Below are positions 1-64,000 of a stretch of 64,000 bases of DNA, one piece after another. Below the pieces are notes generated by a model. That model worked only from the letters and a program-made list of their open reading frames with translations. It did not search any database and was not told the origin of the DNA. Origin of the DNA: Pseudomonas sp. RSB 5.4. GTDB lineage: Bacteria; Pseudomonadota; Gammaproteobacteria; Pseudomonadales; Pseudomonadaceae. How positions within the stretch are numbered: the first letter of the stretch is position 1; every line of letters starts with the position of its first letter. The position numbers were made by a program, and so were the translations under genes. The DNA lies in the NCBI RefSeq assembly GCF_037126175.1, contig NZ_CP146986.1, positions 5,456,501 through 5,520,500 on the forward strand, given 5' to 3'.

Positions 1-512
1 TTCAGCTGGCCATTGCCAACCAACTGGCCAGCGAACAAAAAGCCAGTGAGGAGTTGCTAGATGAGCTAGAGCAACGCCTGCAAGGTGCTGAGGGTTACGA
101 AGCCCTCGACGCGGGGCAGAAACAGCAGCTCTTAGCCCCTTTCGCACAGTCTAAGCAGCAGCTGAAAGGGCAGAAGCTCATTGCGGTCATTCGTGACCAG
201 CGCAATCGTTTCGAGGACGAACAATACCCTCAGCTGTTGCTCAAGCTCGATCAGTTGGCGCGCCCGAAACCGGCCTCCTCGAAGCCGCCTGCGCAATATA
301 ACCGACCCGCGAGCGGTGACAAGCCAGGGGCTGACACGCCTGAACAGCCGAAGCTTGAAGTGGCGGAGCCTCGCATAGTGCAGTCCCGTCAAATAAAAGT
401 CGGGTACGCAAAGCCCTGGTTGACCAGTGAAGCCGAGCTGGATGATTACCTGCAGAAGCAACGCGAGGCTTGGCTGAGGGAAATCCACGCCGGCAACCGG
501 GTGCAGATTTGA
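1..512 (+). CDS. brxC: BREX ATPase BrxC, C-terminal end (5' truncated by window)
   Basis: The reading frame is open from base 3 and ends with TGA at 510-512, so only about the last 169 residues are present. BrxC is the large P-loop ATPase of type 1 BREX phage defence; the ATPase core lies upstream of the window. What is visible is a charged helical region, a proline-rich linker (roughly 240-350) and a closing block (KPWLTSEAELDDYLQ ... EIHAGNRVQI) that I recognise as the usual BrxC tail. It is followed 79 bases later by pglX, the normal brxC-pglX-pglZ-brxL order. The assignment depends on family memory of the tail plus context, as no catalytic motif is in view. Confidence 0.82.
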   Translation, partial: QLAIANQLASEQKASEELLDELEQRLQGAEGYEALDAGQKQQLLAPFAQSKQQLKGQKLIAVIRDQRNRFEDEQYPQLLLKLDQLARPKPASSKPPAQYNRPASGDKPGADTPEQPKLEVAEPRIVQSRQIKVGYAKPWLTSEAELDDYLQKQREAWLREIHAGNRVQI

Positions 513-591
513 CACTGAATAAATACAACTGGCCTGCCCGATGCGAGGCTAAGTCTTTGGTCGTTCGGTTGAATGGCTGAGTGGGGGATTG

Positions 592-2400
592 ATGGATACC
601 AGCAAACTCAAGAAATTTGCCCAATATGCACGTCGCATCTTGCTTGATCAGGTGAGCGGCAAGTTGGATGTGGTACTGGCACCGCAAAGTGCTGCACGCC
701 GTGAGCGAGCCCAGGTAGTGGCTGAGCTGGAAAAAGTGATTAGCAGCTCCGGTCGCGAGCATGTGGAAGAGCGGGTTGCCTACATCTGGTTCAACCGCTT
801 CTGTGCCTTGCGCTTCATGGACGTAAACCGCTACACCCGCATTGGCGTGGTGTCACCGGCTGAGGGCCAGTTCCAGCCCGAGATCCTGGCTGAAGCCAAG
901 ATGGGGCATATTGACGAAGAGATGGTACCGAGCCAGGTTCGTCAGAAGATCCTGGATCTTCTAGCGGGGCGCGCACCTAGCAACGACGCTCAGGGCGAAG
1001 CCTACCGTCTGCTGCTTGTTGCAGCGTGCAACGCTTGGTACCAGGCAATGCCCTTTCTGTTCGAACGCATTGATGACTACACCGAGCTGCTGATGCCCGA
1101 CGACTTACTTTCGGGCAATTCCATCCTGGCCTACACGCGCGAGGCCATGACGCCGGACGCTTGCGAAGACGTGGAAGTCATCGGCTGGCTGTACCAGTTC
1201 TACATCTCCGAGAAGAAGGACGCCGTCTTCGAGGGGTTGAAGAAGAACCAGAAGATCACCCCGGAGAACATCCCCGCCGCCACTCAGCTGTTCACCCCGC
1301 ACTGGATCGTGCGTTACCTAGTGGACAACTCTCTGGGTCGTCTCTGGCTGCTCAACCGTCCTAACTCCCGGCTAGTTGAGCAGATGGACTACTACATCCC
1401 ACCGGAGAAGCCAGAGGGTGATTTCCTCAAGATCACCGGCCCCGAGGACATCAAGGTCTGCGACCCTGCGTGTGGCTCCGGCCACATGCTCACCTACGCC
1501 TTTGACCTGTTATATGCGATGTACGAAGAGGAGGGCTTTGATCCGGCTGAGATCCCCGAGAAGATTCTCACCCACAACCTATTTGGCGTCGAGCTGGATG
1601 AGCGTGCAGGAGAGCTAGCTGCCTTTTCGCTCACCATGAAAGCCCGCACCCGCCAGCGGCGCTTCTTCAATAAAGGCGTCAAGCCCAATATCTGCATGCT
1701 GGAGAAGGTGAGCTTCAGCCGCGAAGAGCTGGACGAGTACATTGGCTTTGTCGGGCGTGACTTATTCACCTACGGCCTGCGCGAAACGCTGGAACAGTTC
1801 AGCGAAGCCGACAACTTCGGTTCGTTGATTGTGCCCAAGGTTGCTAATGTGGCCGATGTGCTGGACACGCTGGAGAGCAAGGACATGAGCAATAACCTGT
1901 TCCTGGCCGAGACACATAAAAAAGTGCTGATCGTTCTGCGCATGGCTGACGCCTTGAGTCCGCGCTACGCGGTGGTCGTAGCCAACCCACCTTATATGGG
2001 GGGCAAGGGGATGAATCCGCGCTTGAGCACTTGGGCTAAAGAGAATTTCCCGAGCAGCAAATCTGACCTGTTTGCGATGTTCATCGAACGCAACCTAGAT
2101 CTGGCGGTGAAGGGCGGAGCTGTCGCCATGATCACCATGCAGAGCTGGATGTTCCTTTCCTCATTCGAGTCCCTGCGCAGTCGTATTCTGACTCAGCATA
2201 CCATCCTCTCCATGGCGCATTTGGGGACACGGGCCTTCGATAGCATCGGTGGTGAGGTTGTTTCGACTACGGCCTTTGTGCTGGAAAATGCTCACAAGCC
2301 CGATTACCGGGGCGCTTACATGCGCCTGGTGGATGGCAATTCGGAATCGGAAAAGATGGAAATGATGGCCAAGGCCATCGTTCAAGGTAGGGTCGCATGA
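592..2400 (+). CDS. pglX: BREX adenine methyltransferase PglX, N-terminal half (split gene)
   Basis: This is the catalytic half (602 aa) of PglX, the BREX N6-adenine methyltransferase that marks host DNA and is needed for phage restriction. The SAM-binding motif DPACGSGHML is near residue 291 and the catalytic NPPY motif (ANPPYMGG) near residue 464. I chose ATG 592 because a GGGGG stretch precedes it; a TTG codon lies directly upstream at 589. Full-length PglX is about 1,200 aa. This protein stops at residue 602, directly after a segment (LVDGNSESEKMEMMAKAI) that in whole PglX runs on into the block now starting the gene at 4370. The stop overlaps the next gene by 4 bases (ATGA), so the shortened protein appears to be translated in a coupled operon. 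Whether both halves assemble into an active enzyme is inference. Confidence 0.88.
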   Translation: MDTSKLKKFAQYARRILLDQVSGKLDVVLAPQSAARRERAQVVAELEKVISSSGREHVEERVAYIWFNRFCALRFMDVNRYTRIGVVSPAEGQFQPEILAEAKMGHIDEEMVPSQVRQKILDLLAGRAPSNDAQGEAYRLLLVAACNAWYQAMPFLFERIDDYTELLMPDDLLSGNSILAYTREAMTPDACEDVEVIGWLYQFYISEKKDAVFEGLKKNQKITPENIPAATQLFTPHWIVRYLVDNSLGRLWLLNRPNSRLVEQMDYYIPPEKPEGDFLKITGPEDIKVCDPACGSGHMLTYAFDLLYAMYEEEGFDPAEIPEKILTHNLFGVELDERAGELAAFSLTMKARTRQRRFFNKGVKPNICMLEKVSFSREELDEYIGFVGRDLFTYGLRETLEQFSEADNFGSLIVPKVANVADVLDTLESKDMSNNLFLAETHKKVLIVLRMADALSPRYAVVVANPPYMGGKGMNPRLSTWAKENFPSSKSDLFAMFIERNLDLAVKGGAVAMITMQSWMFLSSFESLRSRILTQHTILSMAHLGTRAFDSIGGEVVSTTAFVLENAHKPDYRGAYMRLVDGNSESEKMEMMAKAIVQGRVA

Positions 2401-3536
2401 TCGCCAATCTGCAGCTCAAGAACTTCACTGCCTTCACCGATCTGACCATTGACTTCTCGCCAGGCATCAACATCGTGCTTGGTGAGAACGGCACCGGCAA
2501 GACCCAGTTGCTCAAGGCCGTACTGGCGCTGAGCGCTCTAGAAGCCCGAGGAGAGCAGGCCGATGAGCAACTGGCCCGCAAGCTGTGTCGGCTCTACCAC
2601 CCGCTCAGAGGGCAAGTGGGCGAGCTGCGTCGTGCTGGCACCCGAGGGAAGTCTGTACTCAAAAGCACCTTCGCAATGGAGCAAGTGATTACAGCCAAGT
2701 TCTATGGCAAGGACACCGTAGCCAATGTCACTGCTCCTATCGGGGGGGCGCCGGCCCCCGCCATCTTCATCCCGACCAAGGAGGTGCTGTCGCTGGTGCG
2801 TGGCCTGACGGCCGAGCAGCCCGACCTGCCCACCATCGAGCGCATCTTCGACGATGGCTACCTGGACCTGGCACGCCAGCTGGTTAGGGAAGGCGCCAAT
2901 GACCTGAACGTCAAGGTTCAGCTTGACCCGAAGTTCGCCAACATCGTGCCCCGCCTGGCCAACCTGATCGGTGGTCAGTACCTGCTGGAAAACGGCCGCT
3001 TCGTGTTCGAGCCGGGCCGCTACGAAGAGAAGGACGCCGCCACGCGCAGCAAAGCGCAGCACGCGCAGATGTACCAGGACAGCACCGAGTGGAAGTTCGT
3101 GCCCGGCAGCAAACACCGCCTTTCCAGTGGCATGACGGCCGAGGGCTTCCGTAAGATCGGCGTTCTGCAGCGCCTGCTCAGCAACGGCAGTCTCAACCCC
3201 GGCACCTCCGGCCCACTGCTGTGGGATGAGCCCGAATCCAACCTTAACCCCAAGCTGATGAAGGATCTGGTGCTGGCCCTGCTGGAGCTGGCCCGCAACG
3301 GCCAGCAAATCATCCTCGCCACGCACGACTACGTGCTGCTCAAGTGGTTCGACCTGCTGATGGACAAGGGCAAAGGGGATCACGTGATCTTCCATCGTCT
3401 GTATCGCGAAGCTGGTAGTGACGACATTCTGCGAGAAAGCCAAGCGGACTACAGCATTGTCGGTCGCAGCGCTATCAGCAACACCTTCGCTGAGCTTTAC
3501 GACGAAGACGTCAAGCGCGCATTGGGAGGCGAGTGA
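2397..3536 (+). CDS. RecF/OLD-like AAA ATPase nested between the pglX halves
   Basis: A 379-aa single-domain ATPase of the ABC/SMC-like (AAA_21/AAA_15) kind. The N-terminus has the typical start (IANLQLKNFTAFTDLTIDF) and Walker A GENGTGKT at residues 29-36. Near the C-terminus are a Walker B region (LLWDEPESNLNP, about residue 275) with the catalytic glutamate, and an H-loop (LATHDY, about 305). No nuclease (Toprim) domain is visible, unlike full OLD proteins. It starts within the end of pglX-N (ATGA overlap) and its stop overlaps the start of the next gene by one base, so the genes look translationally coupled. ATPases of this type often pair with a nuclease or other effector in defence systems (PARIS, Septu, Gabija); the particular system here is not one I recognise. 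Confidence 0.8.
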   Translation: MIANLQLKNFTAFTDLTIDFSPGINIVLGENGTGKTQLLKAVLALSALEARGEQADEQLARKLCRLYHPLRGQVGELRRAGTRGKSVLKSTFAMEQVITAKFYGKDTVANVTAPIGGAPAPAIFIPTKEVLSLVRGLTAEQPDLPTIERIFDDGYLDLARQLVREGANDLNVKVQLDPKFANIVPRLANLIGGQYLLENGRFVFEPGRYEEKDAATRSKAQHAQMYQDSTEWKFVPGSKHRLSSGMTAEGFRKIGVLQRLLSNGSLNPGTSGPLLWDEPESNLNPKLMKDLVLALLELARNGQQIILATHDYVLLKWFDLLMDKGKGDHVIFHRLYREAGSDDILRESQADYSIVGRSAISNTFAELYDEDVKRALGGE

Positions 3537-4093
3537 TGCCGGCATACCGCGCTGAAGAAACCGCTGAGCTGCTGTTCGATTTCCCTGATGGATTGAGCTG
3601 GAGTGAGCTGGACAAACAAGGTGTCAAGCTGCCTGTGCGAATGAAGTTCGTCGACCTAGTGATCGAGCGCGATAAGGACATTCTCCTAGTCGAGATCAAA
3701 GATCCATCGCACTCGCGAAGCCAGGACAAGGACCGCAATGCATATCTGAAGCGGTTGGCTGACAACTCAGTCCTGTCACAGGAGCTAACACCCAAGGCAC
3801 GTGACTCCTACCTCTATCTTCACTTGATGGAGCGCGACAGCAAGCCCTTCAAATATGTGGTGCTGCTCGGCCTGGATGCATTTGACCCAGATCTCCAGAA
3901 GGCACTCATGTTCGGTTTTAAGGACCGTCTGCTGTCAGATATCCGGGAGGAATCCTTCGAGGCCTGGAAACGTCAGCACATTGCAGACTGTATGGTGCTC
4001 TCGGTTGACTCATGGAATCATCAGTTTCCTGAGTGGCCATTGCGTCGTGAAGCGCCCATGGCTCGGCTCGTTCCGGAGGCGGCTATTCAGTGA
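3536..4093 (+). CDS. Small protein with PD-(D/E)XK-like signature, partner of the nested ATPase
   Basis: 185 aa, starting at ATG 3536 (a GTG directly upstream is possible); GGGAGG about 8 bases upstream supports ATG. Residues 37-56 read KFVDLVIERDKDILLVEIKD, giving Asp40, Glu53 and Lys55. This is the D-x12-ExK spacing of PD-(D/E)XK nucleases, with the acidic strand and ExK strand both hydrophobic as expected. No other catalytic motif is seen and the family is unknown to me. The gene is tightly coupled to the ATPase before it (TGATG) and to the remnant after it (GTGA), so it most likely works with the ATPase, which would sense or gate while this protein cuts. That division of labour is inferred from similar two-gene defence modules, not shown. 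Confidence 0.6.
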   Translation: MPAYRAEETAELLFDFPDGLSWSELDKQGVKLPVRMKFVDLVIERDKDILLVEIKDPSHSRSQDKDRNAYLKRLADNSVLSQELTPKARDSYLYLHLMERDSKPFKYVVLLGLDAFDPDLQKALMFGFKDRLLSDIREESFEAWKRQHIADCMVLSVDSWNHQFPEWPLRREAPMARLVPEAAIQ

Positions 4094-4373
4094 TCATTCT
4101 GCAAGATCTCGGCTTAGCCTATCGCAAAGCCAAGGTAGACCTGTACTAATCGGCCCATGCCTCGCTGGACGCGATTGCGGACTATGCGAGCGTGATGTGC
4201 TGCGAGTTACGGGCGGTTTGACCCGTTATTGCGTAGTCGGCGAAATTGACGTGCACGCGCTGCGCCAGTTCCAGGGCAGCCATCGCTCACCGGCCAAACC
4301 GTTCAAACCGGTGCCGGATGGATTTGAAATTGACTTTGGCCGCAAGGTATTGCCGGCGGGAGAGAAAGAGTGA
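4090..4373 (+). pseudogene. Decayed third gene of the cassette (possible reverse-transcriptase-like N-terminus, separate C-terminal scrap)
   Basis: From GTG 4090 (overlapping the upstream stop as GTGA) the frame reads MIILQDLGLAYRKAKVDLY, then a TAA at 4147-4149. Reading through, it continues SAHASLDAIADYASVM to a TGA near 4220, so a Tyr codon probably became a stop. The block resembles, from memory, the start of a family of bacterial reverse-transcriptase-like proteins; I hold this loosely. In another frame about 50 residues (TRYCVVGEIDVHALRQFQG ... FGRKVLPAGEKE) run to a TGA at 4371-4373, which overlaps the GTG of pglX-C. The simplest reading is one gene with a large internal deletion plus a nonsense change, leaving both ends in different frames. 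No intact domain remains. Confidence 0.5.
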
Positions 4374-6115
4374 GTGAGAGCCATAACAACAGTCACGAGC
4401 AGGGCATGGAGAAGTATTTTTTTCGGGCTTCTGCTGCAGACTTCAAGAAAATTCCAGGGGGGCCAGTCGCCTACTGGCTTAGCGACTTCGTATTGAAGGC
4501 ATTCAACGAAGGCGAACCACTGCGCGCGTATTCAAAGGGCTCGACGGGCCTTCAGACTAGTGATAGTGCCACCTTCGTTCGATACGTTCATGAACCTTCC
4601 GCTTCATCTATCGGGGAGAAGTGGTTCCGTTTCGCCAAAGGTGGAGGATTCAGAAAATGGTTCGGCAACGTTGAGCATCTTGTCAACTGGGAGGATGATG
4701 GTCGTGAAATCAAGACTTACGTTGCAGACAAGTATCCATACCTAAAAGGCAATTACGCATTAGTAGTTAAAAATGAAAGTACATATTTTCAGGCAGGGCT
4801 GCTTACATCTCGCGTCACGTCTGGCAATCTTTCTTTCAGAGTGAAGGAAGTCGCCGAAATCTATGCAGATGCATGCACGGCAATATTCCCTAGCGATCCT
4901 GAATTTTTTCTATGTCTTCTTTCAACCAAGTTGCTTGGTATAATTCAAAGCTTGAATCCGACATTGAACTTCCAGGCAGGTGATATTGAAAAGTTTCCAA
5001 TTCTTGAATCGGCTTTGGCGTTGGCAGATCGGTCAATAGCAAAGTCGTGCATCGCAATTTCCCGAACAGATTGGGACTCATCAGAAAGTTCTTGGGACTT
5101 CACCAGTCTCCCACTGTTACAACCCGACTATCGCCAGCCAACGCTCAAGGGCACCTATCAGAAACTGCGCACTTACTGGCGAGAGATGGTGCTGGAAATG
5201 CAGCGCCTGGAGGAAGAAAACAACCGTATCTTCATTGACGCTTACGGCCTGCAAGACGAGCTGAAGCCCGAAGTTCGGTTAAACGAGATCACGCTCACTT
5301 GCAACCCCCATTACCGCTACGCTGGCAACAAGACCGAAGAAGAGCTGGAAGCCCTGTTGCTGGCTGACACCATGCGCGAGCTGGTGAGCTACGCCGTGGG
5401 CTGCATGTTCGGCCGCTACAGCTTGGAGAGGGCGGGACTGGTTCTGGCCAATCAGGGCGAGACGCTGGCTGACTATCTAGCCCAGGTGCCACAGCCTAGC
5501 TTCCCTGCCGATGACGACAATGTGATCCCGCTGCTCGACGGTGACTGGTTCCCGGACGACGTTACCCTGCGTTTCCGCCAGTTTCTGCGCGTGGCGTTTG
5601 GTGATGTGCATTATGAGGACAACCTCGCCTTTATCGAACAAGCGCTTAATGCTAAGGGCAAGCGCAACTACAGCCTGCGCGATTACTTCCTCGGCGAGTT
5701 CTATGCTGATCATGTGAAACGCTACAAGAAGCGTCCTATCTACTGGCTGTTCAGCAGTCCGAAGGGCACCTTCAGCGCGCTGGTCTATCTGCATCGTTAC
5801 CGCCCGGACACCGTCAGCGTGGTGCTCAGCTACCTGCGTGATTTTCGCAAGAAGCTCGCTTCGCGTCTGGACTATTTGCAGCAGGTGGCCATCAGCAGCT
5901 CTGCCAGCCCGAGCGAAAAGACCAAGGCCATCAAGGAGGCTGAAGTCGTCAAGAAGCAGTTGCTGGAGCTGGACGACTACGAGCGCGACACGCTCTATCC
6001 GTTGGCTACCGAGCAGCGTGAGCTGGATCTGGACGATGGCGTCAAGGTCAACTACCTCAAATTGGGGGGGGCGCTGAAGAAGATCGTCGGGCTGGACGCC
6101 AAGGGCGAGGACTGA
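4370..6115 (+). CDS. pglX: BREX PglX, C-terminal half (target recognition side)
   Basis: 581 aa from GTG 4370; ATG 4406 (MEKYFFRASAADFK) is an alternative start. The block FRASAADFKKIPGGPVAYWL is the known continuation of PglX, and 602 + 581 residues add up to a normal full-length PglX. This half carries the presumed target recognition region (about residues 110-230) and the helical C-terminal region with the YWLFSSPKG motif near 465. There are no SAM-binding motifs, so alone it cannot methylate. The start overlaps the stop of the remnant before it. Bases about 4740-5070, inside the recognition region, are clearly richer in A+T than either flank, which suggests exchange of the specificity segment. 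Confidence 0.85.
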   Translation: MSESHNNSHEQGMEKYFFRASAADFKKIPGGPVAYWLSDFVLKAFNEGEPLRAYSKGSTGLQTSDSATFVRYVHEPSASSIGEKWFRFAKGGGFRKWFGNVEHLVNWEDDGREIKTYVADKYPYLKGNYALVVKNESTYFQAGLLTSRVTSGNLSFRVKEVAEIYADACTAIFPSDPEFFLCLLSTKLLGIIQSLNPTLNFQAGDIEKFPILESALALADRSIAKSCIAISRTDWDSSESSWDFTSLPLLQPDYRQPTLKGTYQKLRTYWREMVLEMQRLEEENNRIFIDAYGLQDELKPEVRLNEITLTCNPHYRYAGNKTEEELEALLLADTMRELVSYAVGCMFGRYSLERAGLVLANQGETLADYLAQVPQPSFPADDDNVIPLLDGDWFPDDVTLRFRQFLRVAFGDVHYEDNLAFIEQALNAKGKRNYSLRDYFLGEFYADHVKRYKKRPIYWLFSSPKGTFSALVYLHRYRPDTVSVVLSYLRDFRKKLASRLDYLQQVAISSSASPSEKTKAIKEAEVVKKQLLELDDYERDTLYPLATEQRELDLDDGVKVNYLKLGGALKKIVGLDAKGED

Positions 6116-6131
6116 GGTGCAGGAGAGAAAG

Positions 6132-6290
6132 ATGCTTATTCAATCGATACGGCTTACCAATTTCCTCAGCTTTGGCGAGTCTACCGCAGCGGTAGCGCTG
6201 GAGTCGCTGAACGTGATCATAGGGCCTAATGGTTCGCCGTGGGCGAGGCGTTTCGTTGAGACTTTACAGGCGAGGATGGCTCAACGATGA
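6132..6290 (+). pseudogene. Truncated AAA ATPase remnant between pglX and pglZ
   Basis: A 52-codon frame starting MLIQSIRLTNFLSFGE and reaching VIIGPNGS, the first half of a Walker A motif of an AAA15/RecF-like ATPase, which should continue GKSN. At that point (about 6236) the similarity stops and an unrelated-looking tail (RRFVETLQARMAQR) runs to a stop at 6288-6290, overlapping the pglZ start as ATGA. An AGGAGAG ribosome site precedes the ATG. ATPases with this start are common accessory genes between pglX and pglZ, often with a DUF4276 partner. I infer an internal deletion that removed nearly all of such an accessory module; the tail may be the end of the partner gene. It cannot bind ATP as it stands. 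Confidence 0.6.
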
Positions 6291-8800
6291 GCAACTCCAA
6301 GATCACCCAGGCGCTGACCAACCTGTTCGAGAAACAGCGGATTGTCTTCTGGTACGACAATCGCCTGGAGTTCCGTGCGGATTTCGAATCGCTAGAGCTG
6401 CCGGGTATAGAGAAAATCGAGCTGGCCAACAACGAGTTCGGTGTTAAGTACCGAGTCTTGCGCGAACACCCCTTGCAGAAGTTTCTGCTATACCGCGAGG
6501 GTGCCGAGCCCGCCTATCTGGATAACTGGTTGCTCGATGTGCAACTGGCCAGCGGCAATACTTTCCGCACGGACCAGCTTGCCTTGTGGCTGGCTGAGCT
6601 GGAGTTGGGGCCGGACTGCTATCCGGTGCTGGAGGAGCATGCAGCCTTCTTCACCGCGGCCAAGCGGCGTGAGCAGTTGCATAAGCTGCTGCAGCCAGGC
6701 GACTCGCAGAGCATGCTACGTTTCAAGATGCTTGCTGTCTGCGCTGGCGCAAAGGGTGAGCCGCGACTGGATGTGATTGTTGAGGAGCTGCTGGCTGAGC
6801 TCGCCAATGCTGAAAGTGCGTGCATCAAGCTCATCGAAACAAGCGGCCTGGGCAGCTTCCTCTGGGAGCAGATGAAGCGCGCCTACGGCTATGTGTCGGA
6901 CCAGCCGGGATTGCACGATTTCGTGATCGAGCTGTTCAAGGCCTGCTTCATGATGGGCACGGACCCTGAGTACAAGGCGCGCTTGTCAGCCGAGTCGCTG
7001 GTTTTTCTCAGACGCTGGAAAGACAGTCGTTCACATGAGAGCAGCTTCGAGCTGCTCTCTGCTCAGTGTGCAGAGGTACTACAGATTGGTGACAAGCTAC
7101 ATAAGCTTGATTACCGGATACTCCTGGAGCTCGACTACTTCGAGCTGATCGACCGCAAGATCCTCAGTGAACTGGTTCGCGCGACGGTAGCCCGAACTGC
7201 GACTGCTGCCGATGTGGAGCAGTCTGTTCGTCTGCGACGCCAGAGTCATTGGTTCCACCATTTCGAGGATGTCTATCTGGCGCTGGACCATGCCGCGCAG
7301 TTTCTGCAGACACTGGATGCAGCAAAGCTGGAAATGACCTCCTTGTCAGATGGCGTGGAGAAATATGCGAAGAGCTGGTATCGGCTGGATCAGCTGTACC
7401 GAAAGTTCGTCCATCACGCGCGCAAGTCTGGCCAGGCCTCCTTGCTGGAGGAGCTCAGCGCTCAGATCGAAAACCAGTACACCAACAACTATCTGGCTCG
7501 TCTCAATGGTCGTTGGCAGCAGTTTGTGGACTCTGCTCCGAGCTGGACGGCTGCTCCGATCATGCTGCAGCGGAATTTCTTCAGTCGCTGCGTAAAGCCC
7601 TTCCTTGAGCGAAAGACTAAGGTCTGCGTGCTGATCTCGGATGCCTTCCGTTATGAAGTAGGTGAAGAGCTGCAGAGCCTGATTCGCCGTGAAGACCGCT
7701 TTGAGGCCGAGCTGGAGCCGGCGCTTTCCATGTTGCCGAGTTACACGCAGTTGGGGATGGCTGCGCTGCTACCTAACCAGGCACTGCTGCTGGCTGAAAA
7801 CGACAGCGGCGATGCGATAGTGGATGGTCAGAGCGCTCAGGGCTCGACCAATCGCGGCAAGATTCTTGCTGCTGCGGTGCCTAGTTCTGCTGTTGTGTTG
7901 GCCAAAGACCTGCTGGCTATGAATCAGGCGGATTCACGGGCGCTGCTGCGGGATCACGATGTGGTTTACGTTTACCACAACCTGATCGACAAGACTGGCG
8001 ATACGCGAGATACCGAGGAGCGGGTGTTTGCCGCGGCAGAAGAGACATTGTCCGAGCTTGTCCGCCTGGTGAAGAAGCTGACCAACGCCAATGCCAGCAA
8101 CCTTTTGGTCACCGCAGACCATGGTTTCATCTACCAGCATCGACCGCTGGAAGAGAGCGACTTTCTCAGCAATGTGCCGGATGGTGATGAGGTGCTCTAT
8201 CGCGACCGGCGTTTCGTCATTGGGCGTGGTCTGCGTAGTCAAGCAGGTTTCCGGACATTCACCCCTGAACAGTTGGGGCTGGAAGGATCGCTGGATGTAC
8301 AGATCCCTAAGTCGATCAACCGCTTGCGTCTCAAAGGTTCTGGCAGCCGGTTCGTGCATGGTGGTGCCACGTTGCAAGAGGTGGTGATCCCGGTTGTGCG
8401 CATCAACAAAAAGCGCCAGAGCGATGTTGGAAGTGTGGAAGTCGAGTTTATCGGAGGCGGGAGCAGAAGCATCACGACTGGCCAATTGGCTGTTGTGCTG
8501 TATCAGTCCGAAGCGGTCACCGAGAAGAAACAAGCTCGCCGGTTGCGTGCTGGGCTGTACACCTTGGACAGTGAGTTAATCTCCGACTCGCATGAACTGA
8601 CGTTCGATTTCGCGTCCGAAAATCCGCGTGAGCGAGAGCTATCGGTGCGCTTCATCCTGAGCCGTAAAGCTGATGCAGCAAACAACCAGCAGGTTGAGCT
8701 GCGACTCGAAGAGCAGATTGAAGGCACCTCACATGTCACCCAGTACAAGGCCGCTCGGTATACGATTCGTCGTTCATTCACCAGTGAATTCGATTTTTAG
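6287..8800 (+). CDS. pglZ: BREX alkaline-phosphatase-superfamily protein PglZ (type A)
   Basis: 837 aa, a normal PglZ length. PglZ is a core BREX protein with an alkaline-phosphatase fold; its nuclease or phosphatase role in defence is still debated. The N-terminus (KITQALTNLFEKQRIVFWYD) is typical. Metal-site motifs of the fold are visible: LISDAFRYEVGEEL around residue 448 and VTADHGFIYQH around residue 607. The start overlaps the stop of the remnant upstream (ATGA), and brxL follows after 12 bases. The frame is intact, so the core of the BREX system downstream of pglX is preserved. Confidence 0.93.
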   Translation: MSNSKITQALTNLFEKQRIVFWYDNRLEFRADFESLELPGIEKIELANNEFGVKYRVLREHPLQKFLLYREGAEPAYLDNWLLDVQLASGNTFRTDQLALWLAELELGPDCYPVLEEHAAFFTAAKRREQLHKLLQPGDSQSMLRFKMLAVCAGAKGEPRLDVIVEELLAELANAESACIKLIETSGLGSFLWEQMKRAYGYVSDQPGLHDFVIELFKACFMMGTDPEYKARLSAESLVFLRRWKDSRSHESSFELLSAQCAEVLQIGDKLHKLDYRILLELDYFELIDRKILSELVRATVARTATAADVEQSVRLRRQSHWFHHFEDVYLALDHAAQFLQTLDAAKLEMTSLSDGVEKYAKSWYRLDQLYRKFVHHARKSGQASLLEELSAQIENQYTNNYLARLNGRWQQFVDSAPSWTAAPIMLQRNFFSRCVKPFLERKTKVCVLISDAFRYEVGEELQSLIRREDRFEAELEPALSMLPSYTQLGMAALLPNQALLLAENDSGDAIVDGQSAQGSTNRGKILAAAVPSSAVVLAKDLLAMNQADSRALLRDHDVVYVYHNLIDKTGDTRDTEERVFAAAEETLSELVRLVKKLTNANASNLLVTADHGFIYQHRPLEESDFLSNVPDGDEVLYRDRRFVIGRGLRSQAGFRTFTPEQLGLEGSLDVQIPKSINRLRLKGSGSRFVHGGATLQEVVIPVVRINKKRQSDVGSVEVEFIGGGSRSITTGQLAVVLYQSEAVTEKKQARRLRAGLYTLDSELISDSHELTFDFASENPRERELSVRFILSRKADAANNQQVELRLEEQIEGTSHVTQYKAARYTIRRSFTSEFDF

Positions 8801-8812
8801 GCGGGAGCCCTC

Positions 8813-10906
8813 ATGAGTCAGCTTGATGAGAAGATCAACCAGCATTTTACAGGCTTAGTCGTTCGGAAGGATCTGGTCAAAGCTGTTAAGGGCAACGCCA
8901 TCGTGCCGTCCTACGTGCTGGAGTACCTGCTGGGCCAGTACTGCGCAACGAATGATGAGTCGACGATTCAAACCGGCATCGAGACGGTTAAGGAAATTCT
9001 GCGCAAGCACTATGTGCATCGCAACGAAGCGGGGTTGGTGCGTTCGACCATCAAGGAGAAAGGGCGCCACAAGGTCATCGACCGGGTCAGCGTTTCTCTC
9101 AACGACAAAGACGATGTGTACGAGGCTGAGTTCGCTAACCTCGGGATAAAAAAGGTGCTGATCGACTCCAGCACGGTGAAGGCACATCAGAAGCTGTTGG
9201 TCGGAGGGGTGTGGTGCATCGCTGATCTGGAGTATGACTACACCGAGGATAAATCGGCTTCTCCCTGGGTGCTGGCCTCGCTCAAGCCTATCCAGATCTC
9301 CCGTTTTGATTTCGATGGTTATCTGGAGTCCCGCAAGCAGTTCACCACGGATGAGTGGATTGATCTACTTATTCAGAGCATTGGCTTCAATCCGCAGATG
9401 TTCGGCAAGCGCAACAAGCTCTTGCAACTGATCCGTCTGATTCCATTCTGCGAGCGAAACTACAACCTGATTGAGCTAGGGCCGAAGGGCACCGGTAAGT
9501 CGCACGTTTATTCCGAGTTCTCCCCGCACGGCATCCTGATCTCCGGTGGCGAGGTGACGGTTCCCAAGCTGTTCGTCCACAACGGCACAGGCAAGCTCGG
9601 CCTGGTGGGCTACTGGGATGTAGTGGCTTTCGACGAATTTGCCGGCAAGCAGAAGCGGGTGGACAAGGCGTTGGTCGACATCATGAAGAACTACATGGCC
9701 AACAAGTCGTTTTCTCGGGGAGTGGAAACCCTTGGGGCCGAGGCCAGCATGGTGTTTGTGGGCAACACCGATCACACAGTGCCGTACATGCTCAAGCACA
9801 GCGACCTGTTCGACCCGCTGCCGGAGAAGTTCCACGACTCGGCCTTCCTCGACCGTCTGCACAGTTACATTCCGGGCTGGGAGGTGGACGTGATCCGTGG
9901 GGAGATGTTCTCCGGCGGCTACGGCTTTGTGGTCGATTATCTGGCCGAGATCCTTCGCTCACTGCGTAGTCATGACTTCTCGGATCGTTACAAGGGGCTG
10001 TTCACCTTGTCGGATGAAATCTCCACACGTGATCGTGACGGTATCAACAAGACCTTCTCGGGGTTAATGAAGATCCTCTTTCCTCATGGTGAGGCAACTG
10101 AGTCCGAGGTCGAAGATGTGCTGCGCTGCGCTATAGAGGGACGCAAGCGGGTCAAAGATCAGTTGCTGCGTATCGACACAACCTACCCAACTGTGCGTTT
10201 TACCTATAAGGGAGCGGATGGTGTAGAGAGGTTGGTCTACAACTTAGAGGAGAGCGAGTACCCAAACCAGTACCACCGACGAGTGGCGAGCGAAGTTTCG
10301 GAATTAGATCTATTCGATGTTGCTAACGCCGCTTCCACGGGGGATACCGATGCGGTATGTCCTCAGCCTGTTCATGCTGCTGTCTTGGTGAGGAACGAGT
10401 CTGAGCTGAAACCTCAGCACCTGGTAGTCCAGGAGAACCAGCGCGGCGTCACCTTCGATCAGCTGTTTGGGCCCTACTTAAAAGGGGTCAAGCGGGTCAT
10501 CGTTGTAGATCCATACCTCCGGATGTTCCACCAATTGCGTAACCTTATGGAACTGATGGAGACGATCAGTAAGCAGCTTGCCTCCGGTGAGGAGGTGGCT
10601 GTGCACGTGGTTACCGTTGAGGATGAGTTTAACGGTGATCGCCAGACCGAAAGTCTGCAGAAAATCGCGGGAGCTTGTGCTGGGGTGGGTATTCAATTCA
10701 CTTGGGTGTATGACACGACAGGGACCAAGCACGATCGCGACATCACCACTGATAGGGGCTGGAAAATCGTTCTCGGGCGGGGGTTGGACATCTTCCAGCG
10801 ATTCGAGCTGAACGACGCGTTTAGCTTTGCGAATCGCCTACAGCAACATCGTCAATGCAAGGAGTTCAGCGCAACGTTCATTCGGGTCGAGGATGCTGGG
10901 CAGTGA
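8813..10906 (+). CDS. brxL: BREX Lon-like AAA+ protein BrxL with C-terminal MIT_C-like domain
   Basis: 697 aa. BrxL is an AAA+ ring ATPase with a Lon-like C-terminal fold that binds DNA and is needed for phage exclusion. The N-terminal domain (DEKINQHFTGLVVRKDLVK) is typical; Walker A is GPKGTGKS near residue 222 and Walker B VAFDEFAG near 272. After a linker rich in small residues (about 495-530) comes a domain with FDQLFGPYLKGVKRVIVVDPY and HDRDITTDRGWKIVLGRGLD, which I recognise as the MIT_C (MITD1 C-terminal, phospholipase-D-like fold) region seen in a subset of BrxL. The gene follows pglZ by 12 bases with a GGCGGGAG ribosome site and is the last gene of the operon. Confidence 0.92.
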   Translation: MSQLDEKINQHFTGLVVRKDLVKAVKGNAIVPSYVLEYLLGQYCATNDESTIQTGIETVKEILRKHYVHRNEAGLVRSTIKEKGRHKVIDRVSVSLNDKDDVYEAEFANLGIKKVLIDSSTVKAHQKLLVGGVWCIADLEYDYTEDKSASPWVLASLKPIQISRFDFDGYLESRKQFTTDEWIDLLIQSIGFNPQMFGKRNKLLQLIRLIPFCERNYNLIELGPKGTGKSHVYSEFSPHGILISGGEVTVPKLFVHNGTGKLGLVGYWDVVAFDEFAGKQKRVDKALVDIMKNYMANKSFSRGVETLGAEASMVFVGNTDHTVPYMLKHSDLFDPLPEKFHDSAFLDRLHSYIPGWEVDVIRGEMFSGGYGFVVDYLAEILRSLRSHDFSDRYKGLFTLSDEISTRDRDGINKTFSGLMKILFPHGEATESEVEDVLRCAIEGRKRVKDQLLRIDTTYPTVRFTYKGADGVERLVYNLEESEYPNQYHRRVASEVSELDLFDVANAASTGDTDAVCPQPVHAAVLVRNESELKPQHLVVQENQRGVTFDQLFGPYLKGVKRVIVVDPYLRMFHQLRNLMELMETISKQLASGEEVAVHVVTVEDEFNGDRQTESLQKIAGACAGVGIQFTWVYDTTGTKHDRDITTDRGWKIVLGRGLDIFQRFELNDAFSFANRLQQHRQCKEFSATFIRVEDAGQ

Positions 10907-11078
10907 TACGCTGGAGGAGGTGTTTCCGGCCCAAGATCTTCAGCGCTTTTTACAAGCTCTTGGTGCTTTTAGCTAGCGCCTAATCTAAGTGATATTCGAG
11001 GAGCCAGGGAGTCCGGCTCCAATTCCGGAGCGGCCCTATATTCATTGGTTCTTCCCGTACTCCCACTTATGGTCAAAA

Positions 11079-13545
11079 TTAGGCTGGTTTGAGATTCATC
11101 TTGGCCTCAAATATCAACAAATCGCTTTCCTGGTTATTGATCATCATGTTGACAAGGCGAGGGCTCACGTCGATTTCGCCGCCGAGCGTCGCACGCACGG
11201 TTTCGGGGTACCGTTCCAACACCAGATCCGCCAGGCCATGGCTGTAGCCGTCGCGGATGAGCTTGATCTTGGTGTCATCCGCAGTGCCGTATTTGATAAG
11301 CTTGTAGAACCCAGCATCCAGGGCACCGACGCCATTTAGCACTTCGACGAACTTGAAGATCTTGTTGTCAAAGAAGTCGTCCTCATCCTTCAGGCGGACG
11401 ATCGCCAAGTTGATCCGCTCGCCGTCATCCTTTTGGGAGATCCTCACCCAATTCTCGTACTTGCTGTCACGGTACTTGGTATCCCCCCATTTACCCACGA
11501 ACACGTGATCGCTATGGCTAGTCTCAACTAGCTTTTTCCAGTAGGCAAGCGTCTGTCGGATCGTCTGCTTGACGCTGAGTTTCTTAAGCTTCCAATCCAG
11601 AATCATGGCGTAGAAGTTCCGGGCAGGCTCTTGCTTGAGGCGCACGAGGTCGCTGTACTCTCGGCTGTCATCGAAGTGATCAACGAACGATTTGGAGATG
11701 GCAAGCATCAGCCTGTCCACGGTATTAATCACACCGTTCGCCTCGATGCCACGCTTGATCTTCCGTTCAATTGCCTCCTCCTCAGAGAACACGTCAATTT
11801 CAGTGACACTGTTCGCGATGAGGAGCTTGCCTACCTGAGTGGTGACGTACCGATATTCCCGACCTTGAACCACGCCAGGATGCAAATTCTCAAGGCGAGC
11901 CACTGCGTCATCGTAGAGCTCCGAGACCTTCCCATCAATGATCTTGGTAGCTTCAAGCAGAACGTTGCTGACGGTGTCCGTGACGACTTTAGAGACGTTG
12001 ACCGATTTATCGTAGAAAGTCTCAAGCGCTGCGTTGTCGCGCGTGTAGCCATTTACCCCCAAGAGGTAAATGCTAGACTCCAGCTTTCTCAGCGCAGCCT
12101 CAGCGCCAGGCGCGAACACCTCGCTGAACCGGTTGACGCGCCCGACTAAGTTCTTGAATTGAGAGGGCGTCAGCTTTTTTCTTCCCTTTGAAAAAATCAA
12201 AGACGAAGAGTCGTTCGATCGGCAGGTTCACCCCTTCCAAAAGCGTAGAGTTGCAGACCAGAAACCTCATCTGCTTGGAGCTGCTGAATAGATTTTCCAG
12301 GTACAGCCGGATGGTGTCAGGGATCGAACCATGGTGGTACATGACCCCTTTGCGCAGGCAGCCGATCAGTTTGTAGCGCCAGTCAAAAAGCTCTGTGAGC
12401 TCGTCACAGGCAGTTTGAATCAATGGGCAGTCCACAGGCGGCAGAACCGCTGCCAGCTCGACCGCGAACGACTCAATGCTTTTCTTCTTATTGCCGTAAA
12501 CGATGTTTTTGGACAGCGCTTCGTGTTTGATGAGCTCGAAGCAGTTGGTATACCTCCGATCGAACTCCATCCAGTCATTCAGGAAATGGTCATAAAGCTT
12601 GAGCTTCGTCTGGCCCTTCCCTGTTCTGAAGTCCTTGACGTAAAAGCGCTCCGACTTGATGTACTCATCGATCTTGAACCCGGTCGGGATCATGTCCAGG
12701 AAGCGCACACGGACGTTGAGCTCATCGCAGAGGAAGGGGGTCAGGAATTTGAATGACGTCTCCGGGTTACGAGCCCCCAAGATGCATAGCATGGCCGCCA
12801 GTAGCTCACTTCTGCGGTCGCTCTGCAGCAGGTTGTGGGCCTCATCGACGAAGACCATATCGAAGCTCAGCCCGGCGTTCTCATTCAAGAGCCTGTTGAG
12901 CCGCTCTTGGGTCAGGACAAATGCCCTGTTATTCCGCTCCACCGAATACATCTCGGGGTGGGTCACCACCTTGCCCAACCCCTCGATGTCCGCGTAGATC
13001 AACCGCTTCTTCGTCTGGGCCAGCAGGGCTTTTGAGGGTACGAGGATCAGCACCCGCAGCCCCGGATTTTCCCTCACAGATTGGATGATGAGCTCTGATT
13101 TGCCGTAGCTGGTCGGAGCAACCACGACTGACGACTTACGGTACTCCGACTGCACAAATGTTCGCAGGGCGTCCTGTTGCTCAGTCAGCACGATGCCCTG
13201 ATCACGGAAGGTATCGACATAGCTGCCCACGATGTTTCGGATGAACGACTCGCTGCGGTGATCGTCCTTGGAAAAGTAGCTGCTGATCACTGCTGAGACA
13301 GGGTGTAGGCCGCTGTTCAGTGCTACATCGTACAGCGCCTGGTACTGGCCCGAAGCGTTCCCGTAAAACAGGATAATGCGATAGCCAAGACGCTGAATTT
13401 CGGGCGTCCTATGGTTCAGGAGCAGCACGGCGATAGCCAGAAGCTTCACGGTCTGCGTGTTACCCAGTTCGTCTCCTTTGAGGAGTTGGAAATACAGATC
13501 CTTGAACTTGGTGTTGCCCAGCTTCCTGATGGTCAGCTCTTCCAT
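11079..13545 (-). pseudogene. hamB: HamB-like DEAH helicase (Hachiman), frameshifted
   Basis: Two overlapping frames make one superfamily 2 helicase of about 821 aa. The first (13545 down to 12100) holds Walker A APTSYGKS and the DEAH box VFVDEAHNLL and reaches FVFDFFKGKKK. The second (12200 down to 11079) continues LTPSQFKNLVGRVNRFSE, which is helicase motif VI, and the C-terminal domain. The frames meet in a run of six A (plus strand T run 12175-12180); five A would restore KGKKKLTPSQF. As read, translation ends at 12100 without the motif VI arginine. There is no good ribosome site before the internal ATG 12200. It follows the hamA-like gene by one base. Mutation, reversible slippage and sequencing error are all possible. 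Confidence 0.8.
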
Positions 13546-13546
13546 G

Positions 13547-14347
13547 CTACTGCTCCGCCTCCTGCCTCAAGAACTCTTCCAGCTTTTCCATGGTGCCTTT
13601 GTGGAGGGATAGCACCCACACCGTTTTGAACACTGCCTCAGCCACCAGCTTGGTGGTGAATTTTGAAACGGTATTTTCGGCGATGGCCTGGGACACATCG
13701 CTGAACAAGGCAGAGATCAGAAACACATTGTTGTCCGAAGCAGTCGCCTCATCTTCTTCGGCTAAATCGCCTTCCAGCTCCAAGATCTCAATGACGGAGT
13801 CCCGGTAATTGGCTTTGTTGTGGATGGCGTTTTTCGCGGCATTGATCGCATTGAGCCAATGGTTGAGCTCCGGCTCAGCCAAGCGCTTCTTGAGATCATC
13901 CCGAGCTAGGCGCAACAGTGCACTGGTGGCCGAGCAAGAAGTCTTGTCGGCCCCTCGACCTCCCGATTTGACCTCGGTGATCCAAACGTTGTTGGTTGAG
14001 GTCTCGTACAGAAGGAGATCGAAGCCCTTCCGGATGCTCTTTTCTTCCATGTTGAAGAACGGCGAGACGACGTCGAAGTCGGGGAAAAGCTTCAGGATGA
14101 TGACGTGCGACAGAAGCTCGCCGAGCATGCCGATCCGGGTTTCCCAGGGCTTCTTGGAGTAGCGCTCGTTCCAGAAATGCCTGATCGTCGCAGGGTACTT
14201 GTAGATTGCCCTGTCCTTGCTGGCCTGATCGGTGCCGTGGCAGATCCGCGTGAGGTTCTCCCTCAGCGCGAACTTGAGCTCATCAGAAAAGTCTTCAACA
14301 CAACACAGAGCATACTGGTCTACCTGCTTGAAGCTCACGCCATCCAT
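13547..14347 (-). CDS. hamA: HamA-like nuclease effector (DUF1837), Hachiman system
   Basis: 266 aa from ATG 14347, chosen because GGGAAG stands a few bases upstream; a GTG at 14365 is the longer option but lacks a ribosome site. The conserved core GMLGELLSHVIILKLF ... PFFNMEE, then KGFDLLLYE and WITEVKSG, gives the Asp and Glu-x-Lys of a PD-(D/E)XK nuclease as in DUF1837. HamA with the HamB helicase forms Hachiman, in which DNA damage sensing by HamB releases HamA to degrade DNA and abort infection. Both genes lie on the opposite strand to BREX and converge on brxL. With hamB frameshifted, how this nuclease is held in check, or whether it is active, is unclear. Confidence 0.78.
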   Translation of the reverse strand: MDGVSFKQVDQYALCCVEDFSDELKFALRENLTRICHGTDQASKDRAIYKYPATIRHFWNERYSKKPWETRIGMLGELLSHVIILKLFPDFDVVSPFFNMEEKSIRKGFDLLLYETSTNNVWITEVKSGGRGADKTSCSATSALLRLARDDLKKRLAEPELNHWLNAINAAKNAIHNKANYRDSVIEILELEGDLAEEDEATASDNNVFLISALFSDVSQAIAENTVSKFTTKLVAEAVFKTVWVLSLHKGTMEKLEEFLRQEAEQ

Positions 14348-14584
14348 AACACTTCCCACAAGCACGAAACCGCAGAGTCCTCATGCGGTTGCTGCGCACG
14401 ATCAATGATCCCGCCCTGATTAAGGGTAGGCACCTGATGGGCATCGGTACGCGCATGCGAATGCTATTCTAGCATCCCCAATAGCGGCACTGTGCCTGCA
14501 TCCTTTCAAATTAGCGTGATCAATCGGTGGTGGTAAAGAAAACTGCAAAAAATATTGATGAAGATAGTCGGAGATTACGTTTTG

Positions 14585-14600
14585 CTGTGTTTATATACAG
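14585..14600. promoter_or_regulatory. LexA (SOS) box
   Basis: CTGTGTTTATATACAG matches the proteobacterial LexA consensus CTG-N10-CAG with an A/T-rich centre and full CTGT...ACAG ends. It ends 8 bases before an ATG at 14609 and overlaps that frame's likely ribosome site (AGGTG, 14599-14603), so LexA bound here would block transcription of whatever follows on the plus strand. The sequence match is seen; binding is inference. Confidence 0.6.
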
Positions 14601-14608
14601 GTGTTTGA

Positions 14609-14671
14609 ATGGCGTTTGTCATTGACAGAGATGAAGCCGCCCCGAATTTTACTGATTACAAGCTTCCGTAA
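14609..14671 (+). CDS. Possible 20-residue peptide under the LexA box (or leftover gene start)
   Basis: A 21-codon frame, MAFVIDRDEAAPNFTDYKLP then TAA, starting 8 bases after the LexA box with AGGTG five bases upstream of ATG. It is neither hydrophobic nor strongly charged, so it does not look like a membrane-acting SOS peptide such as TisB. It may be the surviving start of an SOS-induced gene whose body was lost. I recognise no family. Confidence 0.25.
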   Translation: MAFVIDRDEAAPNFTDYKLP

Positions 14672-15016
14672 TAAACCTCATCATCCTTGACCTCAACAGC
14701 AAAGAGTGGGCATCGCGCGGGCATCTGTGCCCCTGATCCTCAAGCAAGTATCGAAGTTGCGATCTGGAATAAAGCTAGCGATTGGGGCGGGATGACGCAG
14801 CGAATTCCTGCTTTTGAGCTCGCTCCATCATTCCCGACATATCACACACCCGAAAGCTCCTCCGTACAGGCAGCAAAGAAAGACGACAATAACCAATAAA
14901 GTTGGATGAAGTAGGGGCTGGCAGTATGACCTACTGCGATGTCCTGAAACGCTTGCTCAACTGCAGCCTTGCTGAGGGAAGTTTGGATCGTCTGTAGTTG
15001 GTCGTGACTATCAAAA

Positions 15017-15304
15017 TCATATGCTCGCTCTGAGGTAGAACGTCCATGGTTTTTCTAAACGACGAGTGAGCAGCCGTACGGTCAGCAAATAGTAGTACCG
15101 CGTCGCGTCGCTGCGTTGATCTAGGCGATGCTCAAGGAACCAAGACACATGTTTTCTCTGCCAAGCCCAAGGGGTTTCTCGCTGCCACCGCATTGCGATT
15201 TCAGCCTGGACGATTTTCGCTTGTCGTACATGTCGTTGCCGGGTTGCGTGCGAGCCGGTCAGAACGCCAGCCAAGAACAGCTCCATATCGAATGGCTTGC
15301 TCAT
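15017..15304 (-). CDS. Small hypothetical protein coupled to the Integrase_1 gene
   Basis: 95 aa, rich in Arg and Trp (HVRQAKIVQAEIAMRWQRE, WAWQRKHVSWFLEHRL). The start overlaps the end of the recombinase gene by 4 bases (ATGA), so the two are probably translated together. Small basic proteins in this place accompany this recombinase family in Pseudomonas islands; a DNA-binding helper role is a guess. No catalytic motif is seen. Confidence 0.65.
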   Translation of the reverse strand: MSKPFDMELFLAGVLTGSHATRQRHVRQAKIVQAEIAMRWQRETPWAWQRKHVSWFLEHRLDQRSDATRYYYLLTVRLLTRRLEKPWTFYLRASI

Positions 15305-16326
15305 GCCCGGCCACCAATGTAGGCCGCTACCACGTCTATCCGACCGTGCCCCAACTCATAGCTGATTTGCCTCCGGGCCTCGCGATCAAGGTCCCTATCT
15401 ACCTGGCAACATTTGCCACCATTGATTGGCGCGGGGTGTTGGGTGATCTGCTCGTAGCGCTCACAGGCATACGCCGCTCGAAGCTCATGGAAACCTTTAA
15501 GGTCGTGGTCATGCAGGATGTCCCGTGCAGGGCGGATGACTTCTTGCAGTACGCCCAGGTAGCTTTCGTGTGGCGCAATCATGTTGCGGCTACCGGTTGG
15601 CGACACTAGCGTCGCGAACCTCAGTGCATGACGAATATGGTTATCCACCTCAATCCAACGTGGTGCCGAGGCGCCGGCGCGACCACCTTTGGTGCCGTCC
15701 TGGATGTTGATTTTGCCGCAGGCTTCAGTCTCACGGCTTAGCCGTGGCAGATCAGCCAAGATTACCTCACGCAAGCGCATTCCGGTGGCTCGCGCCAACA
15801 GAACGATTGCGGCGGCCCGTAGCTGATGTTGGCGACAAAGTGCATCGACGATCTGTTTAACCTTTGCGCGGTCTTGGCCCTGCGGCACCGACTGTCGAAC
15901 CCCGCTACGCTGCATACCCAACGCCTTGCTCGGGCTGGGTAATTTCACGGACTGATCACCGCGAAGCGCCGCCATGGTCCTGTTCACGCTGGAAAGCCGG
16001 TTTTGTGCGGTGCTGACAGCAAGCTCACCGCGCCTAACCACGTCGCTCAGATATGCCGCATAGTCGGCCAACACCTTCCGATCAACCTGCCGCGCATCAT
16101 TGATACCGGGCCCCTGTTCGGAGCGGCACCATCTGACGAATGCCTGCCACCGATCACAGTGCGCCTTAACCGTGCCGTAGTGGCCACCGCCGAACCTGTC
16201 CTTTAGCGCTTGCGGCCCTGCGTAGCTCAATTGCCTGCCGTAGCCAAAATTGCGGCCATCGCGTCTACCCACCAATCCCCGCCCCACGTCATCCCGCCAA
16301 GAATGTTGAGTGTTATCAGGGATCAA
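15301..16326 (-). CDS. Integrase_1-type tyrosine recombinase
   Basis: 341 aa site-specific recombinase. The catalytic set is readable in order: Arg in ARATGMRLREVIL, HxxR in KGFHELRAAYACERY, His in YELGHGRIDVV and Tyr in AAYIGGRA at the extreme C-terminus. The N-terminal part (VGRGLVGRRDGRNFGYGRQL, FGGGHYGTVKAHCDRWQAF) is the usual SAM-like core-binding region of these integrase-domain proteins. The start is a TTG with no nearby ATG, so the true N-terminus is uncertain. Recombinases of this type sit in mobile islands but away from the tRNA-adjacent integrase; they may catalyse a separate rearrangement or mark an older island. Confidence 0.8.
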   Translation of the reverse strand: MIPDNTQHSWRDDVGRGLVGRRDGRNFGYGRQLSYAGPQALKDRFGGGHYGTVKAHCDRWQAFVRWCRSEQGPGINDARQVDRKVLADYAAYLSDVVRRGELAVSTAQNRLSSVNRTMAALRGDQSVKLPSPSKALGMQRSGVRQSVPQGQDRAKVKQIVDALCRQHQLRAAAIVLLARATGMRLREVILADLPRLSRETEACGKINIQDGTKGGRAGASAPRWIEVDNHIRHALRFATLVSPTGSRNMIAPHESYLGVLQEVIRPARDILHDHDLKGFHELRAAYACERYEQITQHPAPINGGKCCQVDRDLDREARRQISYELGHGRIDVVAAYIGGRA

Positions 16327-16671
16327 GGCCCCTGCGACCTGTGGGGAATGTCCTCTTCGCGGGACTGGCGGCTCCTTACGACCGGGAGCAAGGGCATCTC
16401 ATGATCTGTCCTCCTGAGCACCGTTACCGGTGGGCGGGTGGAGGCTGCATTGGCTGACGAGACCAGCGCCTGGAGATCCTGAGCCGGGTGAACGCAGCAA
16501 TGCGATGATCGGGGCATGCCTGACTGTCAGTCAGGTGCAGTCCATTCCGTGGTCTGCGGCACCATCATCTACAGCGCTGTTGCTGGTGACATCGGCGTTT
16601 GTCACGCCGATTGTCACGAGGGGAGTTGCCGCAAAGCCAAGTGCGATGAGGGCTGCAGCAGTGTTAGAAGC

Positions 16672-16702
16672 GCCCGTCTCTTTCCAGGAGAAAGAGACGG
16701 GC
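16672..16702. repeat. Perfect 13-bp inverted repeat (hairpin)
   Basis: GCCCGTCTCTTTC at 16672-16684 and its exact complement GAAAGAGACGGGC at 16690-16702, separated by five bases. There is no T run on either side, so it is not a standard terminator. Its role is unknown. Confidence 0.7.
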
Positions 16703-17070
16703 ACAGGTTGGCGCAAGATTCGGCCAAGCGGATAGGTTGCTGCAGGGCAGCGAAGTAGGAGGTGTTGTCTGGCGCACGACGGCCATGATCTGAAGGGGGG
16801 CATCCATCACCGGGGAGGTGACCGGGCGAGCTGCCGGATGCGAATCGCCATTTGGGGGGAGAACCACCGCGACAGCGGCGTGACCTTCAAGGCTCGGGCC
16901 ACCTGGGTTGCTGTCATCGACAGCGCTTGCACGCCCAGTTCTACGCCTGTGGATAAACGCGGTCAAGGTACGAAATTCAGCGCCATTTTGGACTTTAAGA
17001 GCGGTTATCCACCGCTGGAATTCCATGGTAAATCCTGGACAACGTAGTCGCTTTTAGCTCTTCAAAGTGA

Positions 17071-17115
17071 GGTCCTTCCAAACAGGGCGGCTTTGCAGCC
17101 CTGTTTGGAAGGACC
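17071..17115. repeat. Perfect 18-bp inverted repeat (hairpin)
   Basis: GGTCCTTCCAAACAGGGC at 17071-17088 and its exact complement at 17098-17115, with a 9-base loop. It lies 86 bases past the end of the P4-type integrase gene, where it could end or stabilise that transcript, but no T run follows on the minus strand. It could also be a protein-binding or transposon-derived hairpin. Confidence 0.75.
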
Positions 17116-17201
17116 CGTGCTGAGAAGCGGATAAGCGAGGCTGCTTGCCCCGAATCTTGAACGTTCAGTTGTTGCTGCTGCCGTTCTTGCGCGGTACAGA
17201 G

Positions 17202-18458
17202 CTAGCGGATCGGCACCACGTTCTTGTCTCTGACTTGGCCGTACGCTGAGGCGAGCAGGCTGCCGGTGGCGGCTTTCTGGATGTACTCACTCCACCAAGC
17301 CATCATCGGGCGCCGGCGCTCGATGTAATCGGCCCGGTTGTAAGCGCTGCGCACCTCATCCTTGTCGACATGCGCCAGTGCGACCTCAATGAGTTCGGGG
17401 TCCCACCCATGTTCATTCAAGATGGTGCTGGCCATCGAGCGCATGCCGTGGCTGACCAAGCGATCCTGGAAGCCCATGCGTTTCAATGCCATGTTGGCCG
17501 TTTGGCTATTGGCGTGGGTGCGTGGATTTCTGTCAGCCGGGAAGACGTACTCGCGATGGCCGCTGTGAGTCTTCAGTGACTCCAGCAGTGCGACCGCGTG
17601 ATCACTCAACGGAATACTGTGTGGGCGGCGCTTCTTCATCCGCTCCGCAGGGATAGTCCAAACACGCCTTTCAAAGTCGATGTCAGCCCAGCGAGTAGTC
17701 GCTGCCTCGGCGGGGCGAGTCATCGTGTGTAACTGCCATTCGATCAGGCAGCGGGTGGTGCGTTTGATGCTGGCGTTCGCGATCTCCAGCATGAGCTCGG
17801 GGAGCTCTTCGGGTGGCAGCGCAGCCATGTTCTCTTTCTTAGGCTTCTTGAATACTGCCCTGATGCCGCCGAGCGGGTTGGCGAAGATCAGGCCGGAGTT
17901 TACGCCGTAGGTCATGATCTCGTTTAGCCGCTGGCTTAGACGCTTCACCGTCTCCAAGCTGCCTTTCGCCTCGATTGGACGAAGCAATCCGATCACCATC
18001 GGCGCGGTGATTTTCGTCAGTGGTGTCGTCTTCATATCGGGAAACACATGCAGCGTGAGCGACCGCCAAATATCCTCGGCGTAGGCCGGGGTCACCGAGT
18101 CTTTCTTGAGCTCGAACCAGGCGGTGGCCACGTTCTCGAAGGTATGTTCAGTTTCTGCGCGCTTGGCTTCATTCAACGTATTGCGCTGCACCTTTGGATC
18201 GATGCCTTGGGCGAGCAGCTCGCGGGCTTCGACTGCTTTCTTTCGTGCGTTCGCCAGTGACAGTTCGGGGTAGGTCCCGAAGCCGATGTTGATGCGCTTT
18301 TTGGTCACTGGTTCGCGGTAGTTGAAATTCCACAGCAACGAGCCGTTGCTGCGTACGCGGAGCTGCAAACCGTCGCCGTCAGTGAGGACGTAATCCTTGG
18401 ACGCGGGTTTGACTCCCTTGAGCTGTCGATCGGAGAGACGGAGGTTCTGGGCAGGCAT
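17202..18458 (-). CDS. P4-type tyrosine integrase of the ssrA-inserted island
   Basis: 418 aa from ATG 18458, chosen because GAGGAG lies about 7 bases upstream; a longer frame to 18560 lacks such a site and has an untypical start. The N-terminal DUF4102 domain (RLSDRQLKGVKPASKDYVLTD, INIGFGTYPELSLANARKKA) is followed by the core-binding and catalytic domains: Arg in MTRPAEAATTRW, HxxR in SHGMRSMASTIL, His in ALAHVDKDEVR and Tyr in SAYNR. Its 5' end faces the 3' end of ssrA, 187 bases away, the usual layout for an island using ssrA as attachment site. Confidence 0.92.
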   Translation of the reverse strand: MPAQNLRLSDRQLKGVKPASKDYVLTDGDGLQLRVRSNGSLLWNFNYREPVTKKRINIGFGTYPELSLANARKKAVEARELLAQGIDPKVQRNTLNEAKRAETEHTFENVATAWFELKKDSVTPAYAEDIWRSLTLHVFPDMKTTPLTKITAPMVIGLLRPIEAKGSLETVKRLSQRLNEIMTYGVNSGLIFANPLGGIRAVFKKPKKENMAALPPEELPELMLEIANASIKRTTRCLIEWQLHTMTRPAEAATTRWADIDFERRVWTIPAERMKKRRPHSIPLSDHAVALLESLKTHSGHREYVFPADRNPRTHANSQTANMALKRMGFQDRLVSHGMRSMASTILNEHGWDPELIEVALAHVDKDEVRSAYNRADYIERRRPMMAWWSEYIQKAATGSLLASAYGQVRDKNVVPIR

Positions 18459-18482
18459 GAGATTCTCCTCAGGCACTGATTC

Positions 18483-18532
18483 GGTATTCCAAAGATTAGC
18501 ACCGGGTGAGGTGGAATACCGCCTGGAATACC
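18483..18532. repeat. Repeated octamer GGAATACC upstream of the integrase
   Basis: GGAATACC occurs at 18513-18520 and 18525-18532 (12-base spacing), with the inverse GGTATTCC at 18483-18490. The cluster sits between the integrase start and ssrA, where arm-type integrase sites or an operator would be expected. The copies are plain to see; the role is inference. Confidence 0.5.
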
Positions 18533-18608
18533 CGAACGGTTGGAACTCAAAAACTCTCAAAAGACCGCAAAAGCGCTGGAGGCCGCGTGTTTACTGGATC
18601 GCAGGCAC

Positions 18609-18638
18609 AAAAAAAGACGCCCGTGGACGTCTTTTTTT
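18609..18638. terminator. Two-way intrinsic terminator after ssrA
   Basis: A run of seven A, GACG, an eight-base loop, CGTC and a run of seven T. It would stop ssrA transcripts (minus strand) 8 bases past the mature 3' end and also transcripts from the other side. Confidence 0.8.
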
Positions 18639-18645
18639 GATCATT

Positions 18646-19035
18646 TGGTGGAGCCGGGGGGATTTGAACCCCCGTCCGCCAGTGCTCCGCTGTCGGTACT
18701 ACATGCGTAGCCGTGTCTATTAAGTTAACCCTCAGCGACCCGACGGGCAGGGTGCTTTGGGCGAGTTGTGTAAGTTTTAGCCGCTTCGTCCACAACGTAC
18801 TGCACGGCGATTCTGTTCTATATGACAATCATTTCGGGTTTACAGACATCCCCTGATGATTGCTGGGCCCGAAGGCACCAGGAGTGCATGTCAGCTGCAA
18901 TTAAGCAGCGAGAGCAGCACCGTATTGGTCGTCATTGGCAACTATAAGAAGTTGCAACAGTGGATTTACGACTTCTGTTACCAAGTCGGCATGCACCTAA
19001 AGTTTCGTCACCGGCGTCGAATCCTAATCGGCCCC
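18646..19035 (-). ncRNA. ssrA: tmRNA (transfer-messenger RNA)
   Basis: About 390 bases. The 5' end GGGGCCGATTAGGATTCGAC and the 3' T arm and acceptor ending GGCTCCACCA (CCA encoded, complement of 18646-18655) are unmistakable. The tag frame, complement of 18901-18939, reads ANDDQYGAALAA then TAA, the fluorescens-type tag that differs from P. aeruginosa by Gln for Asn at position 5. tmRNA with SmpB (gene at 28310) rescues stalled ribosomes and tags the unfinished proteins for proteolysis. The 3' end is the likely attachment site of the island to its left. Confidence 0.97.
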
Positions 19036-19094
19036 GAACTCATTGCCTCGTACATCAGGTGAGGCAACAAGCTTGCGCAGTGTACGCCAAACGG

Positions 19095-19126
19095 CCCCCG
19101 AGGCCAACCCGAAGGTTGGCCGGGGC
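19095..19126 (-). terminator. Hairpin after the small exported protein gene
   Basis: GGCCAACC, loop CGAA, GGTTGGCC with an outer CCCC/GGGG extension across a two-base bulge. It begins just past the stop of the minus-strand gene ending at 19132. The T run is poor, so it may be a weak terminator or only protect the 3' end. Confidence 0.5.
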
Positions 19127-19131
19127 GTGAA

Positions 19132-19410
19132 TCAGTTGTTGGTGCCGCTGGATTTACGCAGTTCCACGATGGTTTGCGAGGTTTCCGCAATGCAGTCGTC
19201 GATTTTGCCTTGGGCCTTGAGCGCCTTGGCTTTGGCAACACTGGTTTCAGCGCGCTGAGTCAGTTCTGGATTCGAAGACAACTGCCCTTTGGCATTGTCG
19301 ATGGTCTGGATATTGGCATCGCACAGGTCGGCAGGCTTGTCGGCGGCGAACGAGGTGGAGGCCAGCATCGAGGCAGTAACGAACAGACCTAACAGTACAG
19401 AACGTTTCAT
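19132..19410 (-). CDS. Small exported protein of unknown function
   Basis: 92 aa from ATG 19410, preceded by AAGGAG. The N-terminus MKRSVLLGLFVTASMLASTSFA is a clear Sec signal peptide with cleavage expected after SFA, leaving a periplasmic protein of about 70 residues. The mature part is helical and charged (AETSVAKAKALKAQGKIDDC) with two cysteines (in DLCDAN and DDCIAE) that could form a disulfide. No family is recognised. It stands alone between ssrA and dld. Confidence 0.8.
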   Translation of the reverse strand: MKRSVLLGLFVTASMLASTSFAADKPADLCDANIQTIDNAKGQLSSNPELTQRAETSVAKAKALKAQGKIDDCIAETSQTIVELRKSSGTNN

Positions 19411-19539
19411 GTGTATCTCCTTGAACTGAGGGTTCCAGACTTCGCTGGCCGTCAGGACGGGCAACCGAGTGGAAGAAAAGCCCCGATTTTCGGGGTCTGT
19501 TCTGTGGACTACGGTCGCGCGCAAGGGTTCTATTTTTCT

Positions 19540-22350
19540 TCAGCAGGCCTTGGCGCGGGTCACCCGATCCACCAGATAGACCAGTCCGTGATAGTCGATG
19601 CCGCCGTGCTGCGTCAGGCCGATCTCGCAGGTGCGACTGGTGGAGATCCCCTCGCTGCAGTGCTGCACCGCGTCCTTGAGGGTGCGCAGCGAATGGCTGT
19701 TCAGCTCCGGTGTGGTGAAGCCCTTGTCGCCGGCAAACCCGCAACAATGAATGCCTTCCGGGATCACTACGGTCTTGCTGCATTTGCGCGCGAGATCGAT
19801 CAACGCCTGGCTTTCGCCCAGATGCTGTGTGCTGCAGGTCACGTGAACCGCAATCGGTGCTTCCTGCGGGGTGAACTCCAGACGATCGAGAAGATGCGTA
19901 CGGATGAAGCGCACCGGGTCGTACAGATCCAGGCGCACATTTCCCACGTCCTGCACCAGGCGCAAGGTGCACGGGCTGGTGTCGCAGTAGATCGGATCGA
20001 GCCCGCCACGACTGGCATGGAGGAGGGCGCTGATGAGTTCCTGGCGTTTGTGTTCGGCCTGTTCGGCGTAGCCCTTGGAGGCAAACGGCTGACCGCAGCA
20101 GAGGTTGTCCTGGTTGTCCGGGAAGACTACTTGGTAACCGGCCTTTTCCAGCAGGCCACGGGTCTTGTCGTACAGCGACATCTGCTCCTTGTCGCCGGCT
20201 GCCGGGCCCATCACCCGTGAAACGCAGGCGGCCAGATAGACCACGCGCGGCCGTTCGTCCGACACGCTCGGGCTGAAGCGAATGGCTTTTTCCGGTTGCG
20301 GCATCGCATTGGTCCACAGCGGCACCTGGCCTTTGGACAAGCGCGTCAGCGTCGCCGAAAGCTTGGCCAGACGCGGTGCGCCGAGCAGCATCCGTGCGCC
20401 GTTGGCCACGTGCAGGGTGAAACGTGCGCCTTGCAGGGTCTTGGCGAAATGTCCTTCGATCCAGTCAGCGGTTTTCTGATGCGTGGCGTTGCGGGCGCGG
20501 AGCTTTTTCACCAGTTCGCCGGTATTGATGCCTACGGGGCAGCGCTGCGCGCACAAGCCTGTTGCGGCGCAGGTTTCAATGCCTTGGTATTCGTAGGCTT
20601 GTTCCAGCTCGGTGGTGTCAACGCCGGCGCGTTTCTTCGCTTGAATGTCACGCCAGATCACGATGCGCTGACGCGGGCTGAGGGTCAGGCCTTTCGACGG
20701 GCAGACCGGTTCGCAGAAGCCGCACTCGATGCATTTATCAACAATCTCGTCAGCCGCCGGCAGCGGCTTGAGGTGCTTGAGGTGGATCTGCGGATCTTCG
20801 CTGAGCACCACGTCCGGATTGAGGATGCCGTTGGGATCGAGCAGGCGTTTAAGCTGCCACATCAACTGGTAGGCGTCGCTGCCCCATTCCAGCTCAACGA
20901 ACGGCGCCATGTTGCGCCCGGTGCCGTGTTCGGCCTTGAGCGAACCGCCGAACTCCACCGCCACCAGTTGCGCCACGTCGTCCATGAACGCCTGATAGCG
21001 TGCGACTTCTTCCGGACTGTTGAAGCCTTGGGTGAAGACGAAGTGCAGATTGCCTTCCAGTGCGTGTCCGAAAAGAATCGCTTCATCGTAGGCATGTTTG
21101 TCGAACAGCGCGATCAGGCGATTGACGCCGATAGCCAGTTGCTCGACCGGGAAGGTCACGTCTTCGATGATTACCGTGGTGCCGGTTTTGCGCACGGCGC
21201 CGACGGCGGGGAAGGTGTCCTTGCGGATCGCCCAGAGCTTGGCGTTCTCGGTCGGGTCTTCGGTGAAGTCGACCTGTTTTTCCACCGGGAAACTGGCCAG
21301 CGAAGCCATGATCTGCGCCAGCTGTTCCTGCAGCAAAGTGGATGAGGCGGCGCGGGATTCGATCAGCAGCGCGCAGGCATTGTTCGACAGGTGTTGTACG
21401 AAATCCGGCATGCCCGGTTTTTCCTGCACCGAACGCAGGCTGCGTCGATCCAGCAGTTCGACGGCTGATACAGGTTGGCTTTTCAGCACGGTGACCGCGT
21501 TGCAGCAGGTTTCCACATCCGGGAACACGATCAGTGCCGAGGCCTTGTTCGGATGGTCGATCACCGTGTCGTAGGTCACCGCACTGATGAAGCCGAGCGT
21601 GCCTTCGGAGCCGACCAGCAGGTGGCTCAAGATATCCACAGGCTCGTCGAAATCCACCAGGGCGTTGAGTGACAGGCCGGTAGTATTTTTCAGACGGTAT
21701 TTGTGGCGAATTCTCGCCGCCAGTTCGGCATTGGCGCGGGTCTCGCGGCCCAATGTCGCCAGGCGCTCCAGTAGATCGCCGTGGCTGGCGCGAAACGCGG
21801 CGACACTGGCGGCGTCTTCGGTATCGAGGCGCGTGCCGTCGGCAAGAACCAGACGAATCCCGGCCAGTGTGTGATAGGTGTTTTGCGCGGTGCCGCAGCA
21901 CATGCCGCTAGCGTTGTTGGCGACGATGCCGCCGATTTTGCAGGCGTTGATCGATGCCGGATCCGGGCCGATCTTGCGCCCGAACGGTGCCAGCCACGCG
22001 TTGGCCTGCGCGCCGATCACCCCGGGTTGCAGGCGAATCTGCATGCCTTGGCCGCGAATCTCACGAGCGTTCCAGTTATCCCCCAGCACGATCAACACCG
22101 AATCGCTGATCGCCTGCCCGGACAAACTGGTGCCAGCGGCGCGGAAGGTCACCGGGACCTGATCGCGCTGGGCCAGTTTCAACAGCGCCACCACTTCGTC
22201 CTCGGACTCGACGCGGATCACCAGTTTGGGAATCAGCCGATAAAAACTGGCGTCGGTGCCGAAGGCCAAGGTCGACAGCGGATCGTCGAAACGGCGTTCC
22301 GCTGGTATCAGTTGCTGCGCATCACGCAGGAAATTCACCGGAAGCGTCAT
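19540..22350 (-). CDS. dld: FAD- and Fe-S-dependent D-lactate dehydrogenase (Dld-II type)
   Basis: 936 aa from ATG 22350, overlapping the lutC stop (ATGA). It oxidises D-lactate to pyruvate and passes electrons to the membrane chain. The N-terminal FAD-binding region has RAAGTSLSGQAISDSVLI; the cap domain follows. Two 4Fe-4S ferredoxin motifs are CIECGFCEPVCP and CAATGLCAQRCP, around residues 540-620. The last third has two CCG-type domains (LCCGQPFASKG and HCCGFAGDKG). It ends the lactate operon, so D-lactate use is transcribed together with L-lactate use. Confidence 0.9.
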   Translation of the reverse strand: MTLPVNFLRDAQQLIPAERRFDDPLSTLAFGTDASFYRLIPKLVIRVESEDEVVALLKLAQRDQVPVTFRAAGTSLSGQAISDSVLIVLGDNWNAREIRGQGMQIRLQPGVIGAQANAWLAPFGRKIGPDPASINACKIGGIVANNASGMCCGTAQNTYHTLAGIRLVLADGTRLDTEDAASVAAFRASHGDLLERLATLGRETRANAELAARIRHKYRLKNTTGLSLNALVDFDEPVDILSHLLVGSEGTLGFISAVTYDTVIDHPNKASALIVFPDVETCCNAVTVLKSQPVSAVELLDRRSLRSVQEKPGMPDFVQHLSNNACALLIESRAASSTLLQEQLAQIMASLASFPVEKQVDFTEDPTENAKLWAIRKDTFPAVGAVRKTGTTVIIEDVTFPVEQLAIGVNRLIALFDKHAYDEAILFGHALEGNLHFVFTQGFNSPEEVARYQAFMDDVAQLVAVEFGGSLKAEHGTGRNMAPFVELEWGSDAYQLMWQLKRLLDPNGILNPDVVLSEDPQIHLKHLKPLPAADEIVDKCIECGFCEPVCPSKGLTLSPRQRIVIWRDIQAKKRAGVDTTELEQAYEYQGIETCAATGLCAQRCPVGINTGELVKKLRARNATHQKTADWIEGHFAKTLQGARFTLHVANGARMLLGAPRLAKLSATLTRLSKGQVPLWTNAMPQPEKAIRFSPSVSDERPRVVYLAACVSRVMGPAAGDKEQMSLYDKTRGLLEKAGYQVVFPDNQDNLCCGQPFASKGYAEQAEHKRQELISALLHASRGGLDPIYCDTSPCTLRLVQDVGNVRLDLYDPVRFIRTHLLDRLEFTPQEAPIAVHVTCSTQHLGESQALIDLARKCSKTVVIPEGIHCCGFAGDKGFTTPELNSHSLRTLKDAVQHCSEGISTSRTCEIGLTQHGGIDYHGLVYLVDRVTRAKAC

Positions 22351-23018
22351 TGGTCCTCCAGGATCAGCACCACAAGGTCTTTCGGGCCGTGGGCGCCGTA
22401 GGCCAGCACTTGTTCGATGTCGGCAGTTTTCGACGGGCCGGACACCAGCAGCGCGTTGGTCGGCATGCCTTGGGCCCACTCGAATTCCTGTTGCACTTGA
22501 TAGAAGTTGTCGCGGATTTCGCTGGCCTTGAGCAGGGCGAAATGCACCGGCGGCACCAGGCTTATCAGTCGCGGTTCTTCACGGGTTGGCCAAAGGATCA
22601 GGCTACCGGTCGCGGCGATGGCGCCGAGGGTGCCGGTGAGGCTGGCCGGGGTGTCGTTGAACAGCTCGGCTTTCCATTCTTCCATCGGCCGGTTGTAGGA
22701 CTTCAGCGTCGGCAGATCAGGATTGTTCGCCCAGTGTTGTGTGATGCGCTGCCCGTGGGGTGTAGTCGGTGCGATCAGCAGGCTCGGTAGCTGACGGTCA
22801 CGCAGCAATTGCGCGAGCAGCGCCGGCCAGTCTGCGCCAGTAGTCAGATGGATCTCGGTGTGCACCGCTTCCATCAGTTTGCGCAGTTGCGGGATACGTT
22901 GCTCGGCGCTGTAGGTGTAAGGCTGCGTCACCAGATCGACGTCGAAGTCGTCGGCAATCGGTGTGGCGCCGGTCAGACTTTTCCGTAGCTTGGCGAGGAT
23001 ATTTTGCTTGGCGCTCAT
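22347..23018 (-). CDS. lutC: L-lactate utilisation protein LutC/LldG family
   Basis: 223 aa of the LUD (DUF162) family. With LutA and LutB it forms the Fe-S L-lactate oxidase that replaces the flavin enzyme LldD. The start SAKQNILAKLRKSL and the C-terminal block NALLVSGPSKTADIEQVLAYGAHGP are typical. It overlaps lutB by one base at its start and dld by four at its end. No cluster motif is expected in this subunit and none is seen. Confidence 0.9.
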   Translation of the reverse strand: MSAKQNILAKLRKSLTGATPIADDFDVDLVTQPYTYSAEQRIPQLRKLMEAVHTEIHLTTGADWPALLAQLLRDRQLPSLLIAPTTPHGQRITQHWANNPDLPTLKSYNRPMEEWKAELFNDTPASLTGTLGAIAATGSLILWPTREEPRLISLVPPVHFALLKASEIRDNFYQVQQEFEWAQGMPTNALLVSGPSKTADIEQVLAYGAHGPKDLVVLILEDQ

Positions 23019-24472
23019 CAGCGGTCTCCCTGTTTGGCCAGATGTTCGCGGGCCATGTCATGCAGTGAGCGGGCGGCGGGTTTGGGTGCGCTGTGGTTTT
23101 GCGTCCATGGGCCGATATGGCTCGGGATCAGGGCGCGCAAGCGCGTGGCGAAGAACCCGAACAACCGATACAGCGTCGGCGAGCTGTTGAGTTTCGCCCA
23201 GGCGTTCCAGATGAAGCGTTCCTTGCGCGAATACTTGCTGCCCTGGCCGCGCATCACTTGATGCGGACTGTCCGGGGCTTTGACGTTTTCTTCGCGCAGA
23301 CGCCGCAGCAGGGCGGGGATCGGAATTTTTACCGGGCACACTTCACCGCAGGCACCGCACAACGACGAAGCGCTCGGATGATCCGGGACTTTCGCCAGAC
23401 CGACCATGTGCGGCGTGATGATTTTGCCGATCGGTCCCGGGTACACCTCGCCGTAAGTGTGACCACCGACGCGGGTGTAGACCGGGCAATGGTTCATGCA
23501 GGCACCGCAGCGGATGCAGTTCAGGGTCTGGCGCAGCTCGCTATCGGCAAAGGCCTGGCTGCGACCGTTGTCGAGCAGGACCAGGTGCACTTCCTGTGGG
23601 CCGTCGAGTTCATGTTCCTTGCGCGGGCCGGAGATCATGTTGACGTAAGTGGTGATCGGAATGCCCAGCGCCGAGCGGGTCAGCAGCGATAGCAGTGGCA
23701 CCACATCGCGCAGGTTTTCCACAACCTTTTCGATGCCGGTAACGGCGATGTGCACCGGCGGCACGGTGGTGGTCATGCGCCCGTTGCCTTCGTTTTCCAC
23801 CAGCAGCAGGGTGCCGGTCTCGGCCACGGCGAAGTTGACGCCGGAAACGCCGATGTCCGCTTCGAAGAATTTCTGCCGCAGGACCCTGCGACCGATCTGA
23901 ATGAGTTGGTCAACGTCCTTGGTGTACTCCACGCCAAGTTTGTCGTGGAACAAGGACGCGACCTGACCGGCATTCTTGTGGATCGCCGGCATAATGATGT
24001 GTGAAGGCTTCTCGTGGTCGAGCTGGACGATGTATTCCCCCATGTCGGACTCCAGGCATTCAACACCTTGAGCCTCGAGGAAATGGTTCATCTCCATCTC
24101 TTCGCTGACCATCGATTTGCCCTTGATCACTTGCCGCGCCTCGTGAGCGCGGATGATCGATAAGACGATGCCATTGGCCTCGTCCACCGTTTCCGCCCAG
24201 TGCACTGTCACACCGTTGCGGGTCAGGTTCTGTTCCAGTTGCTCGAGCAGGTCGGGCAACTTGGAGAGCGCACGCGCCCTGATCGAGTTGCCCAGAGCGC
24301 GCAAGTGTTCTCTTTCGTGGGCATCGCTGAAAGCCGCTGCCCGCTTGGTCATCAGTGAATCCATCGCAGTGCGGAAGTTGTTCCGTAGCTGCTGATCGCC
24401 CAAGGCGTTGTGCGCCCGGGTGCGGAAGTCTTCTTCTACGGCAACCGTAGGAATAATCGTCGAGGTGCTCAT
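23018..24472 (-). CDS. lutB: L-lactate utilisation iron-sulfur protein LutB/LldF
   Basis: 484 aa. The LUD domain (HIIMPAIHKNAGQVASLFHD, GVNFAVAETGTLLLVENEGN) precedes two 4Fe-4S motifs, CIRCGACMNHCPVYT (about residue 315) and SLCGACGEVCPVKIP (about 365). It carries electrons within the LutABC complex that oxidises L-lactate to pyruvate. It overlaps lutA by four bases and lutC by one. Length and motif order match the family. Confidence 0.93.
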   Translation of the reverse strand: MSTSTIIPTVAVEEDFRTRAHNALGDQQLRNNFRTAMDSLMTKRAAAFSDAHEREHLRALGNSIRARALSKLPDLLEQLEQNLTRNGVTVHWAETVDEANGIVLSIIRAHEARQVIKGKSMVSEEMEMNHFLEAQGVECLESDMGEYIVQLDHEKPSHIIMPAIHKNAGQVASLFHDKLGVEYTKDVDQLIQIGRRVLRQKFFEADIGVSGVNFAVAETGTLLLVENEGNGRMTTTVPPVHIAVTGIEKVVENLRDVVPLLSLLTRSALGIPITTYVNMISGPRKEHELDGPQEVHLVLLDNGRSQAFADSELRQTLNCIRCGACMNHCPVYTRVGGHTYGEVYPGPIGKIITPHMVGLAKVPDHPSASSLCGACGEVCPVKIPIPALLRRLREENVKAPDSPHQVMRGQGSKYSRKERFIWNAWAKLNSSPTLYRLFGFFATRLRALIPSHIGPWTQNHSAPKPAARSLHDMAREHLAKQGDR

Positions 24473-25293
24473 TTCGCACCTCCGGTTCGCTGCCAGAGGA
24501 AGCTCGCCAGGTGTTGCCCGCGCAGTGCTTCCTGCTGTTTTTCCAGCGAGCCGTTGATGTTCATCAAGCAGCCGCAGTCGGCACTCAAGACCTGATGCGC
24601 GCCGGATTCCTTCAACGCTCGGGTCTTGTCAGCCACCATCGCGCCGGAAATGTCTGGCATACGGACGCTGAATGTCCCACCGAAGCCACAGCATTCGCTT
24701 TCATGGTCATGGTTGACCCGTTCCACGTTGCTCAACTGCGCCAACAGCTCGCGGCCGTGCAGGTGGGTGTTCATTTCACGGCGTGCCGAACACGAGGTGT
24801 GCAGCGCGACTTTGACCGGTTCGCCGCTGTCCTTGAGCTGCACCTTGCAGACGAACAGCAGGAACTCGGCCAGTTCATAGGTGCGGGCCGCGAGGGCCTG
24901 CACCTGTTTCAAGGTTTCCGGCTCGTCCTTGAACAAGTCGGCGTAATGTTCGCGCAGCATGCCCGCGCAGGAACCCGACGGCACCACCACCGGATAATCC
25001 CCGGCAAACAACGCCAGTTGCGAGCGCGCGACCGTCCGCGCCTGCTCGGTGTAACCCGAGGTGTAGGCCGGTTGCCCGCAGCAGCTCTGCCCCTGCGGGT
25101 ACTCGACGCGGATGCCTTCGCGCTCCAGCAAGTGGATCGCGTCCATCCCGGCTTCGGGGTAGAACAGGTCGACCACGCACGTGCCGAACAGATAGACCCG
25201 CGACGGTTTCTCGCTGGGGTACTGCCGAGGTTCGGGCAGTGGCGGTGCTACGCGGGTGGCGTTGGGCACAGCGTTGTAAAAAAGCTCGCTCAT
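24469..25293 (-). CDS. lutA: L-lactate utilisation protein LutA/LldE
   Basis: 274 aa from ATG 25293, where MSELFYNAVPNATR begins; the longer frame to 25407 runs into the leader and has no ribosome site. Two CCG domains are seen: SCCGQPAYTSGYTEQ and ECCGFGGTFSVRMPD, each with the Cys-Cys-Gly that binds an Fe-S cluster. It is the first gene of the lutABC block, 150 bases after lldP. Confidence 0.92.
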   Translation of the reverse strand: MSELFYNAVPNATRVAPPLPEPRQYPSEKPSRVYLFGTCVVDLFYPEAGMDAIHLLEREGIRVEYPQGQSCCGQPAYTSGYTEQARTVARSQLALFAGDYPVVVPSGSCAGMLREHYADLFKDEPETLKQVQALAARTYELAEFLLFVCKVQLKDSGEPVKVALHTSCSARREMNTHLHGRELLAQLSNVERVNHDHESECCGFGGTFSVRMPDISGAMVADKTRALKESGAHQVLSADCGCLMNINGSLEKQQEALRGQHLASFLWQRTGGAK

Positions 25294-25443
25294 CAGGCGT
25301 GTCTCCGGGTGGGCCCGGTTATCCGTCTGTTGAGACTGCTGAATATAAAGAGCCTTGCTTTCAGCAGCCTTACAGACCGGGGTGTGAATTGCTGACGCCG
25401 GAATCACGAACCGGCGTCGGTCATTTCCATTTTGTTTATAGGT

Positions 25444-27138
25444 TTAGTGCACCAGCATGCCGGTGAACCAGTAGGCCTGGGCCAGAGTGATCAGGCCGAC
25501 AATCGTGGCAAAGAATAGGCTGTGCTTGAGGGTGAAGCGGAACAGATCGGATTCCTTGCCCACCAGGCCGGTCGCGGCGCAGGCCACGGCGATCGATTGT
25601 GGCGAGATCATTTTGCCGGTCACGCCGCCGCTGGTATTGGCGGCTACCAGCAGGGTGTCATTGACGCCGATCTGGTGTGCGGTGGTCGCTTGCAGCGAAC
25701 TGAACAGGGCGTTCGACGAAGTATCGGAACCGGTCAGAAACACACCGAGCCAGCCGAGGAACGGTGAGAAGAACGGGAAGGCTGCGCCGGTTGCGGCCAA
25801 TACCAGAGCCATGGTCGAAGACATCCCCGAGTAGTTGGTGACGAAGGCGAAGGCCAGCACCATGCCGATCGACAGGATTGGCCAGCGCAGTTCGTAGAAG
25901 GTCTCTCTCAAAGTGGTCAGACCAGTTTTGAAGTTGATCTTCAGCACCAGCATCGAGATCAGCGCCGAGAAGAAAATCGCGGTGCCGGTCGCCGAGATCG
26001 GGTCGAGCTTGAACACCGCCGGAATCGCGGTCGGGGTGGCTACGATCGGCGCGGTCTTGATCACCAGTTGATCAAGGTGCGGGATGGCGAAGTTGAATAC
26101 CCAGGCGTACATCGATCCGCCGGCGGCGAACATGGCTTTGAAGGGTTTGAGGGTCCAGATCGTGACCAGTACGGTGAGGATCAGGAACGGCGACCACGCC
26201 TTGAAAATTTCCCCAAGACTGTAGGGCGAATCTACGGTGGTGCGCTTCTGGCCGAAACCGCCGACGCTGGCGGTCACCGCCGTGCTCGAGGTGGCGCCGG
26301 CGATCTGTGCACCGGCGGTGCGTTTTGGTTGCCAGACTTTGAGGAACAAGGTCAGGGCGATCAGGCTGGCCAGGGCAGAGGTGATGTCCGGCAGTTCCGG
26401 GCCGATGAAGTTCGAGGTGAAGTACTGCGTCACGGCAAAGCTCAGGCCGGCAACCAGCGCAGCGGGCCAGGTTTCGCGCACGCCGCGCAGGCCGTCCATC
26501 ATGAACACCAGCCAGAACGGCACGAACAGCGACAGCAGTGGCAGTTGGCGGCCCGTCATGGCGCCGATCTTGAACGCGTCGATGCCGGTCACCTGGCCGG
26601 CCACAATGATCGGAATTCCCAAGGCACCGAACGCTACCGGCGCGGTATTGGCAATCAGGCACAGGCCGGCGGCGTACAGCGGGTTGAACCCGAGACCGAC
26701 CAGCAGCGCAGCGGTAATCGCTACCGGCGCACCGAAACCGGCGGCACCTTCCAGGAATGCACCGAAGCAAAAACCGATCAGCAATACCTGCAGGCGCTGG
26801 TCGTCAGTGATCGACAGTACCGAACTGCGAATGACCTCGAACTGACCACTCTTGACCGTCAGTTTGTAGAGAAACACTGCCGCGACAATGATCCAGGCAA
26901 TCGGCCACAGACCGTAGGCAAAGCCGTATCCAGCAGCGGCGAAGGCCATGTCGACCGGCATGTGGAAGGCGAAAATTGCCACGGCAATCGACAGGGCCAG
27001 CGTGATGCTGCCGGCCACATGACCTTTGAGGCGAAACACCGCCAGAGCCAAAAAGAAGAAAACGATGGGGATGACGGCCGCGAGTGCGGAGACGCCGAGA
27101 CTGCCGAGCGGGGTATAGAGCTGTTGCCAGGTTTGCAT
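25444..27138 (-). CDS. lldP: L-lactate permease LldP
   Basis: 564 aa integral membrane lactate/proton symporter with 12 or more hydrophobic segments. Diagnostic pieces are the N-terminus [38 protein letters not shown] around residue 130, and the C-terminal [13 protein letters not shown] and [18 protein letters not shown]. It is the first gene of the lactate operon and reads away from lldR, with the palindromic operator in the shared upstream region. Confidence 0.95.
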
Positions 27139-27189
27139 ATGGGGTGGCCCCTAATTGTTGTTGGTCAGGCACTGTCAGCGTTCTTGGTT

Positions 27190-27206
27190 AATTGGTAATA
27201 CCAATT
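27190..27206. promoter_or_regulatory. LldR operator palindrome
   Basis: AATTGGTA-A-TACCAATT, a perfect 17-base palindrome 52 bases upstream of the lldP ATG and about 200 before lldR. It matches the TTGGT...ACCAA form known for LldR-type GntR regulators. LldR would bind here without lactate and let go when lactate is present. Confidence 0.8.
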
Positions 27207-27399
27207 TACAATCGCTGTTGGCTAGGGTAAAAGCCTTGATGTCGGTGTGTCAATTTGTCGCCCTGAAACTTTTGTCGAATAAGCGGTGCAGAGGGCATCT
27301 GACCCGGTCGGACGATTGCGCACTGACAGGTGTCGGCGCGGCGCCGATCGGCCAGAATAGAGAGCCCGGCGTGCGGTCGGGATCGTGGAGAGTTGAGTT

Positions 27400-28167
27400 A
27401 TGGGGTTTGATCAGATTCGTCAGCGCCGTTTGTCTGACGATATTGTCGAGCGACTCGAGGGGATGATCCTTGAGGGCACGCTGAAGTCCGGTGAACGGCT
27501 TCCGGCCGAGAGAACGTTGGCCGAGCAGTTCGGCGTATCGCGCCCGTCGCTGCGTGAAGCGATTCAGAAACTGGCGGCCAAGGGCTTGCTGGTCAGTCGC
27601 CAGGGTGGCGGTAACTATGTGGTGGATACGCTTGGCTCGACCTTCAGCGATCCCCTGCTATTGCTGCTTGAGAGCAACCCCGAAGCGCAGCGCGACTTGC
27701 TGGAGTTTCGGCACACTCTGGAGGCATCGTGTGCCTATTACGCCGCATTGCGCGCCACGGATGTGGATCGTGAGCGCCTTACTGCAGCGTTCAACGAGCT
27801 GCAGGATTGCTACACGCGACATGACGAAGTGAGCCGGGCGGAAGAGGGGGCGGCGGATGCGAAGTTTCATCTGGCGATCGCCGAAGCCAGCCACAACGCG
27901 GTGCTGCTGCACACCATCCGCGGGCTGTTCGATCTGCTCAAGCGCAACGTGGTGACCAACATTGGCGGCATGTACAAGCAGCGCACGGAAACCCGCGACA
28001 TGCTGATCGCTCAGCATCGGGAACTGTATCTGGCGATTATCGAGGGGCGTGCGGAGCAGGCGCGCGAGGTTTCCAGTCGGCACATTCTGTATGTGCAGGA
28101 AGTGCTGGAAGAGGTGCGGCAGGAGGTTCAGCGCATGGCTCGGGCGGAGCGGCGCAAGGGGATGTGA
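27400..28167 (+). CDS. lldR: GntR/FadR-family lactate regulator LldR
   Basis: 255 aa. The N-terminal winged helix (ERLPAERTLAEQFGVSRPSL then REAIQKLAAKGLL) is followed by an all-helical FCD ligand domain with the metal-site histidine pattern (KFHLAIAEASHNAVL, QHRELYLAI). A GGAGAG site precedes the ATG. Its divergent place beside lldP and the shared palindrome point to lactate-responsive control of the operon and probably of itself. The protein closely resembles PdhR/FadR relatives; context decides the assignment. Confidence 0.9.
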   Translation: MGFDQIRQRRLSDDIVERLEGMILEGTLKSGERLPAERTLAEQFGVSRPSLREAIQKLAAKGLLVSRQGGGNYVVDTLGSTFSDPLLLLLESNPEAQRDLLEFRHTLEASCAYYAALRATDVDRERLTAAFNELQDCYTRHDEVSRAEEGAADAKFHLAIAEASHNAVLLHTIRGLFDLLKRNVVTNIGGMYKQRTETRDMLIAQHRELYLAIIEGRAEQAREVSSRHILYVQEVLEEVRQEVQRMARAERRKGM

Positions 28168-28178
28168 CGCAATTCAGT

Positions 28179-28292
28179 TGTGGCAAGGGGGCTTGCTATC
28201 GCTTGCTTGCGCAGCAGGCGCCCTCGGCTCTCGCCACTGTCTGAAAGCGGGGGCCGCTACGCGCCCCAGCGGGAGCAAGCTCCCTCGCCACA
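28179..28292. repeat. REPIN: two REP sequences in inverted arrangement
   Basis: TGTGGCAAGGGGGCTTGC at 28179 onward faces GCAAGCTCCCTCGCCACA ending at 28292, the two-REP unit typical of P. fluorescens-group genomes. It fills the gap between the convergent lldR and smpB genes. REPINs are moved by RAYT transposases encoded elsewhere. Confidence 0.8.
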
Positions 28293-28309
28293 GTATCAGG
28301 CAGAAAAAA

Positions 28310-28792
28310 TTATTCTTCCTTGCCCTTGTTGCGCACGGCGCGCTGCAACTCACGACCGGCGTCGCGTTCGCGCTCGGTGTCTCGCTTGTCGTATTCCTTC
28401 TTGCCCTTGCCCAGAGCAATCTCGCACTTGACCATGTGCTTGCTCCAGTAGAAGGACAGGCACACGCAGGCGTAGCCTTTCTGTTGCACGGCAGCGGCGA
28501 GTTTTTCCAGCTCGCGTTTGTTGAGCAGCAGTTTGCGGGTGCGGGTCGGATCGGCAATGACGTGGGTGCTGGCGGTCATCAACGGTGTGATGTGACTGCC
28601 GAGCAACCAGGCTTCGCCGTCCTTGAGCAGGACGTAACTGTCGACCAGTTGCAGCTTGCTTGCCCGCAGACTTTTTACTTCCCAGCCGGCCAGGACCAGA
28701 CCAGCCTCGAACCGATGTTCGATGAAGTAATCGTGTCGCGCCTTTTTGTTCTGCGCGATGGTCCCTGTTGGGTGTTTCTTCTGTTTAGCCAT
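28310..28792 (-). CDS. smpB: SsrA-binding protein SmpB
   Basis: 160 aa. SmpB binds the tRNA-like part of tmRNA and carries it to stalled ribosomes. The beta-barrel core ([33 protein letters not shown]) and the basic C-terminal tail ([17 protein letters not shown]) that enters the mRNA channel are present. Its partner RNA ssrA is 9 kb away in this window. Confidence 0.97.
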
Positions 28793-28911
28793 AGGGGCGG
28801 CATTATATGGAGATAAACGGTCCTCGGCTACGGTGATGCTGCGTGCTTGAGCACGTTGAGTGAATCCCGGACAATGCGGCCTCTTTTTCTAACGCTTGGG
28901 CGTGATATTCA

Positions 28912-30315
28912 ATGTCGACAGACAAGGTTTCTGTCCACGGCAGTTGGGCTAGCCGCTGGGTTTTCATATTCGCCGCGACCGGTTCAGCCGTGGGACTGGG
29001 CAGCATCTGGAAATTCCCCTACATGGTCGGGGTCTACGGTGGCGGCGCCTTCGTGCTGATGTTCCTGGCGTGCATCGCGTTGATCGGGATCCCGGTCATG
29101 CTGGCTGAGACCCTGATCGGCCGCCGCGCGCGGCAGAGTCCGGCGAATGCCCTGAAGGTGCTGGCGCTGGAAGCCGGGCACTCGGGCAAGTGGTCGTGGG
29201 GCGCATTTGCCGGGATGATCACGGCGCTGCTGATCCTGTCTTTCTATAGTGTGGTCGGCGGCTGGTCGCTGGATTACATCATCGACATGGGGCGCGGGGA
29301 CTTTCAGGGCGCTACGGCAGAGCAGGTCGGCGCTTATTTCGGCAATGTCATCTCCGATCCCTGGCGCCTGACACTTTGGCACACAGTTTTCATGCTGTTG
29401 TCGGCCGTGGTGATCGCCAAAGGCGTGGTTGCCGGGCTTGAACGCAGCCTGCGGATCATGATGCCGCTGCTGTTTGTGATGGTGCTGGTGCTGCTGGGTT
29501 ACAGCATGACCACCGGGCATTTCATGGACGGCGTGCATTTCATGTTCGATTTCCACCCGGAAAAAGTCCTCGACGGCTTGCTGCCTGCCATGGGTCACGC
29601 ATTTTTTTCCCTGAGCGTGGGCGTCGGTTCGATCATGATCTACGGCGCTTACATGACCAAGGAAGCTTCGCTGTCCGGCACCGTAGTCGGTGTCGCGCTG
29701 CTCGACACCTTCGTTTCGCTAGTGGCCGGTCTGGCATTGTTTCCGATTGTGTTTGCCGGCGGTTTGAACCCTAGCGAAGGCCCGGGCCTGATGTTCGTCA
29801 GTCTGCCATTTGCCTTCGGTAACGTGGTTTTCGGTCAGTTGATGGGCGTGGTGTTCTTTGTCCTGGTGGCAATTGCCGCCTGGAGTTCGGCGATTTCCCT
29901 GCTCGAACCGATGGTTGCCTATCTGGTTGAACGCACGAAAATCAGCCGTGGCTGGGTGACTTTCTGGTTGGCCTTCATCTGCTGGTTCGTTGGTCTGGGT
30001 ACGGTTTTCTCCTTCAATATCTGGAAGGAAGCCAAATTTTTCGTGAACGATGGCGGGCTGTTCCATCTCTACCAATGGGGTGCGGCGGGCGGTCTGGACT
30101 TCTTCGGCGTGATCGATTTCTTCACCTCGCGGATCATGTTGCCGCTCGGTGGCCTGTGTTTTGTGCTGTTTGCTGGTTGGGTGATGGGGCGTGATGCGGT
30201 GCGTGACGAGTTGTCGATTCGTAACCCGGCGCTGTTTACCCTGTCCTTGTTCTTGATGCGCTACGTGGCGCCTATCGGCATTCTTGTAGTGTTTGCCGCT
30301 CAGCTCTGGAAGTAA
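28912..30315 (+). CDS. Sodium-dependent transporter, NSS (SNF) family
   Basis: 467 aa with about 12 membrane helices. The N-terminus WASRWVFIFAATGSAVGLGS followed by IWKFPYMVG is the conserved first helix of neurotransmitter:sodium symporters, which take up amino acids or other amines with Na+. The sodium-site region (KEASLSGTVVGVALLDTFVS) is also present. The substrate cannot be read from sequence. The gene is divergent from smpB. Confidence 0.92.
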   Translation: MSTDKVSVHGSWASRWVFIFAATGSAVGLGSIWKFPYMVGVYGGGAFVLMFLACIALIGIPVMLAETLIGRRARQSPANALKVLALEAGHSGKWSWGAFAGMITALLILSFYSVVGGWSLDYIIDMGRGDFQGATAEQVGAYFGNVISDPWRLTLWHTVFMLLSAVVIAKGVVAGLERSLRIMMPLLFVMVLVLLGYSMTTGHFMDGVHFMFDFHPEKVLDGLLPAMGHAFFSLSVGVGSIMIYGAYMTKEASLSGTVVGVALLDTFVSLVAGLALFPIVFAGGLNPSEGPGLMFVSLPFAFGNVVFGQLMGVVFFVLVAIAAWSSAISLLEPMVAYLVERTKISRGWVTFWLAFICWFVGLGTVFSFNIWKEAKFFVNDGGLFHLYQWGAAGGLDFFGVIDFFTSRIMLPLGGLCFVLFAGWVMGRDAVRDELSIRNPALFTLSLFLMRYVAPIGILVVFAAQLWK

Positions 30316-30322
30316 CGCTTAC

Positions 30323-30757
30323 ATGACGACACATATTCAACGTTCGGCGTTGCTGCCATACCCGGCGCAATTCCTCTACGACCTGGTCAACGACGTCGCG
30401 CGTTACCCGGAATTCTTGCCATGGTGCTCGTCCGCCGAGGTGCTGGAGAGCTCGCCCGAGCACATGCGCGCCAGCGTTGGTGTGGCCAAGGGCGGTCTCA
30501 GTCAGCACTTCGTGACGCGCAATACGCTGGTGCCGGGGCAGTCGATCGAGATGAACCTGGAAGAAGGCCCGTTCAATCAGTTGCATGGCGTCTGGGTGTT
30601 CAAGGCGTTGAACGAGAAGGCCTGCAAGATCAGTCTCGACCTGTCTTTCGACTATGCCGGGCCGCTGGTTCGCGCGACACTCGGTCCGCTGTTCAATCAG
30701 GCGGCCAACACGCTGGTGGATGCTTTCTGCCAGCGTGCCAAGCAGATGCATGGTTGA
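30323..30757 (+). CDS. ratA: RatA-family SRPBCC protein
   Basis: 144 aa from ATG 30323. A START/COQ10-type fold is indicated by SALLPYPAQFLYDLVNDVAR, FLPWCSSAEVLE and the C-terminal helix NTLVDAFCQRAKQMHG. In E. coli RatA is described as a toxin that blocks 70S ribosome formation, while relatives are coenzyme Q-binding proteins, so the true role here is open. It overlaps rnfH by eight bases, as in many gammaproteobacteria. Confidence 0.9.
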   Translation: MTTHIQRSALLPYPAQFLYDLVNDVARYPEFLPWCSSAEVLESSPEHMRASVGVAKGGLSQHFVTRNTLVPGQSIEMNLEEGPFNQLHGVWVFKALNEKACKISLDLSFDYAGPLVRATLGPLFNQAANTLVDAFCQRAKQMHG

Positions 30758-31064
30758 GCCGGTGATCGAGATTGAAGTGGTGTATGCCGCCGTGGATCGT
30801 CAGATCCTGCGCACTTTGAGCGTCCCTGAAGGGACGACAGTGCGTGAGGCGGTGCTCAAGTCAGGTATCGGCGATGAATTTCCTGAGCTGGATCTGAGTG
30901 ATTGTCCGCTGGGGATCTTCGGCAAGGTGGTGGCTGATCCCTTGGTTCGCTTGATTCAGGTCGGTGATCGCATCGAGATCTACCGGCCGCTACTGGCGGA
31001 TCCGAAAGAAGTACGACGCCTGCGGGCGGCGAAGGCTGCCGAAGCCAAGGCGCGAAATCAGTAG
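30750..31064 (+). CDS. rnfH: RnfH family protein (UPF0125)
   Basis: 104 aa small ubiquitin-like-fold protein of unknown function; sometimes called RatB in the ratAB pair. The start MVEPVIEIEVVYA and the block LSDCPLGIFGKVV then DRIEIYRPLLADPKEVRRLR are typical of the family. The start lies inside the end of ratA. A strong terminator follows. Confidence 0.92.
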   Translation: MVEPVIEIEVVYAAVDRQILRTLSVPEGTTVREAVLKSGIGDEFPELDLSDCPLGIFGKVVADPLVRLIQVGDRIEIYRPLLADPKEVRRLRAAKAAEAKARNQ

Positions 31065-31083
31065 GACGAGCAAATCGCAGGCA

Positions 31084-31116
31084 ATAAAAAACCCGGAAAT
31101 TCCGGGTTTTTTATTG
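31084..31116. terminator. Two-way terminator between rnfH and bamE
   Basis: AAAAAACCCGGAA / TTCCGGGTTTTTT stem with A and T runs on either side, between two genes that end toward each other. Confidence 0.9.
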
Positions 31117-31125
31117 CCTCGCACA

Positions 31126-31653
31126 TTACTGCGGCGAGGTGTCCAGCGGCTCAGGCGTCGGAACCGGAACGGTTTCAACACCATCCACGTCCTTCTGGAT
31201 CGAATCCAGCAAGGAGCCAGGTTTGGCTGGTTGTTCCGGCTTCGGCTTCTCGGCGTTTTCAGCAGGGGCGGTCACGCTGGTGCCACTGTCCTTGCCGAGA
31301 ATGGCTTCGTCACGGCTCACGCCCGGCATGAAGTCACCGGACAGGCTGACAAGCTGGTCGTTAGAGTTGAAAATAACACTCATGCGTTCCTGCTGGCGTT
31401 CACCGCCACCAGGTTGCAGGCTGTACAGATAATCCCAGCGATCGGCATGGAACGTGTCGGTCAGCAGAGGGTTACCCATGATAAACCGTACTTGCCGACG
31501 GGTCATTCCCGGGCGTAACTGGTCTATCATGTCCTGCGTGACGACATTGCCCTGCTGGATGTCGATTTTGTAAACCCCGGGGAATGAACAACCGGCGAGT
31601 GCGAGCAGTCCCACAAAGGTGAAACTGGTTAGCAAGAGCTTGGTGTTTTGCAT
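31126..31653 (-). CDS. bamE: Outer membrane assembly lipoprotein BamE (OmlA/SmpA)
   Basis: 175 aa. A lipoprotein signal ends in the lipobox LAGC with Cys22 as the lipidated residue. The BamE domain ([41 protein letters not shown]) follows. The C-terminal extension is Pro/Glu-rich, longer than in E. coli BamE and usual for Pseudomonas OmlA. It is part of the BAM complex that inserts beta-barrel proteins in the outer membrane, and is divergent from fur. Confidence 0.95.
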
Positions 31654-31750
31654 CGGTGGGCGACTTCCACTATCTTGGCTGGGACAACGTAAACGCCGAT
31701 CATACCCGCATTAAGAGAAGCTGCGAAGCAGCATCGCGAGAAAGCTGACC

Positions 31751-32155
31751 ATGGTTGAAAATAGCGAACTACGCAAAGCCGGCCTCAAAGTGACCCTGCC
31801 ACGGGTCAAGATCCTGCAAATGCTCGACTCTACCGAGCAGCGTCACATGAGTGCCGAGGACGTCTACAAGGCGTTGATGGAAGCGGGCGAGGACGTCGGT
31901 CTGGCCACGGTTTACCGTGTTCTGACCCAGTTCGAAGCCGCTGGCCTCGTGGTCCGTCACAACTTCGACGGTGGCCACGCGGTATTCGAATTGGCCGACG
32001 GTGGCCACCACGACCATATGGTCAACGTGGAAACCGGTGAAGTCGTCGAATTCGTCAGCCCGGAAATCGAAAAGCTCCAGAAGGCAATTGCCGAGGAGCA
32101 CGGTGTCGATCTGGTAGATCACAATCTGGTGCTGTACGTACGCAAGAAAAAGTAA
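31751..32155 (+). CDS. fur: Ferric uptake regulator Fur
   Basis: 134 aa Fe2+-responsive repressor. The winged-helix DNA-binding part (LRKAGLKVTLPRVKILQML, VGLATVYRVLTQFEAAGLV) leads to the metal-binding region GGHHDHMVNVETGEVVEF. No cysteine occurs anywhere in the protein, so the CxxC zinc sites of E. coli Fur are absent; Pseudomonas Fur proteins are known to lack those pairs. No obvious Fur box is seen upstream. Confidence 0.96.
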   Translation: MVENSELRKAGLKVTLPRVKILQMLDSTEQRHMSAEDVYKALMEAGEDVGLATVYRVLTQFEAAGLVVRHNFDGGHAVFELADGGHHDHMVNVETGEVVEFVSPEIEKLQKAIAEEHGVDLVDHNLVLYVRKKK

Positions 32156-32188
32156 GCATGTCACGCGAATTTCAGGTTCGCGAAACGA

Positions 32189-32216
32189 ACGAAGGCGACC
32201 CAAGGGTCGCCTTCGT
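32189..32216. terminator. Terminator between convergent fur and recN
   Basis: ACGAAGGCGACCC, loop AA, GGGTCGCCTTCGT: a 13-bp perfect stem followed by GCTTT. It would serve both genes. Confidence 0.8.
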
Positions 32217-32230
32217 GCTTTCTGCTGCTC

Positions 32231-33904
32231 TTAAACTTTTGCGGTGACCACCATTTTTTTCGCGTGAGCCAAAGACTCTTTGGTCAGGTCGATGCCGCCC
32301 AGCATCCGTGCTACTTCTTCTATACGGTCGTTCTTGCTCAGTTTGGACACGGCGGTGTGAGTCGCCTGCTCGCCCCGTACCTTGTGCACGAACAAATGCT
32401 GATGACCCTGCGCTGCCACTTGCGGCAAGTGCGTCACGGTCAGCACCTGCCCACGATCGCCAAGACGTCGCAACAATTGGCCGACAATCTCCGCTGTCGG
32501 CCCGCCGATCCCCACGTCCACTTCGTCGAATACCAAGGTTGGTACCCGTGAGGTCTGCGCGGTAATCACCTGAATCGCCAGGCTGATCCGCGACAGCTCG
32601 CCACCGGAGGCCACTTTGGCCAGCGCTTTCAGCGGCTGACCGGGGTTGGCACTGACCAGCAGCTCGACTTGCTCCAGGCCGTTGGGCAGCAATTCGTCGC
32701 TGCTGTTGGCGCGCAATTCGATGGTGAAGCGACCGCCGGGCATGCCCAGGCGCTGGATTTCCTGTTCCACGGCGCTGGCGAGGCTGCCGGCGGCTTGATG
32801 ACGCAAGTCGCTCAGCTCGCGGGCTTTCTCTTGATAGTGGCGTGCGTAGGAAGCCAGCTCTTCACCCAGACGCTCGATGGATTCGTCATTGGCGTTGAGG
32901 GTTTCGATCTCATCCAGCAACTTTTGCTGCAGCTCGGCGACTTCAGTTGGCTGGATCCGGTGCTTGCGGGCCAGGGTGTAAATCGCGTCGAGGCGTTCTT
33001 CCAGATATTGCAGGCGCGCCGGATCGGCATCGAAGTTGTCGAGGAAGCGATTGAGTTCGCCCACGGCTTCTTCGACCTGGATCTGTGCGCTGGTCAGCAG
33101 GCTGCTGGCTTCGCCCAGCGCGCCCACCGAGTTGTTCACGCTCGACAGGCGATTGAGGCTGGCGGTCAGTGCATTCAGTACGTTGCCGGAATCGCTTTCG
33201 CTGCATTGTTCGACCACTTGTCGGCAAATGCCGAGCAGGGTTTCGGCGTTGGTCAGGTTCTTGTGTTCCTGCTCCAACTGGTCCAGCTCGTTTTCGCCGA
33301 GGCCGAGGTTTTCCAGTTCTTCGAGCTGGTAGCTGAGCAGTTGGTGGCGCGCGCGTTGTTCGTCGCCGGAGTTGGAGAGGCGCTCCAGCTCCTGGCGAGT
33401 CTGGCGCCAGCGCTGCGCAGCCAGTTGAACCTGGCGGGCCAGATCGGTGGCACCGGCGTATTCATCGAGCAGGCGGCGATGGGTATCGGTTTTCAGCAGG
33501 GACTGGTGTTCGTGCTGGCTGTGGATATCGATCAGCAGTTCGCCGAGAGCCTTGAGATCGCCGAGCGGGCAGGGCGTGCCATTGATATAGCCACGCGAAC
33601 GGCCTTCGGCGGTGATCACCCGGCGCAGGATGCACGGGCCGTCGTTTTCGAGATCGCGCTCGGCCAGCCACGCATGGGCCTCGGGAATGTCGACCAGATC
33701 GAAGGTGGCCAGAATGTCGGCCTTGTCGGCGCCCGGGCGAACCACGCCACTGTCGGCGCGATCGCCCAGGGTCAGGCCCAGGGCGTCGAGCATGATCGAC
33801 TTGCCGGCGCCGGTTTCCCCTGTGATCACGCTCATCCCGCGATCGAGTTCGAGATCGAGATGTTCAACGATGGCGTAGTTATGTACGGACAGGTGCACCA
33901 GCAT
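32231..33904 (-). CDS. recN: DNA repair ATPase RecN
   Basis: 557 aa SMC-like protein acting in double-strand-break repair. Walker A GETGAGKSIMLDAL lies near residue 30, long coiled-coil arms fill the middle, and the ABC signature (VASGGELSRISLAIQV) and Walker B (TLVFDEVDVGIGG) are in the last quarter. A LexA box 26 bases before the start indicates SOS control, as in other bacteria. Confidence 0.97.
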   Translation of the reverse strand: MLVHLSVHNYAIVEHLDLELDRGMSVITGETGAGKSIMLDALGLTLGDRADSGVVRPGADKADILATFDLVDIPEAHAWLAERDLENDGPCILRRVITAEGRSRGYINGTPCPLGDLKALGELLIDIHSQHEHQSLLKTDTHRRLLDEYAGATDLARQVQLAAQRWRQTRQELERLSNSGDEQRARHQLLSYQLEELENLGLGENELDQLEQEHKNLTNAETLLGICRQVVEQCSESDSGNVLNALTASLNRLSSVNNSVGALGEASSLLTSAQIQVEEAVGELNRFLDNFDADPARLQYLEERLDAIYTLARKHRIQPTEVAELQQKLLDEIETLNANDESIERLGEELASYARHYQEKARELSDLRHQAAGSLASAVEQEIQRLGMPGGRFTIELRANSSDELLPNGLEQVELLVSANPGQPLKALAKVASGGELSRISLAIQVITAQTSRVPTLVFDEVDVGIGGPTAEIVGQLLRRLGDRGQVLTVTHLPQVAAQGHQHLFVHKVRGEQATHTAVSKLSKNDRIEEVARMLGGIDLTKESLAHAKKMVVTAKV

Positions 33905-33929
33905 AAAGGCCGCTCCCAGGCTTTAGGTC

Positions 33930-33945
33930 TGGTTATTTATACAGT
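33930..33945. promoter_or_regulatory. LexA (SOS) box of recN
   Basis: CTGGTTATTTATACAG fits CTG-N10-CAG with an A/T-rich centre, 26 bases upstream of the recN start, the expected place for SOS repression of this gene. Confidence 0.8.
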
Positions 33946-34063
33946 GTTTTGTTTCAGGCTGACAATGCCCTCGCTTAGCTCGATTTGCTTGATCCGATCA
34001 AATGCTTAGTCCGAGTGGGAATGACAATGCAGCACTTTTTTGTAGGGTTAATCATTGCAGGCC

Positions 34064-34089
34064 CTTGAAGCCTGATTTTGCGGCCCCAT
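34064..34089 (+). promoter_or_regulatory. Sigma-32 (RpoH) heat-shock promoter for grpE
   Basis: CTTGAA at 34064-34069 and CCCCAT at 34084-34089 (continuing ATA), 14 bases apart, match the sigma-32 consensus. The predicted start of transcription is about 50 bases before grpE. Confidence 0.85.
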
Positions 34090-34144
34090 ATATCGGGGCA
34101 GAAGCGCGAGTAGAGCTCGCGGACGTAATTGAAAGGAGAATTCT

Positions 34145-34711
34145 ATGGCTGACGAACAGACAGTAGATACGCAAAATCCAGAAGCCAATCAGGCGCCCGA
34201 AACTTCGGGTGACGACCTGGCGACCCGTGTACAAGTGCTCGAAGAGCAGTTGGCCGCCGCGCAGGATCAGTCGCTGCGCGTAGCTGCCGATCTGCAGAAC
34301 GTCCGCCGTCGTGCCGAGCAGGATGTCGAGAAGGCGCACAAGTTTGCGCTGGAAAAATTCGCCGGTGACCTGCTGCCGATCGTCGACAGTCTGGAGCGCG
34401 GCCTCGAGCTGTCGAGCCCGGACGACGAAAGCATCCGTCCGATGCGCGAAGGCATCGAGCTGACCCTGAAAATGTTCCACGACACCCTCAAGCGTTATCA
34501 GCTTGAAGCGATCGATCCGCATGGCGAACCGTTCAACGCTGTTCACCATCAGGCGATGGCCATGCAGGAAAGCGCCGACGTCGAACCGAACAGCGTTCTG
34601 AAGGTGTTCCAGAAGGGCTACCAGCTCAATGGTCGCCTGTTGCGTCCGGCCATGGTTGTGGTCAGCAAGGCGCCGGCGCCAATTTCGCCTTCGATTGACG
34701 AGAAGGCTTGA
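34145..34711 (+). CDS. grpE: Nucleotide exchange factor GrpE
   Basis: 188 aa co-chaperone that releases ADP from DnaK. An acidic, flexible N-terminus leads to the long dimer helix ([20 protein letters not shown] then [13 protein letters not shown]) and the beta domain ([20 protein letters not shown]). AAAGGAG precedes the ATG. It is the first of grpE-dnaK-dnaJ, with its own sigma-32 promoter. Confidence 0.97.
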
Positions 34712-34732
34712 AATTAGCCGCAAGGCCCCCAT
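34707..34732 (+). promoter_or_regulatory. Second sigma-32 promoter, overlapping the grpE stop, for dnaK
   Basis: CTTGAA at 34707-34712 and CCCCAT at 34727-34732 (continuing TTAG) are again spaced by 14 bases. The grpE stop codon TGA (34709-34711) lies inside the -35 element. It would give dnaK heat-shock transcription independent of grpE. Confidence 0.8.
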
Positions 34733-34813
34733 TTAGAAGTCAAGCGTTTAAGTATTACCGCAGTTAGCCACCACTGCTGCGGCAACAAAATCCAAAGTTT
34801 CGGGAGAGTGAAC

Positions 34814-36730
34814 ATGGGCAAAATTATCGGTATCGACCTGGGGACTACCAACTCCTGCGTCTCCGTGCTGGAAAACGGCGTAGCCAAAGTTATCGAAAAC
34901 GCCGAAGGCGCGCGTACCACGCCGTCGATCATCGCTTACGCCAACGATGGTGAAATCCTCGTTGGTCAGTCGGCCAAGCGTCAGGCAGTGACCAACCCGC
35001 ACAACACCCTGTACGCGGTGAAGCGTCTGATCGGTCGCAAGTTCGACGAAGAAGTCGTACAGAAAGACATCAAGATGGTCCCGTACAAAATCGCCAAGGC
35101 TGACAATGGCGATGCCTGGGTTGAAGTGAACGGCCAGAAAATGGCGCCGCCACAAATCTCGGCTGAAATCCTGAAGAAGATGAAGAAGACCGCCGAAGAC
35201 TACCTCGGCGAGCCTGTGACCGAAGCGGTGATCACCGTTCCGGCCTACTTCAATGACAGCCAGCGTCAGGCGACCAAAGACGCCGGCCGCATCGCCGGTC
35301 TGGACGTTAAACGTATCATCAACGAACCAACCGCAGCTGCTCTGGCTTACGGTATGGACAAGGCCAAGGGCGATCATACCGTGATCGTTTACGACCTGGG
35401 TGGCGGTACTTTCGACGTGTCCGTGATCGAGATCGCTGAAGTTGACGGCGAGCACCAGTTCGAAGTGTTGGCCACCAACGGTGACACCTTCCTCGGCGGT
35501 GAAGACTTCGACATTCGTCTGATCGACTACCTCGTTGACGAATTCAAGAAAGAAAGCGGCATGAACCTCAAAGGTGACCCGCTGGCGATGCAGCGCCTGA
35601 AAGAAGCCGCTGAGAAAGCCAAGATCGAGCTGTCGTCCGCTCAGTCGACCGACGTCAACCTGCCGTACATCACTGCAGACGCTACCGGTCCTAAGCACCT
35701 GAACGTGAAGATTTCGCGTGCCAAGCTCGAAGCACTGGTTGAAGACCTGGTTCAGCGCACCATCGAGCCTTGCCGTATCGCCATGAAAGACGCCGGTATC
35801 GACGTTGGCGCGATCAACGACGTGATTCTGGTCGGTGGTCAGACCCGTATGCCGCTGGTACAGAAGCTGGTCACCGATTTCTTCGGTAAAGAAGCACGTA
35901 AAGACGTGAACCCGGACGAAGCGGTTGCCATGGGTGCTGCGATTCAGGGCGCCGTTCTGGCTGGTGACGTGAAAGACGTTCTGCTGCTCGACGTCAGCCC
36001 GCTGACCCTGGGTATCGAAACCATGGGTGGCGTGATGACCGCGCTGATCGAGAAAAACACCACGATTCCTACCAAAAAATCGCAAGTGTTCTCGACTGCC
36101 GACGACAACCAGGGCGCCGTGACCATTCACGTCCTGCAAGGTGAGCGTAAGCAAGCTGCACAGAACAAATCGCTGGGCAAGTTCGACCTGGCCGACATTC
36201 CGCCAGCTCCACGTGGCGTGCCGCAGATCGAAGTGACCTTCGACATCGACGCTAACGGCATCCTGCACGTTGGCGCGAAAGACAAGGCGACCGGCAAAGA
36301 GCAGAAGATCACCATCAAGGCCAACTCCGGTCTGTCGGATGAAGAAATTCAGAAGATGGTTCGCGATGCCGAGCTGAACGCCGAGGAAGACCGCAAGTTC
36401 GCTGAACTGGCTGAATCCCGTAACAAGGGTGACGCACTGGTTCACTCGACTCGCAAAATGGTTACCGAAGCGGGCGACAAGGTCAGCGCTGAAGAGAAGA
36501 CCGCGATCGAAGCCGCTGTGGTTGCACTGGAAGCCGCTGTGAAAGGCGACGACAAGGCTGCCATCGAAGCGAAGATCGAAGAGCTGTCGAAAGTCTCGGC
36601 TCCGGTTGCTCAGAAGATGTACGCCGAACAGGCTCAGCCTGCTGAAGGCGCGGCGCCGCACGACGAGAAAGCTGAAAAGGCTGACGATGTCGTTGATGCC
36701 GAGTTCGAAGAGGTCAAAGACCACAAGTAA
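34814..36730 (+). CDS. dnaK: Hsp70 chaperone DnaK
   Basis: 638 aa from ATG 34814 with CGGGAG upstream (a GTG at 34808 is in frame). The ATPase domain begins [13 protein letters not shown] and has the phosphate loop [15 protein letters not shown]; the substrate domain and lid follow, ending in the acidic EFEEVKDHK that meets co-chaperones. Length equals that of E. coli DnaK. Codon use is strongly biased, as expected for high expression. Confidence 0.98.
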
Positions 36731-36784
36731 GTTGTTGGTCGCCCGGTTGACTGCCTTGCGGCGGTGACTGGTAGGATGTCGCCG

Positions 36785-36804
36785 CGCGGGAGCTTGCTCC
36801 CGCG
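36785..36804. repeat. Single REP hairpin between dnaK and dnaJ
   Basis: CGCGGGAGC-TT-GCTCCCGCG, a perfect palindrome of the Pseudomonas REP type, in the 297-base gap between dnaK and dnaJ. It could stabilise the dnaK mRNA 3' end. Confidence 0.75.
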
Positions 36805-37027
36805 TTGGCGTATCTGGAATACACGAATTTTTACAGCATGCGACAAGGTTCGCTTGCTGCTGGTATGGCCGGGAATGCTCCTGCTTTTCGCGCTGCAAGT
36901 ACCAAACGAAGCAAAGACCAGGATCGTTGAATTGACGTGAGTTGGGTCCGGGCCTGTATTGGGGCTCAACGAGTTTGGCCATCCTCAGGAGGGGTTTGCC
37001 GGACGTCCTCAAGAGTGCAAAAGAATT

Positions 37028-38152
37028 ATGGCAAAGCGTGACTATTACGAAGTATTGGGTGTTGAGCGTGGTTCAAGCGATGCAGACCTGAAGAAGGCCT
37101 ATCGTCGTCTGGCGATGAAGCATCACCCGGACCGTAATCCCGATGACAAAGCGTCGGAAGAACTGTTCAAAGAGGCCAACGAGGCCTACGAAGTATTGTC
37201 CGATTCGAGCAAGCGCGCGGCGTACGACCAGTACGGTCATGCCGGTGTCGACCCAAGCATGGGTGGCGGTGGCGCCGGTTTCGGCGGGCAGAACTTCTCC
37301 GACATCTTTGGCGATGTCTTCAGTGACTTCTTCGGTGGCGGTCGTGGCGGTTCCCGTGGCGGCGCCCAGCGTGGCAGCGATCTGCGCTACACCCTGGAGC
37401 TGAATCTGGAAGAAGCGGTGCGCGGCACTACCGTGAATATCCGCGTTCCGACACTGGTCAATTGCAAGCCATGCGATGGTTCCGGCGCGAAGAAAGGCTC
37501 GTCGCCATCGACCTGCCCGACCTGCGGCGGCATCGGTCAGGTGCGCATGCAACAGGGCTTCTTCTCGGTGCAGCAGACCTGCCCGCGTTGCCATGGCCAG
37601 GGCAAGATCATTTCCGATCCGTGCGATTCCTGCCACGGCGATGGTCGCGTCGAAGAGTACAAGACCCTGTCGGTGAAAGTGCCGGCTGGCGTCGATACCG
37701 GCGACCGCATTCGTCTGTCCGGCGAAGGCGAAGCGGGTACTCAAGGTGGCCCGACTGGCGACCTGTACGTGGTGATCAACGTACGCGAGCACGACATCTT
37801 CCAGCGCGATGGCAAACACCTGTTCTGCGAAGTGCCGATCAGCTTCGTTGATGCGGCGCTCGGCGGCGAACTGGAAATCCCGACCCTCGACGGTCGCGTC
37901 AAACTGAAAATCCCTGAAGGTACTCAGACCGGCAAGCAGTTCCGCGTGCGCGGCAAAGGCGTGGCGCCAGTGCGTGGCGGTGGTGCGGGCGACCTGATGT
38001 GCCGTGTGGCTGTCGAGACGCCAGTCAATCTGAATCGTCGTCAGCGCGAATTGCTCGAAGAGTTCCGCAGCTCGCTGGCGGACGACAACAGTCACTCGCC
38101 GAAAACCACCGGTTGGTTCGATGGTGTGAAGCGCTTCTTCGGCGATCTGTAA
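37028..38152 (+). CDS. dnaJ: Hsp40 co-chaperone DnaJ
   Basis: 374 aa from ATG 37028 ([12 protein letters not shown]); the longer frame to 36959 has no family support. The J domain has the HPD motif ([10 protein letters not shown]) that stimulates DnaK. A Gly/Phe region and four CxxCxGxG zinc repeats (from CKPCDGSG to CDSCHGDG) follow, then the client-binding C-terminus. dapB starts 9 bases after the stop. Confidence 0.98.
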
Positions 38153-38968
<816 letters not shown>

Positions 38969-38981
38969 TTGACTGTTTTAC

Positions 38982-39013
38982 CCAGCGCAAACGCCCGGTT
39001 TGCGCTGGTTTTT
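38982..39013 (+). terminator. Terminator after dapB
   Basis: CCAGCGCAAAC, five-base loop, GTTTGCGCTGG, then TTTTT: an 11-bp perfect stem with T run 13 bases past the dapB stop. Confidence 0.9.
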
Positions 39014-39104
39014 CTACACCGCGCGACGGCCTGTCGCATTCTCCGGCCTTTTAGGCTCTTTAGCGGTGGACCAAAAAAGCCTTTTTCTGTAAGCTACAGC
39101 TTTA

Positions 39105-39180
39105 GTGTGTCCACTAAAAGCGCGCAGAATAATTCAGTGAAGAAGCGGGGTGACGTGTCCATACGTCACTCCGCTTTTTT
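39105..39180 (+). promoter_or_regulatory. carA leader: possible leader peptide and attenuator hairpin
   Basis: A terminator-type stem (AAGCGGGGTGACGT at 39143-39156 pairing with ACGTCACTCCGCTT, one G-T pair, then a T run to about 39180) stands about 45 bases before carA, in its own leader. Just before it a GTG-started frame, 39105-39140, reads MCPLKARRIIQ with two adjacent Arg codons and stops 2 bases before the stem. This layout suggests attenuation linked to arginine or pyrimidine supply. The hairpin is clear; the peptide and mechanism are inference. Confidence 0.55.
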
Positions 39181-39225
39181 ACAACCTGCGATTGCCCTTT
39201 CATGCGTTATTTACGGGAGGTCTTC

Positions 39226-40362
39226 TTGACTAAGCCAGCCATACTCGCCCTTGCTGATGGCAGCATTTTTCGCGGCGAAGCCATTGGAGCCGACGGTCAA
39301 ACCGTTGGTGAGGTGGTGTTCAACACCGCAATGACCGGCTATCAGGAAATCCTTACCGATCCTTCCTACGCCCAGCAGATCGTTACCCTGACTTACCCGC
39401 ACATCGGCAACACCGGCACCACGCCGGAAGACGCCGAGTCTGACCGCGTATGGTCCGCTGGCCTGGTGATCCGTGACCTGCCGCTGGTAGCGAGCAACTG
39501 GCGTAACACGATGTCCCTGTCCGACTACCTGAAAGCCAACAATGTTGTGGCAATCGCTGGTATCGATACTCGTCGCCTGACCCGCATCCTGCGTGAAAAA
39601 GGCGCACAGAACGGCTGCATCATGGCCGGCGACAACATCTCCGAAGAAGCTGCAATTGCCGCCGCGCAAGGCTTCCCGGGCCTGAAAGGCATGGATCTGG
39701 CGAAAGTCGTCAGCACCAAGGAAAAGTACGAATGGCGCTCCACTGTCTGGGATTTGAAGACCGACAGCCACGCGACCATCGATGCCTCCGAGCTGCCATA
39801 TCACGTGGTTGCCTACGACTACGGCGTCAAACTGAACATCCTGCGCATGCTGGTCGAGCGCGGCTGCCGCGTGACCGTGGTGCCGGCGCAAACCCCGGCT
39901 GCCGATGTGCTGGCACTCAAGCCGGACGGCGTGTTCCTGTCCAACGGCCCTGGTGACCCGGAGCCTTGCGACTACGCGATCAAGGCGATCAAGGAAGTGC
40001 TGGAAACCGAGATCCCGGTATTCGGTATCTGCCTCGGTCACCAGTTGCTGGCTCTGGCCTCCGGCGCCAAGACCCTGAAAATGGGCCATGGCCACCACGG
40101 TGCCAACCACCCGGTGCAGGATCTGGACACTGGCGTCGTGATGATCACCAGCCAGAACCACGGTTTCGCGGTTGACGAAGCGACCCTGCCGGCCAACGTG
40201 CGTGCGATCCACAAATCGCTGTTCGACGGCACCCTGCAAGGCATCGAGCGCACCGATAAGAGCGCGTTCAGCTTCCAGGGCCACCCTGAAGCGAGCCCGG
40301 GCCCGAACGATGTGGCGCCCCTGTTCGACCGCTTCATCAACGAGATGGCCAAGCGACGCTAA
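39226..40362 (+). CDS. carA: Carbamoyl-phosphate synthase small subunit CarA
   Basis: 378 aa from TTG 39226, chosen because GGGAGG lies 8 bases upstream and the protein then begins [16 protein letters not shown] at the normal Pseudomonas length; ATG 39202 would add eight residues. It is the glutamine amidotransferase that feeds ammonia to CarB. The catalytic Cys is in [13 protein letters not shown], with the His/Glu pair in [11 protein letters not shown]. It makes carbamoyl phosphate for arginine and pyrimidines. Confidence 0.97.
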
Positions 40363-40488
40363 GCGTTCGCCTTGAGACTGTAGCGAGAAGCCCTCGAGGG
40401 CGGCCCCGATACCGGTGGCGCCCCTCAGGGCTTCAGAAATCGATCAAGACGGCTTGCCGACTGACCTGCGGATTTGAGTGACAAACCC

Positions 40489-43706
<3,218 letters not shown>

Positions 43707-43710
<4 letters not shown>

Positions 43711-44183
43711 TCAAATACCCAATGACTGTCCAGGGCGCGAAAGCCCTGGAAGAAGAACACGCTCATCTGACCAAGGTCGTTCGTCCGAAACTCAGCCAGG
43801 ACATCGGTACGGCTCGCGAGTTGGGTGACCTGAAGGAAAACGCTGAATACCATGCCGCCCGCGAACAGCAAGGCATGGTCGAGGCGCGGATCCGTGATAT
43901 CGAAGGCCGGATCCAGAATCAGGTCATCATTGATGTGACGACCATTCCGCACACCGGCAAAGTGATCTTCGGTACTACCGTCGAGATCGCCAACGTCGAG
44001 ACGGATGAGAGCGTCACTTACCACATCGTCGGTGAGGATGAGGCTGACTTCAAACTCGGCAAGATTTCGGTTGGCTCGCCTCTGGCCCGCGCCTTGATCG
44101 GCAAGGAAGAGGGCGATGTGGTCGCAGTGAAAACGCCAAGCGGCGTTATCGAGTACGAGATTGTCGAAGTCCGTCACATCTGA
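43707..44183 (+). CDS. greA: Transcript cleavage factor GreA
   Basis: 158 aa. The N-terminal coiled coil carries the tip residues Asp-Leu-Lys-Glu-Asn ([20 protein letters not shown]) that reach the RNA polymerase active site and rescue backtracked complexes. The FKBP-like C-terminal domain ends [10 protein letters not shown]. It is translationally coupled to carB. Confidence 0.98.
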
Positions 44184-44211
44184 AGGCAGGCGCCCGCTAC
44201 GTGCGGGCGCC

Positions 44212-44616
44212 ATGCTTTGGCAGCTGACCCAGATGTTGTGGGTCGGCGGCTTCTGGCTGATTCATCTCGGTTTGCGAGCGGTGTTGGGCAAGATTGGCCT
44301 GGCACCATTGCTGATCGATGAGATTGCCGATGCGTTCGAAGTGCCGGTGGTGAGTTTTGCCGCCGCATGCGTGATCTTTCAGGCTTTGGTGCTGGTACAG
44401 GCCGAGGGCCTTGCCAGTCTATGGCGGGACTTTCGTGGGCAGGTGTTGCTGATGGCGTTGTATGCGTGTGCGATGTTCGTCGCCGTGCGTGTCGGCTGGC
44501 CGCAAGCGCAGCGCTGGCAGGAGTTCAGTTTTCTGGTGTTGGGCTTTTCCGGTCTGGTGCTGGTGTTGCAACCGGTTCCGGGATGGAGTGGGAGGGTGCG
44601 CGAAGCACACCCTTGA
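44212..44616 (+). CDS. Small inner-membrane protein of unknown function
   Basis: 134 aa with four likely membrane helices (MLWVGGFWLIHLGLRAVLG, VVSFAAACVIFQALVLVQA, VLLMALYACAMFVAVRVG, EFSFLVLGFSGLVLVLQPV). It may belong to the DUF4149 group, which I cannot confirm. The ATG directly follows a perfect hairpin (GGCGCCCGC at 44189-44197, loop, GCGGGCGCC ending at 44211), so no free ribosome site is visible. An in-frame TTG at 44161, inside greA, is an alternative start. Confidence 0.7.
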   Translation: MLWQLTQMLWVGGFWLIHLGLRAVLGKIGLAPLLIDEIADAFEVPVVSFAAACVIFQALVLVQAEGLASLWRDFRGQVLLMALYACAMFVAVRVGWPQAQRWQEFSFLVLGFSGLVLVLQPVPGWSGRVREAHP

Positions 44617-44625
44617 CCCTTGTCA

Positions 44626-44934
44626 TCACTTGAAGCGATGAACGTTCGACAGCTGCTTGTTGACGCTGAAGTTCTTGCGATAAACCAGTGCCATCTTGCC
44701 GATGACCTGAACCAGGTCCGCTTTGCCGACCTTGCACAGTTCTGCAATGTGCGCCAGGCGCGACTCGCGGTCGAGGATGTTGAGCTTGATCTTGATCAGC
44801 TCATGATCCGCCAATGCGCGTTCGAGTTCGGCTAACACACCTTCAGTCAAACCGTTGTCAGCCACAGTCAAAACTGGTTTCAGATGGTGGCCAATGGATT
44901 TGTACTGTTTCTTCTGCTCTGGAGTGAGCGGCAT
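44626..44934 (-). CDS. yhbY: CRM-domain RNA-binding protein YhbY
   Basis: 102 aa ribosome-associated protein made of one CRM domain. The start PLTPEQKKQYKSIGHHLKPV, the loop VADNGLTEGV and the end GKADLVQVIGKMALVYRKN match the family, which binds pre-50S particles. It is divergent from rlmE, which also acts on the 50S subunit. Confidence 0.95.
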   Translation of the reverse strand: MPLTPEQKKQYKSIGHHLKPVLTVADNGLTEGVLAELERALADHELIKIKLNILDRESRLAHIAELCKVGKADLVQVIGKMALVYRKNFSVNKQLSNVHRFK

Positions 44935-45035
44935 AATCTGACCCTTTCGTCTGGATTCTGTAAAATGGCGGCCATTTTACCCGAGGGTTCGTGGATCCGC
45001 CCAATTAATCACGACCCTTATTATCGAGGTGCCCA

Positions 45036-45665
45036 ATGGCGCGTTCCAAGACAAGCCTTGGTTGGCTGAAACGACATGTCAACGATCCTTATGTGAAGCA
45101 GGCGCAGAAGGATGGCTACCGCTCGCGTGCGAGTTACAAGCTTCTGGAGATCCAGGAGAAATACAAGCTGATCCGTTCCGGCATGAGCGTTGTCGACCTG
45201 GGCGCGGCGCCCGGCGGCTGGTCGCAGGTCACCAGCCGGTTGATCGGCGGTCAGGGCCGTCTGATTGCGTCGGACATCCTGGAAATGGACAGCATCCCGG
45301 ACGTGACTTTCATCCAGGGTGACTTCACCGAGGACGAAGTGCTCGCGCGGATCCTTGAAGCCGTGGGTAATTCGCAGGTGGACCTTGTGATTTCCGATAT
45401 GGCCCCCAATATGAGTGGTACGCCTGAAGTAGACATGCCCAAAGCTATGTTCCTTTGTGAGCTGGCGCTTGATCTGGCGGAGCGGATACTCAAGCCGGGC
45501 GGTAATTTCGTGATCAAGATTTTTCAGGGCGAAGGTTTCGATGTTTACCTGAAGGATGCTCGCAAGAAATTCGACAAGATACAGATGATCAAGCCGGATT
45601 CGTCCCGTGGCAGCTCCCGCGAGCAATATATGCTGGCTTGGGGCTACCGCGGCGGCAACGAGTAA
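45036..45665 (+). CDS. rlmE: 23S rRNA 2'-O-methyltransferase RlmE (FtsJ/RrmJ)
   Basis: 209 aa. The SAM-binding motif [14 protein letters not shown] and the KDKE catalytic set of the family (Lys in [13 protein letters not shown], Asp in [11 protein letters not shown], Lys in [10 protein letters not shown], Glu in [13 protein letters not shown]) are all visible. It methylates U2552 of 23S rRNA late in 50S assembly. GAGGTG precedes the ATG. ftsH follows after about 190 bases, the usual order. Confidence 0.97.
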
Positions 45666-45858
45666 AACGAGTTTTTTGGCCGGGGTGATAGGTTTTTCGT
45701 ATTTTGCCCCGCGTGCATAAGCGAATATTGTGTAGAAAGTGTTTCACAAAGGGTTACAGACGGCGCCTGCCAGAGTTGTAGGTAATGTAGTAAGTTAGGC
45801 CGGTGAATATCATGCGAAGCGCGCGCCAGTAGCGGAGCTTGCTTCAGAGGGTAGTTAA

Positions 45859-47775
45859 TTGAACGATATGGCAAAGAATCTGATCCTGTGGTTGATCATC
45901 GCGGCAGTCCTCGTGACGGTGATGAACAACTTCTCCAGCCCTAACGAGCCGCAGACCCTCAACTATTCCGACTTCATCCAGCAGGTCAAGGATGGCAAGG
46001 TCGAGCGCGTAGCCGTCGACGGCTATGTGATTACCGGCAAACGCAACGATGGTGACAGCTTCAAGACCATTCGTCCGGCGATCCAGGACAATGGTCTGAT
46101 TGGCGACCTGGTCGACAATCACGTTGTGGTTGAAGGCAAGCAGCCTGAACAGCAAAGCATCTGGACTCAACTCTTGGTGGCCAGCTTCCCGATCCTGGTG
46201 ATCATTGCGGTGTTCATGTTCTTCATGCGCCAGATGCAGGGTGGCGCCGGGGGCAAGGGTGGACCGATGAGCTTCGGCAAGAGCAAGGCGCGCCTGCTCT
46301 CCGAAGATCAGGTGAAAACCACCCTGGCTGACGTTGCGGGTTGCGACGAAGCCAAGGAAGAAGTCGGCGAGCTGGTTGAGTTCCTGCGTGATCCGGGCAA
46401 GTTCCAGCGCCTGGGCGGTCGTATTCCTCGCGGTGTGCTGATGGTCGGTCCTCCGGGTACCGGTAAAACCTTGCTGGCCAAGGCGATTGCCGGCGAAGCG
46501 AAGGTACCGTTCTTCACTATTTCCGGTTCCGACTTCGTTGAGATGTTCGTGGGTGTCGGCGCAAGCCGCGTTCGTGACATGTTCGAGCAGGCCAAGAAGC
46601 ACGCACCGTGCATCATCTTCATCGACGAAATCGACGCCGTCGGTCGCCACCGTGGCGCCGGCATGGGCGGTGGTCACGACGAGCGCGAGCAGACTCTCAA
46701 CCAGTTACTGGTGGAGATGGATGGCTTCGAAATGAATGACGGCATCATCGTGATCGCCGCTACCAACCGTCCTGACGTACTCGACCCTGCGCTGCTGCGT
46801 CCGGGCCGTTTCGACCGTCAGGTGGTTGTAGGTTTGCCGGACATCCGTGGTCGCGAGCAGATCCTCAAGGTTCACATGCGCAAAGTGCCAATGGGCGACG
46901 ACGTTGCTCCGGCCGTTATCGCACGCGGTACCCCGGGCTTCTCCGGTGCGGACCTGGCCAACCTGGTCAACGAGGCTTCGCTGTTCGCTGCACGCAGCGG
47001 CAAGCGCATCGTTGAAATGAAAGAATTCGAACTGGCCAAAGACAAGATCATGATGGGCGCCGAGCGCAAGTCGATGGTCATGTCCGAGAAAGAAAAACAG
47101 AACACCGCTTATCACGAAGCTGGCCACGCCATTGTTGGTCGCGTCGTGCCTGAGCATGATCCGGTCTACAAGGTCTCGATCATTCCGCGTGGTCGTGCGC
47201 TGGGTGTGACCATGTTCCTGCCGGAAGAAGATCGCTACAGTCTGTCCAAGCGTGCGCTGATCAGTCAGATCTGCTCGCTGTACGGCGGCCGTATCGCCGA
47301 AGAAATGACTCTAGGTTTCGACGGTGTGACCACCGGCGCTTCCAACGACATCATGCGTGCCAGTCAGATTGCGCGGAACATGGTGACCAAGTGGGGCCTG
47401 TCGGAAAAACTCGGTCCGCTGATGTACGCCGAAGAAGAGGGCGAAGTGTTCCTCGGTCGCGGTGGTGGTGGTCAGAATGCCAGTTTCTCCGGTGAGACCG
47501 CCAAGCTGATCGACTCCGAAGTGCGTAGCATCATCGATCAGTGCTACGGCACGGCCAAGCAGATCCTCACGGACAACCGTGACAAGCTGGATGCCATGGC
47601 CGATGCGCTGATGAAGTACGAAACCATCGATGCCGAGCAAATCGACGACATCATGGCGGGTCGTACGCCCCGCGAACCGCGTGACTGGACAGGTGGCACG
47701 GGTACGCCTCCGCCTCCAGTGATCCAGGATGAGCGTCCGGAAACACCGATCGGCGGTCCGGCTGCTGACGTTTAA
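45859..47775 (+). CDS. ftsH: Membrane AAA+ zinc metalloprotease FtsH
   Basis: 638 aa from TTG 45859, which has AGAGG at a good distance; ATG 45868 ([15 protein letters not shown]) would be 17 bases from that site. Two membrane helices (about residues 5-25 and 100-122) flank a periplasmic domain. Walker A is GPPGTGKT, the second region of homology includes [20 protein letters not shown], and the zinc site is HEAGHA. It degrades membrane proteins and regulators such as LpxC and sigma-32. folP follows after 8 bases. Confidence 0.97.
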
Positions 47776-47783
47776 GGTTTGAA

Positions 47784-48635
47784 ATGACTTCTGCACAGTC
47801 CCTGACCCGGTTGCCTTGCGGCAACCGGGTTCTTGATTTGGCCCGGACGCATGTCATGGGCATTCTCAATGTCACTCCCGATTCCTTTTCCGATGGCGGC
47901 CGCTACAGTCAGCTCGACGTGGCCTTGTGTCACGCCGAAGCCATGGTGGCTGCTGGCGCGACGCTGATTGATGTCGGCGGTGAGTCGACCCGGCCCGGCG
48001 CTCGAGCGGTTTCGCCGCTGGAAGAGCTGGAGCGCGTAGCTCCGATCGTGGAGCTGATCAATCGCGAGCTGGATGTGGTGATCTCGGTCGATACTTCGAC
48101 CCCTGCAGTGATGCGCGAAACTGCGCGGCTCGGTGCCGGGTTGATCAATGACGTGCGCTCGCTGCGCCGTGATGGTGCGCTGGATGCCGCTGCGGCGACC
48201 GGGTTGCCGGTATGTCTGATGCACATGCTCGGTGAGCCAGGTGACATGCAGGACAATCCGCACTATCAGGACGTCACTCGGGAAGTGGGTGAGTTTCTGA
48301 CCGAGCGCATGGCTCAATGTGCGGCGGCGGGTATTCCTGCCGAGCGGATCATTCTTGATCCCGGTTTCGGTTTCGCCAAAACCCTGCAGCACAATCTAAG
48401 CTTGTTCAAGCATATGGAAGCCCTGCATGCGCTGGGGCGTCCGCTATTGGTCGGTGTCTCACGCAAAAGCATGATTGGTCAGGCGCTGAATCGTCCGGTG
48501 GGCGAGCGTCTGCATGGTGGTCTGGCACTCGCGGCACTGGCGTCGGTGAAAGGAGCGCGTATATTGCGCGTCCATGATGTGGCGGAAACGGTAGACGTGG
48601 TGCGTATGCTCGCGGCCGTGGAATCAGCCGAATAA
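47784..48635 (+). CDS. folP: Dihydropteroate synthase FolP
   Basis: 283 aa folate-pathway enzyme joining pterin diphosphate with p-aminobenzoate; the sulfonamide target. The signatures [14 protein letters not shown] and [12 protein letters not shown], and the loop [13 protein letters not shown], are intact. The N-terminal 25 residues ([20 protein letters not shown]) are typical for Pseudomonas. ftsH-folP-glmM is a conserved order. Confidence 0.97.
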
Positions 48636-48651
48636 GAATGATGGAGCACTT

Positions 48652-49989
48652 ATGAGCAAGAAATACTTTGGTACTGATGGTATTCGTGGTCGTGTCGGTG
48701 AATATCCGATCACTCCGGACTTCATGCTCAAGCTCGGCTGGGCGGCTGGCATGGCCTTTCGCAAGATGGGCGCCTGCAAGGTGCTGGTCGGCAAGGACAC
48801 GCGAATTTCCGGCTACATGTTCGAGTCGGCTCTTGAAGCGGGCCTGACGTCGGCGGGCGCCGATGTAATGCTGCTTGGTCCGATGCCGACGCCGGCGATT
48901 GCCTATCTGTCGCGTACTTTCCAGGCCGAAGCAGGCATCGTGATCAGTGCTTCGCACAATCCGCATGATGATAATGGAATCAAGTTCTTTTCCGGTAAGG
49001 GCACGAAGTTGCCTGATGAGCTGGAGCTTATGATCGAAGAACTGCTTGACACCCCGATGGCTGTGGTTGAGTCGAGCAAGATCGGCAAGGTGTCGCGCAT
49101 TAACGACGCGTCGGGTCGCTACATCGAGTTCTGCAAAAGCAGTGTTCCCACCGGCACCAGTTTTTCCGGCCTGAAAATCGTGATCGACTGCGCAAACGGT
49201 GCGACCTACAAGGTTGCTCCAAGTGTATTCCGTGAGTTGGGTGCTGAAGTGGTCGTGCTTTCGGCTCAGCCCAATGGTCTGAACATCAATGAAAATTGCG
49301 GTTCGACCCATATGGGGCCGTTGCAGGCTGCTGTATTGGCTGAGCACGCTGATCTGGGTATCGCCTTCGATGGCGACGGTGATCGGGTGTTGATGGTCGA
49401 TCACACTGGCGCCATCGTCGATGGTGATGAGCTGCTGTTCATCATTGCGCGCGATCTGCACGAGCGTGGCAAGTTGCAGGGTGGCGTGGTCGGTACTCTG
49501 ATGAGCAACCTGGGTCTTGAGCTCGCGTTGGCGGATCTCTCGATTCCGTTCATTCGAGCGAATGTCGGTGATCGCTATGTGATCGCCGAGCTGCTGGAGC
49601 GCAACTGGCTGGTAGGTGGTGAGAATTCGGGCCACATCGTCTGCTTCAATCACACCACAACAGGTGATGCGATCATTGCTGCGTTGCAGGTGTTGATGGC
49701 ATTGAAAACCCGCAATGAAGGTCTTGCGCAAACGCGTCAGGTCTTGCGCAAGTGCCCTCAGGTGCTGATCAATGTGCGTTTCGGTGGTGGCGAAAGCCCG
49801 CTTGAGCATCCGGCTGTCAAGGAAGCCAGTGCACGCGTAACCCAGGCGATGGCGGGTCGAGGTCGTGTGCTTCTGCGCAAGTCCGGCACAGAGCCGCTGG
49901 TGCGTGTGATGGTCGAAGGCGAGGATGAAACTCAGGTTCGCAGCTATGCCGAAGAACTGGCAAAACTGGTTAGTGAAGTTTCTGCCTGA
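48652..49989 (+). CDS. glmM: Phosphoglucosamine mutase GlmM
   Basis: 445 aa. It turns glucosamine-6-phosphate into glucosamine-1-phosphate for peptidoglycan and LPS. The phosphoserine loop [19 protein letters not shown], the metal loop [13 protein letters not shown] and the phosphate-binding [15 protein letters not shown] are all present in order. The start [15 protein letters not shown] is typical. GGAGC precedes the ATG. Confidence 0.98.
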
Positions 49990-50054
49990 TTCGGCTTGCC
50001 AGCCATGATTGTGTTGGGTAACATCTGCGCCCACTTTGACCGACGAGGTACAGC

Positions 50055-50810
50055 ATGCGTCGCCCTATGGTAGCTGGTAACTGGAAGATGCACGGTACCC
50101 GCGCCAGCGTCGCTGAGCTGATCAACGGCCTTCGTCATCTGGCCTTGCCAAGCGGTGTTGATGTCGCGGTATTCCCGCCTTGCTTGCATATCAATCAAGT
50201 GATTGATGGTTTGAAAGGCAAATCGATTTCGGTCGGTGCGCAGAATTCTGCGGTGGAATCCATGCAAGGTGCGTTGACCGGTGAAATTGCACCGAGTCAG
50301 TTGGTGGATGCAGGTTGTTCCCTGGTGCTTGTCGGGCACTCCGAACGCCGCCAGATAATGGGCGAGCGAGACGGGATGCTGAATCGCAAGTTCGCAGCGG
50401 CACAGGCATGTGGCTTGATTCCGGTGTTGTGTGTAGGGGAAACCCTCGAGCAGCGCGAAGCCGGAAAAACTCTTGAGGTTGTCGGGCGTCAGCTGGGCAG
50501 CATCATCGAGGAGCTGGGTGTTGGTGCCTTTGCCAATGCAGTTATTGCTTACGAGCCTGTCTGGGCCATTGGTACCGGACTGACTGCAACGCCGCAACAG
50601 GCTCAGGATGTGCATAAAGCCATTCGCGAGCAGTTGGCGGCAGAGAATTCTGAAGTCGCACGAGGTGTGCGACTTCTATACGGCGGCAGCGTGAAGGCGG
50701 CCAATGCGGTCGAACTGTTCGGCATGCCGGATATCGATGGGGGGCTCATTGGTGGAGCTTCCCTGAATGCAGATGAGTTCGGTGCGATTTGTCGCGCCGC
50801 GGGAAACTGA
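50055..50810 (+). CDS. tpiA: Triosephosphate isomerase TpiA
   Basis: 251 aa glycolytic TIM-barrel enzyme. All catalytic residues are seen: Asn and Lys in AGNWKMHG, His in [10 protein letters not shown], Glu in [12 protein letters not shown], with the phosphate loop [17 protein letters not shown] precedes the ATG. secG starts 4 bases after the stop. Confidence 0.98.
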
Positions 50811-50814
50811 AAAA

Positions 50815-51201
50815 ATGCTGGAAACAGTCGTAGTCGTTTTTCATCTGCTGGGTGCATTGGGCGTAGTTGCTCTGGTTTTGCTGCAGCAGGGTAAGGGTGC
50901 GGACGCTGGCGCGTCTTTCGGAGCAGGTGCTTCAAATACTGTGTTCGGAAGCCAAGGTTCCTCTACCTTTCTTAGTAAGTTTACTGCTATACTTGCCGCC
51001 GGTTTCTTCATAACCAGCTTGGGGTTAGGTTACTTTGCTAAAGAGAAAGCTCATCAGCTGACTCAAGCAGGTTTGCCAGATCCAGCAGTGTTGGAAGTAC
51101 CTAAGCAACAAAAACCGGCTTCTGATGATGTCCCGGTGCTTCAAGAGCAAAAGTCGGCTACTCCAGCGACTGACGTACCTCCAGCTCAAGAGCAGAAGTA
51201 A
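50815..51201 (+). CDS. secG: Protein translocase subunit SecG
   Basis: 128 aa from ATG 50815. Two membrane helices ([20 protein letters not shown] and [20 protein letters not shown]) flank the conserved loop [20 protein letters not shown]. The C-terminus is Pro/Gln/Glu-rich (about 50 residues) and variable, as usual in Pseudomonas. It is part of the SecYEG channel. Its position before tRNA-Leu is typical. Confidence 0.96.
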
Positions 51202-51223
51202 GAAGGGTTTCAAACGTAGTTTT

Positions 51224-51309
51224 GCCGAGGTGGTGGAATTGGTAGACACGCAACCTTGAGGTGGTTGTGCCCATAGGGTGTAGGGGTTCGAGTCCCCTTC
51301 TCGGTACCA
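51224..51309 (+). tRNA. tRNA-Leu (anticodon GAG)
   Basis: GCCGAGG acceptor strand, D arm with GGTAGACACG, anticodon stem CAACC / GGTTG around loop TTGAGGT (anticodon GAG), a long variable arm typical of Leu, T arm GGGGTTCGAGTCCCC, and encoded CCA. It lies 22 bases after secG. Confidence 0.97.
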
Positions 51310-51321
51310 ATTAGTCAGGAG

Positions 51322-51344
51322 AGCCCGCTGTTGCGGGCTTTCTT
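51322..51344 (+). terminator. Terminator after tRNA-Leu
   Basis: AGCCCGC, loop TGTT, GCGGGCT, then TTCTT, 12 bases past the tRNA 3' end. Confidence 0.75.
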
Positions 51345-51406
51345 GCAGGTGGAAGGTTACATTGACCCTATAAGGGATCGGTCGTATACTTCCGCCCCAG
51401 CTTTGT

Positions 51407-51483
<77 letters not shown>

Positions 51484-51490
51484 GTTTAAG

Positions 51491-51513
51491 GAGCCCCTTT
51501 TCAGGGGCTTTTT
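51491..51513 (+). terminator. Terminator after initiator tRNA-Met
   Basis: AGCCCC, loop TTTTCA, GGGGCT, then a T run, 8 bases past the tRNA. Confidence 0.85.
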
Positions 51514-51558
51514 GTTAGCTGGACACTTTCTGCGCCGCTGTTCGACGGCGTTTCAAGG

Positions 51559-51580
51559 ATGGGCGTTTCGCCCATTTTTT
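51559..51580 (+). terminator. Second terminator or leader hairpin before rimP
   Basis: ATGGGCG, loop TTT, CGCCCAT, then TTTTT. It ends about 40 bases before the rimP GTG, so it separates rimP from the tRNA unit unless a promoter lies upstream, in which case it could attenuate the rimP-nusA-infB operon. Confidence 0.7.
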
Positions 51581-51621
51581 TATTTTGCAGCGCATGCATT
51601 TACATGCACGAGGGGGTTCAG

Positions 51622-52080
51622 GTGTCGAGCAAGCTAGAAGAGTTGCAGGCCTTGTTGGCCCCGGTGGTCGTGGCCCTAGGCTATGAATGCTGGGGTATCG
51701 AGTTTTCGGCTCAAGGTCGTCACTCGATGTTGCGTGTTTATATCGATAAAGAGGGTGGCGTGCTGGTGGACGATTGCGCCATTGTCAGCCGTCAGATCAG
51801 CGGTGTCCTGGATGTTGAAGATCCGATCTCCGTTGAATACACCCTCGAAGTTTCCTCGCCTGGCATGGAACGCCCACTGTTCACTCTTGAGCAGTTTGCA
51901 AAATTTGCCGGTGAACAAGTGAAGATCAAGCTGCGCTCGCCTTTCGAAGGTCGACGCAACTTTCAGGGCCTTCTGCGCGGTGTAGAAGAACAGGACGTCG
52001 TGGTGCAGGTAGAAGACCATGAGTTCCTGTTGCCGATCGATATGATCGACAAGGCCAACATTATTCCCAGTTTTGACTGA
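51622..52080 (+). CDS. rimP: Ribosome maturation factor RimP
   Basis: 152 aa from GTG 51622 with GAGGGGG upstream; the earlier ATG 51559 lies in a terminator stem and is unlikely. It acts in 30S assembly. The blocks [32 protein letters not shown] and [13 protein letters not shown] are typical of the family. It leads the operon with nusA 47 bases downstream. Confidence 0.96.
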
Positions 52081-52127
52081 GACGCGGATCCCGCGGATCC
52101 AATGGCTTGCGAAAGGCGAGGCGTACG

Positions 52128-53609
52128 ATGAGCAAAGAAGTACTGCTGGTTGTTGAGTCGGTATCCAATGAAAAGGGCGTACCGGCAAGCGTGATTTTTG
52201 AAGCGCTGGAGCTGGCTCTGGCCACTGCTACCAAAAAGCGTTTTGAAGACGAAGTTGACCTGCGTGTGGAGATCAATCGCCACACCGGTTCCTATGAGAC
52301 TTTCCGTCGCTGGACAGTCGTCGAAGAGAATGACCTCGACGATCCTGCGATCGAAACCTGGCCAAGCAAGGTTGCCGAAACGCATCCTGGTGCCAAGGTC
52401 GGCGACGTCGTCGAAGAAAAGATCGAATCCATCGAGTTCGGCCGCATTGCTGCACAGACTGCCAAGCAAGTCATTGTGCAGAAAGTGCGTGAAGCCGAGC
52501 GCGCTCAAGTGGTCGACGCCTATCGCGAGCGCCTGGGAGAAATCATCTCCGGCACCGTGAAGAAAGTCACCCGCGACAACGTGATCGTCGATCTGGGCAA
52601 CAACGCTGAAGCGTTGCTGGCCCGTGAAGACATCATTTCTCGCGAAACCTTCCGTGTCGGTGTGCGTCTGCGTGCACTGCTCAAGGAAATCCGCACCGAG
52701 AACCGCGGCCCGCAGCTGATCCTGTCGCGCACCGCGCCGGAAATGCTGATCGAGTTGTTCCGCATCGAAGTGCCGGAAATCGCTGAAGGCCTGATCGAAG
52801 TAATGGCAGCGTCCCGTGATCCGGGTTCGCGTGCCAAGATCGCTGTCCGTTCCAAGGACAAACGCATCGACCCGCAGGGCGCGTGCATTGGTATGCGCGG
52901 TTCGCGCGTCCAGGCCGTGTCGGGCGAGTTGGGTGGCGAGCGTGTCGACATCGTCCTGTGGGACGATAACCCGGCGCAGTTCGTGATCAATGCCATGTCG
53001 CCGGCAGAAGTGGCGGCGATTATCGTTGACGAAGATGCCCATGCAATGGACATCGCCGTTGGCGCAGACAATCTGGCTCAGGCCATCGGTCGGGGTGGTC
53101 AGAACGTGCGTCTGGCGAGCCAGTTGACTGGCTGGACCCTGAACGTGATGACCGAATCGGACATCCAGGCTAAGCAGCAAGCAGAAACCGGCGACATCCT
53201 GCGCAACTTCATCGACGAGCTGGAAGTCGACGAAGAACTGGCTCAGGTGCTGGTAGATGAAGGCTTCACCAGCCTGGAAGAGATTGCCTACGTACCGTTG
53301 GAAGAAATGCTCAACATCGACGGCTTTGACGAAGATATCGTCAACGAGCTTCGCGCTCGTGCCAAGGATCGTTTGTTGACCAAAGCCATCGCTACTGAGG
53401 AAAAGCTGGCAGACGCCCATCCGGCCGAAGACCTGCTCTCGCTTGAGGGTATGGACAAGGATTTGGCGATGGAACTGGCGGTGCGCGGCGTAATTACCCG
53501 CGAAGACCTGGCCGAGCAGTCTATTGACGACCTGCTCGACATCGACGGCATTGACGATGATCGTGCCGGCAAGTTGATCATGGCCGCCCGAGCCCACTGG
53601 TTCGAGTAA
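52128..53609 (+). CDS. nusA: Transcription termination/antitermination factor NusA
   Basis: 493 aa from ATG 52128. The N-terminal polymerase-binding domain ([20 protein letters not shown]), S1 domain ([19 protein letters not shown]), two KH domains ([20 protein letters not shown] and [15 protein letters not shown]) and two acidic C-terminal repeats are in order. It sets pausing and termination by RNA polymerase. infB begins 27 bases after it. Confidence 0.98.
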
Positions 53610-53636
53610 GTAGGCGCGGCCTGAGGAGAGAAGTGC

Positions 53637-56156
53637 ATGACGCAAGTCACGGTGAAACAACTGGCCGATGAGGTCAAAACACCGGTAGAGCGCCTGTTGC
53701 AGCAGATGCGTGAGGCAGGTCTGCCGCACACCGCCGCCGAAGAAAATGTGACTGACAGTGAGAAGCAATCCCTGCTGACTCACTTGAAGAGCAGCCACAA
53801 GGCGAAAGTGGAAGAACCACGCAAGATCACGCTGCAGCGTAAAACCACCAGCACCCTACGTGTGGCTGGTAGCAAGAGCATCAGCGTTGAAGTCCGCAAA
53901 AAGAAAGTTTTCGTACAGCGTAGCCCGGAAGAAATCGAAGCCGAGCGCAAGCGTGAACTGGAAGAGCGTCGCGCAGTAGAAAATGCTGCTCGTCAGAAGG
54001 CTGAAGAAGAAGCCAAGCAGCGCGCTGAAGAAGAAGCGCGTCGCCAGCCTGCCGCTGCGCCGTCCGCTCCTGCCGAAGCTGTTGCAGCACCTGCGCCAGT
54101 CGCTGAACCTGTGCGCGATGCCGCGCCGGTTGCTGCTGCGCCAGCTGCCGACACTCGCAAGCGTGACGAACAGCGCCGTCCGGACAAGCCACGTGCCGAC
54201 GATAACAATCGTCGCGGCGGTGGTGGCGATGGCGAGCGCAAAAACGCTCCGCATCGCGCATCGGTCAAAGAAAAAGCGCCGGCTCCACGTGTGGCACCAC
54301 GCACTACCGACGAAGAAAGCGATGGCTTCCGTCGTGGTGGTCGCGGCAAGGCCAAGCTGAAGAAACGCAACGCTCACGGTTTCCAGAACCCTACCGGTCC
54401 TGTCGTGCGTGAAGTGAAGATCGGCGAGACCATCACTGTTGGCGATCTCGCCCAGCAGATGTCGGTCAAGGCTGCTGAAATCATCAAGTTCATGTTCAAA
54501 CTGGGCACTCCAGCGACCATCAACCAGGTACTCGATCAGGAAACTGCTCAACTGGTTGCTGAAGAGCTGGGCCACAAAGTGACCCTGGTCAGCGACACCG
54601 CCCTGGAAGATTCCCTGGCCGAGTCCCTGAAGTTTGAAGGTGAGGCAGTTTCCCGTGCCCCCGTCGTGACCGTAATGGGCCACGTTGACCACGGTAAGAC
54701 TTCCCTGCTCGACTACATCCGTCGTGCCAAGGTTGCAGCGGGCGAAGCCGGCGGCATTACCCAGCACATCGGCGCATACCACGTTGAAACCGACCGTGGC
54801 ATGGTGACGTTCCTCGACACCCCGGGTCACGCTGCGTTTACCGCAATGCGTGCCCGTGGTGCCAAGGCGACCGACATCGTGATCCTGGTGGTTGCGGCGG
54901 ACGACGGCGTGATGCCGCAAACCATCGAGGCTGTTCAGCACGCTCAGGCGGCTGGCGTTCCTCTGGTGGTTGCGGTGAACAAGATCGACAAGCCTGGTGC
55001 CGACCTCGATCGCATCCGCAGCGAACTGTCGGTTCACGGCGTGACTTCCGAAGAGTGGGGCGGCGACACTCCATTCGTACCGGTTTCGGCGAAAATGGGT
55101 ACAGGCGTTGACGAACTGCTCGAAGCCGTTCTGCTGCAGGCCGAAGTTCTCGAACTGACCGCCACTCCATCGGCTCCTGGCCGTGGTGTTGTCGTTGAAT
55201 CGCGTCTGGACAAGGGCCGTGGCCCAGTGGCCACCGTGCTGGTTCAGGACGGTACGCTGCGTCAAGGCGACATGGTGCTGGTCGGCTCGAACTATGGCCG
55301 CGTGCGCGCCATGCTCGACGAGAACGGCAAGCCGATCAAGGAAGCAGGTCCGGCCATTCCGGTCGAGATCCTGGGTCTTGACGGTACACCAGACGCTGGC
55401 GACGAGATGAGCGTGGTTGCTGACGAGAAGAAAGCCCGTGAAGTGGCTCTGTTCCGTCAAGGCAAGTTCCGCGAAGTCAAACTGGCTCGCGCTCACGCCG
55501 GCAAGCTGGAAAACATCTTCGAAAACATGGGTCAGGAAGAGAAGAAGACGCTCAACATCGTCCTCAAATCCGACGTCCGTGGTTCGCTGGAAGCTTTGCA
55601 GGGCGCTCTGAACGGCCTGGGTAATGACGAAGTGCAAGTGCGCGTAGTCGGTGGCGGTGTCGGTGGTATCACCGAGTCCGACGCCAATCTGGCACTGGCT
55701 TCCAACGCTGTACTGTTCGGCTTCAACGTGCGTGCCGATGCTGGCGCACGGAAGATCGTCGAGCAGGAAGGTCTGGACATGCGTTACTACAACGTGATCT
55801 ACGACATCATCGAAGACGTCAAGAAAGCCCTGACCGGCATGCTCGGCAGCGATGTTCGCGAGAACATCCTGGGCGTGGCCGAAGTGCGCGACGTGTTCCG
55901 TTCGCCGAAGTTTGGCGCGATCGCCGGTTGCATGGTGATCGAAGGTGTTGTGCACCGTAACCGTCCGATCCGTGTACTGCGTGAAGACATCGTTATCTTC
56001 GAAGGCGAGCTGGAATCCCTGCGCCGCTTCAAGGATGACGCTTCCGAAGTACGTGCCGGCATGGAGTGCGGTATCGGCGTGAAGAGCTACAACGACGTCA
56101 AAGTCGGTGACAAGATCGAAGTCTTCGAGAAGGTTCAGGTTGCTCGCAGCCTCTGA
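53637..56156 (+). CDS. infB: Translation initiation factor IF-2
   Basis: 839 aa. The N-terminal region is long, charged and Ala/Glu/Arg-rich (about residues 90-240). The GTPase domain has G1 [15 protein letters not shown]3 [15 protein letters not shown] and G4 NKIDKPGA. Beta-barrel and initiator-tRNA-binding domains follow. It places fMet-tRNA on the 30S subunit; the initiator tRNA gene lies 2 kb upstream. Internal starts giving a shorter form are known in E. coli and may exist here. Confidence 0.98.
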
Positions 56157-56227
56157 CTCGCGCACTTCAAGGGCCACGCCGAGCCGCCGCATGCAGATGC
56201 GCGCCACGGCGTCAGGACTCTAAACGC

Positions 56228-56261
56228 AACGCCCGGTCTGGCTTTTGTCAGGCCGGGCGTT
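56228..56261 (+). terminator. Hairpin between infB and rbfA
   Basis: AACGCCCGG-T-CTG / CAG-G-CCGGGCGTT around an eight-base loop, with one mismatch and no good T run. Since infB and rbfA are usually in one transcript, it may lower rather than stop read-through. Confidence 0.5.
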
Positions 56262-56316
56262 TGCCGCTTTCAGACCTTGCGGGTTTCACCGTGGGGCAGT
56301 AACAGGTAACAAAATC

Positions 56317-56715
56317 ATGGCAAAAGAATACAGCCGTACCCAACGTATCGGCGATCAGATGCAGCGTGAGCTGGCCCAACTGATCCGTCGTGAAGTCAAA
56401 GACCCGCGCGTCGGCCTGGTCACCATTACCGCTGTGGAAGTCAGCCGTGACGTCGGTCACGCGAAGATCTTCATCACCGTGATGGGGCAGGACAACGCCG
56501 AAGACATCGCGCAAAGCATCAAGGTGCTCAACGCTGCCGCAGGTTTCCTGCGCATGCAGCTGGCCCGTGAGATGAAGCTGCGCAGCGTGCCGCAATTGCA
56601 CTTCCACTACGACGAAAGCGTCGTGCGTGGCGCGCACCTGTCGGCCCTGATCGAGCGCGCCGTGGCTGAGGACAATCAGCACCTGGCCGCTGCACCTGAA
56701 GACACCAAGGAGTAA
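56317..56715 (+). CDS. rbfA: Ribosome-binding factor RbfA
   Basis: 132 aa from ATG 56317 ([19 protein letters not shown]); the upstream in-frame ATG 56245 lies in a hairpin region. A KH-type fold protein that helps 16S rRNA processing and cold adaptation. The end of the fold [19 protein letters not shown] is typical. truB starts 4 bases after the stop. Confidence 0.96.
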
Positions 56716-56719
56716 TTCG

Positions 56720-57637
56720 GTGGCTCAGGTCAAACGTATCCGTCGTAACGTCAGCGGTATCATCCTGCTCGACAAGCCGCTGGGGTTCACCTCCAACGCC
56801 GCGTTGCAGAAGGTTCGCTGGTTGCTCAACGCCGAGAAGGCCGGTCACACCGGCAGTCTCGACCCGCTGGCCACCGGTGTCTTGCCGCTGTGCTTTGGCG
56901 AGGCAACGAAGTTTTCGCAATACCTGCTCGATTCCGACAAGGGTTACGAGACCCTGGCGCAACTGGGCAAGACCACCACCACGGCGGACGCCGAGGGTGA
57001 GGTTTTGCAGGAGCGTCCGGTGACCGTTGGTCGCGTCGATGTCGAAGCGGTTCTGCCGAAATTTCGTGGGCAAATCAGTCAGATACCGCCGATGTACTCG
57101 GCACTCAAGCGTGACGGTCAGCCGCTGTACAAGCTGGCCCGTGCAGGCGAAGTAGTGGAGCGCGAACCGCGTTCTGTTACTATTGCGCGCTTGGAATTGC
57201 TGGCCTTCGAAGGCGATACTGCGCGTCTTGCGGTGGATTGCAGCAAGGGCACCTATATCCGCACCCTGGTGGAGGATATCGGTGAGCAACTCGGTTGTGG
57301 TGCGTACGTCGCGGAATTGCGTCGTACCCAGGCCGGGCCTTTCACCCTGGCGCAGACCGTAACCCTCGAAGAGCTGGAAGCGGTACATGCCGAAGGCGGC
57401 AACGAAGCGGTCGACCGTTTCCTGATGCCATCGGACAGCGGCCTGCAGGATTGGCCGCTGCTGCACTTCTCCGAAGCGAGTGCGTTCTACTGGCTCAACG
57501 GCCAGCCGGTACGCGCCCCGGATGCTCCGAAGTTCGGCATGGTACGGGTACAGGATCACAATGGTCGCTTCATCGGTATCGGTGAAGTGAGCGAAGACGG
57601 GCGCATCGCGCCGCGTCGACTGATTCGGTCAGAATGA
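56720..57637 (+). CDS. truB: tRNA pseudouridine(55) synthase TruB
   Basis: 305 aa starting at GTG 56720. The catalytic Asp is in [40 protein letters not shown] and [20 protein letters not shown] are typical family blocks, and a C-terminal PUA-like domain follows. It makes the universal T-loop pseudouridine. Confidence 0.97.
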
Positions 57638-57687
57638 CCGAACGAGTGTGGCTGTTAACAGGCACGGTCACTACTCATTTATAGATA

Positions 57688-57733
57688 CAGGGATTTGTCC
57701 CTGGCCTGTTGAAACTGTTTTTGAAACAGTTTC
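57688..57733 (+). promoter_or_regulatory. Two hairpins in the rpsO leader
   Basis: CAGGGA-TTTG-TCCCTG at 57688-57703 and GAAACTGTTT-TTG-AAACAGTTTC at 57711-57733, both perfect, end 19 bases before the rpsO ATG. S15 represses its own mRNA through leader structure in several bacteria, so this is a candidate operator; the second stem with its T-rich sides could also end truB transcripts. Confidence 0.5.
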
Positions 57734-57752
57734 CTGATAAAAGGATTGCCTC

Positions 57753-58022
57753 ATGGCTCTCGACGTTCAAGAAAAAGCTCAAATCGTTGCCGACTACCAG
57801 CAAGCTGTTGGTGATACTGGTTCGCCAGAAGTGCAAGTTGCACTGCTGACCGCCAACATCAACAAACTGCAAGGTCACTTCAAGGCCAACGGTAAAGACC
57901 ACCACTCCCGTCGTGGTCTGATCCGCATGGTAAACCAGCGTCGCAAGCTGCTGGACTACCTGAAAGGCAAAGATCTGAGCCGTTACAGCGCTCTGATCGG
58001 CCGCCTGGGTCTGCGTCGCTAA
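57753..58022 (+). CDS. rpsO: 30S ribosomal protein S15
   Basis: 89 aa, the standard length. [40 protein letters not shown] and [20 protein letters not shown] are the conserved rRNA-binding blocks. AAGGAT precedes the ATG. It stands before pnp as in most gammaproteobacteria. Confidence 0.98.
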
Positions 58023-58215
58023 TCAGCGATTGCGCTATGAGGTTGGTTGTCTGTCAGGCATCAGCGGTTTTCCGCTGGTGGCTGGCAGGCTCCCAGCCTC
58101 AAGTTTTATCTGCACTACCGTTTTACCCGGACAGTCAGCGGGCCGATTCCCGACATTGCCCAAGAATTTCGCAAGAAACCAGTTCCCCCAAGAGCCACAA
58201 AGAAGGTAGGACACC

Positions 58216-60321
58216 GTGAACCCGGTAATCAAAAAATTCCAGTTCGGTCAGTCGACCGTTACCCTCGAGACTGGCCGTATCGCCCGTCAGGCCTCCGGCG
58301 CAGTATTGGTCACCGTTGACGACGACGTCAGCGTATTGGTGACCGTCGTCGGTGCCAAGCAAGCCGATCCAGGCAAGGGCTTCTTCCCTCTGTCCGTTCA
58401 CTACCAGGAAAAGACTTACGCTGCCGGTAAGATCCCTGGCGGTTTCTTCAAGCGCGAAGGCCGTCCTTCCGAGAAAGAAACCCTGACTTCCCGACTGATC
58501 GACCGTCCGATCCGTCCGCTGTTCCCAGAAGGCTTCATGAACGAAGTGCAGGTTGTCTGCACCGTCGTTTCCACCAGCAAGAAGACCGATCCGGACATCG
58601 CTGCGATGATCGGTACCTCGGCTGCCCTGGCCATCTCGGGCATTCCGTTCGACGGCCCGATCGGCGCCGCTCGCGTAGCGTTCCACGAAAGCACCGGCTA
58701 CCTGCTGAACCCGACCTACGAGCAGCAAGCTGCTTCGAGCCTGGACATGGTCGTTGCCGGTACTGCGGACGCCGTGCTGATGGTTGAGTCGGAAGCCAAA
58801 GAGCTGACCGAAGACCAGATGCTGGGCGCGGTACTGTTCGCTCACGACGAATTCCAGGTGGTGATCAACGCCGTTAAAGAACTGGCCGCTGAAGCTGCCA
58901 AGCCAACCTGGACCTGGGCGCCTGCTCCAGAAGCCACCGAACTGCTGGGCGCGATCCGTGCCGAGTTCGGCGAAGCGATCTCCCAGGCTTACACCATCAC
59001 CGTCAAGGCTGACCGCTACGCCCGTCTGGGCGAGCTGAAAGACCAGGTTGTGGCCAAGCTGTCCGGCGAAGAAGGCCAGCCTTCGGCTGCTGATGTCAAA
59101 GCGGCTTTCGGCGAAATCGAATACCGCACCGTTCGCGAAAACATCGTTAACGGCAAGCCACGTATCGACGGTCGCGACACCCGCACCGTACGTCCGCTGA
59201 ACATCGAAGTCGGCGTTCTGCCGAAGACTCACGGTTCGGCGCTGTTCACCCGTGGCGAAACCCAGGCTCTGGTAGTCGCGACGCTGGGTACTGCCCGTGA
59301 CGCACAGCTGCTGGACACCCTGGAAGGCGAGAAGAAAGACCCGTTCATGCTGCACTACAACTTCCCGCCGTTCTCGGTAGGCGAGTGTGGTCGCATGGGT
59401 GGTGCTGGTCGTCGTGAAATCGGTCACGGCCGTCTGGCCCGTCGTTCGGTTTCGGCCATGCTGCCAGCCGCTGACGTGTTCCCGTACACCATCCGTGTGG
59501 TTTCGGAAATCACCGAATCCAACGGTTCGAGCTCGATGGCTTCCGTTTGCGGCGCTTCCCTGGCCCTGATGGACGCTGGCGTTCCAATGAAGGCGCCGGT
59601 TGCCGGTATCGCCATGGGTCTGGTTAAAGAAGGCGAGAAGTTCGCCGTCCTGACCGACATCCTGGGTGACGAAGACCACCTGGGCGACATGGACTTCAAG
59701 GTAGCCGGTACCGCCAAAGGCGTTACTGCGCTGCAGATGGACATCAAGATCAAGGGCATCACCGAAGAGATCATGGAAATCGCTCTGGGCCAAGCCCTGG
59801 AAGCGCGCCTGAACATCCTCGGCCAGATGAACCAGATCATTGGTCAGTCGCGTACCGAACTGTCGGCCAACGCTCCGACCATGATCGCGATGAAGATCGA
59901 CACCGACAAGATCCGTGACGTTATCGGTAAAGGTGGCGCGACCATCCGTGCGATCTGCGAAGAAACCAAGGCTTCGATCGACATCGAAGACGACGGTTCG
60001 ATCAAGATCTTCGGCGAAACCAAGGATGCCGCAGAAGCTGCTCGTCAGCGCGTTCTGAGCATCACTGCAGAAGCTGAAATCGGCAAGATCTACGTCGGCA
60101 AGGTTGAGCGCATCGTCGACTTCGGCGCATTCGTCAACATCCTGCCGGGCAAGGATGGTCTGGTGCACATCTCGATGCTGAGCGACGCTCGCGTAGAGAA
60201 AGTCACCGACATCCTGAAAGAAGGCCAGGAAGTGGAAGTGCTGGTACTGGACGTGGACAACCGCGGCCGTATCAAGCTGTCCATCAAAGACGTGGCAGCG
60301 GCCAAGGCTTCGGGCGTTTAA
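58216..60321 (+). CDS. pnp: Polyribonucleotide nucleotidyltransferase (PNPase)
   Basis: 701 aa starting at GTG 58216. Two RNase PH-like domains (the second with [20 protein letters not shown]) are followed by KH ([20 protein letters not shown]) and S1 ([20 protein letters not shown]) domains. It degrades RNA 3' to 5' using phosphate and is part of the degradosome. It follows rpsO by about 190 bases; a terminator follows. Confidence 0.98.
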
Positions 60322-60350
60322 TCACCCCACAGCTTTAGCGCAATGAAAAT

Positions 60351-60381
60351 GCCCCACCGTGAAAACGGTGGGGCATTTTTT
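60351..60381 (+). terminator. Terminator after pnp
   Basis: GCCCCACCGT, loop GAAA, ACGGTGGGGC, then a run of six T: a 10-bp stem with a tetraloop. Confidence 0.95.
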
Positions 60382-60449
60382 GTCTGCGACATATAGGATT
60401 GCCGTACGAAGTTGCCGACCCTCGTAACCGGTGCTAGGTTTAGCCCACC

Positions 60450-60525
60450 GCCCGTGTAGCTCAGCCGGTAGAGCAGCGCACTCGTAACGCGAAGGTCGCA
60501 GGTTCGATTCCTGTCTCGGGCACCA
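60450..60525 (+). tRNA. tRNA-Thr (anticodon CGT)
   Basis: 76 bases with D arm GCTCAGCCGGTAGAGC, anticodon loop CTCGTAA (anticodon CGT, Thr), T arm CAGGTTCGATTCCTG and encoded CCA. The acceptor stem GCCCGTG / CTCGGGC has one T-T mismatch at the sixth pair; the rest is regular. Confidence 0.93.
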
Positions 60526-60601
60526 TACTCGTTTTCACCGACGTTCGGTGAGTCGGATTTCCCAGGGGCATGCGCCGGAAACGATGCACCGCAATTACCC
60601 G

Positions 60602-61489
60602 TCAGCCAAACCGCGTGCGGAACTTTGCAAGCGGCAACAGCGTGTCGCCGCCGTCATCCGTGACGCAGTTGGTTACCCGCAGCAGACCGATGCCACATAC
60701 AACTAGCGGTAACCCGCCCTCAACGAATATTACTTTCCCCGCAGTTCGGTTCTCGATCTGTACGTCATCAAGGTCTTCCGCCGCGAGGATGCGCGCGGGA
60801 ACGCCGTCCACCAGGCAGAACGCTCCTTTGTAAGGGTGCCCGACGGCATCGATCATGCGCCGGATCTGGCTCGCCGACAGACTCCAGTCAATTTTATAAT
60901 CGTCATTATCGCGCCAAAGGCTGTAGGTAGCCTCACTATGGTCTTGCTCTGTGGCTTTCAGCGGTTCACCGCTGGCCAATGTTTTCAGAACAGCCAGACC
61001 TGCGCGCAGGTAGCAGTGGCCCACAGCGGTGATCGCATCGGCGATCGTGATCGGGTAACGGATATCGACGGACGCCTGATGAATGATGTCGCCGCGATCG
61101 TACTCACTTGCGCCGAATATTGCCGAAACTCCGACCGTACTTTCCCCATTGATCAATGCGTTGACCAAGGGCGCAAACCCTCGGTACTTGGGCAGCAGCG
61201 AGTCATGAAAAACGATCAGCTTCTCTGCCGGATGGTTGATCAGCCAGCGCCAGGAAATGGCCATAGCGTATTCCGATCTGATCGACTGGAAGTCTTTTCG
61301 GTGGCTGAACTTCACGCCGGCGGACTGGCATACCGCAACGATTTCATTTGAATAGTCGTTGAGCACAGAGCTGTCTTGGCCGATGACAACTTCGGCAATG
61401 ATTTCCTTGAATTGAGCGACTGCTTGCTCGACGAATGTCAGACCTTTTTCCGTCATTACGAACAGGGTCAATAGATTCGATGTGGTCAC
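60602..61489 (-). CDS. Formyltransferase-family protein (Fmt/sugar N-formyltransferase-like)
   Basis: 295 aa from GTG 61489 (ATG 61456 is also in frame). The block VFHDSLLPKYRGFAPLVNAL is the formyl-tetrahydrofolate enzyme signature, and GDIIHQ supplies the catalytic Asp region. In the usual NxHxSLLP motif the Asn two places before the His is Val here (IVFHDS), so one of the three catalytic residues is missing. A small C-terminal domain follows (GHPYKGAFCLVDGVPARIL). The gene stands alone beside tRNA-Thr, so no pathway is suggested. It may modify an amino sugar or be inactive. Confidence 0.75.
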   Translation of the reverse strand: MTTSNLLTLFVMTEKGLTFVEQAVAQFKEIIAEVVIGQDSSVLNDYSNEIVAVCQSAGVKFSHRKDFQSIRSEYAMAISWRWLINHPAEKLIVFHDSLLPKYRGFAPLVNALINGESTVGVSAIFGASEYDRGDIIHQASVDIRYPITIADAITAVGHCYLRAGLAVLKTLASGEPLKATEQDHSEATYSLWRDNDDYKIDWSLSASQIRRMIDAVGHPYKGAFCLVDGVPARILAAEDLDDVQIENRTAGKVIFVEGGLPLVVCGIGLLRVTNCVTDDGGDTLLPLAKFRTRFG

Positions 61490-61956
61490 GTTGGCTTGTT
61501 CCGATTGAATTTATCTGCGCTTTGGATATTGACTGTGTCGCCGTAAGGGGCAGCCGTTGGGACGGTGTACGCGGCGGCCGACACGGATGACTCCCGCGGT
61601 TTGCATGGGATCTTCATGATGTTCCACGTTGACAGCGATGGTGCGAATCATGCCACATGGTGGGCCTCGTCCGATGCCGCTGATCAACGCTCGACTTCGC
61701 CTGCTTCACCCCTTTGCCCGATTTTTCGAAGGAGCGGCTCAAATCCCGATTTATGTTTCTCAGGTCAACTTTTTGTGGGAGAGATGTAAAGAGCCGTGTA
61801 ATTCGTCATGCAAACGTCCTATATTCGGTGCCTGCATGAGCATCGCTTAGCAGTTTTCAGATGATCCCGAATGGTTCCGAAGGCCGGACAATCCGCGTCA
61901 GAGAGATCCTTGATGATCCAGATCCATCCTCCATTCTTACGATCAGCGAGAACGCC
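61490..61956. other. Non-coding stretch upstream of the DUF6388 gene
   Basis: About 470 bases. Short overlapping frames occur (for example 61629-61850) but none has a motif or a good ribosome site. I see no strong hairpin; it probably holds the promoters of the two flanking divergent genes. Confidence 0.5.
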
Positions 61957-62256
61957 ATGACCGAATTAACTCAAGAGCAACGTCACGAACAAGCGCTGGA
62001 AAAATACATTCTGGACGTGCCGGATCTGAAAGAAGAGATCAAGGACCTGAGTCCTGATGATCAGAAAGACCAGATCCAGTGGGCATTCGAAGACGAAGCC
62101 GAAGCTCAGGGTTTGCAGCCGTGGGAGTTGACGCTCAAGTACACCAGCACCCCTGAAGAGTTCGAGGCCAAGCGTCTGGAGCTGCACAAGGAGGCGGCCG
62201 AAGTGTTGGGCGTCGAGTGGGACGAGTACTGCGAGATGAACAATCTGGTGGTCTGA
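61957..62256 (+). CDS. DUF6388-family protein
   Basis: 99 aa from ATG 61957 (MTELTQEQRHEQALEKYIL). A small acidic soluble protein, mostly helical, found widely in Pseudomonas; I recall it as DUF6388 with no known role. The blocks IQWAFEDEAEAQGLQPWELT and VEWDEYCEMNNLVV are recognisable. An upstream in-frame ATG (61861) gives an untypical start. A terminator follows directly. Confidence 0.8.
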   Translation: MTELTQEQRHEQALEKYILDVPDLKEEIKDLSPDDQKDQIQWAFEDEAEAQGLQPWELTLKYTSTPEEFEAKRLELHKEAAEVLGVEWDEYCEMNNLVV

Positions 62257-62260
62257 AACA

Positions 62261-62293
62261 AAAACGCCAGCCTCAACCGGGCTGGCGTTTTTT
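62261..62293 (+). terminator. Two-way terminator between DUF6388 gene and nadC
   Basis: AAAACGCCAGCC, short loop, GGCTGGCGTTTTTT. It lies between genes that end toward each other. Confidence 0.9.
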
Positions 62294-62307
62294 ATTGCGC
62301 GACGGCC

Positions 62308-63156
62308 TCAGAGGCTCAGACGCATCGACAGATCCACCGCCTTCACATCCTTGGTCATCGCCCCGATCGAGATGTAATCCACGCCGGTTTCAGCGATCGG
62401 CAGCAGCGTGCTTTCGTTGATGCCGCCGCTGGCTTCCAGTTTGGCCTTGCCGCCGTTCAGGCGTACGGCTTCGCGCATGTCGTCCAGGCTCAACTCGTCG
62501 AGCATGACGATATCGGCGCCGGCTGCCAGCGCTTCCTTCAGTTCCTCCAGGCTCTCCACTTCGATTTCCACAGGTTTGCCCGGCGCGATCTTGTGCGCGG
62601 CGGCGATGGCCTGCGCGATGCCACCGCTGGCGGCGATGTGGTTTTCCTTGATCAGGAACGCGTCGTAGAGGCCGATGCGGTGGTTGTGGCAACCGCCGCA
62701 GGTCACGGCGTATTTCTGCGCCAGACGCAGGCCTGGCAGGGTCTTGCGGGTATCCAGCAGCTTGACCTGAGTCTGCGCCACGAAGTCCGCCAGGTACTGC
62801 GCACGCGTTGCCACGCCGGACAGCAGTTGCAGGAAGTTCAGCGCACTGCGCTCACCCGTCAGCAACGAGCGGGCCGGGCCTTCCAGATGAAACAGCGGCT
62901 GATTGGGTTTGACCCGTTCGCCGTCCCGCACCTGCCAGTGCACCGCGACCCGCGGATCGAGCTGGCGAAACACCGTGTCGACCCACGCCGTACCGCAGAT
63001 AACTGCTTCGTCGCGAGTGATTATGGTGGCTTTGGCCAGGCGTTCGGCCGGGATCAGTTGCGCGGTGATGTCGCCGCTGCCGACATCTTCGAGCAACGCA
63101 CGGCGCACGTTGGCTTCGATTTCGGCGGTCAAATCGGCGAGACGTAGATTCGGCAT
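62308..63156 (-). CDS. nadC: Quinolinate phosphoribosyltransferase NadC
   Basis: 282 aa from ATG 63156 ([20 protein letters not shown]). It makes nicotinate mononucleotide from quinolinate in NAD synthesis. The active-site blocks [40 protein letters not shown] and [18 protein letters not shown] are intact. A start four residues earlier is possible. Confidence 0.97.
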
Positions 63157-63449
63157 AACGGGCTCCACAGACTAAGTGCGCCGATTATAGGGGCATGGCG
63201 AGAGCCAACCCAAGGCGAGAACTCGCGTGCCTGACTGCATCTGGTCGATTTTCTTTGAGCAAAGCCCGATTTTCGTGGTCACTGAAAGGTGTTGCAGGCA
63301 TAGGGGAAACCCTGACGGCTATAGCGCCGGGGACAAGTTTTGCAAGATAATCCGCCTTGCATTTGACGTCATAGCTTTGACGTGCAACTCGCTCCCACCG
63401 GGCATTGTGTTTTGACTGACCAGTGGAATCACCGTTTCAGGAGGCTTGG

Positions 63450-64000
63450 ATGCGCAACGACGGGAATGTAGTGCCTTTGCACAAGGCTGCTACCGATCAG
63501 GCGAATCATTCGCCGCTCGCCCGCCTGCCTGTGATTCTGCTTCAGGTCCGCGACAAAGCGGCCCAGCAACTGCGCCATGGTTTGCAGGAGTTGTTCGATA
63601 ACGCCGACGACACTCTGTTCGAGATGGCCGACCGGGCGCGCAACGATGTCGAACAGAACATCTTTTTCGAAGCCATGCGCGACCTGCGCCTCAAGCGCAA
63701 AAACATCGAGCGCGGTTTTCTCGAGCAATTCTTCGAAGCCTTTGTCGCGCTGATTCAATACGACGCCGCACCACCCACATTGCCCGGCACGCTGATGTTC
63801 GAGGATTCGGCACCGCGTACCGATGACATGGAGCGCAGTGTGGCGGTCGAGACCATGGTCGGCCGCGTGCTCAAGCGTGACGGCTTTGCCCTCGATCAAC
63901 TGACCGCGCGGCTCAACGCGTTGCTGGGCAAGGATTTCGACAACCAGCACAACCCGCTCGGCCCGGCGATGCTCTGCGAGTTTTTCCTGCAGGCCGGACG
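63450..64000 (+). CDS. DUF1631-domain protein, N-terminal part (cut by window end)
   Basis: From ATG 63450, preceded by CAGGAGG, the frame is open to the end of the window (about 183 residues). The N-terminus MRNDGNVVPLHKAATDQ is polar; conserved-looking blocks are LARLPVILLQVRDKAAQQL and FLEQFFEAFVALIQYD. I recall such proteins as DUF1631, large (700 aa or more) and common in Pseudomonas next to nadC; function is unclear. The rest lies outside. Confidence 0.8.
   Translation, partial: MRNDGNVVPLHKAATDQANHSPLARLPVILLQVRDKAAQQLRHGLQELFDNADDTLFEMADRARNDVEQNIFFEAMRDLRLKRKNIERGFLEQFFEAFVALIQYDAAPPTLPGTLMFEDSAPRTDDMERSVAVETMVGRVLKRDGFALDQLTARLNALLGKDFDNQHNPLGPAMLCEFFLQAG

Follow-up and report, generated by a model that had tools for sequence, protein, structure and literature searches.

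A BREX type I pglX gene cut at the hinge between two domains, with exchangeable genes between its halves

In the window, a 64,000-nucleotide stretch of the Pseudomonas sp. RSB 5.4 genome, the BREX type I gene pglX lies in two pieces, pglX-N and pglX-C, with other genes between them (Table 1). The sequence evidence points to a naturally split, two-chain PglX resembling a methyltransferase-plus-specificity (M+S) pair, in which the hinge is a recurrent slot for cargo. We favor a two-piece enzyme with swappable cargo over a broken gene because the same cut carries different passengers in many bacteria.

Table 1. Features at the left end of the window, in window coordinates.
Feature	Position	Strand	Basis or remarks
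brxC, 3' end	3..512	+	rest of the gene, brxB, and brxA precede the window
pglX-N	592..2400	+	N-terminal and methyltransferase domains; DPACGSG and NPPY motifs
HEC-02A, AAA/ABC-type ATPase	2397..3536	+	PADLOC PDLC04213, 332 bits; Pfam AAA_21/AAA_15
HEC-02B, small nuclease-like	3536..4093 (alternative start 3533)	+	PADLOC PDLC04220, 243 bits
RT-UG5-nitrilase gene, 5' remnant	4090..4184 (~95 bp)	+	window 3993-4184 matches L019 6887-7078, 89%
Same RT-UG5-nitrilase gene, 3' remnant	4188..4373 (~186 bp)	+	window 4188-4416 matches L016 9819-10047, 90%
pglX-C	4370..6115	+	GTG start, own leader of ~16 residues, target-recognition domain, helical spacer, C-terminal domain
Target-recognition domain (approximate), hypervariable	4478..5002	+	8c45 alignment mapped to TRD 662-849
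Second hollowed cassette	6132..6290	+	HEC-01A start fused to apparent HEC-01B end; by-eye comparison with HEC-01A/B of L021
pglZ (BREX-1, type A)	6287..8800	+	TIGR02687, 911 bits
brxL	8813..10906	+	TIGR02688, 656 bits

The two halves were identified with NF033452, the NCBIfam profile for BREX-1 PglX (1210 positions), whose curated cut-off of 500 bits both exceed. pglX-N corresponds to positions 1-646 (757 bits) and pglX-C to positions 644-1209 (614 bits). Additionally, pglX-N showed Pfam Eco57I/N6_Mtase matches and scored 916 bits against the half-length PADLOC model PDLC02525, while pglX-C matched only BREX PglX models in NCBIfam and nothing in Pfam. PglX is not encoded as one polypeptide here; the two frames lie 1,969 bp apart. 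An earlier sequence-only reading had taken them for the halves of one BREX enzyme of about 1,183 residues, and both the contiguous profile coverage and the summed length (602 + 581 = 1183) bear this out. Searched against the genome, a single contig of 6.24 Mb, each half gave one match, which, together with the contiguous coverage, rules out an origin from two different full-length pglX genes. The brxA, brxB, and brxC genes of locus L015, used as tblastn queries, were all found full-length upstream at 92-95% identity, and brxA, brxB, brxC, pglX, pglZ, and brxL form one operon, as in BREX type I. The hollowed HEC-01 cassette overlaps the start of pglZ.

Mapped onto solved PglX structures, the break falls at the hinge between the methyltransferase and target-recognition domains. 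The target-recognition domain (TRD), bounded at 662-849 in PglX according to the accessible part of PMC11341690, was highly variable, with a mean identity of 0.37 over C-half residues 31-215 in ten loci. The C half modeled alone was predicted to fold with moderate confidence (pLDDT 73; pTM 0.48; residues 1-36 below 50). The model resembles the PglX C-terminal domain (rmsd 8-9), and its predicted recognition domain resembles type I specificity subunits (HsdS chains), a similarity also reported for the PglX C-terminal domain in the accessible part of PMC11341690. The folding alignments (A1, 19 sequences; A2, 24 sequences) were hand-picked from the 120 matches listed per search and from the loci.

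Between the halves, the sequence-only reading had placed an ATPase, a small nuclease-like gene, and a decayed gene; these are HEC-02A, HEC-02B, and the remnants of an RT-UG5-nitrilase gene. HEC-02A adjoins HEC-02B, as in the two-gene Hma-embedded candidate module HEC-02 of PADLOC, but here the module sits inside a split pglX. In HEC-02B, D40, E53, and K55 were invariant in an alignment of 19 sequences, a PD-(D/E)XK-like pattern with a weak fold match. The reverse transcriptase (RT)-nitrilase gene is whole in relatives, where it measures ~3.0 kb and scores >1,000 bits against PADLOC PDLC03780. The window copy has lost ~2.7 kb internally and no longer has whole RT and nitrilase domains; only the two gene ends are left. 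Comparison of upstream regions indicated that the 3' remnant holds the ribosome-binding-like sequence of pglX-C, a GGGAG just 5' of its start.

The frames, coordinates, and junctions of the sequence-only reading were all confirmed, but its claim of coupled starts throughout was not supported at the start of pglX-C. The HEC-02A start overlaps the pglX-N stop (ATGA). In contrast, the GTG of pglX-C (4370) overlaps only the stop of the remnant and lies ~280 nt past the end of the last whole cargo gene, so translational coupling at this start has probably been lost. A real overlap at the C-half junction is kept in 12 of 17 relatives, and no whole cargo frame overlaps the C-half start in 6 of 18 loci, the window included. 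The N-half stop reads ATGA or GTGA in 17 of the 18 hinge-split loci, although chance alone is estimated to give this for about half of TGA stops. More telling, a reading frame of at least 55 residues starts at that stop in 14 of 18 loci, one of which (L016) has only a 55-residue HEC-02A remnant. On the forward strand between 2400 and 4370, no terminator or promoter was found; these scans say little, since the counts equaled or fell below those of shuffled sequences (terminator-like, 6 versus 5.8; promoter-like, 1 versus 2.8).

The break is not confined to this assembly. The same hinge cut was found in 18 of 100 distinct PglX loci from several phyla, the window included, in a sample biased by the use of a split gene's C half as the locus query and drawn from four overlapping genome samples. 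Loci L049, L058, L116, L117, and L125, called split by script, are excluded from the 18. The cargo varies among the split loci and comprises HEC-02, RT-nitrilase, Shedu, SIR2-HerA, PARIS-like, and PDC-S02 genes. In a database search, 112 of the best 120 stand-alone N halves were exactly 602 residues long. On an N-half tree, the split/intact state changes at least seven times; the tree omits L116, L117, L125, L103, L034, L010, and 12 loci without an N half, and groups L049 and L058 with the intact genes. Many intact loci carry flanks of only ~1.5 kb, so a break within the first ~100 residues would go unnoticed. In L026 and L041, HEC-02 lies between brxC and an intact pglX.

It is unlikely that the cargo insertion killed pglX, leaving halves in decay and the rest of BREX as a relic or kept for other reasons. 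Such decay would be in keeping with the hollowing of two other genes of this operon (4090-4373 and 6132-6290) and with PglX breaks elsewhere: L049 and L058 are broken at sites other than the hinge, L025, L028, and L033, although counted as intact, each carry a single in-frame stop within the C match, and a TGA is flagged in L080 and L083. However, pglX-N and pglX-C are alike under purifying selection, the catalytic motifs are retained, and the C-half leader is conserved. The fixed 602-residue length of the N half and the recurrence at one site also argue against decay; the N-to-C frame is interrupted in 20 type I loci, 18 times at the hinge and twice elsewhere, in a count for which stops in the C part were not systematically scanned.

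Separated functions, with pglX-C or pglX-N acting alone, for example as a decoy or regulator, appear quite improbable. The predicted fold of the lone C half would suit this explanation. Against it, co-variation between the N half and C tail matches that of intact PglX in strength, the catalytic motifs and domains are preserved, and both halves are present in all 18 hinge-split loci. The latter holds by definition of the set, outside which lie 12 loci without an N half, many at contig ends.

A group II intron, or an element like it, that splices out to restore a whole PglX is a highly improbable explanation of the RT cargo: an RT gene does lie within split pglX, whole in eight hinge-split loci (L016, L018, L019, L020, L114, L121, L122, and L123) and broken in L115, but it belongs to UG5-nitrilase, which PADLOC treats as a class of defence RT, L127 has an RT relative placed after an intact pglX, the identical split also occurs with non-RT cargo, each half has its own stop and start, and no Rfam match was found in six RT-bearing loci (gathering threshold) or in window 1-12000 (E up to 1).

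Among the possibilities raised by the sequence-only reading, a split but working PglX with an extra defence module fits best, judging from the recurrence with other cargo, selection, the 602-residue length, and co-variation. In this two-chain PglX, pglX-N would supply the methyltransferase chain and pglX-C the specificity chain, and the two would assemble into one methylating enzyme in the style of HsdM and HsdS. A cut at a flexible hinge between two domains would allow the chains to fold separately and the gap to accommodate other genes. The gap between co-inherited, probably co-transcribed halves is a recurrent slot for putative anti-phage cassettes, which enter it, give way to one another, and lose their interiors. 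When the rest of a cargo disappears, the 3' end of its last gene persists, presumably on account of the pglX-C ribosome-binding sequence it carries. Counting against this reading, TRD exchange is as free in intact as in split PglX (r about 0 for each), so splitting is not needed for a change of specificity.

By analogy, we tentatively suggest a wider scheme, which we consider possible but doubtful. Several hinge fissions may have produced a two-subunit BREX, with a methyltransferase chain and an exchangeable specificity chain, whose hinge is a payload bay. The payload would be co-translated between the subunits, its dose tied to assembly, and could act when BREX is blocked, as PrrC does for a type I system. 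Payloads under this scheme would include reverse transcriptases, nucleases, SIR2-HerA, and PARIS-like modules. Accessory genes of the prrC type are embedded in type I loci and become active once the host system is inhibited, according to the accessible parts of PMC12629846 and PMC12707154.

The split enzyme shares with BREX type I PglX/BrxX its sequence, domain order, catalytic motifs, and the operon order brxA-brxB-brxC-pglX-pglZ-brxL, but is encoded by two genes cut at the hinge with others between. Type I HsdM and HsdS likewise place methyltransferase and specificity on separate chains; the profile families here are instead those of PglX, and the N half matches PglX models best. The ends of the PADLOC models PDLC02525 (607 positions) and PDLC02516 (593 positions) coincide with the halves, although both are labeled simply PglX, and the word PglX is absent from the available part of the 2021 PADLOC paper. 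Neither embedded defence genes nor an interrupted pglX is new in itself. In its accessible part, PMC12839542 describes auxiliary or backup nuclease effectors of BREX, including OLD-ABC plus nuclease modules inside BREX loci, presents BrxX as one chain (section 17), and does not contain the words "split" or "fission" in the main text. No description of a hinge split that recurs with changing cargo was found in the literature searched; the 2024 "guilt-by-embedding" preprint by Payne might mention the split.

If the chains assemble, BREX has an M+S architecture of its own, which would contradict the current statement, in the accessible part of PMC12707154, that the BREX TRD is integral to the methyltransferase protein. 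The specificity chain would then be swappable as a separate gene and BREX retargeting directly testable. Both halves are named PglX in Pseudomonas aeruginosa records. Split pglX genes would then be functional systems that may be dismissed as broken in surveys, and new defence genes could be sought in the interval that separates the halves.

The DNA of window 2200-4600 had no match in 50,697 phage records and five short matches in plasmids. Viral contigs yielded one C-half relative, with an N match ending ~70 bp upstream (frame unchecked). Among plasmids, the C half matched 260 records at E<=1e-50, every one below 60% identity, and the N half matched 13 records at E<=1e-150. In a remote PglX lineage (L116, L117, and L125), the N and C halves also seem to be separate, as checked by profile for L117 and L125; the N match of L116 contains a stop. 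These loci may represent a further split lineage.

We examined a BREX type I operon of which the window holds the second part; its brxA, brxB and brxC lie whole upstream and are 92-95% identical to their counterparts in L015 (L numbers denote PglX loci from other genomes). On the methyltransferase family NF033452 (1210 positions), the protein of pglX-N covers positions 1-646 and that of pglX-C positions 644-1209, both above the family's cut-off, and each has a single match in its own genome (6.24 Mb, single contig). This contiguous coverage, with one match each, confirms the sequence-only reading that the two frames are the halves of one PglX.

Features of the split pglX region, in window coordinates (HEC, Hma-embedded candidate, a PADLOC defence module)
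Feature	Position
pglX-N	592-2400
HEC-02A	2397-3536
HEC-02B	3536-4093
Reverse-transcriptase gene, two ends only	4090-4184 and 4188-4373
pglX-C	4370-6115
Short remnant between pglX-C and pglZ	6132-6290
pglZ, then brxL	3' of remnant 6132-6290

Using the C half as the query, we collected loci from genome contigs (41 loci) and four overlapping genome samples: same genus (398 genomes, 13 of them matching, the window's own among these), same family (398, 21), same order (390, 29) and same phylum (398, 11). After duplicate removal, 100 loci remained, of which 65 had one frame from N match to C match, 23 did not, and 12 had no N half in reach. The hinge, the junction of the methyltransferase and target-recognition domains, was cut in 18 of the 23, window counted; the break that the earlier reading had proposed to seek in other genomes thus occurs in 17 further loci, including five of the 12 other matching genomes of the genus (G134, G378, G292, G288, G261). 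Hinge-split loci were found in Pseudomonadota, Chlorobiota (L029) and Thermodesulfobacteriota (L047). The breaks in L049 and L058 lie away from the hinge, and L116, L117 and L125 form a remote lineage with seemingly separate halves too. Those three show apparent N (~630-640 aa) and C (~640-670 aa) frames with no defence cargo between them, overlapping by 4 bases in L125 and separated by a reverse-strand gene in L117. Single in-frame stops interrupt otherwise continuous PglX matches in L025, L028, L033, L080 and L083 (the last two from genomes G950 and G906).

In a quick maximum-likelihood tree built from 82 N halves, at least seven split/intact changes are required (16.6 with shuffled labels), all forced by branches with SH-aLRT support of at least 95%. 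Reversals or the transfer of an already split cassette could account for some of these changes, so they do not translate directly into a count of independent fissions.

Within the window's clade (ten loci), amino-acid identity averaged 0.85 in the N half, 0.37 in the recognition domain (C residues 31-215) and 0.82 in the C tail (C residues 301-581). Median dN/dS was 0.08 for the N half and 0.10 for the C tail (44 of 45 pairs each), and the recognition domain was saturated in 39 of 45 pairs. Identities of the N half and C tail correlated at r = 0.96 in split loci (153 pairs) versus 0.91 in 62 intact loci (1,891 pairs), indicating that the halves travel together as they do within the whole enzyme. 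The recognition domain was uncorrelated with the N half (0.00 split, -0.09 intact), which indicates its exchange in both forms. In L018 and L019, the N half is 87% identical to the window's through residue 576, and its last ~60 residues are of another type than in the rest of the clade, which points to recombination inside the methyltransferase part.

A length-restricted homologue search, which kept whole PglX out and admitted contig-end fragments, returned at least 6,956 N-half relatives (E<=1e-100) and at least 7,831 C-half relatives (E<=1e-20), under organism names including Pseudomonas aeruginosa, Stutzerimonas, Aromatoleum, Azoarcus and Laribacter. Exactly 602 residues were found in 112 of the best 120 N halves (window's own included). 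At least 99 of the best 120 C halves start with M and carry the hinge motif within residues 1-40, 93 of them at the identical position; the others include fragments (e.g. P0037, P0114) and variant-motif proteins. Such conserved ends would not be expected of decaying fragments.

The cargo between the halves varies. HEC-02 occurs in L015, L018, L019, L022, L023 and L056, and a gene of the PADLOC reverse-transcriptase (RT) class RT-UG5-nitrilase is whole in L016, L018, L019, L020, L114, L121, L122 and L123 and broken in L115. Further cargo comprises Shedu (SduA) (L016), SIR2 with HerA (L022), a HerA-like gene assigned by its resemblance to L022 rather than by profile (L056), AriA/AriB-like genes (L124), PDC-S02 (L047), a partial PDC-S22 gene (L029), and an ATPase accompanied by an unassigned gene (L020); L057 shows no clear gene between the halves. 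A 189-aa cargo gene adjoining the L020 ATPase (6356-6925) has no match in Pfam or PADLOC and is possibly an undescribed partner. Like modules adjoin pglX in intact systems: L026 and L041 have HEC-02 between brxC and pglX, and an RT 49% identical lies between intact pglX and pglZ in L127. Nine of the 390 order-level genomes had an RT match at E<=1e-40, four of them full length at E = 0, three within split pglX and one directly behind intact pglX. A second cargo slot, between pglX-C and pglZ, was observed in L015-L019, L021 and L027, containing GmrSD-like HEC-05 (profiled in L015 only), HEC-01A/B with HEC-06 (L021) or PtuA/PtuB (L027).

In 14 of the 18 hinge-split loci, a frame of at least 55 residues begins 4 bases inside the pglX-N stop. 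At the other junction, the start of the C half falls within the stop codon of a whole upstream frame in 12 of the 18 (in L124 this start is one of several possible); in the window it overlaps only the stop of the RT remnant. Upstream of the C half, most loci carry one of two sequence types, an RT gene end (window, L016, L018-L021, L114, L115, L122, L123) or a HerA end (L017, L022, L056). In L015, L121 and L023, none of which showed a HerA frame, the C half is likewise preceded by a HerA-like tail (70-87% identical, 67-207 bases), paralleling the RT tail in the window. Because these tails persist without their gene, we infer that they may be retained for their ribosome-binding sequence. Between two of its cargo genes, L114 has a 67-residue frame containing a duplicate of an N-half end, which suggests that recombination in the N-half end brought the cargo in.

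The embedding of defence genes within other defence systems has been published, as have ATPase-nuclease modules linked to BREX (PMC12839542, PMC12629846, PMC12707154), and PADLOC already holds half-length PglX models. The recurrent hinge split with exchangeable cargo, a putatively active form of PglX, had no description in the literature searched (Goldfarb 2015 and the embedding preprint lay outside its scope).

In the window's own locus, the RT gene lacks ~2.74 kb between 4184 and 4188/4191, and the pglX-C/pglZ slot is also hollowed, the start of HEC-01A being joined to the apparent end of HEC-01B; the locus thus retains one of probably three former passenger modules. Adjoining brxL on the minus strand (11079-14365) are Hachiman-like genes: a weak HamA-like gene and, next to it, a HamB-like helicase whose two overlapping frames (481 and 373 aa) look like the result of a frameshift. 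A tmRNA gene (ssrA) lies near the defence genes at 18646-19035; tmRNA genes are common integration sites, and the defence island may therefore be mobile.
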